DNA of 64,000 nt from Blautia hansenii (lineage in GTDB: Bacteria > Bacillota > Clostridia > Lachnospirales > Lachnospiraceae): the NCBI RefSeq assembly GCF_013304445.1, contig NZ_JAAITA010000004.1, forward strand, positions 62,001 to 126,000, in the 5' to 3' direction. This document shows positions 1-64,000 of this stretch, piece after piece. The number at the start of each line of letters is the position of its first letter. Positions within the stretch are counted from its first letter, which is position 1. Both the position numbers and the translations under genes were made by a program. A model generated the notes under the pieces. It saw only the letters and a list, made by a program, of their open reading frames with translations. It did no database searches and had not been told where the DNA came from.

Positions 1-821
1 TAGGAATTTTCCCTGATACGCTCCAAAATCCTCTCGTTGGTATAATCCTCTCCGAGCTTATACAGCCGCTTGGGACGTTTCCAACCTTTCCCGATAATCG
101 TCCAGTATTTGCGGTTGGGGTCAAAGCTGCACCGGTAGCCCATTTCATTCATAAGCCTGTCAAAGTCTTTGAGCGTGAACGATTTGGAGATAGCTTCGTC
201 CACCGCCTGCCGTGCCACGTTATCTCTGGTGGGTAAGCCCTGCTTCTCGGCTTGGTACAGGGCATAGGGCTTTTTCTTTCCGCTTGGGTGTTCAATGACG
301 GACAGGGAATACTCCCTGCACAGCTCATCGGAACGCTGACGCAAAAGACGCAGGCTTGCTTTGTTATCGTGATAGTGCTTTCCGTCCGCAAAGGAAACAG
401 AGTTGACAACAAAGTGGTTGTGCAGGCACTCGGTATTTAAGTGGGTGGCAACCACTACCTGAAACCTGTCGCCCCACATCCGCTCCGCCAACTTCACGCC
501 TACCTCATGGGCAATCTCTGGCGTGACCTCGCCGTGCTTAAAGCTCTGAAAACCGTGATAGCAGACAATCTCGCTTTCATCGTTCCATTGTGCTTTCGTT
601 ATCAGCATCTCATCCCTTGCGGTGGAAACATCACAGTTTACACCCGTGACGAAAAAACGCTGCTCCGTCTTATCCTGATTGGTGGCATATTCCATGACAT
701 CCACCATCGCCTGCAAGTCCGTATCGCTGTATCTGGGATTGGCGGTCTTTTCTGGATTTTCGGCATAGTCGATTGGGTGGTCGAGCCTGCCCCGCACATC
801 CCATATCTCGCAGACCGCCAT
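1..821 (-). CDS. MOBP-type conjugative relaxase, N-terminal part (cut by window start)
   Basis: This relaxase would nick oriT and lead the ICE strand into the recipient. The frame opens at ATG 821 (MAVCEIWDVRGRLDHPIDYA) and runs without a stop to base 1, so about 273 residues are visible and the C-terminus lies outside the window. The motif CLHNHFVVNSVSF gives the histidine pair of the metal site seen in MOBP relaxases, followed by a typical GKHYHDN stretch. The start overlaps the mobC stop in a TGATG arrangement, which implies translational coupling. The order mobC then relaxase is that of Tn1549/CTn elements. Confidence in the family is high from the conserved N-terminus; the exact subfamily cannot be judged from a partial protein. 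Confidence 0.93.
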   Translation of the reverse strand, partial: MAVCEIWDVRGRLDHPIDYAENPEKTANPRYSDTDLQAMVDVMEYATNQDKTEQRFFVTGVNCDVSTARDEMLITKAQWNDESEIVCYHGFQSFKHGEVTPEIAHEVGVKLAERMWGDRFQVVVATHLNTECLHNHFVVNSVSFADGKHYHDNKASLRLLRQRSDELCREYSLSVIEHPSGKKKPYALYQAEKQGLPTRDNVARQAVDEAISKSFTLKDFDRLMNEMGYRCSFDPNRKYWTIIGKGWKRPKRLYKLGEDYTNERILERIRENS

Positions 822-1153
822 CAGTCCGCCGCCCGTTTCGGGAGCAGGTATTTCTTTCGGACATCGAGCTGAAAGTCGTGCCACTTCCTTGCTTCCTCAC
901 GGAGCATCGGCGTGTCGATAAAGTCAAGGGCATTGGCTTTCGCCGCAAGCTGGTTGATACGGTTGCCGATAGCAGACAGCTCACGCATGATCTGGTAAAA
1001 CTCTGGGTCTGGCTTCTCGCAGAGCCGATAGCCTTTGACCATTGAACGCAGCAGGGCTTCTTTGGAACGCCCAGACTTTTTCACAAGCTCATAGAGGTAT
1101 TCAGCTTCTTCCTCGGTCAGACGGAAAAGTATCTGCACATTTCGTTTTCGCAC
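821..1153 (-). CDS. mobC: MobC-like relaxosome accessory protein
   Basis: A 110-residue protein of the MobC family, small DNA-binding proteins that help the relaxase open oriT. It begins MRKRNVQILFRLTEEEAEYL and has the family's ribbon-helix-helix-like N-terminus and the conserved SAIGNRINQLAAKAN segment. The gene lies directly before the relaxase and shares the TGATG overlap with it. Its 5' end is overlapped by the small DUF3789-like gene. A second, clearly different MobC is present at 10326-10655 inside the nested element. Confidence 0.93.
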   Translation of the reverse strand: MRKRNVQILFRLTEEEAEYLYELVKKSGRSKEALLRSMVKGYRLCEKPDPEFYQIMRELSAIGNRINQLAAKANALDFIDTPMLREEARKWHDFQLDVRKKYLLPKRAAD

Positions 1154-1265
1154 TCTGTTCCTCCTCTCGGCTCGACAGCCTGTTTATCTGCACAAGGCAC
1201 ATACACACCACACCGACCACGCCGCCGAGCATTGTGCCGATGATAAAGAATAGCAATTCACTCAT
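1101..1265 (-). CDS. Small membrane protein, DUF3789-like
   Basis: A 54-residue reading frame starting at ATG 1265 (MSELLFFIIGTMLGGVVGVV) with one hydrophobic transmembrane segment at residues 4-26 followed by a polar tail. An AAAGGAG ribosome site lies upstream. It overlaps the start of mobC by about 50 bases in another frame. Tiny one-helix proteins of this kind are regularly found next to mobC in Tn1549-like ICEs and are annotated as DUF3789; their function is unknown. I assign it by position and by the FIIGTMLGG type N-terminus. Confidence 0.8.
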   Translation of the reverse strand: MSELLFFIIGTMLGGVVGVVCMCLVQINRLSSREEEQSAKTKCADTFPSDRGRS

Positions 1266-1293
1266 TCTTGGACTCCTTTCTCTTTACGGGGTA

Positions 1294-1352
1294 TTAGGGG
1301 ACTCCCTAACAAGCGAATTTGGTTTCCAGACCTGTTCTGGATAACCAAATTC
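1294..1352. other. Candidate oriT of the ICE
   Basis: Two inverted repeats sit upstream of the mobC-relaxase genes. TTAGGG/CCCTAA (1294-1299, 1304-1309) is followed by CAAGC. A long hairpin then pairs 1315-1330 with 1336-1352 (GAATTTGGTT-CCAGA against TCTGG-AACCAAATTC). Relaxase target regions typically have such a repeat beside the nick site. The string CCCTAACAAGC recurs, as CCCAACAAGC, beside the other mobC at 10693, which supports a shared nick region. The nick itself is not identified. Confidence 0.6.
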
Positions 1353-1368
1353 AGTGCTTGGTAAGACA

Positions 1369-1665
1369 TTACTCGCCGCACTCGTCCTCATACATACATT
1401 CTCCACACACGGGGCAGAAGTACGGACAATCCGAACAGCAATCATCCTCCATATCCCCGTCCTCGGCGGCACGTTCTTCACATCCGTCCTCATCAGCATC
1501 CTGAATATCGGCTCCGCCGCAGACAAAATCCTCATCGGAAAAGTCGATAAGGTCGGTGTCAAAGAGAATGATTTTGACTTTCTCCGCCGCCTGTTCGGGG
1601 CTGTCGGCATAGACGGAAATGGTCTTTTCATAGTGTCCTGTGAGTGTAACTTCAAATTTTTTCAT
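1369..1665 (-). CDS. DpnD/PcfM-like small protein with acidic cysteine-rich tail
   Basis: A 98-residue protein. The N-terminal 45 residues (MKKFEVTLTGHYEKTISVYA) look like the DpnD/PcfM family, whose role in conjugative elements is not known. The C-terminal half is very acidic and holds eight cysteines, ending CCSDCPYFCPVCGECMYEDE, so it may bind a metal. AAAGGAA precedes the ATG. It lies between the TOPRIM protein gene and the oriT region, the usual position in this ICE family. Confidence 0.8.
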   Translation of the reverse strand: MKKFEVTLTGHYEKTISVYADSPEQAAEKVKIILFDTDLIDFSDEDFVCGGADIQDADEDGCEERAAEDGDMEDDCCSDCPYFCPVCGECMYEDECGE

Positions 1666-1738
1666 TCAAAAATTCCTTTCTTTTTTCATAATCAGGCTTC
1701 ATTTTCTGGCTTCTTTCTCTGGAAAAATCCTCACACAA

Positions 1739-2731
1739 TCAACGGGCATCACCCCTTTCACGGCGGGATTTTTGCTTTGCAATCCCCAGATAGGACATCA
1801 AAAAATCGTTGACATCCTTACCGGCAGGCGGCGGTGCGTCAACGATTTTATAGTCTTTCTTCAGTAATTCCGTTAAGGCGGCGGTACAGAGCCTGCCAAC
1901 CTTGTCATTATCCAAGTGCAAAACAATGGTCTTGATATGCGGGTTTTCTTCCAAAAATGTGGAGAGGGCAATGGGGATTTTGCTGTCCTTTATCTCTTTC
2001 TTCGGCTGATACACGCCCGAAAGGGAGAGCAGGTTTTCCGCCTTGTAGTCCTTTCCCTCGCACTTGAGATAGGTTGCATAGGACAGTAAATCAATGGCGG
2101 CTTCAAATAAATGCACGGTATCCGCAGGCTCTTTTGCCAGAAGCCGAAAGGAATACCGCTTGTCGCTTCCCGATGCGTCGCCCTTAAAGGAGCTTCCAAT
2201 CGTACTCCGTAAAGCCGCATACTTTGGCGTACCGCCTGCGTCTTTCCCCACAAAAACAGCGTTGTGGTACTTCCTGCCCTCAAAGATAATCCCCTCGGCG
2301 ATGCACTCCTGTATGAGCGAATAGTCGATGCCACGCCCGAAAAGATACTCGGTCACTCGGTCTGCATTTCCGTTCTTCTGCGGCAAAAGCAGCACCTTCG
2401 GCTCGTCTTTCTTTGTGGCAGGGGGCGGCGGTTTCCAGTCTGCCAACGCCTGCCCTGTGAGGATTTCCACGGCTTCCACAAAGCCACATTCCTTGACTTT
2501 GATAAGGTAATCAAGGGCAGAGTAGCCGCCGAAGCCCCTCGACCACCAGTACCATTTGCCGTTGGAAATCTTCAGGCTGTCATGCTCGGCGGTGCAGTAC
2601 ACGTTGGTCGTGCCTTTGACCTTGACGAGATTGCTCGGCTCATAGGTGCGGAGATAGGAAAGCAAATCTATCTGCCTTGCCCGTTCCAACACATCAGGGT
2701 CAATCTGCACATAGGGTCTGTTACTTCGCAT
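1739..2731 (-). CDS. DUF3991/TOPRIM domain protein (ICE primase-like)
   Basis: A 330-residue protein. Residues about 15-100 resemble DUF3991 (LSYLRTYEPSNLVKVKG and a CTAEHDSLKI-GKWYWWS-GGYSALDYL pattern). The C-terminal half resembles a TOPRIM fold: LFEAAIDLLSYATYL, then VLHLDNDKVGRLCTAAL with the acidic pair. Such proteins in ICEs and plasmids resemble bacterial DnaG primases and probably act on transferred single-stranded DNA; that role is inferred. A GGAGG-type site (GGAGGTGATTTTATTG) is upstream. It was probably next to the HEAT-like gene at 17914 before the nested element inserted. Confidence 0.88.
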   Translation of the reverse strand: MRSNRPYVQIDPDVLERARQIDLLSYLRTYEPSNLVKVKGTTNVYCTAEHDSLKISNGKWYWWSRGFGGYSALDYLIKVKECGFVEAVEILTGQALADWKPPPPATKKDEPKVLLLPQKNGNADRVTEYLFGRGIDYSLIQECIAEGIIFEGRKYHNAVFVGKDAGGTPKYAALRSTIGSSFKGDASGSDKRYSFRLLAKEPADTVHLFEAAIDLLSYATYLKCEGKDYKAENLLSLSGVYQPKKEIKDSKIPIALSTFLEENPHIKTIVLHLDNDKVGRLCTAALTELLKKDYKIVDAPPPAGKDVNDFLMSYLGIAKQKSRRERGDAR

Positions 2732-2760
2732 TCAATAAAATCACCTCCGAAAATAGAAAA

Positions 2761-2801
2761 AGCCGAAGGATTTTCGGGAAAGAAAACCTCTCGGCTATGT
2801 A
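2761..2801 (-). terminator. TACATAGCC-type hairpin upstream of the TOPRIM gene
   Basis: On the minus strand TACATAGCCGA is followed about 24 bases later by TCGGCT and a T-run, making a terminator-like or attenuator-like hairpin about 30 bases before the TOPRIM gene start. Related hairpins with the same TACATAGCC lead occur at 18452-18486, 35864-35889 and 35994-36026. Confidence 0.6.
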
Positions 2802-2837
2802 AATATCATATTTAGTTTTGATTTCAACTCATTGATA

Positions 2838-2849
2838 AATCGGAATTTG
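2838..2849. repeat. Left attachment core (candidate attL)
   Basis: AATCGGAATTTG, repeated exactly at 17897-17908. It lies just outside the integrase gene, where an att site of a tyrosine-recombinase element is expected. The boundary is inferred from the repeat alone. Confidence 0.65.
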
Positions 2850-2920
2850 TGGAGAGATTTCTTGAACTTTCCTTATTTTACGGGCTTTCCAGCCCCTTAA
2901 ATAGTGAAATGATATGTATT

Positions 2921-2968
2921 TTCCCTTATTTTTGACCTTATGCGGAATCAGCAAGGGAAATAAGGGAA
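2921..2968. repeat. Candidate integrase arm-binding repeats, left end
   Basis: TTCCCTTATT (2921-2930) and CAAGGGAAATAAGGGAA (2952-2968) form inverted and tandem copies of AAGGGAA next to the integrase stop. Similar strings occur at 17727-17799 near the other end. Tyrosine integrases of this type usually bind short direct repeats inside both ends through their N-terminal domain. Confidence 0.5.
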
Positions 2969-2976
2969 TTTTTTAT

Positions 2977-4272
2977 TTAGTCGTTGCCTGCCACTTTATC
3001 AAGAAGTCTGGCGGAGTTCCGCTTTGCCTTTCTTGTAGAGTGGGCGTAGACATTCATTGTGGTACTGACATCAGAGTGCCCTAACAGTTCCTGCACATCT
3101 TTTGGGGCAGCTCCGTTTGAGAGGAGGTTGCTTGTGTAGGTGTGTCGCAACTGGTGGAAATGGAAATTCTCAAATCCGTCCAGCCTTTTTGCAACTGATC
3201 GGCAGGCAATGCTGAGTGTGCTTGGCAGTTCCAGACATCCGTCCGGTCTCAGGCAGACAAAGGAGATTTCCTTGTAATCTACCGGGATTTCTTCGGTTCC
3301 GTCCAGATGATAATATTCATAATACACTCTGTTTTTGTCCTGTGCTTCCTTGTAGAAATTGCGGTGGTAAAGTTCACCATACTGCATCCGGCTTTTAAGC
3401 TGTTTTTTTCTGGCGGTTTTCAGTATTTCAGTCAGAGTATCGCCAAAATCAACAATCCTTACTTTCTTTCGCTTGGTCGGTCCGATGATGTTTTTATGTT
3501 TTGTGCCATCATAGCGGATACTTCTTTTAATGGTCAGGCATTGTTCTTCAAGATTGATGTCCTGCCATGTCAATCCGCAAACTTCACCGATACGAAGTCC
3601 CGCATAGTATGCGATCTGGATTGGCAGGATTGCAGGTGGATTCTTTACTTTGAGGTATTCTATCAGTCTCTCATAATCTTCATGGGAAATAGGCTGTATG
3701 CCTTCTTCTACCTCATCATCTGAGAATAAATCCACATCCTCTGCCTGTTTTTTCAGCTTAATATACTGCATAGGATTAAAAGTAATCAACTGTTTTGGAA
3801 ATACTGCAAACCGGAAAGCCTGTTGTAATACTGCTGAAAAGGAATGGATGTAATCTTTACTGTATCCTTTTCTCACTTTTCCATCTGGAAATTCCCCACC
3901 GAATGTAAGCAGATCGAGAAATGCCTGTAAATGTTCAGCAGTAACGGTTTTTAATTTGCGTTCTGCAATCGGATGTTTCTTGATACAACGGATTGCACCA
4001 AGATAATTTTCCACTGTACCATTGCTGAGTGTTCCGACTTTCAGTTCTTCTTCCGCCCACATATCAAGAAGTTCTCCTACAGTAAGATTATCTGTCTTTG
4101 CGACAAATTTCTTGCTTTCGTAATCATCCATTGCCTGACGGAGCAGTTTTTCCGTTTCACTTTTACTTTCTGTTCCAGCGTATTCTTTCTGAACCAGATT
4201 GCCGCTTGCATCTTCTACATAGAAGCGGTAGTACCATTTCTTTCCTTTTTTTCTTACAGATCCTTTTGCCAT
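2977..4272 (-). CDS. int: Tyrosine recombinase (integrase) of the nested element
   Basis: A 431-residue site-specific recombinase that would integrate and excise the element. The N-terminal residues 1-60 are an arm-binding type (MAKGSVRKKGKKWYYRFYVE), residues 70-170 a core-binding SAM-like domain, and the rest the catalytic domain. Catalytic residues are visible: Arg227 (YAGLRIGEV), His373-x-x-Arg376 (HQLRHTY), His399 (LGHSDVSTT) and the nucleophile Tyr409 (MNVYAH). I chose ATG 4272 because AAAGGAG lies ten bases before it; a longer frame to 4302 lacks that. The gene points outward to the left att core, and the excisionase lies on the far side of the XRE gene. Confidence 0.95.
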   Translation of the reverse strand: MAKGSVRKKGKKWYYRFYVEDASGNLVQKEYAGTESKSETEKLLRQAMDDYESKKFVAKTDNLTVGELLDMWAEEELKVGTLSNGTVENYLGAIRCIKKHPIAERKLKTVTAEHLQAFLDLLTFGGEFPDGKVRKGYSKDYIHSFSAVLQQAFRFAVFPKQLITFNPMQYIKLKKQAEDVDLFSDDEVEEGIQPISHEDYERLIEYLKVKNPPAILPIQIAYYAGLRIGEVCGLTWQDINLEEQCLTIKRSIRYDGTKHKNIIGPTKRKKVRIVDFGDTLTEILKTARKKQLKSRMQYGELYHRNFYKEAQDKNRVYYEYYHLDGTEEIPVDYKEISFVCLRPDGCLELPSTLSIACRSVAKRLDGFENFHFHQLRHTYTSNLLSNGAAPKDVQELLGHSDVSTTMNVYAHSTRKAKRNSARLLDKVAGND

Positions 4273-4358
4273 AATCGTGTGTCTCCTTTCGATATCAGAC
4301 AATCGGAACTGATGAAATGCTTCTTGCGTGTAAGTATATCATAACTCCGGTTGTCGTT

Positions 4359-4988
4359 CTATACCGAATCGGAATCCTCATACAAAACTTCTGATAAAAG
4401 ATTTTCAAGCCTTTGTTCTGCCATTTCCGGTTTCTTGGAATAAAGCCTTACGATATCTGCCATGTCGTTAAAGGCATTAACAGTGTGGGTGATCTCCCGG
4501 AGAAACATAATCTCGTTATATTCATCATTCGATTCAAACCCCATTACTTTTGCAATATCAGCTTCATTCGTGTTGCCCTTGTAATTCTTGCAGGCAAACT
4601 GGAATGATTCCAGAAACAGGTTATATTGCTTTAACATCAACAGCAGTAAATCTTTGGAAAAAGCATCTTCCTTTTTACTAAGGTCGAGAGGTAACTGTTT
4701 GAGAATATCGCCCATTGCATCACGAATCTGTAATTCTTTCTTATCCGTAATATCGGTTTCGTATTCATCGGTTTCCCCTCTGAGCCATTCAATAGATACA
4801 TGAAGTGCTTCCGAAAGACCTTCCAGCACCATCTTTTTGGTATTGTCAATCGAACCATTCTCATAACGCAGGATTGTGGAAGCGGTAACTCCCATCTTCT
4901 CTGCAACATAAGGCTGTGTCAGATTTAATTCCAGACGACGCTGTTTTGCCCTGCTGCCTATCAGCTTGCGTAGTTCTTTATCTTTCAT
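4359..4988 (-). CDS. XRE-family repressor-like regulator of the nested element
   Basis: A 209-residue protein with an N-terminal helix-turn-helix at about residues 10-65 (RRLELNLTQPYVAEKMGVTA, STILRYENGS) and a helical C-terminal domain of unknown fold. AAAGGAGGC precedes the ATG. It is transcribed divergently from the excisionase gene. The intergenic region carries two copies of ATTGCA-N3-TGCAAT, one overlapping the -35 of its own promoter and one between the excisionase promoter and ribosome site. It therefore probably represses both genes and works as the lysogeny-type switch of the element; this is inferred from site placement. Confidence 0.9.
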   Translation of the reverse strand: MKDKELRKLIGSRAKQRRLELNLTQPYVAEKMGVTASTILRYENGSIDNTKKMVLEGLSEALHVSIEWLRGETDEYETDITDKKELQIRDAMGDILKQLPLDLSKKEDAFSKDLLLLMLKQYNLFLESFQFACKNYKGNTNEADIAKVMGFESNDEYNEIMFLREITHTVNAFNDMADIVRLYSKKPEMAEQRLENLLSEVLYEDSDSV

Positions 4989-5018
4989 GCTGATTGCCTC
5001 CTTTTTCGGTATGTATGA

Positions 5019-5047
5019 ATTATAGCATGTACCTCACATAATTGCAA
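5019..5047 (-). promoter_or_regulatory. Promoter of the XRE regulator gene
   Basis: On the minus strand TTGCAA (5047-5042) and TATAAT (5024-5019) are 17 bases apart. The -35 lies within the left operator palindrome, so autorepression is likely. Confidence 0.7.
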
Positions 5048-5055
5048 TATGCAAT
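5041..5055. promoter_or_regulatory. Operator 1 (ATTGCA-N3-TGCAAT)
   Basis: The palindrome ATTGCAATATGCAAT overlaps the -35 of the XRE gene promoter and precedes the excisionase promoter. A near-identical copy is at 5130-5144. Confidence 0.7.
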
Positions 5056-5085
5056 ATAATAATTATTTTTAAAATTTCATAACGC

Positions 5086-5114
5086 TTGACAACACAATAT
5101 AAAACCGCTATACT
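5086..5114 (+). promoter_or_regulatory. Promoter of the excisionase/mobilization genes
   Basis: TTGACA (5086-5091), a 17-base spacer and TATACT (5109-5114), close to the sigma-A consensus. It drives rightward transcription toward the excisionase and perhaps the mobilization genes. Confidence 0.8.
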
Positions 5115-5129
5115 AACAGCACAACAAAA

Positions 5130-5144
5130 ATTGCATAATGCAAT
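5130..5144. promoter_or_regulatory. Operator 2 (ATTGCA-N3-TGCAAT)
   Basis: ATTGCATAATGCAAT lies just downstream of the excisionase promoter -10 and ends a few bases before its AAGGAGG ribosome site, a good position for a repressor roadblock. Confidence 0.7.
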
Positions 5145-5162
5145 TCATAAGGAGGTGACAAG

Positions 5163-5393
5163 ATGACGGAAAGAAAGATTGCATTATCCATCGAGGAAGC
5201 AGCCGACTATACAGGAATTGGCAGAAACACTTTGAGAAAGCTGGTTGAATGGAAGAAGCTTCCGGTATTAAAAGTCGGAAGAAAAGTCCTTATTAAAACT
5301 GACATTTTAGAAAAGTTCATGGAAGCCAACGAGGGGCGAGATCTGAGGGATAAAGGAAATGTAAAAACTGTCACAAGAAATGTGGCAACTTAA
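5163..5393 (+). CDS. xis: Excisionase / MerR-like DNA-binding protein
   Basis: A 76-residue protein with a winged-helix type domain (LSIEEAADYTGIGRNTLRKL followed by LPVLKVGRKVLIKTDILEKF), the pattern of excisionase-family proteins that bend att DNA and bias the integrase toward excision. AAGGAGG lies seven bases before the ATG. It has a strong promoter with two operators and is divergent from the repressor-like gene. Its length is typical of Xis proteins of Tn916-type elements. Confidence 0.88.
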   Translation: MTERKIALSIEEAADYTGIGRNTLRKLVEWKKLPVLKVGRKVLIKTDILEKFMEANEGRDLRDKGNVKTVTRNVAT

Positions 5394-5508
5394 AAAGGCG
5401 GCTTCCTACGAAACCGCCAAAGGTTCTATCAGACCGAAGCCATGATATACCTACACGCAAGAGGATTATACCATGTGCTTCTCCTGATATGCAACCGGGA
5501 ACTAATGT

Positions 5509-5630
5509 TTATCTTGTCGGAAAAACATCGACAAGATAATGCTCCGCAAGGATGCACCACGATTCTGATTGGAATTATGTCAACAGAGCTGACCAGAATC
5601 GTGTGCCAAATCTTAGCAGAGCAAGATTTG
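5509..5630. repeat. Three consecutive inverted repeats before the mobilization genes
   Basis: The gap between the excisionase gene and the DUF3847-like gene holds three perfect hairpins: an 11-bp stem 5509-5519/5529-5539 (TTATCTTGTCG), a 10-bp stem 5558-5567/5594-5603 (CACGATTCTG) and an 8-bp stem 5607-5614/5623-5630 (CAAATCTT). A GGCGG/CCGCC hairpin also lies near 5397-5420. None has a T-run. They may form a structured leader or a protein-binding region; nothing protein-coding is convincing here. Confidence 0.55.
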
Positions 5631-5656
5631 ATTATAAGAGAAAGGATGAAGACGAT

Positions 5657-5971
5657 ATGGCGAAATCAACAAAGACTTATGAAGAAAGAATACGTGCATT
5701 AGAGAAAAAGGAACAGGAAAGCATCGAAGCTACCAAAAAGCTCATTGCACAGCGAAAGGAACTGGAAAAGAGAAAGAAAGCCGAGGAAAGTAAAAAACGA
5801 ACCCACAGGCTCTGTCAGATTGGCGGTGCGGTGGAATCGGTTCTTGGCTGTCCGATTGAGGAGGAAGATTTACCAAAGTTGATAGGCTTCTTAAAAAGGC
5901 AGGAAACAAACGGAAAGTTTTTCTCAAAGGCGATGCAGAAAGAGCCACTTACAGATATGGAGGAAGTGTAA
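5657..5971 (+). CDS. Small coiled-coil mobilization-associated protein, DUF3847-like
   Basis: A 104-residue protein (MAKSTKTYEERIRALEKKEQ) whose first 60 residues are a highly charged helix (KQESIEATKKLIAQRKELEK), followed by THRLCQIGGAVESVLGCPIE and a short globular end. Proteins with this shape lie immediately upstream of MobA/MobL relaxases in Gram-positive mobilizable elements and are annotated DUF3847; they may be relaxosome accessory factors. The start at 5657 is preferred to the longer frame at 5552, which would run through the inverted repeats. The oriT core follows at once. Confidence 0.75.
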   Translation: MAKSTKTYEERIRALEKKEQESIEATKKLIAQRKELEKRKKAEESKKRTHRLCQIGGAVESVLGCPIEEEDLPKLIGFLKRQETNGKFFSKAMQKEPLTDMEEV

Positions 5972-6017
5972 TGGCGGAGGGAGTGGTTTTTCCATTCCCT
6001 TCATTGCCTTTGAATGA

Positions 6018-6050
6018 AGGGCGCACTTATGGACAACCAGAGGTCGTCCT
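6018..6050 (-). other. RSF1010-like (MOBQ) oriT of the nested element
   Basis: On the minus strand the sequence TAAGTGCGCCCT (6029-6018) is identical to the nick core of RSF1010/R1162 oriT, where the cut falls between TAAGTGCG and CCCT. As in RSF1010 it is preceded by an inverted repeat, here GGACGACC-tct-GGTTGTCC, one base away. A second repeat (CCCTTCATT/AATGAAGGG, 5998-6022) overlaps the nick side. It lies about 200 bases before the MobA/MobL gene, the protein family that acts on such sites. Confidence 0.85.
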
Positions 6051-6251
6051 TATAAGTTTGCCACAAGTGGCAACCGGTCTGCGCTTACGCTTGCCGGGCT
6101 CGTTCCGTCGGCGGGGCTTTCAGCCAGACCTGCTCATGCCGCAGGGGGCACTCTTGCGCAGAGGGCGTTCCGACAGCTTCACTTCTGCCAAACCAGAAGA
6201 AGATGCTGTCGGAAATCAATGCCGGATACGGCAGAAAGGGGGAATCGTATC

Positions 6252-7973
6252 ATGGCGATATTTCACTTTACAGTAAAGATTGTCGGGCGCAGTAAAGGAA
6301 AATCTGTCATATCCGCATCGGCATATCTTAATGGAGATGTGATGAAGAATGAGGAAACAGGCAGAATCAGTTACTATACTTCCAAAAAGGAAGTCGTCTA
6401 CACCAGTCTGATGATGTGCGAAAATGCACCTCCTGAATGGCTGCATGTACCGGAAGAAAATATAAAAAGGTTTCAACAGTCTATCCGTTATAAAAGAGCG
6501 GATGATAAAGATGCCGCACTGGAAAAGTTTAAAATCACATTTCAGAAACAGCGTCTATGGAATGAGGTATTGAAGATAGAAAAAAATGCAGATGCACAGC
6601 TTGGACGCTCATTTGAATTTTCCCTGCCGAAAGAATGGAGCAGACAGGAACAGATTGATTATACAACCGAATATATTCAAAAGACTTTCGTGGACGAGGG
6701 AATGTGTGCCGACTGGAGCATACACGATAAGGGCGACGGGAACCCACATGTGCATTTACTTGTAACCATGCGACCATTCAATCCAGACCACTCATGGGGC
6801 AGCAAGGAAGTCAAGGACTGGGATTTTGTCAGAGATACTGACGGAAATATCGTGGTTGATGAATCCCACCCGGACTGGTGGCAGGATAAGAAAAATCCAG
6901 ACCGTCATGGAATCCGTATTCCGGTACTTGATGAAAACGGAGTACAGAAAGTCGGGGCAAGAAACAGAAAACAATGGAAAAGGGTTCTGACTGACGCTAC
7001 CGGCTGGAACAATCCAAAGAATTGTGAGTTATGGCGAAGCGAATGGGCAAAGATGTGTAACCGGCATTTATCCATAGACAATCTGATTGACCACCGCTCT
7101 TATGAAAGACAGGGCAAATTGAAAGTCCCTACGATTCATGAGGGTGCAGATGCAAGGAAGATTGAGGAAAAATATCTCACCGGGCAGATAAGGAAAGGTT
7201 CATGGAAGGTCGAGGAAAACCAGATGATAAAAAAACAAAATGCACTGCTGCAAAAGGTAATTGCAACCTTTGGTAAGGTATCCGGTGCATTGTCGATGTG
7301 GAGGGAGTGGTTGAATGACATTAGAAGAAAGCAAAGAAGTAATTCCCATGATGGAAGCAATGATTACACAGATAGAGGAACAGCAGAATATCATGGCAGA
7401 GATGCTTCAGGAGATACAGGAAAAGGACGAGAAGCTGATGTGCTTTCAGGAGCAGGAAGAACGATTGCAGCAATTAGAGAAAGAATTGTCAGAGCTGCTA
7501 CAAATCTTACCGGATACAGAAGAACTGTTGATGCTTCTGGAAGAAAAGACAGACCAGATACAGAAACTCACAGACGAAAATCAGCAATGGCAGGAATTGG
7601 CACAGAAATTGAACAGCGAGAACCGGCTATTGCAGAAACAGAACAGCGAATTACTGAACTTGAACAGCAATTAGAGAAAGGAAGGTTGATTGATGAACGA
7701 ATTAAGAAACTCAAAGAGCGACGATCAACTGGAAGAACTGCTAATGCTGACGGAGCAGATGCAGGAAGAACTCGACCAGAAAGACCGGACTATCAGGAAA
7801 CTGAAAGTGCAGCTCGACGAATCGCTGACCTTGAACGAGAGGTTAAACAGCGAGAACAGAGCAGGGAACATTCAAGCCTTAAAGAACGACTTGAGGAAAA
7901 CAAAAGAATTATTGCAGAGCGAGAAAGAGAAAACGCTCACCGCAAGGGACATGATAGAGGAATGTCGCGATAA
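6252..7973 (+). CDS. mobA: MobA/MobL-family relaxase
   Basis: A 573-residue mobilization nuclease that would nick the oriT at about 6021. Residues 1-250 form the MobA/MobL domain: AIFHFTVKIVGRSKGKSVIS, then SASAYLNGD, and the metal-binding His166-Val-His168 in DGNPHVHLLV. After residue about 350 the protein becomes rich in R, E, G and T with low complexity. That tail is read in a different frame from two coiled-coil genes (7315-7674 and 7693-8661). The start at 6252 follows AAAGGGGGAA; the longer frame from 6219 has no better site. No primase domain is present, unlike RSF1010 MobA. Confidence 0.92.
   Translation: MAIFHFTVKIVGRSKGKSVISASAYLNGDVMKNEETGRISYYTSKKEVVYTSLMMCENAPPEWLHVPEENIKRFQQSIRYKRADDKDAALEKFKITFQKQRLWNEVLKIEKNADAQLGRSFEFSLPKEWSRQEQIDYTTEYIQKTFVDEGMCADWSIHDKGDGNPHVHLLVTMRPFNPDHSWGSKEVKDWDFVRDTDGNIVVDESHPDWWQDKKNPDRHGIRIPVLDENGVQKVGARNRKQWKRVLTDATGWNNPKNCELWRSEWAKMCNRHLSIDNLIDHRSYERQGKLKVPTIHEGADARKIEEKYLTGQIRKGSWKVEENQMIKKQNALLQKVIATFGKVSGALSMWREWLNDIRRKQRSNSHDGSNDYTDRGTAEYHGRDASGDTGKGREADVLSGAGRTIAAIRERIVRAATNLTGYRRTVDASGRKDRPDTETHRRKSAMAGIGTEIEQREPAIAETEQRITELEQQLEKGRLIDERIKKLKERRSTGRTANADGADAGRTRPERPDYQETESAARRIADLEREVKQREQSREHSSLKERLEENKRIIAERERENAHRKGHDRGMSR
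7315..7674 (+). CDS. Coiled-coil protein encoded inside the relaxase gene
   Basis: A 119-residue frame wholly contained in the MobA/MobL gene, in another reading frame. It begins MTLEESKEVIPMMEAM and is a continuous heptad-like coil (QEIQEKDEKLMCFQEQEERL, LQKQNSELLNLNSN). A GAGGGAG site precedes its ATG. It ends 19 bases before the next gene of the same frame. The clean heptads suggest this frame is a real protein, perhaps the older one, with the relaxase tail overprinted on it. Function unknown. Confidence 0.6.
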   Translation: MTLEESKEVIPMMEAMITQIEEQQNIMAEMLQEIQEKDEKLMCFQEQEERLQQLEKELSELLQILPDTEELLMLLEEKTDQIQKLTDENQQWQELAQKLNSENRLLQKQNSELLNLNSN

Positions 7974-8661
7974 GCTAAGACAGGCAGAACAGGAACGGGA
8001 CTATGCACTCTCCCATCAGAAAAAAGTAGAGATACCGGTTGAAAAGCCGGTACTCTATCAAAAGTGTGGGAATTGTAAACAGACAGCTTATCTGAAAGCT
8101 AAGGAAAAGTATGATATGCAGAGGGAAAAACTGGCAGGCAGATATAAAACAAAAACAGCCATGTATGAAGCATTGATGTTTCTGCTGATATGGTATTCCG
8201 TATCAACTACTCTTTTTCAGATGATACGGTCAAAAATATTTATTTCTGATTGCGTGGTATTCTTTGATACAATCGCAACTTTCACACAGACCATTGCTGG
8301 CTGGGTTGTACTGGCAGGAAAGAACGTGGCACAGATTAGTGATGGAATATCCAATCCTGTCGTTGCTGGAATTATAAACTGGCTGATAAGAATATTGATT
8401 TGCGGTGGATGTCTGGTGGGTGTGGGAATACTTTTGGCATTCATCGAAATAAAGATTGCAGGGCTATATAAGAAATACTGTTGGGATATGATTACCATAA
8501 TGGTGATACTTGTAAGTATGGCAATAGCTATCTACTTTGGGGATTGGATAAAGGAAGTATTGCCAATCAATCTGCTATTTCTCTTATTATTCGTGCAACT
8601 GGTATATGTTGGAATCAGGTGGTATGTAAAGGGATGGCGGGAAAACAGAGGTTATGTTTAA
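7693..8661 (+). CDS. Coiled-coil membrane protein, DUF6040-like
   Basis: A 322-residue protein. Residues 1-125 are coiled coil (EELLMLTEQMQEELDQKDRT), followed by a CGNC pair (YQKCGNCKQTAYLKAK) and at least four hydrophobic segments from about residue 155 to 315 (LMFLLIWYSVSTTLF, LICGGCLVGVGILLAFIEI, MVILVSMAIAIYFG, NLLFLLLFVQLVYVGIRW). AAAGGAAGG precedes ATG 7693. The first 281 bases overlap the relaxase end in another frame. Proteins of this layout, as I recall annotated DUF6040, occur in Lachnospiraceae mobilizable elements; the role is unknown. Confidence 0.78.
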   Translation: MNELRNSKSDDQLEELLMLTEQMQEELDQKDRTIRKLKVQLDESLTLNERLNSENRAGNIQALKNDLRKTKELLQSEKEKTLTARDMIEECRDKLRQAEQERDYALSHQKKVEIPVEKPVLYQKCGNCKQTAYLKAKEKYDMQREKLAGRYKTKTAMYEALMFLLIWYSVSTTLFQMIRSKIFISDCVVFFDTIATFTQTIAGWVVLAGKNVAQISDGISNPVVAGIINWLIRILICGGCLVGVGILLAFIEIKIAGLYKKYCWDMITIMVILVSMAIAIYFGDWIKEVLPINLLFLLLFVQLVYVGIRWYVKGWRENRGYV

Positions 8662-8716
8662 AAATAAAAAAATTGTCTGAGACGCAGCGAAGTAAATAAA
8701 ATGAGTAGTATTATAA

Positions 8717-8756
8717 GAAGTCAGCAGTGCGTGAATAAACTGCTGGCTTCTTTTTT
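8717..8756 (+). terminator. Intrinsic terminator after the mobilization operon
   Basis: GAAGTCAGCAG (8717-8727), a 12-base loop, CTGCTGGCTTC (8740-8750) and six T. It closes the transcription unit ending with the DUF6040-like gene. Confidence 0.85.
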
Positions 8757-8833
8757 GATAGATACAGTCACTCTCAGAGAGTGTGCAGGATAGTAAAGTA
8801 ATAATATCAACATGCCGATATAGAAAATGCAGG

Positions 8834-8872
8834 GAAGCATTGTATTTCAAAGAGTTTGAGATACAATGCTTC
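8834..8872. repeat. 12-bp inverted repeat upstream of the response regulator
   Basis: GAAGCATTGTAT (8834-8845) pairs with ATACAATGCTTC (8861-8872) with a 15-base loop. No clear T-run follows, so it may be a weak terminator or a binding site. Confidence 0.5.
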
Positions 8873-8888
8873 TGCGTTTCTATAGGAG

Positions 8889-8959
8889 ATAGTCGTTCTA
8901 TGCGGAAAATAGTCATTTGATGCGGAGAATGATCGAGCGGAAGATTTGTTTGATATAAT
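8889..8959 (+). promoter_or_regulatory. Tandem repeats and -10 box before the LytTR regulator gene
   Basis: ATAGTCGTTCTATGCGGA (8889-8906) and ATAGTCATTTGATGCGGA (8909-8926) are direct repeats with a 20-bp period, followed by a partial third copy (8929-8940). TATAAT is at 8954-8959 with no good -35. LytTR-type activators bind paired direct repeats about 21 bp apart upstream of such promoters, so autoregulation by the following gene is plausible. Confidence 0.55.
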
Positions 8960-9017
8960 AAAGAGTGCTAGGTGAGACTTGTATGGTTTACAGGTATGAG
9001 AGAAATCAAAGACAGGA

Positions 9018-9695
9018 ATGAAAAATATGAACATTATTATTTGTGATGACAGGATAGATGACAGAAAAAATCTATCAGATTTGCTGTCAGACTATGGTGA
9101 AAAAAAGAATTATGAGTTTGCTATTACAGAATATGATTCTGGAGAACAGTTATGCGAAGAACAATCAGCTTTGGAAGCGTGTCAGATATTATTTCTGGAC
9201 ATCAATATGCAGGGGATGGATGGGCTGAAAACAGCTATGAGGATTAAAGAAAAATATCCAAAACTTCCGGTTGTGCTGGTGACGGCATACATGAATTACG
9301 CACTGGATGGATATAAGGTGAAAGCAAGCCGTTTTCTGCTGAAAGATAACCTTGCAGATACTATAGAAGAATGTATGGATGATTTGATAGCAGAAATTAA
9401 TAAAAACCGTAGGATTCTCGAATTTCGTTTTGTGGAGGGAACGATAAAACTCTATGCAGATGACATCATTTATATAGAAACAGAACTTCACAAAAATGTA
9501 TTTTATACTGAAAAAGGTACGTTTCAGATTTATAAAAAACTGGATGAACTGGAAAATGAATTCAAGGATATGGGATTCGTGCGGGCACATCTAAGTTTTC
9601 TTGTAAATGAGTTAAACCAGATAGGGATAAAAATAGATATGTATCGGCAGGAGTACAGATTTACTCCTGCTTTCGCCTTTATTCAGGCGGTTTGA
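9018..9695 (+). pseudogene. AgrA-like LytTR response regulator, 3' end lost
   Basis: The first about 120 residues are a receiver domain: acidic pair near CDDRIDD, phosphoacceptor Asp in LFLDINMQGMDG (Asp61 from this start), Thr in VLVTAYMNY and Lys in RFLLKDN. Residues about 130-197 are the first part of a LytTR DNA-binding domain (ADDIIYIETELHKNVFY, MGFVRAHLSFLVN). After FLVN the family pattern stops and an unrelated tail of about 28 residues follows, running into the neighbouring recombinase fragment. The domain therefore lacks its last strands and probably cannot bind DNA normally. No partner histidine kinase is present. The break lies near 9608. Confidence 0.75.
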
Positions 9696-10336
9696 CGTGT
9701 AGTACGCCGCATATATTCCCGCTCCATTTCCCGCATTTCCTCGTCTGTGGGAATATCCACAATCCCGACATAGGAATAGTAAATGTCGATTTGCTGTGTC
9801 CGTTTCCCGTCCTTTTTCTCACGCTCATGGATTACGATTTTATCCACAAATGCGTTTAGGATTTCGGGCGTGAGTTCGTCAATGCGGGTATATTTCTTCG
9901 TGACGGCTATCAGCTTTGCTACATTGGTCACTTCCATATCGGCTTGGCTGACCTCTGCGGTCAACGCTTCGATTTCACGCTTTAACTGTCCCTGCTCCGC
10001 TTCATATCCGTCTGACAGCTTGTAAAAGCGTTCGTCATTCAGTTTTCCGCTGACATTGTCCTCGTAGATTTTGCGGAACAGGCGGTCAAGCTCATCCATC
10101 CGCTTTTCGTCTTTTTCTATCTGTTTCTGCTTTGCGGACAGTTCGTATCGGCGTTCCGCAAGGGTGGTGTCTATCTGCCGTCGGATAAATACCCGCTCAA
10201 ACTGCTGTAAATAGGACAGGAAATGCTGAAGCTGTTTCAAAACCAACTGGTTTAATGCGTCCTCTCGGATATAATGCTGCGTGCAGTTCTGCGTGCGGCT
10301 CGTCCGTTTGTACTGCGAACAGCCTTTAAGGTTGAT
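9683..10336 (-). pseudogene. Large serine recombinase, C-terminal remnant
   Basis: An open frame of about 217 codons beginning in GCSQYKRTSRTQNCTQHYIRED, the zinc-ribbon region of TnpX/TndX-type large serine recombinases. It continues through a long coiled coil (RRYELSAKQKQIEKDEKRMD) and the helical end (FVDKIVIHEREKK, YVGIVDIP). The catalytic N-terminal domain with its serine is absent: the frame meets a stop at about 10337, right against the mobC stop. It is thus a recombination scar, not an active enzyme. Its stop codon lies within the response-regulator tail frame on the other strand. Confidence 0.85.
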
Positions 10337-10655
10337 TTAATAGGGTGCGTCTTTGTAACCGCCATATCTCGTCCACCGCCTTTTTAATGTCCTCTATATC
10401 CTGCCTGTAAACCGTCCCCGTCGCATTGGCGCGTTTTGCAATCTGGTTGATGTTCCGGCTCACCGCTTGCAGTTCCCGGATATATGCTTTTGTGTCGCTT
10501 CGGTCAACGACAAGAATATACCCGTCTATCGCCATTTTACGGAAGTATGCCCCATACTGCTTTATGGGAAGCTGCTTCATCTTCTCGTCGATCAGCCGCT
10601 TTTCTTCTTCCGTAACGTAAAACTTCATCTGTATATTTCTCTTTCGGTTTTCCAT
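10326..10655 (-). CDS. mobC: MobC-like relaxosome protein (second copy)
   Basis: A 109-residue protein, MENRKRNIQMKFYVTEEEKR, with the conserved ISRNINQIAKRAN-type segment (VSRNINQIAKRANATG). It belongs to the same family as the protein at 821-1153 but is clearly diverged. A relaxase would be expected next; instead the serine recombinase fragment abuts the stop codon. The protein looks complete, so the gene may still work with a relaxase elsewhere. Confidence 0.88.
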   Translation of the reverse strand: MENRKRNIQMKFYVTEEEKRLIDEKMKQLPIKQYGAYFRKMAIDGYILVVDRSDTKAYIRELQAVSRNINQIAKRANATGTVYRQDIEDIKKAVDEIWRLQRRTLLNQP

Positions 10656-10682
10656 TTCCGCACCGCCTTTCGGTATAAGGGT

Positions 10683-10737
10683 TTGGGATTATCCCAACAA
10701 GCACTTTTCGCAAACGGGTACTCGTTTGCTGTGCTTG
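10683..10737. other. oriT-like inverted repeats beside the second mobC
   Basis: TTGGGAT-T-ATCCCAA (10683-10697) is followed by CAAGCAC, GCAAACG/CGTTTGC and TGCTTG, nested repeats ending at 10737. The arrangement (short palindrome, CAAGC, longer hairpin, upstream of mobC) parallels the one at 1294-1352, including the shared CCCAACAAGC / CCCTAACAAGC string. Confidence 0.55.
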
Positions 10738-10854
10738 CTATCTACTCCTTATCCCGTTTCAAAGGCAGCGTTTGTTGCACTCTCTTTCTAATTTGGCGCA
10801 AAAAAAGATTGCAGCCCCTATGCGCTGCAATCTCCTGCTTCCCATATTGTGAGG

Positions 10855-11217
10855 TTAGTCCTCTGCTTGTTCGACTTCTGTTATCTCCCTTGCCGTTGCG
10901 GTTACAATCCGTATGCCTTTATCGCTCATACCGTCCAGCAGCGCGTCAAGCTGCCGCCGCCCGGTGGATTTCTCCGCATTGCTGTTCGGGAAGAAAAATT
11001 GATCTACCGAAATATGATACCGGGTTACAAGGTCATAGAATACCTGTAAACTCGGCTGTTGTCCCTTGTTCTCGATATTCGCAAGGTAGCGCGGGGAAAT
11101 ATATAACTCGTCGCTTACCTTTTTGCGGCTCTCGCCGTATTCATTTCTCGCGGCTTTTATAGCTGCCCCGAAAGCCTTAAAGTCGTACAATGGTACGGGT
11201 CTTTTTGCCATTTTCAT
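10855..11217 (-). CDS. XRE-family regulator, Tn916 Orf9-like
   Basis: A 120-residue protein with a helix-turn-helix at about residues 15-75 (AFGAAIKAARNEYGESRKKV, ELYISPRYLANIENKGQQPS) and a short C-terminal helix. Starts at 11217 or 11211 are both possible. By size, orientation (minus) and its relation to the sigma-like and HTH genes at 15175 and 15596 it matches orf9 of Tn916-type elements, which controls transfer genes. Here the accessory cassette and the intron separate it from the orf7/orf8-like pair. Confidence 0.88.
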   Translation of the reverse strand: MKMAKRPVPLYDFKAFGAAIKAARNEYGESRKKVSDELYISPRYLANIENKGQQPSLQVFYDLVTRYHISVDQFFFPNSNAEKSTGRRQLDALLDGMSDKGIRIVTATAREITEVEQAED

Positions 11218-11304
11218 TCACCCTGTTACATTTTACAGTTCACCTTTCTTTTTGGATATGTCCACACAATTCATATCATTAGGTTAAATACTTCCTGTTG
11301 TGTA

Positions 11305-11333
11305 TTGACAGTAGACTGATTTTCTGATAAAAT
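11305..11333 (+). promoter_or_regulatory. Promoter of the KTR/radical SAM cassette
   Basis: TTGACA (11305-11310), 17-base spacer, TAAAAT (11328-11333), followed 28 bases later by the leader peptide start. A near-consensus sigma-A promoter. Confidence 0.8.
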
Positions 11334-11361
11334 AAAATTTATGTAAAAGGAGGCGGCGTTT

Positions 11362-11388
11362 ATGTTGCATAGCATGCGTATTAGATAA
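11362..11388 (+). CDS. Leader peptide MLHSMRIR (antibiotic-sensing type)
   Basis: An 8-codon frame with a strong AAAGGAGG site at 11346-11353. It ends in MRIR, which fits the Arg-x-Arg/Lys macrolide-arrest pattern known from the ErmD leader (MTHSMRLR...). It shares even the HSMR core with that peptide. A hairpin with T-run follows 20 bases later and a second one at 11541. Ribosome stalling on this peptide would be expected to change the downstream RNA fold and switch on the KTR and radical SAM genes. The peptide is seen directly; the stalling function is inferred. Confidence 0.7.
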   Translation: MLHSMRIR

Positions 11389-11398
11389 GCATTGAAAA

Positions 11399-11435
11399 AA
11401 AGGATTTTCCCATTTTCAACATGGGCTTTTTTGTC
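11399..11435 (+). terminator. Attenuator hairpin after the leader peptide
   Basis: CCCAT-tttcaac-ATGGG followed by CTTTTTT, with an A-rich upstream arm that can extend the stem (GCATTG-AAAAAA with TTTTTTGTCATGC). Its place directly after the leader frame suggests transcription attenuation, as at erm, tet(M) and msr(D) loci. Confidence 0.65.
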
Positions 11436-11540
11436 ATGCTTATTTTGCGGATGCTATACAAAAAACTAACGACGTATAGATATAGTATAGACATAGTGCA
11501 AGCTATGCCTTAGTTTTGTTGTACTGCTCTGTGCATTATA

Positions 11541-11584
11541 AATGCAGGTCAATGCTCATGTTGAGGATTGACCTGCATTTTTTT
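11541..11584 (+). terminator. Strong terminator in front of the KTR gene
   Basis: AATGCAGGTCAA (11541-11552) pairs with TTGACCTGCATT (11568-11579) and is followed by T7. It stands 26 bases before the KTR gene start with no promoter in between. Transcripts from 11333 must therefore read through it to express the cassette. Confidence 0.85.
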
Positions 11585-11609
11585 GTGTAAAAAGGACGAG
11601 TGAAATATA

Positions 11610-11795
11610 ATGCTTAAAAAATATTGGATAAAATGTCCGATTTGTAACGGAAAGACGAGAGTTCAAGTATTTCATAATACTGTATTAAAAGATTTTCCTC
11701 TTTTCTGCCCTAAATGCAAATTGACGCATATCATTGATGTAGAAAAATTAGAGATTGTAATCAAAAATACAGAAAAACAAACTTTTATTATTTAG
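11610..11795 (+). CDS. Cysteine-rich KTR protein
   Basis: A 61-residue zinc-ribbon-like protein with two CxxC pairs (IKCPICNGKTRVQVF and LFCPKCK) and the KTR sequence that names the family. Such proteins accompany resistance genes such as tet(M) in Tn916-like elements, just beside the orf9 regulator, and have no known function. It is 16 bases upstream of the radical SAM gene and certainly co-transcribed with it. The ribosome site AAAGGACGAG is moderate. Confidence 0.88.
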   Translation: MLKKYWIKCPICNGKTRVQVFHNTVLKDFPLFCPKCKLTHIIDVEKLEIVIKNTEKQTFII

Positions 11796-11811
11796 AAGAA
11801 AGGATATAAAA

Positions 11812-12795
11812 ATGAAACGTTTACCTAAATATACGCCTGCGGAAGTACGGAATGATCCATACGGATTTACTTACAAAGAAATGTCGGAAGTTATTGGCGA
11901 GAATGAAGCAAAAGCCTTATATGAAGAATTATATAAGCAATTACCACGCAAAAAAAATCTATCAATGTTGGTAAAAAATATTTGCAAAAGCAGTGATACT
12001 GAAAAGTATGTTTACGAACTGAAAGACAACAAATACATTGAAACGGTTTTTATCAAGCGGCGAGATGGTGGAACTGTTTGCGTGAGCACACAAGTCGGTT
12101 GTCCTGTTGGTTGTATTTTTTGTGAGTCCGGGCGAAATGGCTTTGTTCGTAATCTAACATCGTCAGAAATCGTACAACAGATTATATTGTTGCGTCGAAA
12201 AGTAAACCGTATCGTTTTTATGGGTATGGGAGAGCCTTTATTCAATTATGACAACTTGATAAAAGCAATCCATATTCTCCGAGATAGATATGGGCTCAAC
12301 TTTCCAACCGACGGCATTACCATATCAACAGTTGGTCCGGTCGATCAATTAAAAAAATTGCGCGAGGAACATCTTAAAATTCAGTTGACAATATCTTTAC
12401 ACGCAGCAACACAATCTGCAAGAAATCGTATTATTCCTCACATGCGCATATATGCTATTGAAGATGTTGTTAAGCAAGCCTTATCCTATTCTGAAAGGCA
12501 TAATCGCAAAATTGTCTTTGCGTATTTGCTTTTACCGGGTATAAATGACCGGCCCTCAGATGTAAGACAACTTGCAAAATGGTTTCGGGGCAAAAAAGTT
12601 ATGATTAACGTGTTACAATACAACCCAACAAGCAATTCAAGAATTAAAGCACCACAGAAACGGGAAATAGTTGCATTCAAACATCAATTAGAGCAAGCAG
12701 GACTTGAAGTTACTATGAGAGTTTCTCATGGCAGAGAGATTAACGCGGCTTGTGGACAGTTAGCTAACACATATAATAAATTCAAAAAAAAATGA
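11812..12795 (+). CDS. RlmN/Cfr-like radical SAM rRNA adenine methyltransferase
   Basis: A 327-residue member of the RlmN/Cfr family, which methylates A2503 of 23S rRNA (RlmN at C2, Cfr at C8). The 4Fe-4S cysteines are Cys97, Cys101 and Cys104 (GCPVGCIFC). The two catalytic cysteines match Cys90 (TVCVST, Cfr Cys105 position) and Cys314 (AACGQL, Cfr Cys338). It has GMGEPL like RlmN but ISTVG, closer to Cfr. It is shorter than either at the N-terminus and lies in a mobile cassette behind a macrolide-type leader peptide, unlike a housekeeping rlmN. A Cfr-type resistance role (phenicols, lincosamides, oxazolidinones, pleuromutilins) is plausible but unproven. AAAGGAT precedes the ATG. The gene is visibly more AT-rich than the mob genes. 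Confidence 0.85.
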   Translation: MKRLPKYTPAEVRNDPYGFTYKEMSEVIGENEAKALYEELYKQLPRKKNLSMLVKNICKSSDTEKYVYELKDNKYIETVFIKRRDGGTVCVSTQVGCPVGCIFCESGRNGFVRNLTSSEIVQQIILLRRKVNRIVFMGMGEPLFNYDNLIKAIHILRDRYGLNFPTDGITISTVGPVDQLKKLREEHLKIQLTISLHAATQSARNRIIPHMRIYAIEDVVKQALSYSERHNRKIVFAYLLLPGINDRPSDVRQLAKWFRGKKVMINVLQYNPTSNSRIKAPQKREIVAFKHQLEQAGLEVTMRVSHGREINAACGQLANTYNKFKKK

Positions 12796-12822
12796 TTAAA
12801 AGTGCCAGACGCATAGACGCAG

Positions 12823-12870
12823 AGCCGATAACGCATTAGGTCAAAAAACCTATGTGTTATCGGCTTTTTT
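12823..12870 (+). terminator. Terminator after the radical SAM gene
   Basis: AGCCGATAAC...TTAGGT pairs with ACCTA...GTTATCGGCT around a CAAAAA loop, then T6. It ends the leader-KTR-radical SAM unit. Confidence 0.9.
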
Positions 12871-12948
12871 ATTTAATATTGCGCAAAAGCCGCTGTTCCC
12901 TATTATAGAATGGATTGCGGGTAGTGTATTAAAGTCGCCCTTTTTTAA

Positions 12949-12990
12949 GGATACGGCGGTATCGGGGAGGTATCGCCGTGTCCATTTTTA
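12949..12990 (+). terminator. Second terminator-like hairpin
   Basis: GGATACGGCG (12949-12958) pairs with CGCCGTGTCC (12974-12983), followed by ATTTTTATTT. No gene lies between this and the first terminator; it is probably a relic of the element the cassette came from. Confidence 0.65.
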
Positions 12991-13105
12991 TTTACTGTAA
13001 CCCGCCTAATGCTTTGCGGTCAAAAAAAGCTATGCTCCGCAAGCGGGATATTCCGGCTATGAGTATGAACTGTCAATACATCTAAATACTTCTTACATTT
13101 CCTTT

Positions 13106-13138
13106 GCGCTCGTCCGCGTCTTGCGGACGGGCGCATTT
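13106..13138 (+). terminator. GC-rich terminator hairpin, target of the group II intron
   Basis: GCGCTCGTCCGC (13106-13117) and GCGGACGGGCGC (13123-13134) form a 12-bp stem with a 5-base loop followed by ATTTT. The intron starts ten bases past the stem. Class C group II introns characteristically insert just downstream of such hairpins. Confidence 0.75.
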
Positions 13139-13143
13139 TGCTT

Positions 13144-15049
13144 GTGCGCCTAGCGGCGCACGTTTCTAACGGGTTAAAGTCCCGAATCCGCCCGGTAGTG
13201 GGAAGGATATAGCCGAAAGCAATGGTGTCCATCGTGAGATGGAATCTGAAGGAAGCTGGATGTGAGGAATATACTAACTCACGGGCAAATCTCTGGTCTG
13301 ACGAACAGAAATCTCATATGAGGTCATGCATGTGGGTAAGGCAGCAAGCCATGTTGAAGCCCGATAACTACACGGAATCATGCATGATAAATGAGGCAGA
13401 TGGATGGAGAGGAAGAAACGTGTGGTACCTAGGGAGGTCTGTGCGGTATGCCTTGAAAGAGGTAACCATTGCATAAAGCAATGCTGAGCGCACAGAAGTC
13501 AGCAGAGGTCATAGTAGCCGAGAGGTGAAGGACCGAATCAGTAGGAGTCTTGAGTATGACCGAGAAAGGAGGAATGACCGTCTATGGCAGAAAACATTGA
13601 AAACAATGGCTGTTCGCAAAGAGATAATGCGGAACATGAAGGGTATGTGAAAGCGTCTAGGTCATTCAATCGGATATGGAAAGAAAGAGACAGTGCACAG
13701 CCGAGACTTTTGGAAACGATACTGTATAAAGACAACTTTAACAGAGCGTATAAGAGAGTTAAGGCAAACAAGGGAGCGCCGGGAATTGATGGCATGACCA
13801 TTGAAGAGGCTCTTCCATATCTAAAGGAACATCAACAAGAGATAACTGACCGCATTTATCGTGGAAAGTATACTCCGTCTCCAGTAAGACGAGTTGAAAT
13901 TCCCAAACCAGATGGTGGTGTGCGAAAGCTTGGCATACCAACAGTGATAGACCGTACACTTCAACAGGCAATAACCCAACAGTTAGTGCCAATCTATGAA
14001 CCGCTGTTTGCAGATGGTAGCTATGGCTATCGTCCGAACAGAAGTGCAAAAGATGCAATACTTAAGGTTAAGGAGTATGCAGAACAAGGCTATACATTCG
14101 CTGTAGTCCTTGACTTGTCAAAGTACTTCGATACTCTTAATCACGAAATTCTCATCAATCTTCTCCGAAAGAATGTAAAAGATGAACGTGTAGTACAGTT
14201 GATAAAGCGCTATCTGAAAAGCGGTGTAATGGAAAACGGAGTGGTAATTGACACAGAGGAAGGCTCACCACAAGGTGGAAATCTATCACCATTGCTGGCA
14301 AACATCTACCTCAATGAGTTCGACCAGGAATACCTGAAAAGAGGTGTTCCATGCATAAGATATGCAGATGACATCGTGCTTCTTGCAAAGAGCAAGCGAG
14401 CATCAGAGAGACTCTTGGAAAGCAGTACAAAATATCTTGAGGAGAGGCTGAAACTTACAGTCAACCGAGAAAAGAGCCGTACAGTCAGCGTGTTTGCAAT
14501 CCGAAATTTTAAATTCCTTGGCTTTGCATTGGGAAGGAACGGAAAAGGCATATATGTCCGAGTTCATCCGAAGTCATGGAAGAAGTTTAAGTCCAGACTG
14601 AAGGAGTTATCTTCCCGTAAGCGATGTCAGTCAATCAAGCCAAGCCTTGAGAAAATCAAAGTATATGCAAGAGGATGGCTTAACTACTACGGAATTGCAA
14701 GCATGAAGAACAACATAGATGACATCAACGGATGGCTCTATCACAGAATACGCATGTGCATATGGAAACAGTGGAAGAAACCAAGGACGAAGGTACGTAA
14801 CCTTATCAAGATGGGAGTACCCAAAGACTTGGCAATGCAAGCGGGTAATACCCGACGGGGACATTGGTTCGCAACGCATACAGTTGCAGTAAACATGGCA
14901 ATGACAAAAGAAAGACTGATAAACAGCGGCTTTTATGATTTAGCCACAGCCTATCAGTCAGTGCACGTCAACTATTGAAAGCGCCGTATACCGAACGGTA
15001 CGTACGGTGCTGTGAGAGGACGGCGGTTAGCCACCGCCTCCTACTCGAT
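13144..15049 (+). mobile_element. Group II intron (likely class C)
   Basis: The 5' end reads GTGCGCC, the usual GUGYG start. The intron-encoded reverse transcriptase occupies 13584-14978. After its stop, 14979-15010 holds a domain V-like hairpin (AGCGCCGTATACC-GAA-CGGTACGTACGGTGC), and 15013-15046 a domain VI-like stem with an unpaired A in CCTACTC. The 3' boundary at about 15049 is approximate. The 440 bases before the reading frame are the structured ribozyme domains. The site right after a terminator hairpin supports class C. It looks complete. Confidence 0.85.
13584..14978 (+). CDS. ltrA: Group II intron reverse transcriptase/maturase
   Basis: A 464-residue intron-encoded protein. RT domains run from about residue 50 to 310 and include KANKGAPGIDGM, IPKPDGGVRKLGIPTVIDR, GSYGYRPNRS, the EGSPQGGNLSPLLANIYLNE box and the catalytic YADD in RYADDIVLLAKS. 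A maturase (X) domain follows with ARGWLNYYGIASM. No H-N-H endonuclease motif is visible at the end, as in class C proteins, which rely on hairpin targets. It helps the intron RNA splice and copies it into DNA after reverse splicing. Confidence 0.95.
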   Translation: MAENIENNGCSQRDNAEHEGYVKASRSFNRIWKERDSAQPRLLETILYKDNFNRAYKRVKANKGAPGIDGMTIEEALPYLKEHQQEITDRIYRGKYTPSPVRRVEIPKPDGGVRKLGIPTVIDRTLQQAITQQLVPIYEPLFADGSYGYRPNRSAKDAILKVKEYAEQGYTFAVVLDLSKYFDTLNHEILINLLRKNVKDERVVQLIKRYLKSGVMENGVVIDTEEGSPQGGNLSPLLANIYLNEFDQEYLKRGVPCIRYADDIVLLAKSKRASERLLESSTKYLEERLKLTVNREKSRTVSVFAIRNFKFLGFALGRNGKGIYVRVHPKSWKKFKSRLKELSSRKRCQSIKPSLEKIKVYARGWLNYYGIASMKNNIDDINGWLYHRIRMCIWKQWKKPRTKVRNLIKMGVPKDLAMQAGNTRRGHWFATHTVAVNMAMTKERLINSGFYDLATAYQSVHVNY

Positions 15050-15174
15050 TTTTCAACTTTTTTCTGAAAAACGCACTCAAGAGCCATCTCCCGAACGGGT
15101 ACGGAGCGAAAGGGGCAGAGAGGACAAGCCCTTAACTCCCGTCCTCTACTCCACGCGGGAAGGAGGTGAACTCT

Positions 15175-15612
15175 ATGGAGCTATCTTCTTCCGACAAGGA
15201 AAGAATACAACATCAGTACGACGCATTAGCAAAGAAAACTTTGGTTGGCGAAGCGAAAAGCCACCGCCGCACTCTTGCGAAACGCGCAGCACGCGAAGTA
15301 CCTTTTTCGGATTTGAGCGAAAGCGAACTCGCGCAGCTTTTCACAACGGACGAATACAAAAGCGATTATTTCCGTTTTCAAGTGTCCGGCTTTGATGTAC
15401 TCGTCAAAAATGAACTGCTTGCCGAAGCCCTTAACGCTTTGCCCGAAAGGAAACGCGACATTATCCTTTTGTCCTACTTCTTGGACATGAGCGACGCGGA
15501 AATTGCTGAACTGCTGAATGTTGTACGCACGACGGTTTTCCGGCACAGGAAATCCGCGCTTGCGAAAATCAAACAGTATTTGGAGGGAAAAGCAGATGAT
15601 GAATACCGTTAG
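15175..15612 (+). CDS. Sigma-70 region 4 regulator, Tn916 Orf7-like
   Basis: A 145-residue sigma-factor-like protein whose C-terminal half is a region 4 helix-turn-helix (LNALPERKRDIILLSYFLDM, SDAEIAELLNVVRTTVFRHR). Such proteins stand in place of Orf7 in Tn916-type elements and activate conjugation genes. GGAAGGAGGTGA precedes ATG 15175. Its last 17 bases overlap the next gene, so the two are translationally coupled. Confidence 0.88.
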   Translation: MELSSSDKERIQHQYDALAKKTLVGEAKSHRRTLAKRAAREVPFSDLSESELAQLFTTDEYKSDYFRFQVSGFDVLVKNELLAEALNALPERKRDIILLSYFLDMSDAEIAELLNVVRTTVFRHRKSALAKIKQYLEGKADDEYR

Positions 15613-15826
15613 GAAATCTGAAAATCTGTTGCCGTTCCCTGTCATTTCCGCAGCGGCAAACGGCGACACAACCGCCATGTGCGCGATCTTGAAGCATTAC
15701 GAGGGTTACATAGCGAAACTTTGTACCCGCACGCTGAAAGACGACGCGGGCAATACCTATTCCTATGTGGACGAGGAAATGCGTAACAGGCTGCAAGTGC
15801 GCCTTATTACCCGCACCCTTATGTGA
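15596..15826 (+). CDS. Helix-turn-helix protein, Tn916 Orf8-like, probably shortened
   Basis: A 76-residue protein (MMNTVRKSENLLPFPVISAA) of the small HTH family encoded after Orf7-like sigma factors; the segment AAANGDTTAMCAILKHYEGY is typical. Relatives as I know them end a few residues after LITRTL; here the frame stops as LITRTLM. The sequence then changes to an AT-rich reading frame of a different kind, so a recombination junction lies at or near 15826. Confidence 0.75.
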   Translation: MMNTVRKSENLLPFPVISAAANGDTTAMCAILKHYEGYIAKLCTRTLKDDAGNTYSYVDEEMRNRLQVRLITRTLM

Positions 15827-15828
15827 CA

Positions 15829-16433
15829 CAAAACACAATTCTAATAGTGTGGAAGAATATTATGAAAAATTATGTAAAAAGTTTCCGCAAATAAGTTTTA
15901 ATACCAACGGCGGTGTTGTGCCTTGCAATTCCAATAAAGTGGTCGTAAATCTTTCTTATGACTGTTTGAAAAAAATGGCTAATGATCCGGAATTCGCAAA
16001 AGAAATAGAATGGAATTTATCCGGAGAGGTTGCAGCAAATTCACAAGTATATTCTTTTGCAAAGCGTGACGGTGTAGAGTTGGGAGGCAGGACAGTTACA
16101 TATGATGCTAATGGAAATCGGCAATCTTCATGTGGTGGTATGAGAACAGCTAATTCGTCAAATAAAAGTTCAGATGTATTGAGTACACAAAATCAACAAA
16201 AAGCAGCAAAAAGTAGACGGGACAAAAAACGTGAGCAAGAAGAATACTTAGAGAAAATGCGTGAGAAACGAAAAAGAGATGAAGAATATTTGGAAGAATT
16301 GCGTGAGAAACGCAAAGATAGAGATGAGTATATTAGTGAAATGTCAGAAAACAGTAGTTCAGTGGTAAGAGCATATACTCAAGCGGAATACGATAATGTA
16401 GATTTATTATCTACATTAGATACGAAAATCTGA
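15829..16433 (+). pseudogene. DUF6033-like protein, 5' end missing
   Basis: An open frame whose sequence from KHNSNSVEEYYEKLCKKFPQ onward looks like the C-terminal two thirds of a DUF6033-type Lachnospiraceae protein (FNTNGGVVPCNSNKVVVNLS, then a charged repeat region with EEYLEKMREKRKRDEEYLEE). No start codon with a ribosome site fits: the frame runs in from the end of the HTH gene. The missing start and the abrupt change to AT-rich DNA mark the right edge of the inserted cassette. The two small genes that follow probably formed an operon with it. Confidence 0.65.
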
Positions 16434-16446
16434 GGAGGACACGGAT

Positions 16447-16743
16447 ATGTCGTTGGAAGTTTACAGTAGGCAGAGTAAGGCGTTTCAGTATGATGGATAT
16501 AAAATAAATTCTGAAATGCGGGAACACATAAATGCAGAAAAAAGCAGTTCAAATGTACATAAAGACAGAGATACCGTGAATTTTTCCGCAGAGGGCAGAA
16601 ATATGTGTTACGGATTTGGAGTGCATGATGTAAAAGACCGTGCAAAACATACGGTAGTTAAGCCAGGCATAGCACCTCTTTTTGACACTATTTCAAGGAC
16701 ACTGAAAACAGTCAGAGAAGCAGTACATTTACAATTCAGATAA
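16447..16743 (+). CDS. Hypothetical protein
   Basis: A 98-residue protein starting MSLEVYSRQSKAFQYDGYKI, 13 bases after the DUF6033-like frame with GAGGAGGAC before the ATG. It is polar with no membrane segment; the middle reads DRDTVNFSAEGRNMC, resembling short motifs in DUF6033-neighbour proteins. I do not recognise a family. Same strand and AT-rich composition as its neighbours. Confidence 0.6.
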   Translation: MSLEVYSRQSKAFQYDGYKINSEMREHINAEKSSSNVHKDRDTVNFSAEGRNMCYGFGVHDVKDRAKHTVVKPGIAPLFDTISRTLKTVREAVHLQFR

Positions 16744-16764
16744 AATGATTGGAGGAACAGAAGT

Positions 16765-17148
16765 ATGCACATTGGTTCTGGTCTAAATACGGTATCTTCA
16801 ATGTACCGCCAACAAAAAGGCAATAATATGAAAACGCCTGCATCTGGGGAAAAGACATTTTATACGGCAGAAACACCGAAGGTATATCAGATATTCACAA
16901 CAGATAATATGTTGTGGACAGGAGGTAATGGCACCGGTCTTTCTTATTGTCTTAAATATGCGGATGATTCAACGGATGAAAATCCGGTGGTGTTACATCT
17001 AATTACAAAAATACAGCTATTAAAGATACGGTCAAATAAGCTGCTCCATCATGGGAAAAGTATAAAATTAGGAGCTTTAGATAATATCACAAGGGAAAAG
17101 TTTTCAAAAACTTCTGGTAACTCTTTGAAATACATATCATATCAATAG
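16765..17148 (+). CDS. Hypothetical protein
   Basis: A 127-residue protein starting MHIGSGLNTVSSMYRQQKGN, with TTGGAGGAAC before its ATG and 21 bases after the previous gene. Mixed charge, no signal peptide or membrane helix; contains IFTTDNMLWTGGNGTGLSYC and a basic C-terminus. No family recognised. It is the last gene of the small AT-rich operon. Confidence 0.6.
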   Translation: MHIGSGLNTVSSMYRQQKGNNMKTPASGEKTFYTAETPKVYQIFTTDNMLWTGGNGTGLSYCLKYADDSTDENPVVLHLITKIQLLKIRSNKLLHHGKSIKLGALDNITREKFSKTSGNSLKYISYQ

Positions 17149-17371
17149 ATACGATAATATAAATTATGTTTGTATTTGTTGATAACAGGTTTATATCGGA
17201 AAAATTGTAAATTTATTTTCTATGTGAATTTTCATTTTTGTAGGGCTGGCATTAGACCAGCCCTTGATTTCATTATAATAGATAAAAAGATATTGAATAT
17301 ATATGCACGGTAAAAAGACGATTCTCAATAAATGAGATTGGGAAAAAGTAACCTTAGTGCTGTTGAAAAAA

Positions 17372-17611
17372 TCACCATAGTTCTAATGAATCTTCTGCAT
17401 CTACCCATATCTGCATTGTTTCATCAAGATATAATTTTGCATATTCAAGCGGTTTATCAATGGCAAGTGCGTTCAATGCACAGTCTGATCCGGGTGTGGT
17501 TTTTAAATCCTTTTCGGCTTCCCAACAGTCAATGCGGAGCATATAACCAGCAGAAGTATAAATATCAATGCTGTTTCTGTGTGGATTGTATTCTGCAAAT
17601 ATTGTTCTCAT
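17372..17611 (-). CDS. Small protein, DUF6061-like
   Basis: A 79-residue protein (MRTIFAEYNPHRNSIDIYTS) with the pattern GYMLRIDCWEAEKDLKTTPG and ALNALAIDKPLEYAKLYLDE seen in small ICE-borne proteins that I recall as DUF6061. Function unknown. AAGGAGA lies nine bases before ATG 17611; a start at 17632 would place that site inside the gene. It lies at the right end of the nested element, opposite in direction to the operon before it. Confidence 0.78.
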   Translation of the reverse strand: MRTIFAEYNPHRNSIDIYTSAGYMLRIDCWEAEKDLKTTPGSDCALNALAIDKPLEYAKLYLDETMQIWVDAEDSLELW

Positions 17612-17726
17612 CGTATAGAATCTCCTTATCATTCAATCAGTCATTTGTTACAAAAATCAGAAGCATTTCAATCAGTTCACCATGTCACTTTTATTTTGTG
17701 TTATACTGTTTTATAGATTTTTCTTG

Positions 17727-17799
17727 CCCTTGTATTTGCCCTTATCAGAGTTCGTAAACGCTGACGGGACGATATAACACAAGGGAAACAATAAGGGAA
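17727..17799. repeat. Candidate integrase arm-binding repeats, right end
   Basis: GCCCTTGTATTTGCCCTTATC (17727-17747) and CAAGGGAAACAATAAGGGAA (17780-17799) echo the AAGGGAA repeats at 2921-2968 and lie inside the right att core. The rest of 17612-17896 holds no gene. Confidence 0.5.
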
Positions 17800-17896
17800 A
17801 GCTCACCTGCGATAAATCCAGTGTTTTCAAGGGTTTGCAGAGAATTTAATAACAAAATATAACAGTTATTAAATTCCCTAAAACAGGTGAAATCTC

Positions 17897-17908
17897 AATC
17901 GGAATTTG
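17897..17908. repeat. Right attachment core (candidate attR)
   Basis: AATCGGAATTTG, an exact copy of 2838-2849, five bases beyond the stop codon of the HEAT-like gene. Confidence 0.65.
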
Positions 17909-17913
17909 CATTT

Positions 17914-18360
17914 TTATATTTTTTCTATTTCTTTCAATGTTTTTTGGATGTCCTTATAAACTAATGGTTGCATACTATCATCATAAATACATATATTAGC
18001 TTTATGAAGTGCGGAAAGAATATCATTCTTCAATTCTGGTTTATCCTTTGCAATAATCGGCAACAGTTTAATACATTGTCTTGCTGTAATAGGTTTAACA
18101 TCTGTTATGTGCTTTAAATAGTTATCAATGATTTCATCAATTTTATAATCTTTATCCCATTTTGCATTATAGGCAATCAATGTAAGCCCTCTTGTGCGGA
18201 TATAAGAATTATCACTGTCAAGCATTTCGCTTAATCTATCCATATAAGGATAAACACAATCTGTTTCAATGCTTTCTTTTTGCAATTCCTGTAATGCCTT
18301 GTATGCAACATTATTATTTTTGTCGAACAATAATTCAAATGTTTCTGCTATATTAAGCAA
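17914..18360 (-). CDS. Helical-repeat (HEAT-like) ICE protein
   Basis: A 148-residue all-helical protein (MLNIAETFELLFDKNNNVAY) with HEAT-like helix pairs, for example SDNSYIRTRGLTLIAYNAKW and ITARQCIKLLPIIAKDKPEL. Relatives in ICEs are often labelled SufBD protein without evidence for iron-sulfur work; I would not transfer that. The nested element has inserted immediately past its stop codon. Before that insertion it would have preceded the TOPRIM gene on the minus strand. Confidence 0.75.
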   Translation of the reverse strand: MLNIAETFELLFDKNNNVAYKALQELQKESIETDCVYPYMDRLSEMLDSDNSYIRTRGLTLIAYNAKWDKDYKIDEIIDNYLKHITDVKPITARQCIKLLPIIAKDKPELKNDILSALHKANICIYDDSMQPLVYKDIQKTLKEIEKI

Positions 18361-18451
18361 TACAATATCCTCCTTTGCAAATTCAGATTTGTTTTTCTTA
18401 TTATACTCCCCAACTATGAAATTTTCAACTCTGATAAGCTACCATATAACT

Positions 18452-18486
18452 GCCGAACAGAAATTATAATTCCTCTCGGCTATGTA
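18452..18486 (-). repeat. TACATAGCC-type hairpin
   Basis: On the minus strand TACATAGCCGAGAGGAATTA leads into a hairpin closed by TCGGC, about 90 bases before the HEAT-like gene. No T-run follows. It belongs to the same set as 2761-2801, 35864-35889 and 35994-36026. Confidence 0.5.
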
Positions 18487-18535
18487 AAAAGCGGCATCAG
18501 CTTCACGCCAACACCGCCTTTTCTCGGTCAGTCCG

Positions 18536-18865
18536 TTATAAAATCCCTGCCTTTTTCAGATACCCCACGCTGTCATAGCAGCCACGGAAATAAATTGACT
18601 GCAACTCCATATCCGTAAGCTGGTTTTTCAGCTCCATAATTCGGATAAGAGCCGCACATTCTTCTTTGGTAAGCTCCGCCGCCTGTTCGCTGTCAAATAC
18701 GCCTAAAACCTTCGGATATTTCTCGTACAGGCTCTCAATCTCGTCCTGCACGGCTTTATATTCCTCGTTTTCTTTCGGCAGCTTTGCGATAACAGAGCTG
18801 AGATATTCATTAAAAATATTGCTGTGGGCATCTACAAAAGTTTCAAATCTGAACGCTCCAGACAT
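18536..18865 (-). CDS. Small helical ICE protein of unknown function
   Basis: A 109-residue protein starting MSGAFRFETFVDAHSNIFNE. GGAGG lies eight bases before ATG 18865, so I prefer this to the upstream ATG at 18883. It is mostly helical and acidic (EYKAVQDEIESLYEKYPKVL) and ends in RGCYDSVGYLKKAGIL. It follows the large methylase-helicase gene by about 80 bases and is regularly its neighbour in Tn1549-like ICEs. No function is known to me. Confidence 0.75.
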   Translation of the reverse strand: MSGAFRFETFVDAHSNIFNEYLSSVIAKLPKENEEYKAVQDEIESLYEKYPKVLGVFDSEQAAELTKEECAALIRIMELKNQLTDMELQSIYFRGCYDSVGYLKKAGIL

Positions 18866-18943
18866 CTCATACACCTCCGACATTCTCTAATTCTTCCCTT
18901 ATTATACTGCCCAAAAAACAGCATTACAAATGTGCAAATCAGA

Positions 18944-21900
18944 TTATCTCTCTCGGTCTGTGCTTTTTCTTTCGGGCTGTCCCTCGGTCTGCTCTGGCTC
19001 GGAGTCCAGAACAGGCGTGTCCTTCTCGTCAAGGTTAAGCTCGATATTAAGGGCATTGAGCCTGTCGGTCTTTTCCTTCAGCTCGTCCTCGTAGGCAAAA
19101 GGCTTCAAAAGCTCCGCCTTTGCATTGGAAAGCTGTTCGATAACCTCGGATTTCTGCCGCTTCTCAACCTCCAGATTGGACGCAACCTTTGAAAGCATAT
19201 TTTCAATTCGGGTCAGATTACCCAGAGCGTCAGAGCCTAACTCTACCTTATATCTGCCTGCCCCGCACAGGTTTAAACAGAAATGGGCGTTTACGGTATC
19301 ATAAAAAACCTCCATCTTGAAACCTCGGTAGCTGCCGATTTCCACGGGATTTAACAGCGGATTTTCCTTACAGGTTGCAAGAAGCATCTCGCCTGCGTCC
19401 GCTTTTTCCTGATAGGTCACGCCCTTTAAGGTCATTGGGCAGAACTTGTCCTCGCCCTGCGGTTTATGCTGTTCGGCAAGTGCCGCATCCTTTTCATAGG
19501 CGGCGATACGTTCCTCAAACTTCTTTATGGTCTGCGGATAGTATTGCAGCACCCTGTCCTCAAGGTCGTAATGCTCGGAAAGATAGCTCTGCTTCAACAC
19601 TTTCAGCTTGGAAACCTGTATATCCAAATCCATCTTTTCCTTGAAACGCTCGTCGCCTGTGGCAAGCATTTTTACCTCCGCAAAGGAAAGAGCCACCTCG
19701 TCCACATCCTCTGCGGAACGCACGGGGCTTTTGCTCGTCATTATCTGGGAGATGAATTTCTGCTTTGATTCCACCAACTGGTAGAGGTATGCGTCAAAGG
19801 TCTGTTCCGTCACATAACGGTAAACCTCCACCTCTGGGAACATATTGCCTTGGCGTTCAAGCCTGCCTTGACGCTGTTCCAAATCAGAGGGTCGCCACGG
19901 ACAGTCTAAATTATGGATGGCAATGAGCCTGTCCTGCACATTCGTACCTGCCCCCATCTTCGGGGTAGAGCCAAACAGGATACGCACCTCGCCGCTTCGC
20001 ACCTTTGCAAACAGCTCTTTTTTCTGTGCATCTGTGGTCGCTTCATGGATAAAACGCACCTGCTCCGCAGGGATGCCACGCTGTATGAGCTTCTCCCGCA
20101 TATCGTCATAGACATTAAAGCTGCCGTCATTTTTCGGCGTGGAAAGGTCGCAGAATACAAGCTGTGCTGCTTTTGTGTCGGCGTGTTCCTCCCAGATACG
20201 GTACACATTGTCCACGCAGGCATTGACCTTGCTGTCTGGGTCATCGGGCAGCATCGGGTCAATCATCCTCTGGTCGAGTGCCAGTTTGCGCCCGTCATTC
20301 GTGATTTTCAGCATATTGTCGATGTTCGGCTTCACAAGCCTTGCACGGACTTTCTCGGCTCTCTTGGCAAGACCCGCCACCATTTCTTTCTGTATCTGGC
20401 TCGGCTTCGTCTTTACATTGTGGTAAATGACTTCTGGCACGGGGAGCTTTAACATATCGGCGGTCTGAATATCCGCAATCTCACGGAACATCTGCATAAG
20501 CTCTGGCAGGTTGTAGAACTTCGCAAACCTCGTCTTGGCTCGGTAATTCGTGCCTTCGGGTGCTAATTCCAGAGCCGTGATGGTTTCGCCAAAGGTAGAA
20601 GCCCAACTGTCAAAGTGCTGCAATCCGTTCCCTGCAAGGGTATCGTACTGCAAGTACCGCTGTACGGAATACATCTCTACCATTGAGTTGCTGATAGGCG
20701 TACCCGTTGCGAAAACCGTCCCTCGGTTGCCTGTGATTTCATCCAGATAGCGGCACTTCATAAAGAGGTCGGAGCTTTTTTGGGCTTCGGTCTGGGCGAT
20801 GCCGCCCACGTTCCTCATCTTGGTATAGAGGTAGAGGTTCTTGTAAAAATGGCTCTCATCAATAAACAGACGGTCAACACCCAATTCCTCAAAGTTGATC
20901 ACGTTGTCTTTCCGCTTGGTATCGTTGAGCTTATCGAGCTTTTCTTTGATCGCCTTTCGGGTTTTCATAAGCTGCTTGACCGTGAACTGTTCGCCTTTGT
21001 TTGCCTGTACGTCATCAATGCCACGCTCAATATCGTCAAGCTGACGCATGAGCTGCTCCCTCTGGCGTTCCTCGCTGATGGGGATTTTCTCAAACTGGCT
21101 GTGACCGATGATGACCGCATCATAGTCGCCTGTGGCAATCCTGCCGCAGAATTTCTTGCGGTTTCCTGTTTCAAAATCCCGATTGGTCGTCACAAGGATA
21201 TTCGCACTTGGATATAGACGCAGGTACTCCGACGCCCATTGCCCGACAAGGTGGTTTGGTACAACAAACATGGATTTCTGGCATAAGCCGAGCCGTTTGC
21301 TTTCCTGTGCGGCGGCAACCATCTCAAAGGTTTTGCCTGCGCCTACTTTATGGGCAAGGAGCGTATTGCCGCCGTAAAGGATATGGGCAATGGCGTTGAC
21401 TTGGTGCGGTCTTAACGTAATCTCTGGGCTGATACCGCCAAATTTGATATGGCTCCCGTCATACTCACGGGGGCGGACGCTGTTAAACGTATCATTATAA
21501 TAGCGGACAAGGCGGTTTCTGCGCTCTGGGTCTTTCCAGATCCAATCCTGAAACGCCTGCTTGATCGCTTCCTGCTTTGCCTGCGCTGCGGTGGTTTCCT
21601 TATGGTTGAGTACCGCTGTTTTCTTACCATTTTCATCGTACACATAATCAAAAATGCGGGTGTCACGCAGATTTAAGGTGTCCTCAATAATGCGATAGGC
21701 AGACGCCCTTTTCGTACCATAGGTGCTGTCTGCCTTTACATTTCCCACATCGGAACTCTTATTCTCAATGAACCAGTCGCCATTTATCGGCGTGTAGCGT
21801 ACCCTTAACCTGCCCATCGCATAGCTTGACGGGGTTAAAAGCTCCACCATAAACCGCTGTATATCCTCCTGCGGTATCCATGTTGTACCCAGACGGACAG

Positions 21901-24900
21901 CGATTTCACTTGCGGGCAAATCCTTTGGAATGACACGCTCCAGAGCCGATACGTTGACTGCATACTCTGGATTGTCCTTCGCTGCGGCTTTCGCCATAAT
22001 GAGCTTTACACGGACATTGCCCGACAGATATTCGTCTGCGGTCACATACCTTGCAGGCTCGGAGCTTGGCTCACGGAAGATAACGCCCTGCAAATCTCTG
22101 ATGATTTCCTCCTGCGGCTTGCCTGTGAGCTGTGCCATATAATCCAGATCAACACGGGCTTTCTCCCCGATGGACAAGGCAAGGGCTTCGCTCGCCGTTT
22201 CCACAAAGGTCACTTCACGGTGGGGCTTAATCGTCCGTTTCGTGAACATATCCGCCTTGCGTTTGAATTTCCCCTCATCGTCAAGCACTTCAAGGGAGCA
22301 TAAGAGGAAATAGCTCTCGTCCGACGCAAAGGCAAGATAGTTCCCTCGGCTGTTAATAAGCCCGTACTTCGCTGTATAGGCATCATACAGGCGGTTTAAG
22401 TTTGCCTGCTCGGTCTGTATCATTTCCTCTGAATAATCGTCGGTCTGATACTGGATGAGCCTGCGGACTGAGTCTCGGATTTCCACAAGCCCTCGGATGC
22501 GGTTTTCTGCGGTCATGGACACCTTTGCGGGCATCATCTGGTTATTCTCTCGGAAGTAAATTTTTCCGTCCACAAGAGCAAAAGAAAAATTCCGCACATT
22601 CGGGTCGGCAGGAACAGGCTCGTCCTGTTCATCAGAGATTTGGTCAATCTCACTTTCATACTCTGGGATTTCCCCGTCTATCTGCTGCACAGCTTCGGAA
22701 AGAAGCTCGGAAAGCGGTATATCCTCATAGACTTTGCAGGCACTATCCATGCCAAAACGGGTGCTTTCCATCTTCATCTCGCCCAAAATCATCTCTGGGT
22801 GGGATACAAAATAGCGGTTCATTGTAATGCCGTTCTCATCCGTGTCAAGGTGTACCCACTCTGGCTCGGTTTCGATGATCTGGTCACGTTTCTGCAAAAT
22901 GATAATGTCACTTGTGACCTCTGTGCCTGCGTTTGCTTTAAAGGTATTGTCTGGCAGGCGGATTGCCCCTAACAGCTCGGCTCTCTGGGCGATATATTTC
23001 CGCACTTCTGGGCTTGCCTTATCCATCGTTCCTTTTGAGGTAATGAACATGACAACGCCGCCGGCACGGGCTTTATCCAGAGCCTTTGCGAAAAAGTAAT
23101 CGTGAATAAGGAATTTCTGGGAATTGTAGCGGCTGTCATTGACCTTAAACTCCCCGAAAGGAACATTGCCGAGTACCACATCAAAGTGGTCGTCTGGCAG
23201 CTTTGTGTCCTCAAATCCCTCGATAGCGATATTCGCTTTCTGGTAGAGCTGCTTTGCAATCCTGCCCGATAAGGGGTCGATTTCAATGCCGTGCAGCTTT
23301 GATTTTTCCATGCCATCGGGCAGTAATCCTAAGAAATTGCCTGTGCCGCAGGACGGCTCTAAAATGTTGCCCTGTGAAAATCCCAGACGGTCAAGGGCTT
23401 CATACATTGCTTTAATGACAACAGGCGGCGTATAAAAAGCAGTCAGCGTTGACTCCATCGCCGCACGGTATTCTTCTTCGGAAAGTGCCGCTTTCAGTTC
23501 CCTGTACTCATTTGCCCATGCCGCATTGTGTTCATCAAACGCCATAGACAAACCGCCCCAACCGACATAGCGGGAGAGGATTTCCTGTTCTTCGGGAGTA
23601 GCAAGGCGGTTTTCTATCTGAAGGTCGTGCAGTAGATGGATTGCTGCCATGTTTCGTTTAAACTTTTCTTTTGCGCCGCCAACACCTAAAGCGTCATCGG
23701 TAATACGGAAGTTTCTGCGGTCATCGGACGGGGCAGGGGCGTTTGCATTTTCTTTTTCGGGTGGTAATTCTGGCTGTGCCTGTTCCAAAAGCCTGCGGAT
23801 ATAGCCGATTTTCTCCACACGGTTTATTGGAAAGCCCACATTGTTCTGAAACATGATGTCACGCATGGATACATCGCCGCTGATTTCGCCAACACTCTCT
23901 ATGAGATAACGGCGGTTGTCAATCGTGATTTCTCTGCCGATAAGGTCAGTATTATCCTGCGCCGCTGTCGGGTCGGCAAAAGCATCGGAAGTCTGCTCTA
24001 CGGTGTAGTGTGGGTTTTTTTCCTCATGGAATGGGGCAAGCTGTTCCTCCGTCACGGATACCAGACTGTCAAAATCCAGATAGGAAAGACCATTCTGTAT
24101 CAGTTCTGAAAGACTGTCATATTGCGTGTACTCTGCAAGCGTTCCGTCAATATAGGTTTCCATACGGAAGTCCACAAGGTTTACGGCGGCTTGAATTTCG
24201 TGCTGTTCGTCCTCGGTGGTGGTATAGGCGATTCCCACTTTGGACAGGTCGGTGTAGTCTGCGCCGTTTTCCTGCTCATATTCCTCACGGCAGAAAGCGT
24301 CAATCAACGCCTTTGCCTGTTCCAGTAATTCCTCCTGCGTGGGTTCTTCGGCTTTTCTGTTCCAGTCGGTTTCGGTAGCCATTATCTCAGCAAGCAGCTT
24401 TTCATCCTCTGGGGTCAGCTCACTGTGCTGCGTGAGAAAAGGAAGAAACACATCCCGTCCCCACCGCAGGCTTTCCATCTTTTCTCGGTAGTAATCCCCG
24501 CCCTGCTTTTTCCATTCTGGGATAAACGGACAGTTGGGGGAGAGGGAGTATTCATAAAAGTTTTTGATATGGGCTATCAGATCGCCCCCACCATCCCCAA
24601 TGTCAAACCGTCCATCATAGTTAAATTCCTCGCCGTTTATGACAGCCTTGATTGCAAAATCGGTCTTATGATACCAACCAACCTGTTTGCTCTCGTCCTG
24701 CCGTTCACGGTGCTGCTTTTCATCCAGAATGCCGAGCAGCCTGTTTCCCAGAGCAAAGCTCAAATTGGTGTATCGGTCATTCAGCTCCCTGTCATAAAAG
24801 GCAGGATGTTCCGAAAAGCCAATAGAAAATACAATACTGTCTGGCTTTTTCTCGGTGGGTATTTCCTTTTCCTGCCGTTCCGTCACAACTACTTTCAGAT

Positions 24901-27100
24901 GGTCATTTGCAGGGTTTTCTCGGAGCTTTTCTTCAAAATCGGCTCGGCTGTAATGCTGCCCCAGAATAGGAAACTGGGCGTTTTGCAGATACACACCCTC
25001 ATCATCAATGGTCGTGACCTCATATTTGTCCGCTCCGATATAAACCGTATCGCCCTCACGGTAGAGGTAACACATGGGATGAAGCTCTTTTAACTCCTGC
25101 GAAAAGCGGTAGGCATTGCTGCGGCTGTAAACACTGCTCGTCTTGCCCTGCACCAAAGCAAAGAAATCAAGGAGCTGCTGTACGGCGACAGGGTCGGAAA
25201 GCTGCTGCTCCATCTGTCCTGCGGTCACATCGGCAAGGTCAGTACGGTCTACGTCAGAGAGCAGACCTTTCTCATAACCGTCCAAATCACGGATAAAATC
25301 AGAGAGCCGCAAAGAGAGGGTATCCCTTTTGTCGGCAGGCGGCAGCTCCCTGTGTGCTTCGATAAACCTCTGGCGTGAAAGTTTCCTCTGGGTGTCGATT
25401 TCATACTGCGGGGCAGATACGCTCTCCAGATAATCGGCATAATGGTCTTTTTCTTTCGGATTGAGATAGCGGTCATCTTTGATAAGCTCACGCAGGCGTT
25501 TTTCCACCTGTGACCATTTGAGTACAAGGTCATGCTCCAGAGAAATGCCATGCTTATCTATGGAAATTCCTTTTGCATCATGCCACCAATGCCCTGCATT
25601 ACCGTCTGAAAAATAGAACGTGCCGTTACCTGTTCCATATTCTTTTTTGAGGAACGCTATATTACTTTTGCTGTCCTCACGTTTTTGGAACTGGCGGTAA
25701 ATACGGTATTTCCCATCTTGAAAGCCACTGCCCCTCACAAGAACAGAGTCAATATCCTCCTGTGAAACGGAAAAAGCAGAGGATTTTTCGTCCTCTGCTT
25801 CTGCTATCCTTTCAATCTGTTCATCTACGGTAGGGAGATTGGCTGTAACTTCTTCCTCATTGGCAACGCTGACCTGCTCCTCCTCGGCAGGCTCTGGCTC
25901 TTGGGGTGTCAGTTGTAAATCAGTTCGCTCAAGATGACTTCCTCCGCCTGACTGCGGATGTTGTTCATCAGACCTACCCACTGCATCGGTGCTTTTTCTT
26001 TCAGCTCCTCCGTCACGCCCTGCTCCTTTGAGAGCTGCTTCGTCAGAAGTTCCAACCTTGAAAGTGCTGTCTGTTCGGTCTGGTACAGATACCCGTTCAG
26101 TCTGCCCGATGTCAGCAGGTTGAGGTAGGTCACTCTCTTGTGCTTCTCCAGATAATCCCTGTGCATCAAAGCGTATCTGCCAAGCGGAAGCTCTGGCTCT
26201 GTCGGTAATGTCAGGTCGGGAATAAGATAATCCCCCTGTTTGGTGTAGGTGATTTCGCTCATGGTTTTCACTCCTTTCGGGTTGTTTTCTGCCTTTATCA
26301 TACTGGCTTGTGATATTCCTTGCAAATGTGCGGTTCTGCCGTCTTGCTTCGATTTGCACATTTCGGACAGCCGCAGAGATTTCACGCAGAGCCATTTCGG
26401 AAATATCGCTTGTGGCAATGCCGATGGCGTTCAGCGTTTCGGGCGTATTGAAATTTACAATATCCCTAAAATCCTCTGGCTCAAATAAATCGCCCGTATC
26501 CAGACCACAACGGCTGATCAGCATAAAAGCAACGCTGTTTGCTGTCAGCCGCCTGTAGATGACTTCTATATTAAGGTCGTCCAGTCCTTCTAAAAAGCTG
26601 TCTTTCGTACAGCCTTTAAGCTGAGAGAGGTAATCGGTCAGATTGTCCTCCACAGCGTTCTTTGCCGTTTCCATCAAAACAGCGGCAAGGTCGCCGCTTT
26701 CCGTTCCGCCAAACCTGTCCGACAGCCTTTCCATGACAGGCTGCTCGTACCGCCTATCCATCTGCCATATCGGAACGGCTCGGCTGCCATAATATCCCTC
26801 ATGGGTGTCGGACACATCAAAATAATATTTGAGGGTATTCCTGCGCCCTTTCGGGTCAAATACCGCAATGCCTTTGCTGTCCTTGTTGACCCAACGCTTG
26901 AACAGCCTGTTCCATGTGTTAAGCTCTGCAACGGCAACCGCATCGGGGCGTTGGGCATAGATCAAAAGCTGCTCATCAAAGCGGCATTTGTAATTTCGGC
27001 AGGCAGAAGCCAGAAAGCCCTGCCACGCCTGCGGATTTTTCGCTACCGCCACGCCTGTCCTCCGATACAGCTCTGTGATTAGCTGATACTTTGCAGCCAA
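18944..27100 (-). CDS. Giant DNA methylase / SF2 helicase polyvalent protein (LtrC-like)
   Basis: A 2718-residue ICE protein. The N-terminus has an ArdC-like region (YRRTGVAVAKNPQAWQGFLA). An N6-adenine methylase domain has motif I ILEPSCGTGNFLG (about 1247-1258) and NVPFG (about 1312), a variant of NPPY. An SF2 helicase follows: Walker A HKVGAGKTF with Lys1923, DESH at 2081, FATGTPISNSMVE, and motif VI QRQGRLERQGN near 2410. The C-terminus is coiled coil (LEVEKRQKSEVIEQLSNAKA). Such proteins probably protect or process transferred DNA; methylation of its own DNA against restriction is the usual guess. Residues about 280-400 are read over the tnpV gene in another frame. Confidence 0.93.
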   Translation of the reverse strand: MAAKYQLITELYRRTGVAVAKNPQAWQGFLASACRNYKCRFDEQLLIYAQRPDAVAVAELNTWNRLFKRWVNKDSKGIAVFDPKGRRNTLKYYFDVSDTHEGYYGSRAVPIWQMDRRYEQPVMERLSDRFGGTESGDLAAVLMETAKNAVEDNLTDYLSQLKGCTKDSFLEGLDDLNIEVIYRRLTANSVAFMLISRCGLDTGDLFEPEDFRDIVNFNTPETLNAIGIATSDISEMALREISAAVRNVQIEARRQNRTFARNITSQYDKGRKQPERSENHERNHLHQTGGLSYSRPDITDRARASAWQIRFDAQGLSGEAQESDLPQPADIGQTERVSVPDRTDSTFKVGTSDEAALKGAGRDGGAERKSTDAVGRSDEQHPQSGGGSHLERTDLQLTPQEPEPAEEEQVSVANEEEVTANLPTVDEQIERIAEAEDEKSSAFSVSQEDIDSVLVRGSGFQDGKYRIYRQFQKREDSKSNIAFLKKEYGTGNGTFYFSDGNAGHWWHDAKGISIDKHGISLEHDLVLKWSQVEKRLRELIKDDRYLNPKEKDHYADYLESVSAPQYEIDTQRKLSRQRFIEAHRELPPADKRDTLSLRLSDFIRDLDGYEKGLLSDVDRTDLADVTAGQMEQQLSDPVAVQQLLDFFALVQGKTSSVYSRSNAYRFSQELKELHPMCYLYREGDTVYIGADKYEVTTIDDEGVYLQNAQFPILGQHYSRADFEEKLRENPANDHLKVVVTERQEKEIPTEKKPDSIVFSIGFSEHPAFYDRELNDRYTNLSFALGNRLLGILDEKQHRERQDESKQVGWYHKTDFAIKAVINGEEFNYDGRFDIGDGGGDLIAHIKNFYEYSLSPNCPFIPEWKKQGGDYYREKMESLRWGRDVFLPFLTQHSELTPEDEKLLAEIMATETDWNRKAEEPTQEELLEQAKALIDAFCREEYEQENGADYTDLSKVGIAYTTTEDEQHEIQAAVNLVDFRMETYIDGTLAEYTQYDSLSELIQNGLSYLDFDSLVSVTEEQLAPFHEEKNPHYTVEQTSDAFADPTAAQDNTDLIGREITIDNRRYLIESVGEISGDVSMRDIMFQNNVGFPINRVEKIGYIRRLLEQAQPELPPEKENANAPAPSDDRRNFRITDDALGVGGAKEKFKRNMAAIHLLHDLQIENRLATPEEQEILSRYVGWGGLSMAFDEHNAAWANEYRELKAALSEEEYRAAMESTLTAFYTPPVVIKAMYEALDRLGFSQGNILEPSCGTGNFLGLLPDGMEKSKLHGIEIDPLSGRIAKQLYQKANIAIEGFEDTKLPDDHFDVVLGNVPFGEFKVNDSRYNSQKFLIHDYFFAKALDKARAGGVVMFITSKGTMDKASPEVRKYIAQRAELLGAIRLPDNTFKANAGTEVTSDIIILQKRDQIIETEPEWVHLDTDENGITMNRYFVSHPEMILGEMKMESTRFGMDSACKVYEDIPLSELLSEAVQQIDGEIPEYESEIDQISDEQDEPVPADPNVRNFSFALVDGKIYFRENNQMMPAKVSMTAENRIRGLVEIRDSVRRLIQYQTDDYSEEMIQTEQANLNRLYDAYTAKYGLINSRGNYLAFASDESYFLLCSLEVLDDEGKFKRKADMFTKRTIKPHREVTFVETASEALALSIGEKARVDLDYMAQLTGKPQEEIIRDLQGVIFREPSSEPARYVTADEYLSGNVRVKLIMAKAAAKDNPEYAVNVSALERVIPKDLPASEIAVRLGTTWIPQEDIQRFMVELLTPSSYAMGRLRVRYTPINGDWFIENKSSDVGNVKADSTYGTKRASAYRIIEDTLNLRDTRIFDYVYDENGKKTAVLNHKETTAAQAKQEAIKQAFQDWIWKDPERRNRLVRYYNDTFNSVRPREYDGSHIKFGGISPEITLRPHQVNAIAHILYGGNTLLAHKVGAGKTFEMVAAAQESKRLGLCQKSMFVVPNHLVGQWASEYLRLYPSANILVTTNRDFETGNRKKFCGRIATGDYDAVIIGHSQFEKIPISEERQREQLMRQLDDIERGIDDVQANKGEQFTVKQLMKTRKAIKEKLDKLNDTKRKDNVINFEELGVDRLFIDESHFYKNLYLYTKMRNVGGIAQTEAQKSSDLFMKCRYLDEITGNRGTVFATGTPISNSMVEMYSVQRYLQYDTLAGNGLQHFDSWASTFGETITALELAPEGTNYRAKTRFAKFYNLPELMQMFREIADIQTADMLKLPVPEVIYHNVKTKPSQIQKEMVAGLAKRAEKVRARLVKPNIDNMLKITNDGRKLALDQRMIDPMLPDDPDSKVNACVDNVYRIWEEHADTKAAQLVFCDLSTPKNDGSFNVYDDMREKLIQRGIPAEQVRFIHEATTDAQKKELFAKVRSGEVRILFGSTPKMGAGTNVQDRLIAIHNLDCPWRPSDLEQRQGRLERQGNMFPEVEVYRYVTEQTFDAYLYQLVESKQKFISQIMTSKSPVRSAEDVDEVALSFAEVKMLATGDERFKEKMDLDIQVSKLKVLKQSYLSEHYDLEDRVLQYYPQTIKKFEERIAAYEKDAALAEQHKPQGEDKFCPMTLKGVTYQEKADAGEMLLATCKENPLLNPVEIGSYRGFKMEVFYDTVNAHFCLNLCGAGRYKVELGSDALGNLTRIENMLSKVASNLEVEKRQKSEVIEQLSNAKAELLKPFAYEDELKEKTDRLNALNIELNLDEKDTPVLDSEPEQTEGQPERKSTDRER
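25909..26262 (-). CDS. tnpV: TnpV-like protein encoded inside the methylase-helicase gene
   Basis: A 117-residue protein starting MSEITYTKQGDYLIPDLTLP with AAAGGAG eight bases before its ATG. The sequence GRYALMHRDYLEKHKRVTYL and LLTSGRLNGYLYQTEQTA is the TnpV family, small proteins of clostridial transposons (Tn4451 type) with no known role. It lies wholly within the 2718-residue gene in a different frame on the same strand, and both frames stay open for 118 codons. Family resemblance plus its own ribosome site argue that it is a real gene. Confidence 0.8.
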   Translation of the reverse strand: MSEITYTKQGDYLIPDLTLPTEPELPLGRYALMHRDYLEKHKRVTYLNLLTSGRLNGYLYQTEQTALSRLELLTKQLSKEQGVTEELKEKAPMQWVGLMNNIRSQAEEVILSELIYN

Positions 27101-27142
27101 TGGGCTTACACCTCCTTATCGTTCATAATCTTATTTCCTGTT

Positions 27143-27367
27143 TTATGCGGCAGCATAACTGATACCGTTTCGCTCCATTCTCTGTGCAAACTCCAGAATG
27201 GAATAATCCACACCGTCAATCTTTGCATGGGTTTCGTCCAGATAGCGGCAGATAGCATAGTTTTCATCGCCATTGCCATAAGCGAGCTTTATCATACCGC
27301 CGTCTGGAATGGTAAACAGGGCGTCGCCCTGACTGTCCGTAAAGCAAATCTTATTCTCCCTGCCCAC
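27143..27367 (-). CDS. Small ICE protein (LPD28-like)
   Basis: A 74-residue protein, MGRENKICFTDSQGDALFTI, with PDGGMIKLAYGNGDENYAIC and YLDETHAKIDGVDYSILEFA. Its whole length parallels the C-terminal 80 residues of the 232-residue protein at 27584-28282 (IPDGG, CRYIDETH, FAERMERNG), so the two are paralogous. It may be the stand-alone form of a polyvalent-protein-associated (LPD) domain; function unknown. Its start overlaps the end of the preceding gene. Confidence 0.75.
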   Translation of the reverse strand: MGRENKICFTDSQGDALFTIPDGGMIKLAYGNGDENYAICRYLDETHAKIDGVDYSILEFAQRMERNGISYAAA

Positions 27368-27569
27368 GCTGTACCTCCGCCAGAAAAGAAATGACCTTGT
27401 TCGCCTTAATGCTCTTTTGCAGGTCGTTGATGATGCCGATTTCCACTACCGTAATTCCCTGTATGGAGAGAATATCATCCATCGTCATAGCAGCGATGGC
27501 TTTTTCATCGGTAAATCCTGTGTCCAAAATCTTATTGATGACCTTGACCGCTTTCTGGTTGACTGCCAT
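27351..27569 (-). CDS. Small ICE protein of unknown function
   Basis: A 72-residue protein starting MAVNQKAVKVINKILDTGFT after an AAGGAGG site. It is predicted helical, containing DEKAIAAMTMDDILSIQGIT, a helix-hairpin type pattern, and ends GQGE. It lies in the tight run of small genes upstream of the methylase-helicase and overlaps the next gene by 17 bases. No family recognised. Confidence 0.72.
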   Translation of the reverse strand: MAVNQKAVKVINKILDTGFTDEKAIAAMTMDDILSIQGITVVEIGIINDLQKSIKANKVISFLAEVQRGQGE

Positions 27570-27583
27570 ATCAAAAATCCTCC

Positions 27584-28282
27584 TTATCGTTCATAATTCT
27601 TATGCTTTGGGGTTTTCTGTGACTGCGGCTGTTCTGGCGGCTTCGGCTCATAGGTCGCACCGTTTCTCTCCATACGCTCGGCAAATTCACAGATATGGAA
27701 AAGATTGTTTCCCACTTCGGTATGGGTTTCATCAATATAACGGCAGGCAAGCTCCGTTTTCTCTCCCCAAGCGGAAGTGATAATGATTTTGCCGCCGTCT
27801 GGGATACGGAACAACTCTTTATATCCAGAGTCGATAAAGCGGATGCCCTGCTCAGTTCTGCCGATATGCCTGTCAAGCCATTCCTTCACATAGCAGTAAC
27901 AGTAAAAGTTGTAATCGTCCCTTGTGGGATTGCATCGGAACAGGAAAGCGTGTTTCTCCGTATCGGCTCGGAAACCGTACTCTGTGCAATAGTTCCCCTG
28001 AAAAGCACTTACGGGATAACGCCTTGCAAAAGCCCGCATATCATAGCGGTTGTGCAGAAGCCCTTTGTCCTCCCGCAATTCATTGATAACCGTGTCAAGC
28101 TCCGCCTTAAATTCGTCCGTTTTCCATTGCGCCCTGTGGTCAAACCATGTGGTGTAAAAACCATATCCAGAGTCGGCAAAATCACCACGTAGATGCCCGA
28201 TACACCCTGTCTGCCCCTCAAGCTGCATACTCTGGGCATAGGTGTATTTCTGTTCTTCGGGCGTTAAAGGTCGTATCTCCAT
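27584..28282 (-). CDS. ICE protein with C-terminal LPD28-like domain
   Basis: A 232-residue protein, MEIRPLTPEEQKYTYAQSMQ. The N-terminal 150 residues (GCIGHLRGDFADSGYGFYTT, RCNPTRDDYNFYCYCYVKEW) are aromatic-rich and seem to be a globular domain. The last 80 match the 74-residue protein at 27143. A short Pro/Gln/Lys tail ends the protein. The ATG overlaps the stop of the 202-residue gene by one base. Conserved in Tn1549-like ICEs; no function known. Confidence 0.75.
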   Translation of the reverse strand: MEIRPLTPEEQKYTYAQSMQLEGQTGCIGHLRGDFADSGYGFYTTWFDHRAQWKTDEFKAELDTVINELREDKGLLHNRYDMRAFARRYPVSAFQGNYCTEYGFRADTEKHAFLFRCNPTRDDYNFYCYCYVKEWLDRHIGRTEQGIRFIDSGYKELFRIPDGGKIIITSAWGEKTELACRYIDETHTEVGNNLFHICEFAERMERNGATYEPKPPEQPQSQKTPKHKNYER

Positions 28283-28890
28283 CAGCGTCCCTCCCGATTT
28301 CTTTGCTTTTTCTCTTTTTCCTGTGCCTTGATTTTTTCAAGAGCTGTCTTTGCCCAATCAGGCATACGCTCTGGGCGGATTTCCCCAAGCACATCGTACC
28401 TTTCCCATCTGGCTCGTTCTCCTGTGGCAAGGCAGGTGCCGAATACCGCCTGCCCTCTGCCGCCTGTCGCTCCGTTTCCACTTTCCGCTAAAACAAGCTG
28501 ATAGGCGGAGTGCTGGTATTCATACCGCTGCGGCTCGGCATTGATTACGACAACCTTGCCAACAATGCTCTGGTTTCTGGCGTCGGGGATACAATCCTCT
28601 ATGGTAAACGGGGTCATATCAAACTTATATTTTTCCTGTTCGCCCCGTACAAGCTCCACCTGTGCCTGCACCCTGTCAAGGAATACCTGCATGGCTTCCA
28701 GATAGCTGTCCGTGCCGACGGCTTCCGTCGGCCACGGAACGCCTAACGGGTTATCATAGGAGCAATAGCATACCATAAAGCGGTGTTCCTGCGTCCTCTT
28801 TTCATCCACGCCTAAAAGCACTTCCTTATTGCCGATGAAAATGTCCTGTTCAATGGTGTAATCACAGAATATCCTTTTTTCTTCACTCAT
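28282..28890 (-). CDS. ICE protein of unknown function
   Basis: A 202-residue protein, MSEEKRIFCDYTIEQDIFIG. Its N-terminal 80 residues resemble the protein at 29022-29297 (EKRI, IG-KE, a C-x-C aromatic core) and may be a diverged duplicate. The middle holds VVVINAEPQRYEYQHSAYQL, and the end is a basic helix (KIKAQEKEKKQRNREGR). GGGAAAGGAGCAACCG precedes the ATG. Its ends overlap both neighbours, so it is part of one translationally coupled operon. Confidence 0.72.
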   Translation of the reverse strand: MSEEKRIFCDYTIEQDIFIGNKEVLLGVDEKRTQEHRFMVCYCSYDNPLGVPWPTEAVGTDSYLEAMQVFLDRVQAQVELVRGEQEKYKFDMTPFTIEDCIPDARNQSIVGKVVVINAEPQRYEYQHSAYQLVLAESGNGATGGRGQAVFGTCLATGERARWERYDVLGEIRPERMPDWAKTALEKIKAQEKEKKQRNREGR

Positions 28891-29038
28891 TCGGTTGCTC
28901 CTTTCCCTGCTTTTTCTCGTTCTGCCCGTCCAAAATCTTTCGGATGCAGACGTCGCAGAAAATAACTGACCTGTCCTTATATCGGGGATAAGGGCAGGTC
29001 GTACAATCGTATTTCTTTTTATTATCGCTCACGGTCAT
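28883..29038 (-). CDS. Small four-cysteine protein
   Basis: A 51-residue protein from ATG 29038 (MTVSDNKKKYDCTTCPYPRY) with CTTC and FCDVC pairs, consistent with a small zinc knuckle, then a basic tail (GQNEKKQGKEQPNE). It overlaps the stop of the preceding gene by 17 bases and the start of the next by 8. The longer frame to 29107 reads through the upstream gene and lacks a ribosome site. Confidence 0.65.
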   Translation of the reverse strand: MTVSDNKKKYDCTTCPYPRYKDRSVIFCDVCIRKILDGQNEKKQGKEQPNE

Positions 29039-29297
29039 CACCGTTTTTCTGCTTCGGGGCAGGGGGATTGTTATAGGGCATACGACGCTCCTCATTGTAC
29101 CGTTCACTCAGACTTTCCCTCGCCGCCGAAAGCTCATTACAGTAGCAGCCCCAGTAATAATTATCGCCGCCCTTACAGTACCAACACACATAAGGGTTGG
29201 GGGCTTTGGGGTTATGACCGATGACAAGCTCTTTACTCCCGATGGTACAGCTCTCTATGATTTCATAGCCCTGATTGATACGTTTTTCCTGTTCCAT
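29022..29297 (-). CDS. Small aromatic/cysteine-rich ICE protein
   Basis: A 91-residue protein, MEQEKRINQGYEIIESCTIG, with VCWYCKGGDNYYWGCYCNEL in the centre and a proline-rich end. It resembles the N-terminal part of the 202-residue protein at 28282. ATG 29297 is preferred to 29303 because of spacing to AGAGGTG. Function unknown; the C-x-x-C and C-x-C pairs suggest metal binding. Confidence 0.7.
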   Translation of the reverse strand: MEQEKRINQGYEIIESCTIGSKELVIGHNPKAPNPYVCWYCKGGDNYYWGCYCNELSAARESLSERYNEERRMPYNNPPAPKQKNGDDRER

Positions 29298-29306
29298 AAG
29301 CACCTC

Positions 29307-29609
29307 TCATTCTTTGGCATACTTCCGATATGCCTTTTCGCCAGTCGTCCGTAACTTCTGCACGGGTCGGCTTCCCGCCAGTTCTGGATGCTTCGCCTGC
29401 AGCTTCCTCCGTGTCCTGCTGACGCTCTCAAAGCTCGGCAGACCGAGGGATCTGTGCTGTGTCATGATCTCCGCAAGGGGTATCGCCCCCGCATCCTTCA
29501 GGCAGAGATTGCAAAGGGCAAGATACAGTACCATGTCATCGTTTCTGGCATCTTCATTCTTCTTCAGAATGGTCTTTACCTTGTTTTCAATGGTCTTTAA
29601 ATTTCTCAT
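29307..29609 (-). CDS. Small basic protein, phage-protein-like
   Basis: A 100-residue basic protein, MRNLKTIENKVKTILKKNED, with a helical first half (DMVLYLALCNLCLKDAGAIP) and a winged-helix-like second half (LPSFESVSRTRRKLQAKHPE). Similar small proteins in phages and ICEs are thought to bind DNA, but I know of no assigned role. GGAGGTATGC precedes the ATG. It lies between the membrane peptide gene and the run of small ICE genes. Confidence 0.72.
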   Translation of the reverse strand: MRNLKTIENKVKTILKKNEDARNDDMVLYLALCNLCLKDAGAIPLAEIMTQHRSLGLPSFESVSRTRRKLQAKHPELAGSRPVQKLRTTGEKAYRKYAKE

Positions 29610-29675
29610 TGCATACCTCCATAAATGGAAAGAGGGCGGCTTTTTTCAGCCGCCCCCGTTCCTGCTCCTCATGGG

Positions 29676-29768
29676 TTATTTATTCTTCCGATTGCGGATA
29701 TTCAGCCAGACTGCCGCACCTACAATGAATACGACAAGCACAACCGCAATAATGGTCTTAGCATCCAT
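29676..29768 (-). CDS. 30-residue single-helix membrane peptide
   Basis: ATG 29768 opens a 30-codon frame: MDAKTIIAVVLVVFIVGAAV then WLNIRNRKNK. It is one hydrophobic helix with a basic end (positive-inside). AAGGAGGATTAAG precedes it and overlaps the stop of the adhesin gene, so it is coupled to that gene. It might assist export or anchoring of the adhesin; that is a guess from position. Confidence 0.65.
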   Translation of the reverse strand: MDAKTIIAVVLVVFIVGAAVWLNIRNRKNK

Positions 29769-29771
29769 TCC

Positions 29772-32700
29772 TTAATCCTCCTTTTTCTTTCTGCTCTTAA
29801 AGCCGACAAAACCGAGAACGCCTGCACCAATGACACACGCTGCCGCAATTCCTCCCCAGAGGGCGGGATTGAAGTCATCGCCTGTTTTCGGGGTGTCACG
29901 CAGCTCATTGTGCATCGTGACTGTGACTGTTTCATCCACCCTTACCGTTACGCTCTGGTCGGCAGGCAGGATATAACCAGAGGAAACCTTGTCGTTTATC
30001 TCGGATACGGTATATTCGCCAATACGCAGACCCCCGATGAGAATTTCGCCGTTCTTATCGGTAGTAAAGGTCTGGTCGTACCCGTTATCCCCAATGACAC
30101 GGAAAGAGAAGCCCTCCACTTTACCGTCAGAAGAAGTCTTGACGATTTTGAGTGACCCTTTCTGTGCGGCGTTCATAAAGCCCACGCTCGCTTCATTCTC
30201 CACCATATAGGTCTTGCCGTTTTCCTCAATGGATACGGGATAGACATTTTCATCAAGCACAAAGCCTGTCGGGGCGGTCTTTTCACGGACAAAGTATTTA
30301 CCGTATCTGAGGTCGCTCATCTGGTAAACGCCCTTTTCAATTTCGCCCATCTCTCCGAGCAGCTCATCATCCTTGTCAAACTCGCCGTTTCCATTGGTAT
30401 CCGCATAAACTTCAAATACTGCACCTGTGAGCTTATTATCAGGATAATCCTCATCCACCTTTGTCAATCCGATATTGCCTGTGATGAAGTCATTGACAAG
30501 CTCGATTTCCACGATTTCATCCACCGCACCGATGGTCACATTGATTTCTTCCTCGGAGAGTACATAACCTTTCGGGCTTTCGATTTCACGGATGATCCAT
30601 GTGCCATACGGGACTTTGGCAAAAGAAAAACTGCCGTCATCTGCTGATGTGGCAGTCGCAATGGCATTTTCCTCTGTAAATTCCGTTGTGCCAGTCTGAA
30701 AGATACCGATGAGCGCACCGCCGAGGGCGTTCCCGTCCTCATCATACTTCATACCGCTGACAGAGCCGTAAATAAGGTCATTTTCAATGGCTTCGCCATC
30801 ATTGGCTGTGATGTTTACACGGGCGGTATCCTGTCCCGCATATTCAAAGTTCACAGGATATTTCGTGTCGCTGCCAATATAAGCAGCATTGGTGTTGATT
30901 TCCTGCACATAGTAATTTCCAATCGGCAGGTCGCTGATTGCCTTACCGTGACCGTCCCCGTCAAGGAAGATGACCTCAATCAGACCGTCCGCAGGGATAG
31001 TTGTGCCGTCAGCGGCGGTGAGTTCTTCTGCGGCATACAAGCCAAAGGTCACATCATAGATTTCGCCATTCATGCCAACGCCATAGGCTTCGTCCGTTTC
31101 AAGGCTCTTTACAAGGTCGATTTCCACCCGCTGACGTTCATTGTAAAAACCTGTGGCTGTTTCCGTCACTTCGATTTCCTGTCCTGCATACACAAGCTCT
31201 ACGGAATGAACTTCGTCATTTAAGACCATGCCATACGGGGCTGTGATTTCTTTCACTTCGTATTTACCCAGATACAGCTCCTTAGAGGTCGCTGTTCCAT
31301 CTGCGCCTGTGGTAACGGTATCCACAACCTCGCCCTTAGAAGCGCGGAGCGTACCATCCAGAGTATAGATGTCCTCGGCTGCGGTAATCTCATAGACCGC
31401 ACCCTCAAGACCGCTGACCGCAAAAATCGGCTGATATAATCCCTTGTCGCCTGCTACGGTAGAGAATACCTCGCCAGACTTGGACACGGTAATCGTGCCT
31501 TTCTGCGCCATGTTGGAGCGTACCACTTCAATGACCGTGATACCGCTTTCCTCCTCGGAGTTTTCCTGCACCACATCAAAATAAACAGGCTCGGAATTTA
31601 ACACATAGCCATACGGAGCCTGTACCTCCACAAGAGAATATCCCTTGCCGTATTCAAGGGTCTGCGGTGTGATAAGCTCGCCCTCTGCGGTAGTATAGAA
31701 CGTATCAATCGCCGTCACTTCGGGATAAGTGAAAGTCATGGTCACAAGGTTTCCGTCTGGGTCATAAATCTGGAAGCCCGCCCCTGCATACGGAATGGTA
31801 TTGCCTGTTTCCGCATCTTTCTTAACAATCTTGATATAGCTCTCAAAGTTGGCATTGTTGATGAGATAGCGGTAGGTCTGACCGTCAGAATTGATGAACA
31901 CATCAAATTCCTTCATCAGCTCACGCCCCTCCCATCCAGAGGTCTGGCGGACAGTATAAATGCCATACGGCATATCCTTTGTCTGGGCAAAGCCGTTCTC
32001 ATCGCAGGTCAGAATATCACGCTCGGTTTCCTTTGCGTTTTCATAGCTGCCTGCGGATTTTAAGAATACCTCAAACACCGCACCATCTTCGGGCGTTTCA
32101 ATCTGGGTATCGCCGTTGTCGGTATGCTTGATAATGGCGATATTGCCCTTGATGACCTGCTCATTCACATCATTTTTTGCGGAATTATACTCTATGGTGT
32201 AAAGCTGCGACTCTGCGCCAACATGGTGGCTTTCGGTATCCAGAAGATAGCCCTCGGACGGGCTGATTTCACGGATGCTCCAGTCATCGCCGCATACATA
32301 ATACTTGGTCGTGAACTGACCGTTTTCATCTGTCGTATAAGTGTCGATCAGCTCCTCGCCTTTGTAGATGCCGTAAACCGCACCTGCAAGGGAAGCGTCG
32401 CCCTGCGGTGTGCCGCCCGTTTCCACATCGCTCTTAGTCACAGTCACATTGAATTTCTTTAAGATATTGGTAAAGCTGCGGCTTGTGACCTTGTTCCATT
32501 CAATCGGGGCAGTCTGGGAGTCGGGAACCACATAACGGACTGCCGTATCCACCTCCTCAAGCACATACGGGGCATTGCCGCTAATCAGGACATTCTCAAA
32601 CTTCGCCACGCCATTTGCATCGGTTACAGCGTATTCATCCACCGCCAAACCGCTTAGGGAAGTGCCGTAAAGGTGGAACTTCACGCCCTCCACCAGATTG

Positions 32701-33920
32701 TCCTCGGAAGTTTTCACAACCTCAAGGCTTCCACGCTTCAAGGTATTGCTGAACGTAACAGTAGAGGTTTTTCCCCCGATAATCGTCACGGTCTGGGTCT
32801 GCTGCGGCTCATAGCGGTCAATGGACTGCTCCGTTACGGTATAAGTGCCGGGGAATAAGCCCTCTACAGAGATGTTACCATTGGCGTCAGTTTTCACGGT
32901 CTTATTGAAGTTGTCGCCTTTGATCGTGAACTGGATACCCTCAACGACGCCGTCCTCGGATGTCTTTTTGAGGGCAATCGTGCCTGTCGGCGTTTCGATA
33001 TTGATATACGCTGCCACAGTATCAGCGTTTTCCACACCCGTAATCAAGTCCTGCAGGTTCGGGTCGCCGTATGCGATCAGCTTTGCGCTGCTGCTGACTG
33101 TCGGCACGTTGTTCCTTGTTGCCGTGATACGGACGGAGCCGCTGACTGCTTTTTCGGATGTGATGGTCAGCTTATTGCCAGACTTTGATACCGTCACGCT
33201 GCTGTCGGAGCTTGTAAAGGTATAATCCGATAAAACACCATTGCTGTCTGTCAGCGTGATGCTGTATTTTCCGTCTTTATAGGCAAGCTCCTTTGTGATG
33301 TCCTTTTTACCGCCCGACATAAAACTCGGAATGGTATTGTGGGCTGTCAGCATGGAAACAATCTGGTCATACGCTGCCTTTGCTCCGCTGTTAGGATAAT
33401 TCGAGCCAAAGTTTACATCATAAATCTTATTGCTAACCTTCTTATATGAACCTGTGGCTTCACGGCAGCCCGTGACAAACTCCCATACAAGGGTCTGTGT
33501 GGCAAGCCACTTCTCATCATCGCTGCCTGTCAGGTTGCTCTTGTTGCCCTGATACCCATAGAGCAGGGCAAGCCCAACCGCCTTTTTCTGGTTGGCAGAA
33601 AGAGCGTTCCATGTGTCGGAAGATGCCTTTTTCAAAGTATTTCCTGTTTTTAAAGGTACACCTGGCTGGATACAGAACCCTGTTTCCCCATCGATAAACA
33701 TACGATAGTGATAATGTCCTGTACCGCCTGCGGTGTAGCCGTTAAAGGTATCGCTTGAATTATATCGGATGGCATTTCCATTGCTGTCATAAGCAAAGTT
33801 AAAGGAAATCGTACCAATATCACCTGCTGCAAACGCTGTCGTCGCAGGTATCACGGACAATGCCGTGACCGCCGCCAAAGCAAAGGCGGCAGCTTTCTTG
33901 AATAATTTACGAATTTTCAT
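29772..33920 (-). CDS. Giant thioester/CnaB (SpaA-type) surface adhesin
   Basis: A 1382-residue cell-wall protein. Residues 1-32 are a signal peptide (FALAAVTALSVIPATTAFAA). Residues about 33-190 are a thioester (TQXA) domain: Cys83 in CIQPG and Gln142 in ATQTLVWE are the expected cross-link pair. A Big2-like segment (SSDSSVTVSKSGNKLTITSE) follows, then about ten CnaB/SpaA repeats, each opening with a K-containing strand (GTIALKK, GSLEVVK, GNIAIIK, GSLKIVK) and closing with a Y-x-V-x-E type strand. The end has TPKTGDD, a hydrophobic helix and KSRKKKED, an LPxTG-like sorting signal with Thr for Leu. It would bind host or partner-cell surfaces covalently. No sortase gene is visible nearby. Confidence 0.93.
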   Translation of the reverse strand: MKIRKLFKKAAAFALAAVTALSVIPATTAFAAGDIGTISFNFAYDSNGNAIRYNSSDTFNGYTAGGTGHYHYRMFIDGETGFCIQPGVPLKTGNTLKKASSDTWNALSANQKKAVGLALLYGYQGNKSNLTGSDDEKWLATQTLVWEFVTGCREATGSYKKVSNKIYDVNFGSNYPNSGAKAAYDQIVSMLTAHNTIPSFMSGGKKDITKELAYKDGKYSITLTDSNGVLSDYTFTSSDSSVTVSKSGNKLTITSEKAVSGSVRITATRNNVPTVSSSAKLIAYGDPNLQDLITGVENADTVAAYINIETPTGTIALKKTSEDGVVEGIQFTIKGDNFNKTVKTDANGNISVEGLFPGTYTVTEQSIDRYEPQQTQTVTIIGGKTSTVTFSNTLKRGSLEVVKTSEDNLVEGVKFHLYGTSLSGLAVDEYAVTDANGVAKFENVLISGNAPYVLEEVDTAVRYVVPDSQTAPIEWNKVTSRSFTNILKKFNVTVTKSDVETGGTPQGDASLAGAVYGIYKGEELIDTYTTDENGQFTTKYYVCGDDWSIREISPSEGYLLDTESHHVGAESQLYTIEYNSAKNDVNEQVIKGNIAIIKHTDNGDTQIETPEDGAVFEVFLKSAGSYENAKETERDILTCDENGFAQTKDMPYGIYTVRQTSGWEGRELMKEFDVFINSDGQTYRYLINNANFESYIKIVKKDAETGNTIPYAGAGFQIYDPDGNLVTMTFTYPEVTAIDTFYTTAEGELITPQTLEYGKGYSLVEVQAPYGYVLNSEPVYFDVVQENSEEESGITVIEVVRSNMAQKGTITVSKSGEVFSTVAGDKGLYQPIFAVSGLEGAVYEITAAEDIYTLDGTLRASKGEVVDTVTTGADGTATSKELYLGKYEVKEITAPYGMVLNDEVHSVELVYAGQEIEVTETATGFYNERQRVEIDLVKSLETDEAYGVGMNGEIYDVTFGLYAAEELTAADGTTIPADGLIEVIFLDGDGHGKAISDLPIGNYYVQEINTNAAYIGSDTKYPVNFEYAGQDTARVNITANDGEAIENDLIYGSVSGMKYDEDGNALGGALIGIFQTGTTEFTEENAIATATSADDGSFSFAKVPYGTWIIREIESPKGYVLSEEEINVTIGAVDEIVEIELVNDFITGNIGLTKVDEDYPDNKLTGAVFEVYADTNGNGEFDKDDELLGEMGEIEKGVYQMSDLRYGKYFVREKTAPTGFVLDENVYPVSIEENGKTYMVENEASVGFMNAAQKGSLKIVKTSSDGKVEGFSFRVIGDNGYDQTFTTDKNGEILIGGLRIGEYTVSEINDKVSSGYILPADQSVTVRVDETVTVTMHNELRDTPKTGDDFNPALWGGIAAACVIGAGVLGFVGFKSRKKKED

Positions 33921-33962
33921 CGTTACCTCCTGTTAGATTTGTGATTGGATTGCCTTACTGCC

Positions 33963-33992
33963 CGAAAAAAGCTGCCCCTTACGGACAGCTTA
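33963..33992 (-). terminator. Terminator after parB
   Basis: On the minus strand AAGCTGTCCGTAAGGGGCAGCTT is followed by TTTT. It separates the parAB unit from the adhesin gene. Confidence 0.7.
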
Positions 33993-34107
33993 AATACTTT
34001 CTTTTCTCGGATAGTTACTGGCAGTATCAAGGGGGAGAGGTGTGGAGAGGGGGAGCCGAAAAAAACGGCTATCCTTCAAAGGGCAGACTTCTCCCTCGGT
34101 GTGTGGC

Positions 34108-35055
34108 TTACCTTTCGTGAGCCTTGTTCCGCTGTAAATGGCGGTTATAAAACTCCAACGCCTTTACAACAAAATCCGTTTCCTGCCCTCTGGGGATTGA
34201 CTTTGGTATGAGCTTGGTTATCCTTTCATCACGGAACACAGGCTTTTCCCTCTGGTTGGGCTTTTCCTCCTCCATGATAGAGCTGATAACCTCGTCCGTC
34301 AGCTTTCCCTCCTGCATAAACTTCTTCATTTTGATAGCCTGTGCAAGTGACGGGGTGGCATCGTTATAGCTCATGGCTTCAAGCAGGGTGTACTGCTGTC
34401 CCTCGGAGAGATAAGAAATCTCCACCGCAGGACGGAAAGCAATCTGCCTGTCATCAACCATCTGCAAAATTTCGGGTACAAGCTCGGTTAGACGGATATA
34501 GCGAAAAATTTGATTTTTACTTTCTCCTACTTTCTCGGCAAGTTCATCACTTGAAGTCGCAAACTCTAAATTATTTCCCATTGGGGAATAATTACCTTTG
34601 ACGGGTCTGCCTGCTTGCCGCTTCATCGCTTCAAGCCGCATCTTATACGCAAAGGCTTTCTCACTTGGCAGAATAACGGAGCGTTGCAGGTTGCTCTCCA
34701 CCATGACAATAATCGCTTCGTCACGGGTCAGCTCCTTAACCTCGCATTTCAGCGTTTCAAGCCCTGCAAGCTCGCAAGCCTTTTTTCGTCTGTGACCGCT
34801 GATAAGCTCATACCGCCCGTCCTCTTTGAGCCGTACTGTCGCAGGGGTCATTACGCCGTTTCTTCTGATACTGTCAACAAGTTGTTCCATATCTTCGTCC
34901 ATGAAAACCTTGAACGGGTGGTCTGGGAACTCGTCAATCTCTGAAATGGGAATGTCCCTTATTTTGCTTAACGCTGCTTCTGCACGGCTCTCATCCGTTT
35001 CAAACAGGTCATCGTATGCGGTCAGCTCGATTTTGCTTTCTCTGCCTTTCGCCAA
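34108..35055 (-). CDS. parB: ParB-family partition protein
   Basis: A 315-residue ParB/Spo0J-like DNA-binding protein: ParB nuclease-like N-terminus (ISEIDEFPDHPFKVFMDEDM, ELISGHRRKKACELAGL) then a helix-turn-helix (SSDELAEKVGESKNQIFRYI). The start is TTG 35055: AGGAGG lies nine bases before it, while the frame extended to ATG 35085 has none. It overlaps the end of parA by 47 bases. Together with ParA it would stabilise the excised or replicating ICE circle. Confidence 0.9.
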   Translation of the reverse strand: MAKGRESKIELTAYDDLFETDESRAEAALSKIRDIPISEIDEFPDHPFKVFMDEDMEQLVDSIRRNGVMTPATVRLKEDGRYELISGHRRKKACELAGLETLKCEVKELTRDEAIIVMVESNLQRSVILPSEKAFAYKMRLEAMKRQAGRPVKGNYSPMGNNLEFATSSDELAEKVGESKNQIFRYIRLTELVPEILQMVDDRQIAFRPAVEISYLSEGQQYTLLEAMSYNDATPSLAQAIKMKKFMQEGKLTDEVISSIMEEEKPNQREKPVFRDERITKLIPKSIPRGQETDFVVKALEFYNRHLQRNKAHER

Positions 35056-35836
35056 TCTCTGCCACCTCCTTTGCGAACTGGTCATAGGCTGCGGCTACCT
35101 TTCCGCTTTTATCATAGGCAAAAATGCTCTTGCCCTCTGCGGTAGCTTCCACCGCACGGATGGAATGGGGTATCTCGGCGTCAAAGACCCTGATTTTCTG
35201 TCCGTATGCACTCTTTACCGTTGCGGTAATCTCCTTAGAGATGTTCGTGCGGGGCATTACCATCGTCATTAAGATACCGTCAATTCGCAGCTTGGGATTG
35301 ATCTGCCGCCTGACCTTTGATACGGAGCGAAGCAAAAGCTCCAGACCTTTTGCAGAAAGATAGTGGGGCTGTGTTGGGATAACCACGCTGTCAGCCGCCG
35401 CCAATGCGTTAATCGTAATCATACCGAGGGATGGCATACAGTCAATAAGCACATAATCGTAATTCTTTTTGACCTCATTCACATAGGCTTTCAAAACACT
35501 TTCACGGCTCATGGCATTGATTAGCCTTACCTCAAGACCCGACAGCTCAATATTGGACGGGAGCAGGTCAACGCCCTCGCTGTGGTGGATAATCCCGCCA
35601 GAAGCATCAAAGGATTTATCGTCTATGATGTTCTGCATCACAGTAGAGATAGTAATGGGTATATCATCTGGTCGGTTATAGCCCAGAGCCATTGTGAGAT
35701 TTGCCTGTGCATCGGCATCGATCAACAATACCTTAGAGCCTTGCTTCGCCAGACCAACACCTAGATTGACCGCTGTGGTCGTCTTTCCGACACCGCCTTT
35801 CTGGTTTGTCAGAGCAATCACTTTGCAATTTGACAT
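35009..35836 (-). CDS. parA: ParA-family partition ATPase
   Basis: A 275-residue Walker-type ATPase beginning MSNCKVIALTNQKGGVGKTT, with the deviant Walker A KGGVGKTT, LLIDADAQANLTM (Walker A' and switch) and VLIDCMPSLGMITINAL. AGGAGGACGCACC precedes ATG 35836. ParA forms nucleoid-associated gradients that move ParB-bound DNA. It is the first gene of the parAB pair, and two TACATAGCC hairpins lie upstream. Confidence 0.93.
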   Translation of the reverse strand: MSNCKVIALTNQKGGVGKTTTAVNLGVGLAKQGSKVLLIDADAQANLTMALGYNRPDDIPITISTVMQNIIDDKSFDASGGIIHHSEGVDLLPSNIELSGLEVRLINAMSRESVLKAYVNEVKKNYDYVLIDCMPSLGMITINALAAADSVVIPTQPHYLSAKGLELLLRSVSKVRRQINPKLRIDGILMTMVMPRTNISKEITATVKSAYGQKIRVFDAEIPHSIRAVEATAEGKSIFAYDKSGKVAAAYDQFAKEVAEIGERQRKQNRADRIR

Positions 35837-35863
35837 AGGTGCGTCCTCCTTTCGCATAGATTT

Positions 35864-35889
35864 AGCCACTTTGTCAAGGTGGCTATGTA
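35864..35889 (-). repeat. TACATAGCC-type hairpin upstream of parA
   Basis: On the minus strand TACATAGCCAC-cttgacaaa-GTGGCT, 28 bases before the parA start. No T-run. One of four such hairpins in the ICE. Confidence 0.5.
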
Positions 35890-35993
35890 AAAACAGTACC
35901 AGAGAACGCAGCTCGATTAACATCTCGCTGACCGTGACAGTCGCCAAATGGAAATGCAAGCATTTCCGCTTGGCTCGTTGTGATACGCAAAAA

Positions 35994-36026
35994 AGCCGAC
36001 TGGCTGTTACACCAATCGGCTATGTA
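35994..36026 (-). terminator. TACATAGCC-type terminator between 36037 gene and parA
   Basis: On the minus strand TACATAGCCGATTGGTGTAA runs into GCCAGTCGGCT and then T6. A good intrinsic terminator in form, sharing the TACATAGCC lead with the other three hairpins. Confidence 0.65.
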
Positions 36027-36036
36027 GAAAGTTACT

Positions 36037-36369
36037 TTATTTAGTTTTAGAATTTTCATACAAGGTTTGCCGTATCTGTTCCATATTCCATTTTTGAGGG
36101 AACAGGACTGCCATGATACGGAACGCATCATATAATCCCGCTACATACGAACAATTAGAATAATCTATGTTCTGGCTATCCCTGCAATCTAAAAGTTGGT
36201 CACATACCTGCCGTTGCTTTTCTGTCAAATCAAGTTGGATATAGCTTTCTTCAGCAGAGCTTTCATCTTGACTTTCTTTCTGAAAATCCATATCTGACTG
36301 TAAAAGCTGATATACAGAGTTCTCTTTCAGATTTTCCAACGCCAATGTTAATATCTTCTCAAACTCCAT
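36037..36369 (-). CDS. Hypothetical ICE protein
   Basis: A 110-residue protein starting MEFEKILTLALENLKENSVY. The second half (LTEKQRQVCDQLLDCRDSQN, SYVAGLYDAFRIMAVLFPQK) is helical and recalls the short DUF6809-type proteins of Lachnospiraceae, but I am not sure. GGGGAGG precedes ATG 36369, which overlaps the end of the gene before it by the ribosome site. Function unknown. Confidence 0.68.
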   Translation of the reverse strand: MEFEKILTLALENLKENSVYQLLQSDMDFQKESQDESSAEESYIQLDLTEKQRQVCDQLLDCRDSQNIDYSNCSYVAGLYDAFRIMAVLFPQKWNMEQIRQTLYENSKTK

Positions 36370-36370
36370 A

Positions 36371-36592
36371 TCATATAACCTCCCCACAGCTTATCACAAC
36401 CTTTAATTTTTTAATTGGGGCGTTACTGATTTTAAAGATAAGTTCGTCAACAGGGTCGGTGTATCTGCCTTGCTGTATGAGCTGATTTTTCAGTTCAACA
36501 AGGCTAAGTAGCAGGATTGTCTTTTCTTTACTATCTACATACAAATGATTAAGTTTCTCCCTTATAATCTCCACCGTCCTTTTTTCTTTCAT
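36371..36592 (-). CDS. Hypothetical ICE protein at the element edge
   Basis: A 73-residue protein (MKEKRTVEIIREKLNHLYVD) of mixed helix and strand, ending LKVVISCGEVI. No ribosome site is visible before ATG 36592, so the start is uncertain. It is directly upstream of the 36037 gene and the last coding region of the ICE before rlmD. No family recognised. Confidence 0.55.
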   Translation of the reverse strand: MKEKRTVEIIREKLNHLYVDSKEKTILLLSLVELKNQLIQQGRYTDPVDELIFKISNAPIKKLKVVISCGEVI

Positions 36593-36896
36593 TATATAAA
36601 AAAGCGGCAATCGGCTCAAATATGCAAAATCGGGTAAAAAATAAGCGTACCACTATCTCTAATGATACGCTTATCCTGTTCGATTTCTAAATGTCTGTCG
36701 CCTGCACTTTAGTAACAGGGTGTACACTACATAGATAAGTGACACCTAAAAACCCTTTAATTTCCGTTTGTGTTCCCACACCCGATATCAACAACCACCG
36801 AAACGTCAAAATAATTTTTGAGGTGTTTATTACGGCTATTTTTACCCTCTGGAGAGAACACGAAATGTTTCGCAAAGTGCCTAAAATAAAGGATTT
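36593..36896. other. ICE-chromosome junction region, no gene seen
   Basis: About 300 bases without a convincing gene. It holds a hairpin with T-run on the minus strand (36635-36674) and AT-rich DNA up to the rlmD stop. The right end of the ICE must lie here or in the last codons of rlmD. Without the other end of the ICE no core repeat can be defined. Confidence 0.55.
36635..36674 (-). terminator. Terminator between rlmD and the ICE genes
   Basis: ATAAGCGTA (36641-36649) and TACGCTTAT (36666-36674) form a 9-bp stem; on the minus strand a T-run follows. It would stop rlmD transcripts from entering the ICE. Confidence 0.7.
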
Positions 36897-38291
36897 CTAC
36901 GAGTTTTTCTTTTGTATCAACACAATAGTCTCCACATGTACGGTCTGACAAAACTGATCCACACAGCACACCTTCTCCACCCGGTAGCCCCGTCCCAGAA
37001 ACATCTCCAAGTCCCTTGCCAGACTGGTGGGCTTACAGGAAATATAAACCAGTTTATCCACCCCATAATCAATAATTTTAGGCAGCGCCTTTGGATGAAT
37101 CCCGTCCCTTGGCGGATCCAGTACAATAAAATCCGGTCTCTCTTCTATCTCATCCAGCACCTTCAGCACATCCCCTGCAAGAAACCGGCAGTTTTCAATC
37201 CCGTTTCGCTTTGCATTTTCTTTTGCTGCTACAACGGCCTCTTCCACAATTTCCACTCCGATGACTTCCTTTGCCACAGAAGCCAGAATCTGGGAAATGG
37301 TTCCCGTGCCGCTGTAAAGGTCAAACACCGTCATATCCTTTGTATTTCCAATGTATTCCCTGGCCGTCTCATAGAGCACCTCTGCCCCATAAGAATTGGG
37401 CTGGAAAAAAGAAAACGGCGTAATCTTAAACTTCAGTCCCAGAATTTCCTCATAAAAATAATCTTTTCCGTAAAGAATCCTGGTTTCATCACTTTTCACC
37501 ACATCGGAGAGAGCATCATTGACAATATGCAGAAATCCCACGATTTCGCCTTCCAATTTCAGATTCAAAAGCCTTTCTTTCAGCTCTCCAAAGTCTGTCT
37601 GCTCCTGACTGGTTGTCACCAGATTCACCAGAATCTCTCCTGTGGTATTCCCTCTTCTCAAAAGCAAATGCCGCAGGAATCCCGTATGCTGCATTTTGTG
37701 ATAATATGCATATCCCTGTTCCCTGCAGTATTCCAGCACACAGGTGAGAATTTTTGTCATATCCTCATGCACCAGCTTACAGTCACAGGCATTTAATACA
37801 TCATAAGTACTTCCTTTTTTATGAAGTCCCAGAGAAAGCGGTCCGTCCTTATATTCATCGCCGAAAGAAAACTCCATTTTATTGCGGTAAGCAAATTCCT
37901 GGGGACTTCCCTTGATTCCCTCAAATGTATAGTCCGCATTTCCGTGCTCGTCAACCTGTCCGCTCTGTATCACCGCCGTATCTATGAGTTTTTTTATCTG
38001 CTCAGCCTTCATCTGCAGCTGATGCTCATAAGACATGGTCTGATACATACAGCCGCCGCAGGCCGGAAAAATACTGCATACCGGTTCTCTGGTTTCCAGA
38101 GGTGATTTTTCCAGTACTTCCAGGAGCCTTCCCTCCAGGCGGGTGCCTTTCTTTTTATTAATCTGAAATCGTATCTTCTGTCCCGGCATACCATTTTTGA
38201 CAATTACGGTTCTGTCCCCTATCTGCACCCTTCCTTTATTTGGAAAATCCACTTTCTCGATAATTCCCTCGTATATTTCGCCTTTCTTCAC
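36897..38291 (-). CDS. rlmD: 23S rRNA (uracil-5-)-methyltransferase RlmD/RumA-like
   Basis: A 464-residue class I SAM methyltransferase that makes m5U in 23S rRNA. The N-terminal TRAM domain (residues 1-60) is followed by an iron-sulfur cysteine set (CSIFPACGGCMYQ and a later Cys), the SAM-binding VFDLYSGTGTISQILA, and FIVLDPPRDGIHPKAL with the catalytic region YISCKPTSLARDL. The C-terminus ends VHVETIVLIQKKNS. In Firmicutes the 3' end of rumA genes is a known ICE integration site. Here the ICE starts right after the stop codon and the protein end looks normal, so the target was regenerated. Confidence 0.92.
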   Translation of the reverse strand: MKKGEIYEGIIEKVDFPNKGRVQIGDRTVIVKNGMPGQKIRFQINKKKGTRLEGRLLEVLEKSPLETREPVCSIFPACGGCMYQTMSYEHQLQMKAEQIKKLIDTAVIQSGQVDEHGNADYTFEGIKGSPQEFAYRNKMEFSFGDEYKDGPLSLGLHKKGSTYDVLNACDCKLVHEDMTKILTCVLEYCREQGYAYYHKMQHTGFLRHLLLRRGNTTGEILVNLVTTSQEQTDFGELKERLLNLKLEGEIVGFLHIVNDALSDVVKSDETRILYGKDYFYEEILGLKFKITPFSFFQPNSYGAEVLYETAREYIGNTKDMTVFDLYSGTGTISQILASVAKEVIGVEIVEEAVVAAKENAKRNGIENCRFLAGDVLKVLDEIEERPDFIVLDPPRDGIHPKALPKIIDYGVDKLVYISCKPTSLARDLEMFLGRGYRVEKVCCVDQFCQTVHVETIVLIQKKNS

Positions 38292-38371
38292 ACTGCTCTC
38301 CTTTTCACTCTTATTCTGCTTTACAGAAAAAGAAACTCCGGTTCCCCGAAGTTCCTATTCCCTTTAAGTCT

Positions 38372-38599
38372 TTACTTTTCCTCGTCGTCCTCGTCTTCAA
38401 AGTAGTCGTCGAAGTCATCGTCGAAATCCTCTTCAAAATCTTCCAGATAATCCGGAGTAAAGAAACGGTAAACAGCATATGCGATTCCGGCAACGGCTGC
38501 AACTGCACCGATAATCGCCAGTACCCACAATACGGTATTTTTATTTTTTTCTTCCTCTTTTTTCTGCAATGCGGTAATTAAATCCTCAATACGATTCAT
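38372..38599 (-). CDS. Small acidic single-pass membrane protein
   Basis: A 75-residue protein, MNRIEDLITALQKKEEEKNK, with a membrane helix (VLWVLAIIGAVAAVAGIAYA) and a C-terminal tail that is almost all Asp and Glu (EDFEEDFDDDFDDYFEDEDD). Start ATG 38599 follows GGAAGGTGC. Such proteins are common in Lachnospiraceae near pcrA/rlmD and have no known role; the tail could bind cations or basic proteins. Confidence 0.75.
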   Translation of the reverse strand: MNRIEDLITALQKKEEEKNKNTVLWVLAIIGAVAAVAGIAYAVYRFFTPDYLEDFEEDFDDDFDDYFEDEDDEEK

Positions 38600-38741
38600 A
38601 GTCTGCACCTTCCTCTCTGCTGAAATTGTCTGTAACGCATTTCTGAAATTATATTATTCTGAACTTTATTTCTGTAGATATTATACCACCGTACTTTGAA
38701 TTTTACTATCCCTTCTTGAAATTTTCAAGATATTTTCACAA

Positions 38742-40955
38742 TCACTGCACTTTTTTTAATTTTGCAAAAGAAGCAAACATCTTTTTGATTCCCGCTTTGT
38801 CAAAGTTCACCGTAACTTCGTAATCCCGGCCGCCTTCTGTAATGGCCGTTACCACACCCACGCCGAACTTCATGTGCTTCACCGTGTCACCTACGCCGTA
38901 ATCCAGACCGGAAGCCTTCTTTACTTCAAACTGTTTCGGCACAAAAGCCGGCTGTTTAAAGGCCTCCTTCATCTGCCGGTAACTGGTGGGAAGAGGAATT
39001 TCTTTCAATTTTTTCTCCTCAAAATTTCTGCCAAGTTCCACCAGGTCTCTGGGGATTTCCTTAATAAAGCGAGATACCTTATTATACTGGGTTTCTCCAC
39101 GAATCATACGCTGTTGGGCGCAGGTCAGTGTCAAATCCTTCATGGCTCTGGTAATTCCCACATAACACAGGCGTCGTTCTTCCTCGATTTCCGTAGGATC
39201 ATCTGCGGTAATGGTCATATAGCTTGGAAAAATTCCATCCTCCATACCAGCCAGATACACATAAGGAAATTCCAGACCTTTGGCGCTGTGAAGGGTCATC
39301 AGAAGCACCTGATTGTCATCGCCGTCCACGGAATCAATATCCGCTACCAGAGCAACTTCTTCCAGAAAACCGGAAAGCGTAGGCTCTTCGTTTTCCTCTT
39401 CATATGTAACGACTTTGGTAATCAACTCGTCAATGTTTTCAATTCTGGCCTCTGCTTCTTCCGTTCCCTCTGCCCGCAGTTCTTCCACATAACCAGTATT
39501 TTCAATAATATCTTTCAAAAGTTCTGAGGGAGAGAGGTACTCCAGCTTGCTTCTCAGTGTCTGAATAAACGTGACAAATGGCTCTACTTTAGACGCAGCT
39601 CTTCCAAGAGACGGAATCTGGTCTGCTTCCCGCAGAGCATCATAGAAACTCATGCCCCTCTCTGCGGCATAATCCTGCACACGGCCAAGGGTGGTCGCGC
39701 CAATTCCCCTTTTTGGCACATTAATAATTCTCCGTACCGCCAAATCATCTCTTGCATTATCCACCGTCTTTAAATAGGCCAGCAAGTCCTTGATTTCCTT
39801 TCTGGCATAGAAGTTCACGCCTCCTACCAATTTATAAGGAATATTGGCCATAAGGAATTTTTCTTCAAACAGACGGGACTGGGCATTGGTTCTGTAGAGA
39901 ATGGCAAAATCCCGGTACTCCCCGTCATGCTCACGCACTTTTTTGCTGATATCCCCCACAATGTATTCTGCCTCTTCATGAGCGTTCATAAACTGGCGGA
40001 AATGCAGTTTTTCTCCTTCTGCATTTTCCGTCCAGAGAGATTTTCTCTTTCTTTCCATATTATTCTGAATCACCTGATTCGCTGCATTCAAAATGTTCTG
40101 GGTAGAACGATAATTCTGTTCCAGGCGAACCACCTTTGCATCCGGGAAAACTTTCTCAAATCCCAAAATATTTCCGATGTTGGCGCCGCGGAACTTGTAA
40201 ATAGACTGGTCGTCATCTCCCACCACGCAGAGATTACGGTATTTATCTGCCAGAAGGCTGACAAACTTAAACTGGGCGGTATTGGTATCCTGATACTCAT
40301 CCACCATAATATACTGAAACCGGTCCTGGAAATATTCCAGTACATCCGGGCAGGCGCGGAAAAGCTCCACTGTTTTCACAATCAAATCATCAAAATCCAG
40401 AGCATTGTTCTTTTTCAGTTCTTTCTGGTATTCCTTGTAAGCCAGGGCAATCTTCCGCTTGGAAAAATCGGACATCACGTTGATTTCGTACTCCTCCGGG
40501 CTGATGAGCTCGTCCTTGGCCGAAGAAATCGCAGCCAGAATTGCTCTTTCCTTGTACACCTTGGTATCAATATCCAGGCGCTTGCAAATATCTTTCATCA
40601 GCGTTTTCTGGTCATCGGTATCATAAATCGTAAAATTGGTGTCGTATCCCAGACGGTCAATAAACCGGCGCAGCATTCTCACACAACTGGAGTGAAACGT
40701 GGAAACCCAGATGCTTTCAGAGCCAAATCCCACAATCTTATCCACACGTTCCCGCATTTCTCCTGCTGCCTTGTTGGTAAAGGTAATGGCCATAATATTC
40801 CAGGGATTCACACCCTTTTCTTCTATTAAATATGCGATTCTGTGGGTCAGCACCCTGGTCTTTCCCGAACCGGCGCCAGCCAGAATCAGAACCGGTCCTT
40901 CTGTATGAAAAACAGCAGTCTGCTGTTCGTGATTTAATGTATCGTAAATACTCAT
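38742..40955 (-). CDS. pcrA: ATP-dependent DNA helicase PcrA/UvrD
   Basis: A 737-residue superfamily 1A helicase for repair and for unwinding after nicking. Motifs in order: Q motif (LNHEQQTAVFHTEG), Walker A GAGSGKTRVL, TFTNKAAGEMRER (Ia), VDEYQDTN (II), GDDDQSIYKFRGA (III), LEQNYRSTQNI (IV), LMTLHSAKGLEFPYVY (V) and CYVGITRAMKDLTL (VI). Its length is usual for PcrA. GGAGGAGAACAAACC precedes the start. Confidence 0.97.
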   Translation of the reverse strand: MSIYDTLNHEQQTAVFHTEGPVLILAGAGSGKTRVLTHRIAYLIEEKGVNPWNIMAITFTNKAAGEMRERVDKIVGFGSESIWVSTFHSSCVRMLRRFIDRLGYDTNFTIYDTDDQKTLMKDICKRLDIDTKVYKERAILAAISSAKDELISPEEYEINVMSDFSKRKIALAYKEYQKELKKNNALDFDDLIVKTVELFRACPDVLEYFQDRFQYIMVDEYQDTNTAQFKFVSLLADKYRNLCVVGDDDQSIYKFRGANIGNILGFEKVFPDAKVVRLEQNYRSTQNILNAANQVIQNNMERKRKSLWTENAEGEKLHFRQFMNAHEEAEYIVGDISKKVREHDGEYRDFAILYRTNAQSRLFEEKFLMANIPYKLVGGVNFYARKEIKDLLAYLKTVDNARDDLAVRRIINVPKRGIGATTLGRVQDYAAERGMSFYDALREADQIPSLGRAASKVEPFVTFIQTLRSKLEYLSPSELLKDIIENTGYVEELRAEGTEEAEARIENIDELITKVVTYEEENEEPTLSGFLEEVALVADIDSVDGDDNQVLLMTLHSAKGLEFPYVYLAGMEDGIFPSYMTITADDPTEIEEERRLCYVGITRAMKDLTLTCAQQRMIRGETQYNKVSRFIKEIPRDLVELGRNFEEKKLKEIPLPTSYRQMKEAFKQPAFVPKQFEVKKASGLDYGVGDTVKHMKFGVGVVTAITEGGRDYEVTVNFDKAGIKKMFASFAKLKKVQ

Positions 40956-41047
40956 GGTTTGTTCTCCTCCATATGTAAATCAAAACATTTGTTCCTACAA
41001 TATATCATATTCAGCTGAAACAGGCAACCTTTTGCCGCAAAAGAAAA

Positions 41048-41084
41048 GAGCTCCCGTATCTTTTTCCCTCTGATACAGAAGCCC
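41048..41084 (-). terminator. Terminator after purA
   Basis: On the minus strand GGGCTTCTGTATC pairs (with wobbles) with GATACGGGAGCTC, followed by TTTTCTTTT. It separates purA from pcrA. Confidence 0.7.
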
Positions 41085-41097
41085 GTTTTCTCTATTC

Positions 41098-42375
41098 TTA
41101 TCTGTAAATAATATCTTCTCTTCCCGGTCCATTGGAAACCATAGTAATCGGGAATCCCAGTTTTTCTTCCACAAATTCCACATATTTGCGGCAATTCTCC
41201 GGCAAATCTTCATACTTCTTAATGCCGCGGATATCACATTTCCATCCGGGCAGCACTTCCAGTACCGGTTTTGCCTTTTCCAGAAGATGTGTTGTTGGAA
41301 ATTCTGTTGTCACTTCACCGTCAATTTCATAACCTACACATACCGGAATTTCATCTAAATATCCCAATACGTCCAGCACGGTAAAGGCTACATCCGTAGT
41401 TCCCTGGATACGGCAGCCATATTTGGAAGCCACACAGTCAAACCATCCCATACGTCTCGGACGTCCTGTAGTCGCACCGTACTCTCCGCCGTCGCCGCCT
41501 CTGCGTCTCAACTCATCTGCATCTTCACCGAAAATTTCGGATACAAATGCACCTGCACCTACTGCGCTGGAGTATGCTTTGCAAACCGTAATAATTTTTT
41601 TGATTTCATATGGCGGAACTCCTGCTCCTACTGCACCGTAAGCAGCCAGTGTAGAAGAAGAGGTAACCATTGGATAAATACCATGGTCAGGATCTTTTAA
41701 GGAACCTAACTGACCTTCCAGAAGGATTTCCTTTCCTTCTTTTAAGGCATTCCACAAGAGCAGCGAAACGTCACATACATAAGGTGCAATCATCTCTTTA
41801 TACTGCATTAATTCTTCCATAATGTCATCTGCAGTCAACAGCGGTTTGTGATACAAATGCTCTAATAAAACATTTTTCTTATCACAGATATTTTGCACTT
41901 TTTCTCTCAGTGCCGCTTCGTCTTCAAACAGCTCGCTGACCTGGAATCCGATTTTTGCAAATTTATCTGAATAGAACGGGGCAATTCCTGATTTTGTAGA
42001 ACCAAAGGATTTGCCTGCCAGACGTTCTTCTTCGTATTCGTCAAATTTAATATGATAAGACATTACCATCTGTGCACGGTCAGAAACCTTAATGTCCGGA
42101 GTGGGAACACCTTTTTCCACAATAGACTGTATCTCTTTAAACAGTACCGGAATATTAAGAGCCACACCGTTTCCGATAATACTTGTAGTATGGTCATTAA
42201 AAACACCGGAAGGAAGTGTGTGAAGTGCAAATTTACCGTAGTTATTTACAATGGTATGCCCTGCGTTGGCACCACCCTGAAACCGCACAACAATATCTGC
42301 GTCCTGCGCCAGCATATCTGTAATTTTGCCTTTGCCTTCGTCTCCCCAGTTTGCCCCTACTACTGCTTTTACCAT
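41098..42375 (-). CDS. purA: Adenylosuccinate synthetase
   Basis: A 425-residue enzyme forming adenylosuccinate from IMP and aspartate with GTP, the first step from IMP to AMP. The N-terminus VVGANWGDEGKGKITDMLAQ has the GTP-binding GDEGKGK loop; GGANAGHTIV and the GATTGRPRRMGW region are also typical. Length is normal. GGAGGAATAAAAG precedes the start. purB, the next enzyme of the pathway, is two genes upstream in a separate unit. Confidence 0.97.
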   Translation of the reverse strand: MVKAVVGANWGDEGKGKITDMLAQDADIVVRFQGGANAGHTIVNNYGKFALHTLPSGVFNDHTTSIIGNGVALNIPVLFKEIQSIVEKGVPTPDIKVSDRAQMVMSYHIKFDEYEEERLAGKSFGSTKSGIAPFYSDKFAKIGFQVSELFEDEAALREKVQNICDKKNVLLEHLYHKPLLTADDIMEELMQYKEMIAPYVCDVSLLLWNALKEGKEILLEGQLGSLKDPDHGIYPMVTSSSTLAAYGAVGAGVPPYEIKKIITVCKAYSSAVGAGAFVSEIFGEDADELRRRGGDGGEYGATTGRPRRMGWFDCVASKYGCRIQGTTDVAFTVLDVLGYLDEIPVCVGYEIDGEVTTEFPTTHLLEKAKPVLEVLPGWKCDIRGIKKYEDLPENCRKYVEFVEEKLGFPITMVSNGPGREDIIYR

Positions 42376-42465
42376 CTTTTATTCCTCCTGTAAGATTGAA
42401 CTCATTTCAATTACTACAGTATCATACACCATTTTTTTTCAGAAATAAAGTAAAATTTGAAAAAA

Positions 42466-43743
42466 TCATCTTCTTCTGAAAAGAATAAACAGAACCGCAC
42501 TGATTCCCATAAGAATCGGATAAAACAGATATGGCATAATCTGCACCGGTGACAGACCTGCCAGACTGGCTGCTGTAAGAAGCTGCGCTCCGTAAGGAAT
42601 CATTCCCTGTCCCACAGAGGCAAAAATATCCAAAAGAGAGGCGCTTCTTCTCGGTGATACATCAAATTCCTCACTGATTTCCTTGGCAATCGGTCCTGCC
42701 ATAACAATCGCCACCGTATTATTTGCAGTACAGCAGTCTACCAGAAAAACCAACAGGGAAATTCCAAATTCTCCGCCTCTTGCCCCTTTGATATTTTTCT
42801 TAATCAGATTCAGAATAAACTCGATACCGCCATATTCCTTCACCAGGGCCACAATGGCTGCTACAATGATGGAAATTACGGTAATGTCATACATACTGGT
42901 AACGCCTTCGCCCATCTTCTGGAACATTTCTCCCAGAGCAAAAGCACCGGTTCCTACTCCTACAATGGCTGCCAGCACAGTTCCTACAATCAGTACCACA
43001 AAAACATTAATTCCAATCAAAGCACCTATCAGAACGACCAGATACGGAACCACTTTAATAAACTGGTATTCCAAATCTTTGTCCATATTTCCCGCATTTC
43101 CTCCTGCCAGGAAAAAGAAAATCACTGCAGTAATGACAGCAGCCGGAAGGACAATCAGAAAATTTTCCTTAAATTTATCCTTCATTTCACATCCCTGGGT
43201 TCTCACAGCCGCAATGGTGGTATCGGAAATCATGGAAAGATTGTCTCCGAACATGGCGCCGCACACAATAGCGCCCATGCAGACAGGCAGAGAAATTCCC
43301 GTCTTTTCTGCAATTCCCACTCCAATGGGAGCCATGGCTGTAATGGTTCCCACAGAAGTTCCCATGGAAATCGAAATAAAACAGCCGATAATAAACAGAC
43401 CCATGACAGCAATGGATGCCGGCATAATGGACAGTCCCAGATTTACCGTGCTCTCCACTCCTCCTGCAGCCTTAATGGTGCCGGAAAAAGCGCCTGCGGC
43501 CAGGAAAATCAAGCACATGGTTACAATATTCTCCTCTCCGATGCCTTTGGAGATAATGGTCATTTTGTCCGCAAAACGCACACGGCGATTCTGCATAAAC
43601 GCTACCATTAAGGCTATGAGAAAACCTACAATGGCCGGCATGGTATAAAAATCCCGGGACAAAACCCCTGCTCCGATAAAAATCACCAGAAATACCCCGA
43701 TAGGCAAAAGCGCCAGGGCATTTCCGTTCTTCTTTTGATTCAT
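42466..43743 (-). CDS. NhaC-family Na+/H+ antiporter-like permease
   Basis: A 425-residue membrane protein with about eleven hydrophobic helices, including FISISMGTSVGTITAMAPIG and GAMFGDNLSMISDTTIAAVR, the conserved core of NhaC-type antiporters. The substrate is not certain; Na+/H+ exchange or an organic-ion role is possible. AAAGGAGCATATC lies upstream. A terminator separates it from purB. Confidence 0.85.
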   Translation of the reverse strand: MNQKKNGNALALLPIGVFLVIFIGAGVLSRDFYTMPAIVGFLIALMVAFMQNRRVRFADKMTIISKGIGEENIVTMCLIFLAAGAFSGTIKAAGGVESTVNLGLSIMPASIAVMGLFIIGCFISISMGTSVGTITAMAPIGVGIAEKTGISLPVCMGAIVCGAMFGDNLSMISDTTIAAVRTQGCEMKDKFKENFLIVLPAAVITAVIFFFLAGGNAGNMDKDLEYQFIKVVPYLVVLIGALIGINVFVVLIVGTVLAAIVGVGTGAFALGEMFQKMGEGVTSMYDITVISIIVAAIVALVKEYGGIEFILNLIKKNIKGARGGEFGISLLVFLVDCCTANNTVAIVMAGPIAKEISEEFDVSPRRSASLLDIFASVGQGMIPYGAQLLTAASLAGLSPVQIMPYLFYPILMGISAVLFILFRRR

Positions 43744-43771
43744 AAAATGATATGCTCCTTTCTATAACAGA

Positions 43772-43822
43772 AAAAGAGGCTGCCGCACTCCTTTTGCTCT
43801 GATTTTCATGCAGCAACCTCTT
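43772..43822 (-). terminator. Terminator between purB and the antiporter gene
   Basis: On the minus strand AGAGGTTGCTGCA is matched by TGCGGCAGCCTCT after a loop, then TTTTTCTG. Confidence 0.75.
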
Positions 43823-43849
43823 CTCTTGTGTTCTTCGTTATACGTTTCT

Positions 43850-45283
43850 TTATACGTTAATCTCTGCTGTCATTCCAAGAAGTTCCTTATTTGCTTCCAG
43901 TACGGGATTTACTACCTTGTTCAGGAAGTTGTCTACCTGTACGGCTGCTCTTCCTGTATATTTTGCAGGATCCATAGTCTTCTGAAGATCTTCCAGGCTC
44001 ATATTGAATGCAGGATCCGCTGCAATCAGTTCCAGAAGATTGTTATCCTTTCCTTCCACCTTCACGTTTCTTCCTGCTTCCATGGAAAGTTCACGGATTC
44101 TTTCATGAAGTTCCTGACGGTCGCCGCCTGCTTTTACAGCGTCCATCATAATATTTTCTGTAGCCATAAACGGCAGTTCGCTTCTCAGACGTTTTTCGAT
44201 AACTTTTGGATATACTACCAGTCCGTCTACGACGTTTAAGCACAAATCCAGAATACCGTCAATAGCCAGAAAGCCTTCCGGAACAGAGAGACGTTTGTTT
44301 GCAGAATCGTCCAGAGTTCTCTCAAACCACTGTGTTGCGGAAGTAATAGCGGGATTTAAAGCATCCACCATAACGAAGCGTGACAAAGAGGCAATTCTTT
44401 CACTTCTCATCGGGTTTCTCTTATAAGCCATGGCAGAAGAACCAATCTGGCTCTTTTCAAAAGGCTCTTCTACTTCTTTCAAATGCTGCAGAAGACGAAT
44501 GTCATTAGAGAATTTATGTGCGCTGGCTGCAATTCCTGCCAGGACATTTAAAACTCTTGTATCTACTTTTCTGGAGTAAGTCTGTCCCGAAACCGGATAA
44601 CATTCTTTGAATCCCATTTTTTCTGCAATCATCGGGTCAATTTTATCAATGGTTTCCTGGTCTCCGTCAAAAAGCTCCAGAAAACTTGCCTGTGTTCCTG
44701 TCGTTCCTTTTGAACCTAACAGCTTCATGGTGCTGAGTACAAATTCCAAATCTTCCAAGTCCAGAAGGAATTCCTGCATCCAAAGGGTCGCTCTTTTCCC
44801 TACCGTAGTGGGCTGTGCCGGCTGGAAATGGGTAAATGCCAGAGTTGGCAGCGCTTTATGCGCATCTGCGAATTTTGCCAGTTCCGCAATCACATTGACT
44901 AATTTCCTGCGCACCAGCTTCAGCGCTTCTGTCATCACAATAATATCTGTATTGTCTCCTACATAGCAGCTGGTAGCGCCCAGGTGGATGATACCTTTCG
45001 CTTTTGGACACTGTACACCATATGCGTATACATGGGACATCACATCGTGGCGAACCTGTTTTTCTCTTTCTTTTGCCACTTCATAGTTAATATCCTCTGC
45101 ATGAGCTTTCAATTCGTCAATCTGTTCCTGTGTAATGGGCAGTCCCAGTTCTTTTTCGGTCTCTGCCAGAGCAATCCACAGCTTTCTCCAGGTACGGAAT
45201 TTCATATCAGGAGAAAAAATATACTGCATTTCTCTGCTTGCATAACGCTCGGATAATGGACTTACATATCTGTCTGTACTCAT
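43850..45283 (-). CDS. purB: Adenylosuccinate lyase
   Basis: A 477-residue fumarase/aspartase-superfamily enzyme that removes fumarate from SAICAR and from adenylosuccinate. The signature [14 protein letters not shown] is present, with [15 protein letters not shown] near residue 100. The start is set at ATG 45283 because GAGAGG is nine bases away; an ATG six bases upstream is too close to it. A sigma-A type promoter lies at 45336-45364. Confidence 0.96.
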
Positions 45284-45335
45284 ATTCATTTACCTCTCTG
45301 TTCTCTTTCATATATCACGCAGTTAATACACATGG

Positions 45336-45364
45336 ATTATATCGCAACACTTCTGAAAAAACAA
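45336..45364 (-). promoter_or_regulatory. Promoter of purB
   Basis: On the minus strand TTGTTT (45364-45359), 17-base spacer, TATAAT (45341-45336). No purine box-like sequence was recognised. Confidence 0.6.
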
Positions 45365-45366
45365 GT

Positions 45367-46143
45367 TTAAAATCCCGTACTCCTGTGATAGTCACGAATA
45401 AATTGTTCTAAAAGCCCATCTGTATCTTCTCCGGACACCTTCCTGGCTTTCTTTGCACTCTGTTCCAGATTCCGGATAATTTCTTCCTGTTCCTCTGCCT
45501 CTACTTCCATTTTTCTGCATATTTGAGGAAATTCCTGGGGGTTTCTCATATAAGATGCAGTAAGGTAGTGCCTGTATACCTGTTTTGTATGAAGCAGTTC
45601 ATAGGCTTTCCAAAAACAGTCTGCTGCTTCCTGAAACTGAAACAGATTTAAATACGCGCAGCCCATATTGTGGTAAATACCGCCGTTAAACTGTTCTCCT
45701 AACCCTTCCTTATCTTCTTTTTGCAATGCATTTTCATAAATCCTCACCGCATTGACATACATCCGGTTTTCCACCAGATAATCTCCCTTTTTCTTTTCTC
45801 TCAACACCTCCGGCTGTTGATTCAGAAGGCTCATCCGCTCATTCAATTCCTTAAATTCACTGTGTGTCAGATAATTAATTTCTTTAAACACGGCCAGAAT
45901 AAACTCTGCTGTTCCCAGATTATCCTCCAGGATTTTATAAAGCCGCCTGTACAGCTTTTCCAGCCCCAGTTCTTTTCTCAGCCAGTCACAGAGATGTTCA
46001 TTTAAAATCGTCTCGTCCAGAAGATAAATATTATGGTAAAAATAATAACAGAGTTCTTCAATGGAATAGATATTTGTGCTGATGTTCTCAATATAATAAG
46101 GCATCTTTGCTCTTTTTAACTGACATAAAATATATCCGCTCAT
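45367..46143 (-). CDS. TPR-like protein of the DUF5717/DUF5716 cluster
   Basis: A 258-residue soluble helical protein starting MSGYILCQLKRAKMPYYIEN. The middle (ENRMYVNAVRIYENALQKED, NMGCAYLNLFQFQEAADCFW, KAYELLHTKQVYRHYLTASY) has tetratricopeptide-like repeats; the end is charged coiled coil. GGAGAAAAGGGA precedes ATG 46143. It is 13 bases downstream of the DUF5716-like gene and so co-transcribed with it. It may be a scaffold for the two larger partners. No function is known. Confidence 0.82.
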   Translation of the reverse strand: MSGYILCQLKRAKMPYYIENISTNIYSIEELCYYFYHNIYLLDETILNEHLCDWLRKELGLEKLYRRLYKILEDNLGTAEFILAVFKEINYLTHSEFKELNERMSLLNQQPEVLREKKKGDYLVENRMYVNAVRIYENALQKEDKEGLGEQFNGGIYHNMGCAYLNLFQFQEAADCFWKAYELLHTKQVYRHYLTASYMRNPQEFPQICRKMEVEAEEQEEIIRNLEQSAKKARKVSGEDTDGLLEQFIRDYHRSTGF

Positions 46144-46156
46144 TCCCTTTTCTCCT

Positions 46157-47404
46157 TTACCATGATACTTTTTCTGTCCAGACTTTGCCCTCGGAGGGGA
46201 ACAAATCTCCAAATCCCAGGTCTTCCGCCGTAATGACGCAGAGTTCCTGAGATTCATAGACAATACGGATACCCAGTCTGGTGGTTTTATTGGGACGCTT
46301 TGGCAGACCTTCCAGTTTCATACTGCACCTGGTTTTTCCGGTTCCCTCCATAGAGGTTACCAGAAATTCCAAATCCTCTTTTCCGTCCAATATCAATTCC
46401 AGTTCCGTGTGAATCTCATACCAGTTTTTCCCTGCTTCGATAAGCGCATACGTCTTGGGTGAACCATTCACCAGCATCTCCATGGATACATTGTGCTTTA
46501 CCAGAGAGGGACTCAGGTAGAGATATCCCTTCAAAGTTCCGTCTTCACATTTTTCTCTGGCTCCATAGCAGGCACCTTTCACATACAAATTGTTTCCATA
46601 ATACACATGTCTCTGGTTTCTGCACAGCAGGGGCGTCGAACGCACTGCCCATTCCTGGTCAAACCCGTCCCCCACAATATAGATACTGGAATACGTATCT
46701 GTTCCGCAGGAACGCTCGATTAGACGATAAAAATTATCATCTTTTTCTATGGCATCCTGCGGCAGCTCCGCGGTAATTCCATGCTCTATAAACGCTGTAA
46801 TAGGACGTTTCTGATTATCCATAACCAGTCTGGCAAAAGACACCTGATTTTCTTCAAACAAAAACCAGCCGATTTTCCGATTCCAGTTATCCTTGCGGTG
46901 ATTCATCACATAATAGTAAAAACTTTCGTCATAATCCTGCAGGTAAATCTGGTTTCTGGTAAATCCCAGATTTTCTCCTGCCTGATATAAATTTTTCACC
47001 AGAGCTGCGGAAAGCCGGGGTACGGTAATCATCAGAGCCTTTATCTGTCTTGCGGGTTCCGCGGTTCCCAGAAGAGAAATACAGCCCTTTAAATAGTTTT
47101 CCAACAGTTCAGAAGGCTTTCTTTTTTCTCCGTCCACGATGACTTCCTCCGCGCTTCCAAAAATCCCCAGAAGTCCGGTAATGGAAATTTCCCCTTCCTG
47201 GCGGGAAAAATAATCTGCCTCCATGCCGTAATGCCACACTTCTTCTCCCGGTTTCTTGGAAAGTCGGGTAGGAAAAAGATATTGGTTGCTGCCTGCTTTT
47301 ACGGAAACAGAAATCGGCTCTTTTTCCCTGCGGTCATAATAGCAAATCTGGGACTGGTTTTTTCCGATTTCCAGACCTACTATAATATTTCTTGTCTCAT
47401 TCAT
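46157..47404 (-). CDS. Divergent actin/Hsp70-fold protein, DUF5716-like
   Basis: A 415-residue protein. The N-terminus IIVGLEIGKNQSQICYYDRR resembles the first phosphate loop of actin/Hsp70-type ATPases (hydrophobic strand, then G-x-x-G). Residues about 120-160 (ALMITVPRLSAALVKNLYQA, RNQIYLQDYDESFYYYVMNH) resemble the Hsp70 segment before the bound nucleotide. The second half (IYIVGDGFDQEWAV) has a possible adenosine loop. It resembles what I know as DUF5716 of Lachnospiraceae. ATP use is not proved by the sequence. AGGAGGCAGAGAG precedes the start. Confidence 0.8.
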   Translation of the reverse strand: MNETRNIIVGLEIGKNQSQICYYDRREKEPISVSVKAGSNQYLFPTRLSKKPGEEVWHYGMEADYFSRQEGEISITGLLGIFGSAEEVIVDGEKRKPSELLENYLKGCISLLGTAEPARQIKALMITVPRLSAALVKNLYQAGENLGFTRNQIYLQDYDESFYYYVMNHRKDNWNRKIGWFLFEENQVSFARLVMDNQKRPITAFIEHGITAELPQDAIEKDDNFYRLIERSCGTDTYSSIYIVGDGFDQEWAVRSTPLLCRNQRHVYYGNNLYVKGACYGAREKCEDGTLKGYLYLSPSLVKHNVSMEMLVNGSPKTYALIEAGKNWYEIHTELELILDGKEDLEFLVTSMEGTGKTRCSMKLEGLPKRPNKTTRLGIRIVYESQELCVITAEDLGFGDLFPSEGKVWTEKVSW

Positions 47405-47415
47405 CTCTCTGCCTC

Positions 47416-50400
47416 CTAATCCAATAAAGCAAACAGGTCTTTTACCTGCTGCTCCCGTTCCATATAGGCTTCTGCCATACGCTGCAGTTCCTCTTTTTTT
47501 CCCTTTTCTCTTAGCTGCAGCATAGTGTTCAGCATCTGATATTTGCTGCTGCCCTGCATACTGCTTTCTTCTACCGTCAGAATTTCTTCCCCGGTTGTTT
47601 CCACCTTCCCGTCTTTTTCAATCACAAAATAATAATGCAGTTTTTCTCCGTAGAATAAAACAAATTCTCTGTTATAAATCCCCTGATACCGCTCCTTTAA
47701 CGGTTCGCTTTTTTCTTCTGAGGTTTCTCCCCGTTCAATATAGGAATGCAGTGTTACTCTTGCACGACGGCCTGCCCGACATTCTACAAACATTTTATCC
47801 TCCATCTGGCAGGTGCAGAGCAGTTCTCTGGGCAGCATCCGGAAAAATGCGAACTGCAGACGCTCTTTTTCACATTCCTCCAGGATTTCTTCTGCTATAT
47901 TCTTTCGCTTTTCATCCCAGACTCCGGTTTCTCCGTAATGCTTTAAAAGAGAAATTCTGCAGATGATATCACATTCCCATTTCCTCTCCATGACTTTTTC
48001 CAAAGCCTCAAAAAGAAATTGGTCTTTTTCCTTTTCTCCCAGGAAATATTCATAACACTCAAAGGTCAGATAAGAGAGAATCACCTGCTCCTTTCCGCTC
48101 TGACTGATATAATTTTCCAGCACTGCAAGACCTTTTTCATGACACACTCTGGAAAACATGCTGCATACCAGAATCTTTTCCTCCAGCTGATAGCAGTCCA
48201 ATGCAAAGCCCATAGCACGGTTCCAAAGCTGTACCATTTCCTCCACAGGGCCTTCAAAATGCTGTACCAGATACTGCAGGAGCACTTCATCATAAATACC
48301 GGCGTGCACAATGTACCCTGCCAGCAAGAGAAGTTCCTCTTCATATTCAAATTCCAGCTTCAAAATCATCTGGCTGCACAGTCTTAAAAGAACCGGCATT
48401 TCTATCCGTTCATATCCGTATTCACAAATCAGGTCATAAGCCCCTACAAACATCTCCTGTTTCACCAGAATCGTAATCAGCAGCCGTTTATTTACCCTGG
48501 CAAATGCACGGAAGTCCATTTCCTGCAGCGACTCTCTCAAATTGCGGTTATCCATCTGGGATTCATAATACAGCAGCAGCTTTTTGCGTATATTCTGCCG
48601 GTAATCCTCACAGAAAATCTCCTGTTTCAAAACTGCTTCAAAAGAAGCCACATTGGCTTCAGTCACCGGAGATTCGTGTTTCAGCTCCCCACAAGTGTGC
48701 AGCAGCATGCCCGGATATTTCTTTCCGTCCTTTCGCAGCTTCCCGGCCAGCTCCTCCAAATCCAGGAGATTGTGTACATTGTAATCCACCGTATTCACAT
48801 ATCTACGCTGACTGCTGTCCTCAAACAAAACAGCGGCATCCTTGGTATACAGTGAAATATAGGTCGTCTTATCTGTGCAAAGATACACCTGTTCCTCTTT
48901 CATAGAAGCATGGCGCACAATCACCTTTCGGATTTTGGGGTCATCGCAGTAAAGCCGATAAGTAAAGAGTACTTTTGCCAGAGCCGTCCTGACATTTTCG
49001 TCCTGAGAATCCACACAGAATTCCTGATACACCACTGCAAAATCTTCATTGATTCTTCCCTCTTTGATTTTTTCTTTTGCAAAGGTCTCCATGTTTTTCT
49101 GATAACTCTGATAAGTTTCTCTATCTATCTCTTTATTCCGAATAACGTTGCTGTAGACAAACGCCTTCTTCGTATCACTTAACGTATTGTTGTATCCGAA
49201 ATACAGGCGAATGACTTTTGGCAGTACCTTCTGATAGTTTCTGCTCATGGTTTCAATGTAATACTCATACAGCCCTGTGATTTTCAGTTCTGCCTGCACC
49301 GCCAGTTCATACCAGCGGAAATACTCCGGCTTTCTGGGTTCCCCCTTCATAATCAGCTGACAAATTCCCCTGACAGCATGAACGGAAGGGTATTTCTCAT
49401 ACACATACTGCAGGACTTCGTAAACCTTTTGGGAAAATCCTTTCATCTGTCCTGCAAGGTCAATGGCACGAAAAGCCATTTCTTCCGTGAGAATCCCGTA
49501 TTTTTTGGCAAAAAGATACACCTGTATGGTAAAAGCATTCATTTTCCGAAATGCGGAACCATCTGCTGCCGCCAGTCTGCACGCTGTCAGATAGAGAAAT
49601 GGACTCCTGCAGCCGATTCTGTACTGTTCTTCTAAGAGAAACATTTTCCTGGACTGGGTGCGCAGATTTTCTTCATCCAATTCAAAAATCATAGAAAGAA
49701 GCAGCAGACTGTCCACTCTTCTCTGATAAAGCTGATGGAGCCGCACAGCCGCAGCTTCTTTGGACTGTGTACTTCTCTCGGAAATCTCATTCAAATACAA
49801 AAACGCCCCCTCCAGAATTTCCTCCTGCTGAATCTTCTGGTTGTTTTCCAGGGAATCCAAAAGCCTTCTGGCTTCCTCCTTCCTGTCTGCGCGCACCTGT
49901 ACATAAGCTTCAAAAAGCTGGCATTCTGTGGAATAATAGCCGTTTTCCTTCAGTTCATCCAAGAGTGCTTTCATTTCGGCGCACCAGGCTTCCGTATTCT
50001 TTCTTCCAAGCTCCAAAAGCAGGAAATCTCTGGCTGCTTCCAGCCTTTTTTTCTTTTCATAAGCTGTGACATTGACCTGAATATGGCCGTTTTTCGATGC
50101 CATAATCTGGTAGGTAATGGTCTCATACACCGTTTTTATCTGAATTCTTCCGAAATTTTTCCCCTTTCCGAGACATTCCTTCCGTATGATATATTCCAAA
50201 TCATAGACACTGCCGATAAAATGCCCGTCTTGGATAACCTTTTTCTCTACTTCCAGAAAATCTCCCTCGGTCTGAATTTCAGCGCGAAGAAAACCCCATC
50301 CGCTTCTTCGGATTCTCAACGTATCTTTTAAAGAAGTCTGTACCTCATAAAGTTCCAGATTTTCTTTTTCCAGGCTTAAATGCACAGGTTCCTTCAGCCC

Positions 50401-50952
50401 CGCGCCTATAAGAAATTCTTCCAGATTCTGATACGGCACAGGCGTTTTTACCATGGAGGCATAATACGGCAGCAGTTCTTCTCTGCCTTTTAACAGCCTT
50501 TTAAAGGAAGTATCTATAAAAAGCTGGTATGCCTCTCTGAAGTCTTCCTTTGCCAGACTGACAAATTCCTCCAGAGTCCCTACCGTTCCCTGAGATGTGC
50601 GCACTTCCAACTTTTTTATTCCAACAGAAAAAGGCACCCGGTACGTTCCGATACTGGTACTTAAAACAATTTCTCCCTCTATGCAATCTGTACTGTCCAA
50701 TCCCTTGGTATCCACACCATAAGGAAGAATCATCTTTTCTCCTGAAAACTTTTCCTTACCCAGAAGAAATCTGCGATGTGTGGAATAAGCCATTCCCTTG
50801 ATTTTTCTTCCGTCTTTTGCTGCAAACTGCAGTTCTCCTCTTACCTTTTCTTCCGGCATGGTACTGAAAGAAATATGACTTGCAGACAAATCCAGACCGG
50901 GTACTTCATATTCAAATCTTCCGTTTATCAGTTGTTCCATTCGTGTCTTCAA
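47416..50952 (-). CDS. Giant helical protein, DUF5717-like
   Basis: An 1178-residue protein with no signal peptide or membrane helix. The first 300 residues are strand-rich (YEVPGLDLSASHISFSTMPE, GTYRVPFSVGIKKLEVRTSQ), resembling immunoglobulin-like modules. The remaining part is a long helical repeat array (LFEAYVQVRADRKEEARRLL, EKYPSVHAVRGICQLIMKGE), similar to TPR-type solenoids. The start is TTG 50952 next to AAAGGTGA; the first ATG (50940) is too far from it. It is the first gene of the three-gene unit, named DUF5717 in what I recall. Role unknown; large size suggests a scaffold. Confidence 0.8.
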   Translation of the reverse strand: MKTRMEQLINGRFEYEVPGLDLSASHISFSTMPEEKVRGELQFAAKDGRKIKGMAYSTHRRFLLGKEKFSGEKMILPYGVDTKGLDSTDCIEGEIVLSTSIGTYRVPFSVGIKKLEVRTSQGTVGTLEEFVSLAKEDFREAYQLFIDTSFKRLLKGREELLPYYASMVKTPVPYQNLEEFLIGAGLKEPVHLSLEKENLELYEVQTSLKDTLRIRRSGWGFLRAEIQTEGDFLEVEKKVIQDGHFIGSVYDLEYIIRKECLGKGKNFGRIQIKTVYETITYQIMASKNGHIQVNVTAYEKKKRLEAARDFLLLELGRKNTEAWCAEMKALLDELKENGYYSTECQLFEAYVQVRADRKEEARRLLDSLENNQKIQQEEILEGAFLYLNEISERSTQSKEAAAVRLHQLYQRRVDSLLLLSMIFELDEENLRTQSRKMFLLEEQYRIGCRSPFLYLTACRLAAADGSAFRKMNAFTIQVYLFAKKYGILTEEMAFRAIDLAGQMKGFSQKVYEVLQYVYEKYPSVHAVRGICQLIMKGEPRKPEYFRWYELAVQAELKITGLYEYYIETMSRNYQKVLPKVIRLYFGYNNTLSDTKKAFVYSNVIRNKEIDRETYQSYQKNMETFAKEKIKEGRINEDFAVVYQEFCVDSQDENVRTALAKVLFTYRLYCDDPKIRKVIVRHASMKEEQVYLCTDKTTYISLYTKDAAVLFEDSSQRRYVNTVDYNVHNLLDLEELAGKLRKDGKKYPGMLLHTCGELKHESPVTEANVASFEAVLKQEIFCEDYRQNIRKKLLLYYESQMDNRNLRESLQEMDFRAFARVNKRLLITILVKQEMFVGAYDLICEYGYERIEMPVLLRLCSQMILKLEFEYEEELLLLAGYIVHAGIYDEVLLQYLVQHFEGPVEEMVQLWNRAMGFALDCYQLEEKILVCSMFSRVCHEKGLAVLENYISQSGKEQVILSYLTFECYEYFLGEKEKDQFLFEALEKVMERKWECDIICRISLLKHYGETGVWDEKRKNIAEEILEECEKERLQFAFFRMLPRELLCTCQMEDKMFVECRAGRRARVTLHSYIERGETSEEKSEPLKERYQGIYNREFVLFYGEKLHYYFVIEKDGKVETTGEEILTVEESSMQGSSKYQMLNTMLQLREKGKKEELQRMAEAYMEREQQVKDLFALLD

Positions 50953-51001
50953 AATATCACCTTTGCCCTGTTTTATTTATAAAAATCTGATTATTGAATA
51001 A

Positions 51002-51031
51002 TTGACAATATTCTGCTACTATGAATTATAC
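51002..51031 (+). promoter_or_regulatory. Promoter of the aminotransferase gene
   Basis: TTGACA (51002-51007) with TTATAC (51026-51031) 18 bases on. The intergenic stretch is shared with the divergent DUF5717-like gene. Confidence 0.6.
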
Positions 51032-51105
51032 ACTACAAACTTCTGCTGTGCAACTTCAATACACAGCCTGTTTTGGAACATTTTTTTACCAAAAGGAGGT
51101 TTTTT

Positions 51106-52212
51106 ATGCTGAAACACAAGGATCATTTTCACGGCAGCGACCTGGAAAAAATTGAGGAAATCTATCATATAAAGAAAGAAGACATTACCAGCTTTTCCGC
51201 CAATGTCAACCCTCTTGGGATTTCTCCCTTACTGAAAGAGACCCTGGCGAAACATGTAAACGCTATTACTTCCTATCCTGACAGAGACTACACAGGACTC
51301 AGAAAAAGTATCTGCCAGTACACGGGGGCACAGTTTGAAAATATCATTGTGGGAAACGGCTCTACAGAATTGATTTCTCTCTTTATCCAGACCACACATC
51401 CTCAAAAAGCCCTGATTCTGGGACCTACCTATTCGGAATATGAACGGGAAATCGCTCTGGAGGGAGGCCACACCCTTTATTATCCGCTGAAAGAAGAGGA
51501 TGATTTTCAAATGGATGTGGCAGATTTCTGCCAACATCTGAATGACAGTCTGGATTTGCTGGTACTGTGCAATCCCAACAATCCCACTTCCACGGCCATT
51601 GCCAGAAAAGATATGCGGAAAATCCTGGATAAAGCCCTGCAGTACGGCATTTCCGTCATGGTAGATGAAACGTATGAGGAGTTTACAGACCCCAAAAGTA
51701 AAATTTCCGCAATTCCCCTTACCAATAATTACAACAATCTGATTGTTTTAAGGGGAATCTCCAAATTTTTCGCAGCTCCCGGACTGCGGCTGGGTTATGC
51801 GGTTACCGGAAACCCTGACCTGCTGAAATACATCAACACCCGTAAAAATCCCTGGACCATTAACAGTCTTGCAGAAATCGCAGGCTGCATTATGTTTTCC
51901 GACAAGGAATATATCGAGAAAACCAAAAGCCTGATTACTGCGGAAAGAGAACACCTTTATTCTCTGCTTTCTACCTGGGACAGCGTAAAGGTATACCCTT
52001 CCTGCTCGAATTTTCTGCTTATGAAAATTTTAAAAGAGGATATTACTTCTGAAATGATTTTTGATTTCTGTATCCGAAGGGGATTGATGATTCGGGATTG
52101 CTCTACATTTCCGTTTTTAGATAATTCTTTTATCCGATTCTGTGTCATGAGTCCTGAAAAGAATCATGAATTGATAGAAGCATTTCGTGAAATCTTAGAA
52201 GAAACAAAATAA
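51106..52212 (+). CDS. Class I/II aminotransferase, CobD/HisC-like
   Basis: A 368-residue PLP enzyme. Evidence: SANVNPLGISPLLKETL near the start, the PLP-site segments GNGSTELIS, CNPNNPTST and MVDETYEEF, and the lysine region RGISKFFAAPGLRLGYA with the Schiff-base Lys. The start (DHFHGSDLEKIEEIYHIKKE) is like L-threonine-O-3-phosphate decarboxylase CobD and histidinol-phosphate aminotransferase; DFSANVNP-type openings favour CobD. No cobalamin genes are next to it, so the reaction is not settled. AAAGGAGG lies seven bases before ATG 51106. Confidence 0.85.
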   Translation: MLKHKDHFHGSDLEKIEEIYHIKKEDITSFSANVNPLGISPLLKETLAKHVNAITSYPDRDYTGLRKSICQYTGAQFENIIVGNGSTELISLFIQTTHPQKALILGPTYSEYEREIALEGGHTLYYPLKEEDDFQMDVADFCQHLNDSLDLLVLCNPNNPTSTAIARKDMRKILDKALQYGISVMVDETYEEFTDPKSKISAIPLTNNYNNLIVLRGISKFFAAPGLRLGYAVTGNPDLLKYINTRKNPWTINSLAEIAGCIMFSDKEYIEKTKSLITAEREHLYSLLSTWDSVKVYPSCSNFLLMKILKEDITSEMIFDFCIRRGLMIRDCSTFPFLDNSFIRFCVMSPEKNHELIEAFREILEETK

Positions 52213-52213
52213 T

Positions 52214-52274
52214 CTTTTTCAAGGCGCCGCTGTTTTGAATCTCAAACTCAAAACAGCGGCTGTACCTTGAAAAA
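52214..52274. terminator. Bidirectional terminator
   Basis: CTTTTTCAAGG and ACCTTGAAAAAG enclose GCTGTTTTGA/TCAAAACAGC, a long symmetric hairpin with T-runs on both strands between the convergent aminotransferase and purC genes. Confidence 0.85.
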
Positions 52275-52310
52275 GCTATCTTATCCTGCAAGAAATAGCA
52301 ATACAACTTT

Positions 52311-53180
52311 TTAGAATTTTTCTCCGGAAAGCAGTTCATATGCTTCCACATATTTGTCTACGGTCTTTTTCACTACTTCCTCCGGAAGAAGGAAATCGCT
52401 TTCAGGATTTGCTTTCAGCCAGTCCCGCACATACTGTTTGTCAAAAGATGGCTGTCCCTGTCCCGGTTTGTAGCCTTCTAACGGCCAGAATCTGGAGCTG
52501 TCCGGTGTGAGCATTTCATCCCCCAGTACCACTTCTCCGTTTTCGTCCAGACCAAATTCAAATTTTGTATCTGCAATAATGATATTTTTTGTCAGTGCGT
52601 ATTCTGCACATTTTTTATAAAGAGCAATGGTGTAATCACGGATTTTCTCTGCGTACTCTCTTCCTCTTCCCGGATGAAGTTTTTCCAGAGTTTCTACGGT
52701 TTCTTCAAAAGAAACGTGTTCGTCATGGTCGCCAAGCTCTGCTTTTGTTGTCGGTGTATAGATTGGTTCAGGCAGTTTATCAGACTCCTGTAACCCTTCC
52801 GGCAGTTCAATGCCGCATACAGTTCCATTTTCCTGGTAACTAGCCCAGCCGCTTCCTGTAATATATCCTCGAACAATACATTCTACAGGCAGCATATCCA
52901 GCTTCTGGCACAGCATAGCATGTCCTTCAAATTCCGGTTTCTGGAAAAATTCCGGCATTTCTTTTACATCTGTGGAAATCATATGGTTCGGAACAATATC
53001 TTTCGTAAAATCGAACCAGAATTTAGACATCTTTGTCAGGACAACGCCCTTGTCTGTAATCTTGTTTTTCAAAATGTAGTCAAATGCGGAAATCCGGTCA
53101 GTTGCATAGATAACCAGCTTATCTCCAATATCATATACCTGACGCACTTTTCCTTCTTTAAATGGTTTGTACTCCTGCAT
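52311..53180 (-). CDS. purC: SAICAR synthetase
   Basis: A 289-residue enzyme condensing CAIR with aspartate in purine synthesis. The N-terminus KPFKEGKVRQVYDIGDKLVI, then TDRISAFDYIL, PVECIVRGYITGSGW and LIVD-like DTKFEFGLDENGEVVLGDEM are typical. It belongs to the longer (about 290 residue) form. The gene is alone, with AGAGGAAAGGTG upstream and convergent with the aminotransferase gene. Confidence 0.96.
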   Translation of the reverse strand: MQEYKPFKEGKVRQVYDIGDKLVIYATDRISAFDYILKNKITDKGVVLTKMSKFWFDFTKDIVPNHMISTDVKEMPEFFQKPEFEGHAMLCQKLDMLPVECIVRGYITGSGWASYQENGTVCGIELPEGLQESDKLPEPIYTPTTKAELGDHDEHVSFEETVETLEKLHPGRGREYAEKIRDYTIALYKKCAEYALTKNIIIADTKFEFGLDENGEVVLGDEMLTPDSSRFWPLEGYKPGQGQPSFDKQYVRDWLKANPESDFLLPEEVVKKTVDKYVEAYELLSGEKF

Positions 53181-53324
53181 GTTTTCACCTTTCCTCTTGC
53201 TTAATAGTAGTTGATTCTTCTTTATTGTAACAAATTTCCCGAAAAAGGGAATAGAATTCCTGAAAAAAATACAAAATTTTTCTGTTTCGACAGATACTCT
53301 ATCCGTTTGCCAAAACGTTCTTCT

Positions 53325-56300
53325 TTATTGAAAATCAAACAGCGACATCTGATTAGACTGTGGCAGTTTCCCAAACAGGCCCAAATCATTCATCAAGTCA
53401 ATCGTAGAAGCCGTCACCTTTGTCCGGTTTCGGAAGTCATCCAGAGACAAAAATTCTCCCTCTTCTGCCGCAGCCACCACAGCGTCGGCGGCTCTGTCCC
53501 CCAATCCTTCAATGGTATCCAGCGCAGGCATCAACTTATCCCCTTTTATCTGGAAGGTATGCGCATTGGCTTTATAAATATCAATAGGCACAAACTCAAA
53601 TCCTCTTGCATACATCTCCTGCACAATTTTCATGTCTTTATAGGTATCCTGCTCTTTCTTGCTGAGCGTATCCTTTCTCCGCTCATAATCATCCATAAAA
53701 TACTCCAGTTTTTCCTTTCCCTGGCACATGATTTCATAGGAAAATGCCGTAGCGCGTATACTGAAATACGCCGCATAATATGCCAACGGATGAAAGATTT
53801 TACAGTAGGCAATGCGCCAGCCCATCATAACGTAAGCCGCTGCATGGGCTTTTGGGAACATGTATTTAATCTTTTTACAGGAAGCAATATACCAGTCCGG
53901 AACATCGTGCTTTTTCATCTCTTCTTCCCATTCCGGCTTCAAACCTTTCCCTTTACGGACACTCTCCATAATGGTAAAAGCCTGCCCGTGTTCCAGGCCC
54001 TTATTGATAAGATAAATCATGATATCATCTCGGGTACAGATACAAGTGGTAATGGTTGCTGTACCGGATTTAATCAAATCCTGCGCATTCCCTAGCCACA
54101 CATCCGTACCATGGGAAAGACCGGAAATACGCACTAAATCCGAAAAAGAAGTGGGGTTGGCGTCAATTAACATCTGCATGGCAAAATCGGTGCCAAACTC
54201 CGGAATCCCCAGACAGCCAAGAGGACAGCCGCGGATATCTGCCGGGGTAACTCCAAGGGCATCTGTACTCTTAAACAGAGACATAACCTCCTTGGAATCC
54301 AGCGGAATTTCCCTGGCATTAATTCCCGTAAGGTCTTCTAACATACGAATCATGGTAGGATCATCGTGCCCCAGAATATCCAGCTTCAGCAAATTGGAAT
54401 CAATGGAGTGATAATCAAAATGGGTGGTAATAATGTCGCTGTTCATATCATTAGCCGGGTGCTGTACCGGAGTGAATTCTTCGATATCCCAGCCGATGGG
54501 AAGAACAATGATTCCTCCCGGGTGCTGCCCTGTGGTACGGCGGATACCGGTGCACCCCTGCACAATCCGGTTAATCTCGCAGTAACGCTTTCTCTGCCCC
54601 CGTTCCTCATAATATTTTTTCACATATCCGAAAGCTGTTTTCTCTGCCAGCGTACCGATTGTTCCCGCCTTAAAAGTCTGTCCTGCGCCGAAAATAACCT
54701 CTACATAGCGGTGGGCTTTTCCCTGATAATCCCCGGAAAAGTTCAAGTCAATATCCGGTTCCTTATCTCCTTTAAACCCCAGGAAGGTTTCAAAAGGAAT
54801 GTCAAATCCCTCTTTAATCAGAGGCTCTCCACACACCGGACACTTCTTATCCGGCATGTCGCAGCCCGCTCTTCCCGAATAAGCCCGCACTTCCTCAGAA
54901 TCGAAGTCCGAGTAATGGCATTTCGCGCAATAATAATGAGGGCTTAAAGGATTTACCTCTGTAATTCCCGACATGGTTGCCGCAAAAGAAGAGCCTACCG
55001 AGCCTCGGGAGCCTACCAGATAACCGTCGCTGTTGCTCTTCCATACCAGCTTCTGCGCAATCATATACATAACCGCATATCCGTTTGAAATAATAGAATT
55101 CAGTTCTCTTTCCAAACGCTCCTCCACGGCTTTTGGAAGATTGTCCCCGTAGATTTCATGGGCTTTATTGTAACAGATTTCCCGCAGCATATTATCCGAA
55201 TTTTCAATCACCGGCGGACATTTTCCTTTGTGAATAGGAGAAATTTTCTCCACCATATCTGCAATTTTGTTCGGGTTGGTAATGACAATTTCCTCTGCCT
55301 TTTCCCGCCCCAGATAAGAGAATTCTTCCAACATTTCCTCTGTTGTACGCAGGTACAGCGGAGCCTGGTCATCTGCATCATCAAAACCTTTCCCCGCCAT
55401 AATAATTCTCCGGTACACCTCATCTCCCGGTTCCAGAAAATGCACATCACAGGTTCCCACCACCGGTTTATTAAAGGCTTCTCCCAGCTTCACAATCTTT
55501 CGATTAATCTCCTGCAAATCCTCTTCACAAGTAATGTCGGAACGGTCCTCGCTGCGAATCATAAAGGCATTGTTGCCCAGCGGCTGAATCTCCAGATAAT
55601 CATAAAAATTCACTAATCGGGCAATTTCCGCCTCCGGTCTGCCGTTTAATACGGCCTGATACAGTTCCCCTGCTTCACAGGCTGAACCAATAATCAATCC
55701 CTCCCGGTACTTCAAAAACAGGCTTTTTGGCACACGGGGACGCCTGTGATAATAAACCAGGTGAGAATCCGAAATCAAGTGGTACAGATTCACCCTTCCA
55801 ATATCATTTTTCGCCAGAATAATGGCGTGATAGGTAGGCATTTTCTGAATAGAATTCACGGAAACCGCACCTTTTTCATTCAACTCATCCAGATTGAAAA
55901 TATCTCTTTCCCTGCACATCTGAAGAAATTTCACAAAAATTTCAGCCGTACATGCTGCGTCATCCACGGCTCTGTGGTGATGTTCCAAAGAAACTCCCAC
56001 GGCCTTTGCCACAGTATCCAGCTTAAAACGATTTAACTGAGGCAGCAGAAAACGAGCCATTCCCACGGTATCCACAATGGTATCCTCTCTCTCTATCCCC
56101 AAATCCTCATAATTTTTCTTAATAAAACTCATATCGAATTCTGCGTTGTGAGCCACCATCACACAGCCCCTGCAGAACTCCTCGAAACGGGGCAGAATCA
56201 CATCAATGGTAGGAGCCTCTGCCACCATACTGTCATTAATGCTGGTTAACTGCTCAATGCGAAAAGGAATGGGAATTTCCGGATTCACAAACTCGGAAAA

Positions 56301-57806
56301 CCGCTCGGTAATGTTTCCGTTTACCACCTTAACCGCACCGATTTCAATGATTTTGTCCTTCATGGCAGAAAAACCGGTGGTCTCGATATCAAAGACCACA
56401 TAAGGAGCGTCCAGGCTCTGCCCCTGACTTTTCTGGACAATTCCTTTCAAATCATCCACCAGATAAGCCTCCACACCGTAAATCACCTTAAAGTCCGAAT
56501 CCTGCGGCACTACGCCGCCCCAGGCGTCAAAACAGTGATTGGCTTCAGGGAAAGCCTGTACCACTCCATGGTCCGTAATGGCAATGGCCTTATGTCCCCA
56601 CTCATACGCTCTCTTAATAATAGACTTTGCGTCAGAAACACCGTCCATATCGCTCATTTTGGTGTGGCAGTGCAGCTCTACACGCTTTTGTGGATAATTA
56701 TCGGAGCGCACAGTTCCAAAACTGGCAATCTTTTTAATCCCCACTACAGAGCCAATGGTCAGCTCACTGTCAAAGCGGTCTATGGTGGTAATTCCCTTTA
56801 ATTTTACAAAGGCTTTTTCTTTTACCCCTTCGGTAATCTCCTCTACCTGGTCGTTGCGGGCAAACATTTTTACCGTAATGGAATCCGTAAAATCCGTAAT
56901 AGAAAAGATAATGATGGTCTTTTCGTTGCGGATTTCCCGCTTCTCCAGGCTCATAATCTGACCGCGGATACACACCTCTCCCATCTCTGTCTGCACGGTT
57001 TCTAAAGGAAGCGCCTCATCCTCGAAGTCTCTTCCGTACAATACATCCGGATTATCCGAGCGCTTGACACTCCGTCTGAAATCAGAGGAAAACTTCTCGT
57101 TTTTCCCCTTAGTTCTGGGTGTTTTCTCTCCGCTGCCAACCTGTTTTGCACTCTTCTTTTCTGTATTTTTTACTTCTTCTTTTCGTTCCTCTGCCGTATT
57201 CTCCGCCTCTTCTTTTCCTTTTCCAAGAGTTGACATTTCTATAATATGCGCAGCCTCCTGCGCAATGCGAATATCACTGTTCTTTCGGAATCTGCTTTCC
57301 TTTGCTTCCTGATATTCGGCTTCCACTTTCAGAGAAAATTCACACCGCTCACAGAACACCTTTTCCATATAGTGAATCAGTTCCTCTTCTTTACTTCTTG
57401 CCAGTACTGTGGACTGCAAAAGCATATGCATGGTATTGGTTTCCGGAAACGTAATAACAGCATTCCGGAACATATTAAAGACCAGAATGCTGTAATTTTT
57501 TAGTTCCAGTCCCATGGAAGACTGATACGCTTCAAAGAATAATTGGGGCGTATACTGGCTGGAAAGTGTAAATTTCTCCAACACCTTAACCTCCATGGGA
57601 ACTCCCCTGAAACACTGGGACGCAATGGCTCTCTCCAGTGCGTAGATATACTTTTTATGAATCCACTGCCGGCTTCGGATATAAACCCGAATATGGTCCT
57701 TTCTCTGGTTCACGGATACCTTTGTTACCACAACCTCTTCCAACAGGGCTTTCAGTTCTCCGTTTAATTCCAGATTCCGGAACACATCCAGAAATTCCTT
57801 TTCCAT
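53325..57806 (-). CDS. polC: DNA polymerase III alpha subunit, PolC type
   Basis: A 1493-residue Gram-positive replicative polymerase. Domains in order: N-terminal domains, OB fold (EVCIRGQIMSLEKREIRNEK), PHP domain (VELHCHTKMSDMDGVSD), the inserted DEDD proofreading exonuclease (YVVFDIETTGFSAMKDKIIE and ARVHNAEFDMSFIKKNYEDL-like VAHNAEFDMSF), then PHP remainder, zinc-binding four cysteines (CAKCHYSDFDS, CPVCGEPL) and the polymerase core with KEPDIDLNFSGDYQ and TGQHPGGIIVLP. The end is LPQSNQMSLFDFQ, matching the clamp-binding QMSLF motif. ATG 57806 follows GGAGG by ten bases, preferred to 57842. It is 19 bases after ispG. Confidence 0.97.
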   Translation of the reverse strand: MEKEFLDVFRNLELNGELKALLEEVVVTKVSVNQRKDHIRVYIRSRQWIHKKYIYALERAIASQCFRGVPMEVKVLEKFTLSSQYTPQLFFEAYQSSMGLELKNYSILVFNMFRNAVITFPETNTMHMLLQSTVLARSKEEELIHYMEKVFCERCEFSLKVEAEYQEAKESRFRKNSDIRIAQEAAHIIEMSTLGKGKEEAENTAEERKEEVKNTEKKSAKQVGSGEKTPRTKGKNEKFSSDFRRSVKRSDNPDVLYGRDFEDEALPLETVQTEMGEVCIRGQIMSLEKREIRNEKTIIIFSITDFTDSITVKMFARNDQVEEITEGVKEKAFVKLKGITTIDRFDSELTIGSVVGIKKIASFGTVRSDNYPQKRVELHCHTKMSDMDGVSDAKSIIKRAYEWGHKAIAITDHGVVQAFPEANHCFDAWGGVVPQDSDFKVIYGVEAYLVDDLKGIVQKSQGQSLDAPYVVFDIETTGFSAMKDKIIEIGAVKVVNGNITERFSEFVNPEIPIPFRIEQLTSINDSMVAEAPTIDVILPRFEEFCRGCVMVAHNAEFDMSFIKKNYEDLGIEREDTIVDTVGMARFLLPQLNRFKLDTVAKAVGVSLEHHHRAVDDAACTAEIFVKFLQMCRERDIFNLDELNEKGAVSVNSIQKMPTYHAIILAKNDIGRVNLYHLISDSHLVYYHRRPRVPKSLFLKYREGLIIGSACEAGELYQAVLNGRPEAEIARLVNFYDYLEIQPLGNNAFMIRSEDRSDITCEEDLQEINRKIVKLGEAFNKPVVGTCDVHFLEPGDEVYRRIIMAGKGFDDADDQAPLYLRTTEEMLEEFSYLGREKAEEIVITNPNKIADMVEKISPIHKGKCPPVIENSDNMLREICYNKAHEIYGDNLPKAVEERLERELNSIISNGYAVMYMIAQKLVWKSNSDGYLVGSRGSVGSSFAATMSGITEVNPLSPHYYCAKCHYSDFDSEEVRAYSGRAGCDMPDKKCPVCGEPLIKEGFDIPFETFLGFKGDKEPDIDLNFSGDYQGKAHRYVEVIFGAGQTFKAGTIGTLAEKTAFGYVKKYYEERGQRKRYCEINRIVQGCTGIRRTTGQHPGGIIVLPIGWDIEEFTPVQHPANDMNSDIITTHFDYHSIDSNLLKLDILGHDDPTMIRMLEDLTGINAREIPLDSKEVMSLFKSTDALGVTPADIRGCPLGCLGIPEFGTDFAMQMLIDANPTSFSDLVRISGLSHGTDVWLGNAQDLIKSGTATITTCICTRDDIMIYLINKGLEHGQAFTIMESVRKGKGLKPEWEEEMKKHDVPDWYIASCKKIKYMFPKAHAAAYVMMGWRIAYCKIFHPLAYYAAYFSIRATAFSYEIMCQGKEKLEYFMDDYERRKDTLSKKEQDTYKDMKIVQEMYARGFEFVPIDIYKANAHTFQIKGDKLMPALDTIEGLGDRAADAVVAAAEEGEFLSLDDFRNRTKVTASTIDLMNDLGLFGKLPQSNQMSLFDFQ

Positions 57807-57825
57807 AACCGCATTGCCTCCATCT

Positions 57826-58878
57826 TTATTTCCAATTTGCAAGTTCTTCCCGCAAAGTAAAAAGCAGTTCTTCTTCCGGTACCTTTCGGATGATTTCGCC
57901 TTTCTTTATTAAAAGGCCCTCTCCTTTGCCTCCGGCAATTCCAATGTCCGCTTCCTTTGCCTCCCCCGGTCCATTAACCACGCAGCCCATAACGGCCACC
58001 TTAATGTCCAGAGGAAATTCCTGCACCATGTTTTCCACCTGATTGGCCAGTCCAATCAAATCAATTTTTGTTCTTCCGCAGGTGGGACAGGAAACCACTT
58101 CCACACCGCCTTTTCGCAGGTTCAGCGTCTTTAAAATCCGCTTGGCAGACTTAATTTCCTCTACCGGACTGCCCGTAAGCGATACCCGAATCGTATCTCC
58201 GATTCCCTGATACAAAATAATGCCCAGTCCCACAGCAGACTTTATATTTCCGGAATACAAAGTTCCCGCCTCTGTAATTCCCACATGCAGAGGATAGCAG
58301 GTTTCTTTTGCCAAAAGTTCATGGGCTTTTACACACATCAGAACATCCGAGGATTTAATGCTGATAACCAGATTGTCATAGCCCAAATCCTCTATGATTT
58401 TCACTTTATCCAGCGCGCTTTCCACCAAGCCTTCTGCTGTGACACCATGATATTTTTCCACCAGTTCTTTTTCCAACGACCCGCTGTTTACTCCTACGCG
58501 GATAGGGATATTCCTTTCTTTTGCCGTATCCACTACCGCCTTGATTTTTTCTTTTTTGCCGATATTTCCCGGATTAATCCGAATCTTATCCGCCCCGTTT
58601 TCCATGGCTGCAAGAGCCATTTTATAATCGAAATGAATGTCTGCCACCAGTGGAATGTGTATCTGTTTTTTAATTTCTTTAACAGCTTTTGCCGCTTCCA
58701 GAGTAGGCACGGTACAGCGGATAATCTCGCAGCCTGCGGCCTCCAGTTCTAATATCTGGTTTACCGTTGCCTCTACATCTTCGGTAGGTGTGTTGGTCAT
58801 GGACTGAATCAAAATAGGATTCCCGCCACCGATTTTCCGGTTCCCGATAGCAATGACCTTTGTGTTGTCCCGATACAT
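57826..58878 (-). CDS. ispG: 4-hydroxy-3-methylbut-2-enyl-diphosphate synthase
   Basis: A 350-residue iron-sulfur enzyme of the non-mevalonate isoprenoid pathway. Evidence: N-terminus VIAIGNRKIGGGNPILIQSM, QSMTNTPTEDVEAT, LVADIHFDYKMAL, and the cluster cysteines in SCPTCGRTKIDL and VAVMGCVVNGPGEAKEADIG. Length is the usual bacterial one. Its end overlaps the upstream region of polC, so the two are likely one unit; GGAGGAAGGCAG precedes its start. Confidence 0.97.
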   Translation of the reverse strand: MYRDNTKVIAIGNRKIGGGNPILIQSMTNTPTEDVEATVNQILELEAAGCEIIRCTVPTLEAAKAVKEIKKQIHIPLVADIHFDYKMALAAMENGADKIRINPGNIGKKEKIKAVVDTAKERNIPIRVGVNSGSLEKELVEKYHGVTAEGLVESALDKVKIIEDLGYDNLVISIKSSDVLMCVKAHELLAKETCYPLHVGITEAGTLYSGNIKSAVGLGIILYQGIGDTIRVSLTGSPVEEIKSAKRILKTLNLRKGGVEVVSCPTCGRTKIDLIGLANQVENMVQEFPLDIKVAVMGCVVNGPGEAKEADIGIAGGKGEGLLIKKGEIIRKVPEEELLFTLREELANWK

Positions 58879-58891
58879 ACTGCCTTCCTCC

Positions 58892-60034
58892 TTAATGATT
58901 AATCTGCAGTAATTTCTGTTTTAATTCTCCCTCCAGACGGTAGATTTCCGCTTCTGCAGCTCTTCTCTTTTCCCGTCCTTCCTTTTGAATACTCATAACC
59001 TCATCAAAGGTACTGATTAAGGATTCATTGGTCTTCTGCAGAGTTTCAATATCTACAATACCGCGCTCGGATTCTTTCGCCGCTTCCACAGTAGCCAGCT
59101 TCAGAGTCTCTGCATTTTTCTGCAGCAGAGCATTGGTCATATCTGTCACTTCTCTCTGGGCTCTTGCCGCTTCCGTAGAATGTGCCACTCCAAGGGCAAT
59201 CACCATCTGGCTCTTCCACAGGGGGATAGTATTGACAATGGTGGACTGTATTTTTTCTGCCATCAGCGTATCATTTCCCTGTACCAGACGAATCTGCGGT
59301 GCTGTCTGAATGGCAATCATCCTGGTCAGTTCCAGGTCGTGAATTTTCTTTTCAAACCGGTCGCAGAGAGAGTCCAAATCCTTTGCCGCCTGGGCGTCCT
59401 CCGGCAGACCACTGATCTGGGCTTTGCTCATAAGCTGGGGCAGTTCTGTGGCGCGGATTTCTTCCAGCTTCTGTTTTCCTGCCAGAATATACATGGATAA
59501 TTCCTTAAAATAGTTTAAGTTTAAGGCATACATCCTATCCATAATCGCTGCGTCTTTCATAAGCTGAATCTGATGTTTTTCCAGAGTTTCCACGATTTTA
59601 TTCACATTGGTCTCCGCTTTGGCATACTTGTTTTTCATGGATTCCAGTTTGTTGGCTCCCTTTTTGAAGAATCCCATAATACCTTTGCGCTCTTCTTCCG
59701 CATCAAAGTTTTTCAGTTCTGTCACCACATCTTCCAGCAAATCGCCCACTTCGCCCAAATCCTTGGTGCGCACTTTGTCCAGCGCATCCTCCGAAAAATC
59801 CGCCATTTTCTTCTGTGTGCCTGCGCCATACTGTAAAATAGCAGTTGAATTGCGGATATCAATCTGTTTGGCAAAGTCATCTACCATCTTTCGCTCTTCC
59901 GGTGACAGAATACTGTCGTCCATCTTTGGCTCTGTCGGCTCTTCCTTCTTCACTTCTGCAACCGGTGCCTCCTCTTTTAAAGGTTCAAAAGTCAGGGTGG
60001 GTGTCACCGTAAAATCCTTTAATTCTTCGCTCAT
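58892..60034 (-). CDS. TelA-like toxic anion resistance protein
   Basis: A 380-residue helical protein, MSEELKDFTVTPTLTFEPLK, with an acidic, proline-rich opening and then continuous helices (EVGDLLEDVVTELKNFDAEE, RMYALNLNYFKELSMYILAG, GNDTLMAEKIQSTIVNTIPL, MVIALGVAHSTEAARAQREV). The end half is the TelA family core, first named for tellurite resistance. Its partner XpaC gene is four bases upstream. The pair probably acts on cell-envelope or anion stress; the mechanism is unknown. Confidence 0.9.
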   Translation of the reverse strand: MSEELKDFTVTPTLTFEPLKEEAPVAEVKKEEPTEPKMDDSILSPEERKMVDDFAKQIDIRNSTAILQYGAGTQKKMADFSEDALDKVRTKDLGEVGDLLEDVVTELKNFDAEEERKGIMGFFKKGANKLESMKNKYAKAETNVNKIVETLEKHQIQLMKDAAIMDRMYALNLNYFKELSMYILAGKQKLEEIRATELPQLMSKAQISGLPEDAQAAKDLDSLCDRFEKKIHDLELTRMIAIQTAPQIRLVQGNDTLMAEKIQSTIVNTIPLWKSQMVIALGVAHSTEAARAQREVTDMTNALLQKNAETLKLATVEAAKESERGIVDIETLQKTNESLISTFDEVMSIQKEGREKRRAAEAEIYRLEGELKQKLLQINH

Positions 60035-60037
60035 CTT

Positions 60038-61321
60038 CTATGATTCCTTTCTCTGAAAATTTTTTTCTTCCGTAAGCCCTTCCTGTGCCAGCATGGTTTT
60101 CAATACCGAAATGTCGGCAGAAACATCCCAGGCTGTTTCTTTATAAAAACTGTCCAGAAGATTTTCAAACGCTACGTTAATGGTATCCAGTGTATTTTCA
60201 ATTTCCCTCTTGGCCGTTTTAATGTTTTCGCCTTCCAGACTCTGCTTGTCCAGTTCCTCGTAAGCATTCAGAAGTTTTACTGTGGTAGGAAGATAATAAT
60301 CCATAAACTTATGTAAATCCTGAATCAGCTCCGGATGTTGTTCTACTCTCTGGAAAATCCGGAGAATTACATTTTCCATATGATAAATTTTGTTGGAAAT
60401 TTCCACGCCTGGAATAGCGTCATTGCTTCTGCGGATTTCTTCGATATAACGGTCACCCTCTTCGATAACCTTTTTCACTTCCTCAGAAAGCTGCTGTCTG
60501 GGAGATTTTTTTTCTTGTTTCTTTAACTCTCTGGCATTTTCTTCTGTTTTCACATACTGCTCATAAGCTTCGTCACTGGCAATCAGACAAGTGCCTTTAG
60601 CATCCAGATGCCCCTCTAAAAACATGCGCTTATTAATCATTTTTTTCAAATCTCTACGGACAAATTTCTCCGACTTTCTTACGCTTTTTGCCAACTCTCT
60701 GATGCTTCCATGAGGTTTCCCATTGAGGGTTTTCACATAAGTGCGGAATCGTTTAATCTTCTTTCTCAAATGGTTACCGCAAACCGCCATAATCAGACTC
60801 AGTGCAGTAGCTGTCCCAAAAACAGCCAGGATAGTCCCCAGTTTTACCGCAACTGTATGCACAAACAGAGATGCAATGATAAATCCCGCTGCAGTCGCCC
60901 CAAACATAATGGTCAATGCAATTCCCAATGTCGTAAGCAAAATCCCCATGGCTTTTGCACTTCCCGTATTGACAAATAAGGCAAACTCTTCTCTGGCTTC
61001 CTTCACTCGCTCAGATGACGCAGGGCTTCTGTAGTGTCCAAAGGGCCGATACCTGTAATTGGTACTATACCCATTCCCCGGCCCGTACGGTTTCGGCTCT
61101 TTATCCTGCCCGTATGGCTGATTCATTCCCTGCTGTCCCCGATAACGGTACTGCCCGGCCATATTTCCTGCATTTTTCATACTTTGTGCCACATTTCCCA
61201 ATGCGCTCTCCAGAGTCTGTCCCAAGTCCCGGTTCAGTCTGCCGAAGTCTCCTGTATCAATGGCATTCTGCACAATATTTTTCACATCTCTCCCCAAATT
61301 ATTCCAGTCATTTCCAGACAT
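60038..61321 (-). CDS. xpaC: XpaC-like membrane protein
   Basis: A 427-residue protein from ATG 61321 (MSGNDWNNLGRDVKNIVQNA). The first 100 residues are Gly/Tyr/Gln rich (YRYRGQQGMNQPYGQDKEPK). Two hydrophobic helices follow (MGILLTTLGIALTIMFGATA, LGTILAVFGTATALSLIMAV), then a helix-turn-helix-like stretch (SIRELAKSVRKSEKFVRRDL) and a helical end. This is the XpaC/5-bromo-4-chloroindolyl phosphate hydrolysis family. GAGGAG eight bases upstream supports this start over a GTG nine bases earlier. It pairs with the TelA gene. Confidence 0.85.
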   Translation of the reverse strand: MSGNDWNNLGRDVKNIVQNAIDTGDFGRLNRDLGQTLESALGNVAQSMKNAGNMAGQYRYRGQQGMNQPYGQDKEPKPYGPGNGYSTNYRYRPFGHYRSPASSERVKEAREEFALFVNTGSAKAMGILLTTLGIALTIMFGATAAGFIIASLFVHTVAVKLGTILAVFGTATALSLIMAVCGNHLRKKIKRFRTYVKTLNGKPHGSIRELAKSVRKSEKFVRRDLKKMINKRMFLEGHLDAKGTCLIASDEAYEQYVKTEENARELKKQEKKSPRQQLSEEVKKVIEEGDRYIEEIRRSNDAIPGVEISNKIYHMENVILRIFQRVEQHPELIQDLHKFMDYYLPTTVKLLNAYEELDKQSLEGENIKTAKREIENTLDTINVAFENLLDSFYKETAWDVSADISVLKTMLAQEGLTEEKNFQRKES

Positions 61322-61446
61322 ATCCTTCACTCCTCACTCTCAGTCCGCATCCTATTTTTTGCGTCCCAATTTTCTATTTAAAACTCTGTTCTTTTCACTC
61401 CCTTAAATTATATATGAAAGAATCCAAAAAAGCAACGGAACTTCTC

Positions 61447-61475
61447 TTGCAATTCACACGTTAAAGTTTTATAAT
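61447..61475 (+). promoter_or_regulatory. Promoter of ilvE
   Basis: TTGCAA (61447-61452), 17-base spacer, TATAAT (61470-61475). A small hairpin (CATTCTG-CGG-CAGAATG, 61513-61529) touches the GGAGG ribosome site and may modulate translation. Confidence 0.65.
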
Positions 61476-61541
61476 GGTAAAAAATTAATTAATGATAAAA
61501 AATTACATACCGCATTCTGCGGCAGAATGGAGGAAATGGAC

Positions 61542-62567
61542 ATGGAGAAAAAGAACATTGACTGGTCTAATCTGGGATTTGGCTATGTAAAAACCGATTA
61601 TCGTTTCGTATCTGACTTTAAAGACGGAAAATGGGATGAAGGAAAAATGACGCAGGATGACAAAGTAGTCATCAGCGAATGTGCCGGCGTCCTGCAGTAC
61701 GCCCAGACCATATTTGAAGGAATGAAAGCTTACACTACACAGGATGGACGCATTGTTACCTTCCGCCCGGACTTAAATGCCAGCCGTATGGCAGATTCTG
61801 CCAGAAGACTGGAAATGCCGGTATTTCCGGAAGACCGTTTTGTTGAGGCTGTTGTAAAAACCATAAAGGCAAATGCCGCTTATGTTCCTCCTTACGGCTC
61901 AGGCGCAACCTTATACATCCGCCCCTATATGTTCGGCAGCAATCCTGTTATTGGAGTGAAACCTGCAGACGAATATCAGTTCCGTATCTTTACCACCCCG
62001 GTAGGACCGTATTTCAAAGGCGGTGTGAAACCTCTGACCATCCGCGTCAGTGATTTTGACCGGGCTGCCCCACACGGAACCGGACACATCAAAGCCGGCC
62101 TTAATTATGCTATGAGTCTGCATGCAATTGTGGATGCCCATCAGCAGGGATATGATGAAAACATGTATCTGGACGCAGCTACCAGAACAAAAGTCGAAGA
62201 AACAGGCGGCGCCAACTTCCTGTTTATTACAAAAGACGGAAAAGTTGTCACACCGAAATCCGACAGTATTCTTCCTTCCATTACCCGCCGCTCTCTTATG
62301 TATGTAGCAAAAGAATACCTTGGACTGGAAGTGGAAGAACGGGAGGTATTCCTGGATGAATTAAAGGATTTCTCAGAATGTGGTTTGTGCGGTACAGCCG
62401 CCGTTATTTCTCCGGTGGGAAAAATCGTAGACCACGGAAAAGAAATCTGCTTCCCAAGCGGCATGGAAGCCATGGGACCGGTGACACAGAAACTTTACGA
62501 AACACTGACCGGTATTCAGATGGGGAAACTGGAGGCACCGGAAGGTTGGCTGAAGGTGATTGAATAA
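61542..62567 (+). CDS. ilvE: Branched-chain amino acid aminotransferase
   Basis: A 341-residue class IV PLP enzyme for the last step of Leu, Ile and Val synthesis. Evidence: FGYVKTDYRFVSDFKDGKWD, AQTIFEGMKAY, YIRPYMFGSNPVIGV, GHIKAGLNYAMS with the PLP Lys, and EVFLDELKDFSECGLCGTAA. The start is ATG 61542, eight bases after GGAGG. The gene is alone with a terminator after it. Confidence 0.96.
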   Translation: MEKKNIDWSNLGFGYVKTDYRFVSDFKDGKWDEGKMTQDDKVVISECAGVLQYAQTIFEGMKAYTTQDGRIVTFRPDLNASRMADSARRLEMPVFPEDRFVEAVVKTIKANAAYVPPYGSGATLYIRPYMFGSNPVIGVKPADEYQFRIFTTPVGPYFKGGVKPLTIRVSDFDRAAPHGTGHIKAGLNYAMSLHAIVDAHQQGYDENMYLDAATRTKVEETGGANFLFITKDGKVVTPKSDSILPSITRRSLMYVAKEYLGLEVEEREVFLDELKDFSECGLCGTAAVISPVGKIVDHGKEICFPSGMEAMGPVTQKLYETLTGIQMGKLEAPEGWLKVIE

Positions 62568-62574
62568 CAACCTG

Positions 62575-62603
62575 GAGGGTGATGGTTTCTCACCCTCTTT
62601 TTT
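62575..62603 (+). terminator. Terminator after ilvE
   Basis: GAGGGTG (62575-62581), loop, CACCCTC (62591-62597), T6. It ends at the pgi stop of the opposite strand. Confidence 0.85.
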
Positions 62604-63855
62604 ATTTCCCCAATGCCTCAAACATCCACTTCTTATACGCCTCTACCCCCGGCTGGTCAAAGGGATTCACTTCCAGAATCCTGGCCGACACATAGCAGGC
62701 GAACAAAAAGAAGTAAAACAACTGTCCGAAGTGGTAAGCATCCAGTTTCTCAATCTCCAGGATAAGGCATGGAAGCTTTTCTCTGTGCGCTTTTACCGTA
62801 GCATGGAAAGAGGCCTTATTCATATCCCAGAAATCTTTCCCGTTGAGGTAATCAAATCCATCCTCCACCCGGTCTTGTTCGGCATACAAGGACGCGTTCT
62901 GCTCCTGTACATCCAGAAACGTCTCAAACATCAGCGGCGCTCCGTCCTGAATATACTGCCCCACTGCATGCAGTTCCTCGCAGAATTCTGCCGCCACAGG
63001 GAAAAGCCCTTTGTTTTCTTTGCCTTCCGTTTCCCCGAAAAGCTGCACCCACCATTTATAAAACCACCGAAGTTGAGGTTCAAAGCCTGCCAGCATTTCC
63101 AGCTTATACCCTTTTTCATAATACATATTCCGAAGACAGGCATACTCATAAGCCGGATTTTCCTCACTTCCCCCTTTGTGAAGCTGTTTTTCCATATCGG
63201 CAGCGCCTCTTACCAGACTTTTCATATCAATTCCCGCCACAGCCATGGGAAGCAGCCCCACGCTGGTCACAGCAGAAAAACGTCCCCCTACATTTTGCGG
63301 AAATTCCAGAAACGTGTATCCGTGTTTTTTGCAGAGTTTTTCCAGAGAACTTCCCCTTGTGCCGGTTGCTATCATTCTTTTCCCTGCCTGTTCTCCATAC
63401 CTTTCATACAAAAATTTCCGCAGGATACGGAAGGAAGCCCCCGGCTCCAATGTTTCAAAGTTCTTGGCAATGCAATCGATATAAACGGATTTTCCCTCCA
63501 GACTTTTCAGCATTTGATTTAACGCATAAGGTGACAGTGTATGGCCTGCATACACAATTTCTACTTTACGGTCTGTCTGAATGGCTTCGATGACGGAACG
63601 GGCCGCATTATTGGAGCCTCCCACTCCCACGATTACAAAAACGTCTGCCTCTTCCCGGATTTCATCGGCCAGCTTCTGAATCCTTTCTGTCTGTTCCACA
63701 TCTGCCCATTCTGCTGTATGAAACCAGCCCAGCGAATCTTTATAATCTGTTTCGCCCTCCAGAATCTGATTCAGAACGCTTCTTTTTCCTTCCATATACT
63801 CCTTTAATTCCTGCTTGATATTGGGATTTTTGTCTTCTATTTTTAAATTCAACAT
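62602..63855 (-). CDS. pgi: Glucose-6-phosphate isomerase
   Basis: A 417-residue enzyme interconverting glucose-6-P and fructose-6-P. Evidence: the sugar-isomerase fold start VFVIVGVGGSNNAARSVIEA, IATGTRGSSLEKLCKKHGY, FPQNVGGRFSAVTSVGLLPM (family signature), and the end NPFDQPGVEAYKKWMFEALG. The start is ATG 63855 (MLNLKIEDKNPNIKQELKEY), eight bases after AAGGAGG; a longer frame to 63960 lacks a site. The region 63856-64000 shows no gene. Confidence 0.95.
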   Translation of the reverse strand: MLNLKIEDKNPNIKQELKEYMEGKRSVLNQILEGETDYKDSLGWFHTAEWADVEQTERIQKLADEIREEADVFVIVGVGGSNNAARSVIEAIQTDRKVEIVYAGHTLSPYALNQMLKSLEGKSVYIDCIAKNFETLEPGASFRILRKFLYERYGEQAGKRMIATGTRGSSLEKLCKKHGYTFLEFPQNVGGRFSAVTSVGLLPMAVAGIDMKSLVRGAADMEKQLHKGGSEENPAYEYACLRNMYYEKGYKLEMLAGFEPQLRWFYKWWVQLFGETEGKENKGLFPVAAEFCEELHAVGQYIQDGAPLMFETFLDVQEQNASLYAEQDRVEDGFDYLNGKDFWDMNKASFHATVKAHREKLPCLILEIEKLDAYHFGQLFYFFLFACYVSARILEVNPFDQPGVEAYKKWMFEALGK

Positions 63856-64000
63856 TCCTTTTTCCTCCTTGGATTTCCCCGTTTCCCCAACTGCTTCTTC
63901 CGCAAATAAACGAAAAGCAGGCTGTCCCCAACCACGCTGCAAAATTTTACAATTTTCCACATAGCGATAAAAGACAACCCACTTTCTATTATTTATCCTA

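Follow-up and report, generated by a model that had tools for sequence, protein, structure and literature searches.

A mobile mrmA methyltransferase gene with a probable mef-related, macrolide-sensing attenuator upstream

The locus described here is best read as a mobile copy of the macrolide resistance gene mrmA preceded by a mef-related attenuator that senses macrolides, a reading to which we assign a probability of about 70%. It lies in a 64,000-nucleotide stretch of a Blautia hansenii genome (the window; contig NZ_JAAITA010000004.1, positions 62,001 to 126,000). Because a drug-sensing leader like that of the macrolide pumps stands before mrmA, the drug itself is probably what induces resistance. 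The enzyme is already known; the macrolide-sensing leader in front of it is apparently unreported, as a search of the open-licence literature gave no account of a leader or attenuator preceding mrmA, and the main text of the paper describing the enzyme contains neither "leader" nor "attenuat" (PMC11983580). The gene was reported only in 2025, and its annotated relatives in our data are labelled as housekeeping RlmN. If mrmA is inducible, susceptibility tests performed without prior drug exposure may understate the resistance that it confers. Inducible erm genes are likewise understated by such tests.

The enzyme gene (positions 11812 to 12795, forward strand) encodes a radical-SAM protein of 327 amino acids and is followed by a predicted terminator (12821 to 12867, forward strand; −28.1 kcal/mol). 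Family scores and the tree described below place it outside RlmN and Cfr, and the published mrmA cloning primers match the window exactly at position 11815 and up to position 12795, a comparison that covers the ends of the gene. The primers also match at five other loci (L087, L097 to L099, and L104) and do not match the 86% variants. Judged from these two gene ends, the window enzyme is MrmA, the macrolide resistance methyltransferase published in 2025. MrmA (WP_002584956.1) was described as an RlmN-type methyltransferase carried by the Clostridioides difficile elements Tn6105, Tn6110, and Tn7806 (PMC11983580). In Escherichia coli lacking tolC, the gene is reported to raise the MIC of erythromycin from 2 to 512 to 1024 (256- to 512-fold), that of pristinamycin IA from 64 to 128 to 1024, and that of quinupristin-dalfopristin about threefold, and the profile given there has unraised MICs for tylosin, pristinamycin IIA, clindamycin, tiamulin, chloramphenicol, and linezolid (PMC11983580). 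Its authors propose an adenine other than A2503 as the target (PMC11983580). The window gene shares with that of C. difficile the primer sites at both ends and a lineage apart from RlmN and Cfr.

The control region upstream of the enzyme follows the layout proposed in a first-pass annotation made from the letters alone: a promoter, the leader MLHSMRIR, a strong terminator, a KTR gene, and a radical-SAM enzyme all lie in this order and at the coordinates given there, and all of the elements listed in this paragraph are on the forward strand. The sigma-70 promoter (TTGACA-17-TAAAAT; 11305 to 11333) agrees with the consensus at 11 of 12 positions. A promoter scan of the region returned eight promoter-like sites, compared with 6.7 in shuffled sequences, and this was the only one to score 11/12. 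A ribosome binding site (AGGAGG; 11348 to 11353) precedes the leader peptide gene (11362 to 11388), which reads ATG TTG CAT AGC ATG CGT ATT AGA TAA and encodes MLHSMRIR, with Arg-Ile-Arg directly before the stop. As a control, we defined leaders of this type as having an ATG start, a preceding Shine-Dalgarno sequence, 5 to 15 codons, and [RK]x[RK] at the end or one residue before it. Dinucleotide shuffling of the 600 bases before the enzyme region produced such an open reading frame in 2 of 2000 sequences. The 78 RlmN-type loci have none in the 800 bases preceding them, a stretch of which at least 600 bases are available at 76 of these loci. The RNA from 11335 to 11600 folds better than all 200 of its shuffles (z = −5.62). 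It is predicted to form a long stem-loop in which leader codons pair with downstream RNA, like R1/R2 of mef (11365 to 11461); the hairpin previously placed at 11399 to 11435 is the upper part of this one predicted stem-loop. Further downstream is an intrinsic terminator (11540 to 11584), whose stem (11540 to 11580; −26.7 kcal/mol) is followed by a T-run and aligns to the terminator of Rfam family RF02862. Downstream of the leader lies a putative anti-terminator arm (11412 to 11426), 15 nt complementary to the terminator segment that would be its partner (11554 to 11568).

RF02862 (sRNA_1300, "Enterococcus sRNA 1300") links this RNA to mef. The leader RNA of the window (11364 to 11585, forward strand) matches the model with 49.5 bits against a cut-off of 48.8 (E = 4e-8), a margin of just 0.7 bits. 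The best match in the same genome scores 268.6 bits and starts inside the leader MTASMRLR, which is followed by a 408-residue MFS protein (PF07690/PF05977) and then by a second leader, MYLIFM. The two peptides are those published as MefAL and MsrDL, respectively (PMC10314930). Since the 268.6-bit locus carries both of them exactly, RF02862 is the mef/msrD attenuator, and an Rfam "small RNA" is thereby explained as a macrolide attenuator. Induction of mef(E) has been shown to be controlled by the leader, the leader's ribosome binding site, the terminator, and distal repeats (PMC4335068). Common to the window RNA and the published mef(A/E)-msrD (Mega) attenuator are an eight-codon leader ending in R6-x-R8 and a stop, a leader stem-loop, a terminator, post-leader RNA complementary to that terminator, and the covariance model (PMC4335068, PMC10314930). 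Unlike the mef attenuator, that of the window precedes a methyltransferase rather than an efflux pump and has a KTR gene between the terminator and mrmA, and the outer anti-terminator repeats have been lost in its subtype. With one type of sensor in front of both an efflux gene and a methyltransferase gene, sensor and resistance mechanism move independently of each other. The leader also shares HSMR-[LI]-R, at the same positions, with ErmDL (MTHSMRLR..., MTHSMRLRFPTLNQ). ErmDL is longer than the window leader and serves an Erm N6 methyltransferase. The earlier description of the leader as macrolide type is thus borne out by the alignment of R6-x-R8 with the published MefAL and ErmDL and by an RNA that narrowly exceeds the RF02862 cut-off.

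We propose that in the absence of the drug, MLHSMRIR would be translated freely, the leader RNA would form its stem-loops, and transcription would end at 11540 to 11584. A macrolide in the exit tunnel would arrest the ribosome at Arg6-Ile7-Arg8. This arrest would disturb the leader stem and leave 11412 to 11426 free to pair with 11554 to 11568, so that the terminator would be opened and RNA polymerase could continue into the KTR gene and mrmA, if antitermination in the window subtype is efficient. MrmA would then methylate 23S rRNA, presumably by a reaction other than Cfr's on A2503, and the outcome would be resistance to 14-membered macrolides and streptogramin B.

To evaluate the switch, we compared predicted structures with the leader free and with the leader masked, as it would be by a stalled ribosome. 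In the mef leaders and at two mrmA-family loci (L105 and L101), post-leader RNA (of the GGCAATAAAAAGCAG type) pairs with the end of the terminator (of the CTGCATTTTTTATTGCC type). Under masking, the terminator-free structure was favoured by 2.6 to 12.5 kcal/mol at L105, at L101, and in all six mef leaders scored (the mef leader of L003 was left out, as the terminator pattern missed it). The terminator, in contrast, kept an advantage of 9.0 kcal/mol in the window and of 3.1, 7.9, and 1.1 kcal/mol at L005, L007, and L009, respectively. Masking also brought no fall in the probability of the window terminator (0.65 before and 0.70 after). With the outer repeats of mef gone, the duplex energy in the window subtype is −7.9, compared with −16.7 to −22.1 outside the subtype, and in these models, the weakened anti-terminator speaks against a simple mef-like switch. 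However, the terminator was disfavoured even without masking in 6 of the 12 leaders, including four of the six mef leaders. Equilibrium energies therefore miss the known mef switch too, which makes the energy test a poor yardstick. The window RNA passes the RF02862 cut-off, if narrowly, has Arg-X-Arg before the stop, and shows complementarity between post-leader RNA and terminator beyond chance, but its anti-terminator does not outcompete the terminator when the leader is masked. For this reason, we call it a relative of the mef attenuator that may work alike rather than a full member.

The inner part of the anti-terminator is intact in the window, where 11412 to 11426 pairs with 11554 to 11568 over all 15 bases. 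The whole anti-terminator duplex amounts to −26.7 kcal/mol, equal to the terminator stem, a value that disregards what it costs to open other helices. In all 13 leaders compared (a set without near-copies, e.g., L106, L107, L113 to L115, and L117), the pairing between the post-leader segment and the terminator was reached by none of 200 shuffles. Across six mrmA leaders, two of which are identical at the 30 bases concerned, 82 of the 90 cells of the inner helix are standard pairs. Both sides of pairs 6 and 7 have changed between the window type and L009, L105, and L101, and L009 has further changes at pairs 14 and 15, beyond its three broken pairs. As the main contrast between the subtypes represents one evolutionary event, this is modest evidence. 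The RNAalifold consensus of the 13 leaders was weak (−5.15 kcal/mol; covariation, −0.01), and we therefore assessed the pairing by duplex energy and a pair table.

These observations bear on the possibility that the leader of the window subtype is a worn-down relic, with its anti-terminator lost and mrmA expressed by constant read-through or from another promoter rather than by induction. The 9.0 kcal/mol in favour of the terminator under masking and the missing outer repeats are what a relic would show, and at L087, the terminator hairpin has been replaced by a palindromic element while the leader and mrmA are unchanged. Nevertheless, we consider this explanation unlikely. The leader codons of the window and L005 differ by only two changes, both synonymous, although the DNA of the two is ∼15% apart; the window retains the inner 15-bp pairing; and the energies that favour the terminator come from the same poor yardstick. 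A macrolide-sensing attenuator before mrmA remains our preferred reading, and the several natural leader variants provide direct test material for both the Arg-X-Arg rule and the anti-terminator model.

These variants emerged from a comparison of mrmA-family loci. Arg-Ile-Arg leaders were found at 14 of 21 such loci (at 13 of them within 600 bases) and at none of the 78 RlmN-type loci, although many of the 21 are near-copies, so that the count is not one of independent events. MLHSMRIR is present in the window and at L005, L007, L008, L087, L089, L097 to L100, and L104; MLHSIRIRK is present at L009 and L102, which apparently represent the same contig; and a leader unlike the others in sequence, MIINFMRIR, is present at L006, on a Paraclostridium plasmid. 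The leaders of L105 (MLHSIRIWK) and L101 (MFSYNYI) are without Arg-X-Arg, the upstream part of L088 has been replaced, and the leader is absent at 4 of the 21 loci (L010, L090, L092, and L103). The leader region of L006 folds well (z = −3.98), with 1 of 200 shuffles as good. When the leader alone was compared with plasmids by blastn, two known records and three short weak matches were returned. As a separate observation, an hflX-type GTPase gene lies just upstream at L006 and has a short open reading frame of its own (MMVICRGIFFLRLRG, read by eye). Homologues of hflX are able to give resistance to macrolides and lincosamides.

To place the enzyme itself, we examined its motifs, family scores, and phylogeny. 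Cys90, CX3CX2C at 97/101/104, and Cys314, the cysteines expected in the RlmN/Cfr superfamily, are all present, and both catalytic cysteines (Cys90 and Cys314) and the motifs GMGEPL and ISTVG were found as previously listed. The best NCBIfam model was RlmN (TIGR00048), with 277.6 bits against a cut-off of 290, and the Cfr models scored 193 to 200 against cut-offs of 468 to 550. Identity to Cfr A to D is 33 to 36%, and a second RlmN-type gene in the same genome encodes a protein that is 39% identical to the window enzyme. The tree comprised 58 proteins, namely, 14 of the mrmA family (without the near-identical copies L087 to L089, L097 to L099, and L104), 39 hand-picked from the 78 RlmN-type loci, Cfr A to D, and one Rhodobacter plasmid protein, and was rooted for drawing only. 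The mrmA family formed one branch (support, 100/99), apart from Cfr (100/100), with the Rhodobacter plasmid protein as its nearest neighbour (100/99, on a long branch), and both the mrmA family and Cfr were placed among RlmN rows. At five alignment positions, all 14 mrmA-family rows share a letter unlike that of 35 to 38 of the 39 RlmN rows; at two of these, the letter is that of Cfr (T193, in three of four Cfr proteins, and A237, in four of four). The phylogeny with Cfr and RlmN that the first-pass annotation had asked for thus puts the window enzyme in a clade of its own, and its description as a mobile enzyme that fits neither family agrees with both the missed curated cut-offs and the tree.

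Cfr-type C8 methylation gives a drug spectrum unlike that of MrmA, and E. coli has its own RlmN, with C2 of A2503 already methylated there. Given the drug profile of MrmA, neither A2503 reaction, at C8 or at C2, therefore fits. A spare housekeeping RlmN that methylates C2 of A2503 and rides on the transposon with no role in resistance would explain why RlmN is the best NCBIfam model and why the annotated relatives carry its name; the window enzyme also shares superfamily, cysteines, and the GMGEPL motif with RlmN. We regard this reading as very improbable, as the enzyme is below the equivalog cut-off and in a separate clade, is an extra copy besides the other RlmN-type gene of the genome, stands behind a macrolide-type leader, and corresponds to a gene that gave the 256- to 512-fold rise in erythromycin MIC in E. 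coli (PMC11983580). A Cfr-like enzyme acting on C8 of A2503 is scarcely tenable: like Cfr, MrmA is a mobile member of the radical-SAM superfamily that confers resistance, with all five cysteines, A237, and (as in three of four Cfr proteins) T193, but its Cfr scores and identity are far too low for membership, it is outside the Cfr clade, and the published MICs of clindamycin, tiamulin, chloramphenicol, and linezolid were unraised (PMC11983580). The prediction of A2503-C8 methylation with a Cfr-like profile consequently fails, since the gene is mrmA, with a published profile of erythromycin and streptogramin B (PMC11983580). We see roughly even odds for a broader proposal, in which MrmA would add a third target specificity to the RlmN/Cfr superfamily and, as the radical-SAM equivalent of Erm, would methylate a carbon of a non-A2503 adenine in the macrolide site. 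Its genes would have acquired macrolide-sensing leaders more than once (in transposons, one related to the mef attenuator, and on a plasmid that has hflX next to it, a dissimilar one), giving a drug-inducible module that has been filed as housekeeping RlmN.

We also surveyed RF02862 in 391 genomes drawn from the class, using filters that lose weak matches. Thirteen matches above the cut-off were found in 12 of the 391 genomes, nine before a mef-like MFS gene and four before mrmA, the window's included; mef-like genes were called from the leader and the first residues of the protein, with Pfam run on L003 only. Each of the 13 starts at a gene for a leader peptide. Eight of the nine mef leaders have R-L-R; the ninth, in L111, is frameshifted to MFLFV. 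Seven matches were weaker: L117 and L118 lie before mrmA, L121 lies before another MFS gene, L119 and L120 have unrelated genes behind them, and L122 and L123 are short and on the opposite strand at mef loci. Among the eight class genomes with an mrmA-type gene, six have a match to RF02862, four of them above the cut-off; the match is below the cut-off in G152 and G226 and missing in G205 and G359. In Enterococcus faecium, the RF02862 RNA was reported by RNA-seq and Northern blotting as an abundant 230-nt transcript, which fits a terminated leader (PMC5593968). Although this transcript would suit a trans-acting small RNA, as the Rfam name suggests, with an accidental link to mrmA, such a reading is highly improbable because a terminated attenuator would yield exactly such a short transcript and the 13 matches start at leader peptide genes before mef-like genes or mrmA.

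The surroundings of the locus indicate a mobile element. A divergent helix-turn-helix regulator (10855 to 11217, reverse strand; domain and open reading frame) and a sigma-70 region 4 protein (15166 to 15612, forward strand; domain match) belong to the transposon module, and a group II intron (13144 to 15048, forward strand), with an RVT/maturase reading frame at 13584 to 14978, forms a clean insertion beside it. A response regulator (9018 to 9695) and a recombinase remnant with DUF4368 (9683 to 10246) were named by inspection. The module (10320 to 13143 and 15049 to 15820) matches L125 at 98.7%; the likeness stops at 10320 and 15820, and the intron fills the gap at 13144 to 15048 in this alignment. 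Tn6105 is described as carrying a mobilisation protein, serine recombinases, a sigma factor, and a response regulator (PMC3158075), and the window surroundings likewise hold mobilisation, sigma-factor, recombinase, and response-regulator genes. Among 1101 C. difficile genomes with mobile elements, a survey recorded Tn6105 in 269 (PMC8307371). The window copy differs from C. difficile mrmA in its location in a 3.28-Mb genome, beside a group II intron.

Four genomes from as many other families (G245, G072, G298, and G459) encode the MrmA protein with 100% identity, and a fifth (G152) encodes it with 99% identity. At the DNA level, positions 11300 to 12870 are identical in L097 and L099, differ by one base in L104, lack 23 bases of the leader RNA in L098, and have 8 mismatches and 2 gap positions in L100. 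Of 391 genomes of the class, 8 have an mrmA-type gene with an E value of 1e-80 or better, as do 3 of 398 genomes of the phylum; the window's genome is counted in both. At an identity of at least 60%, there were 3 of 248 matches among plasmid records and 1 of 43 among phage records. Erm was not found in the draft assembly of the window's genome, where one strong RrnaAD match (232.5 bits) is taken to be KsgA and the other three score at most 27 bits.

The gene between the terminator and mrmA (11610 to 11795, forward strand) encodes a small cysteine-rich KTR protein (PF14205, 75.4 bits). We considered it as a functional partner of the enzyme and rejected this role, as the enzyme follows the leader with no KTR gene between them at L105 and L006, and four further KTR copies are present in the genome, the three examined all sitting behind unrelated cargo. 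The KTR gene is probably a passenger.

The window's genome carries a second locus of this kind (L003, G000:C11:2020-5249), in which a mef-like gene lies behind the leader MTASMRLR and is followed by the leader MYLIFM ahead of another ORF start. Because this locus and the window belong to the same genome, that genome has two attenuators of the RF02862 model. The cysteine-rich KTR proteins also recur there: at a further locus (L135, G000:C44:41500-49500), three KTR genes lie within 5 kb, each of them 3′ of unrelated cargo. By our reading of the sequences, one of the three preceding cargo genes is MATE-like, another is flavodoxin-like, and the third is unassigned.

In the window, a group II intron with an RT/maturase ORF (13144-15048) sits as an insertion between mrmA and the sigma-factor gene, and a comparison of loci showed that it is missing from the corresponding site in L125, L099, L087, and L100. 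On the other side of mrmA, similarity to L125, the locus matching the window's module, stops at 10320, by a mobC-like gene and the DUF4368 protein fragment that adjoins it (9683-10246). This fragment appears to come from a serine recombinase, of which it would be the C-terminal portion, and its position beside the end of similarity suggests that the element has a junction, or was truncated, here.

On L087 (3515-3771), a contig from a viral collection, the attenuator terminator hairpin has given way to a palindromic element whose repeats are of the AAACCACCGGCT type, while the leader and mrmA are unaltered. The attenuator is well preserved in L101, ahead of an mrmA relative, and its leader there is MFSYNYI (1008-1031), which lacks Arg-X-Arg. 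On a plasmid (L006:1700-4330), the gene for an hflX-type GTPase stands in tandem with an mrmA relative, each preceded by a short ORF with Arg-X-Arg, and tetB(P) is close to the pair. The closest neighbor of the mrmA family is an RlmN-like protein of a Rhodobacter plasmid (L093; 44.5% identical), whose gene shares its stretch with floR and tet(G).
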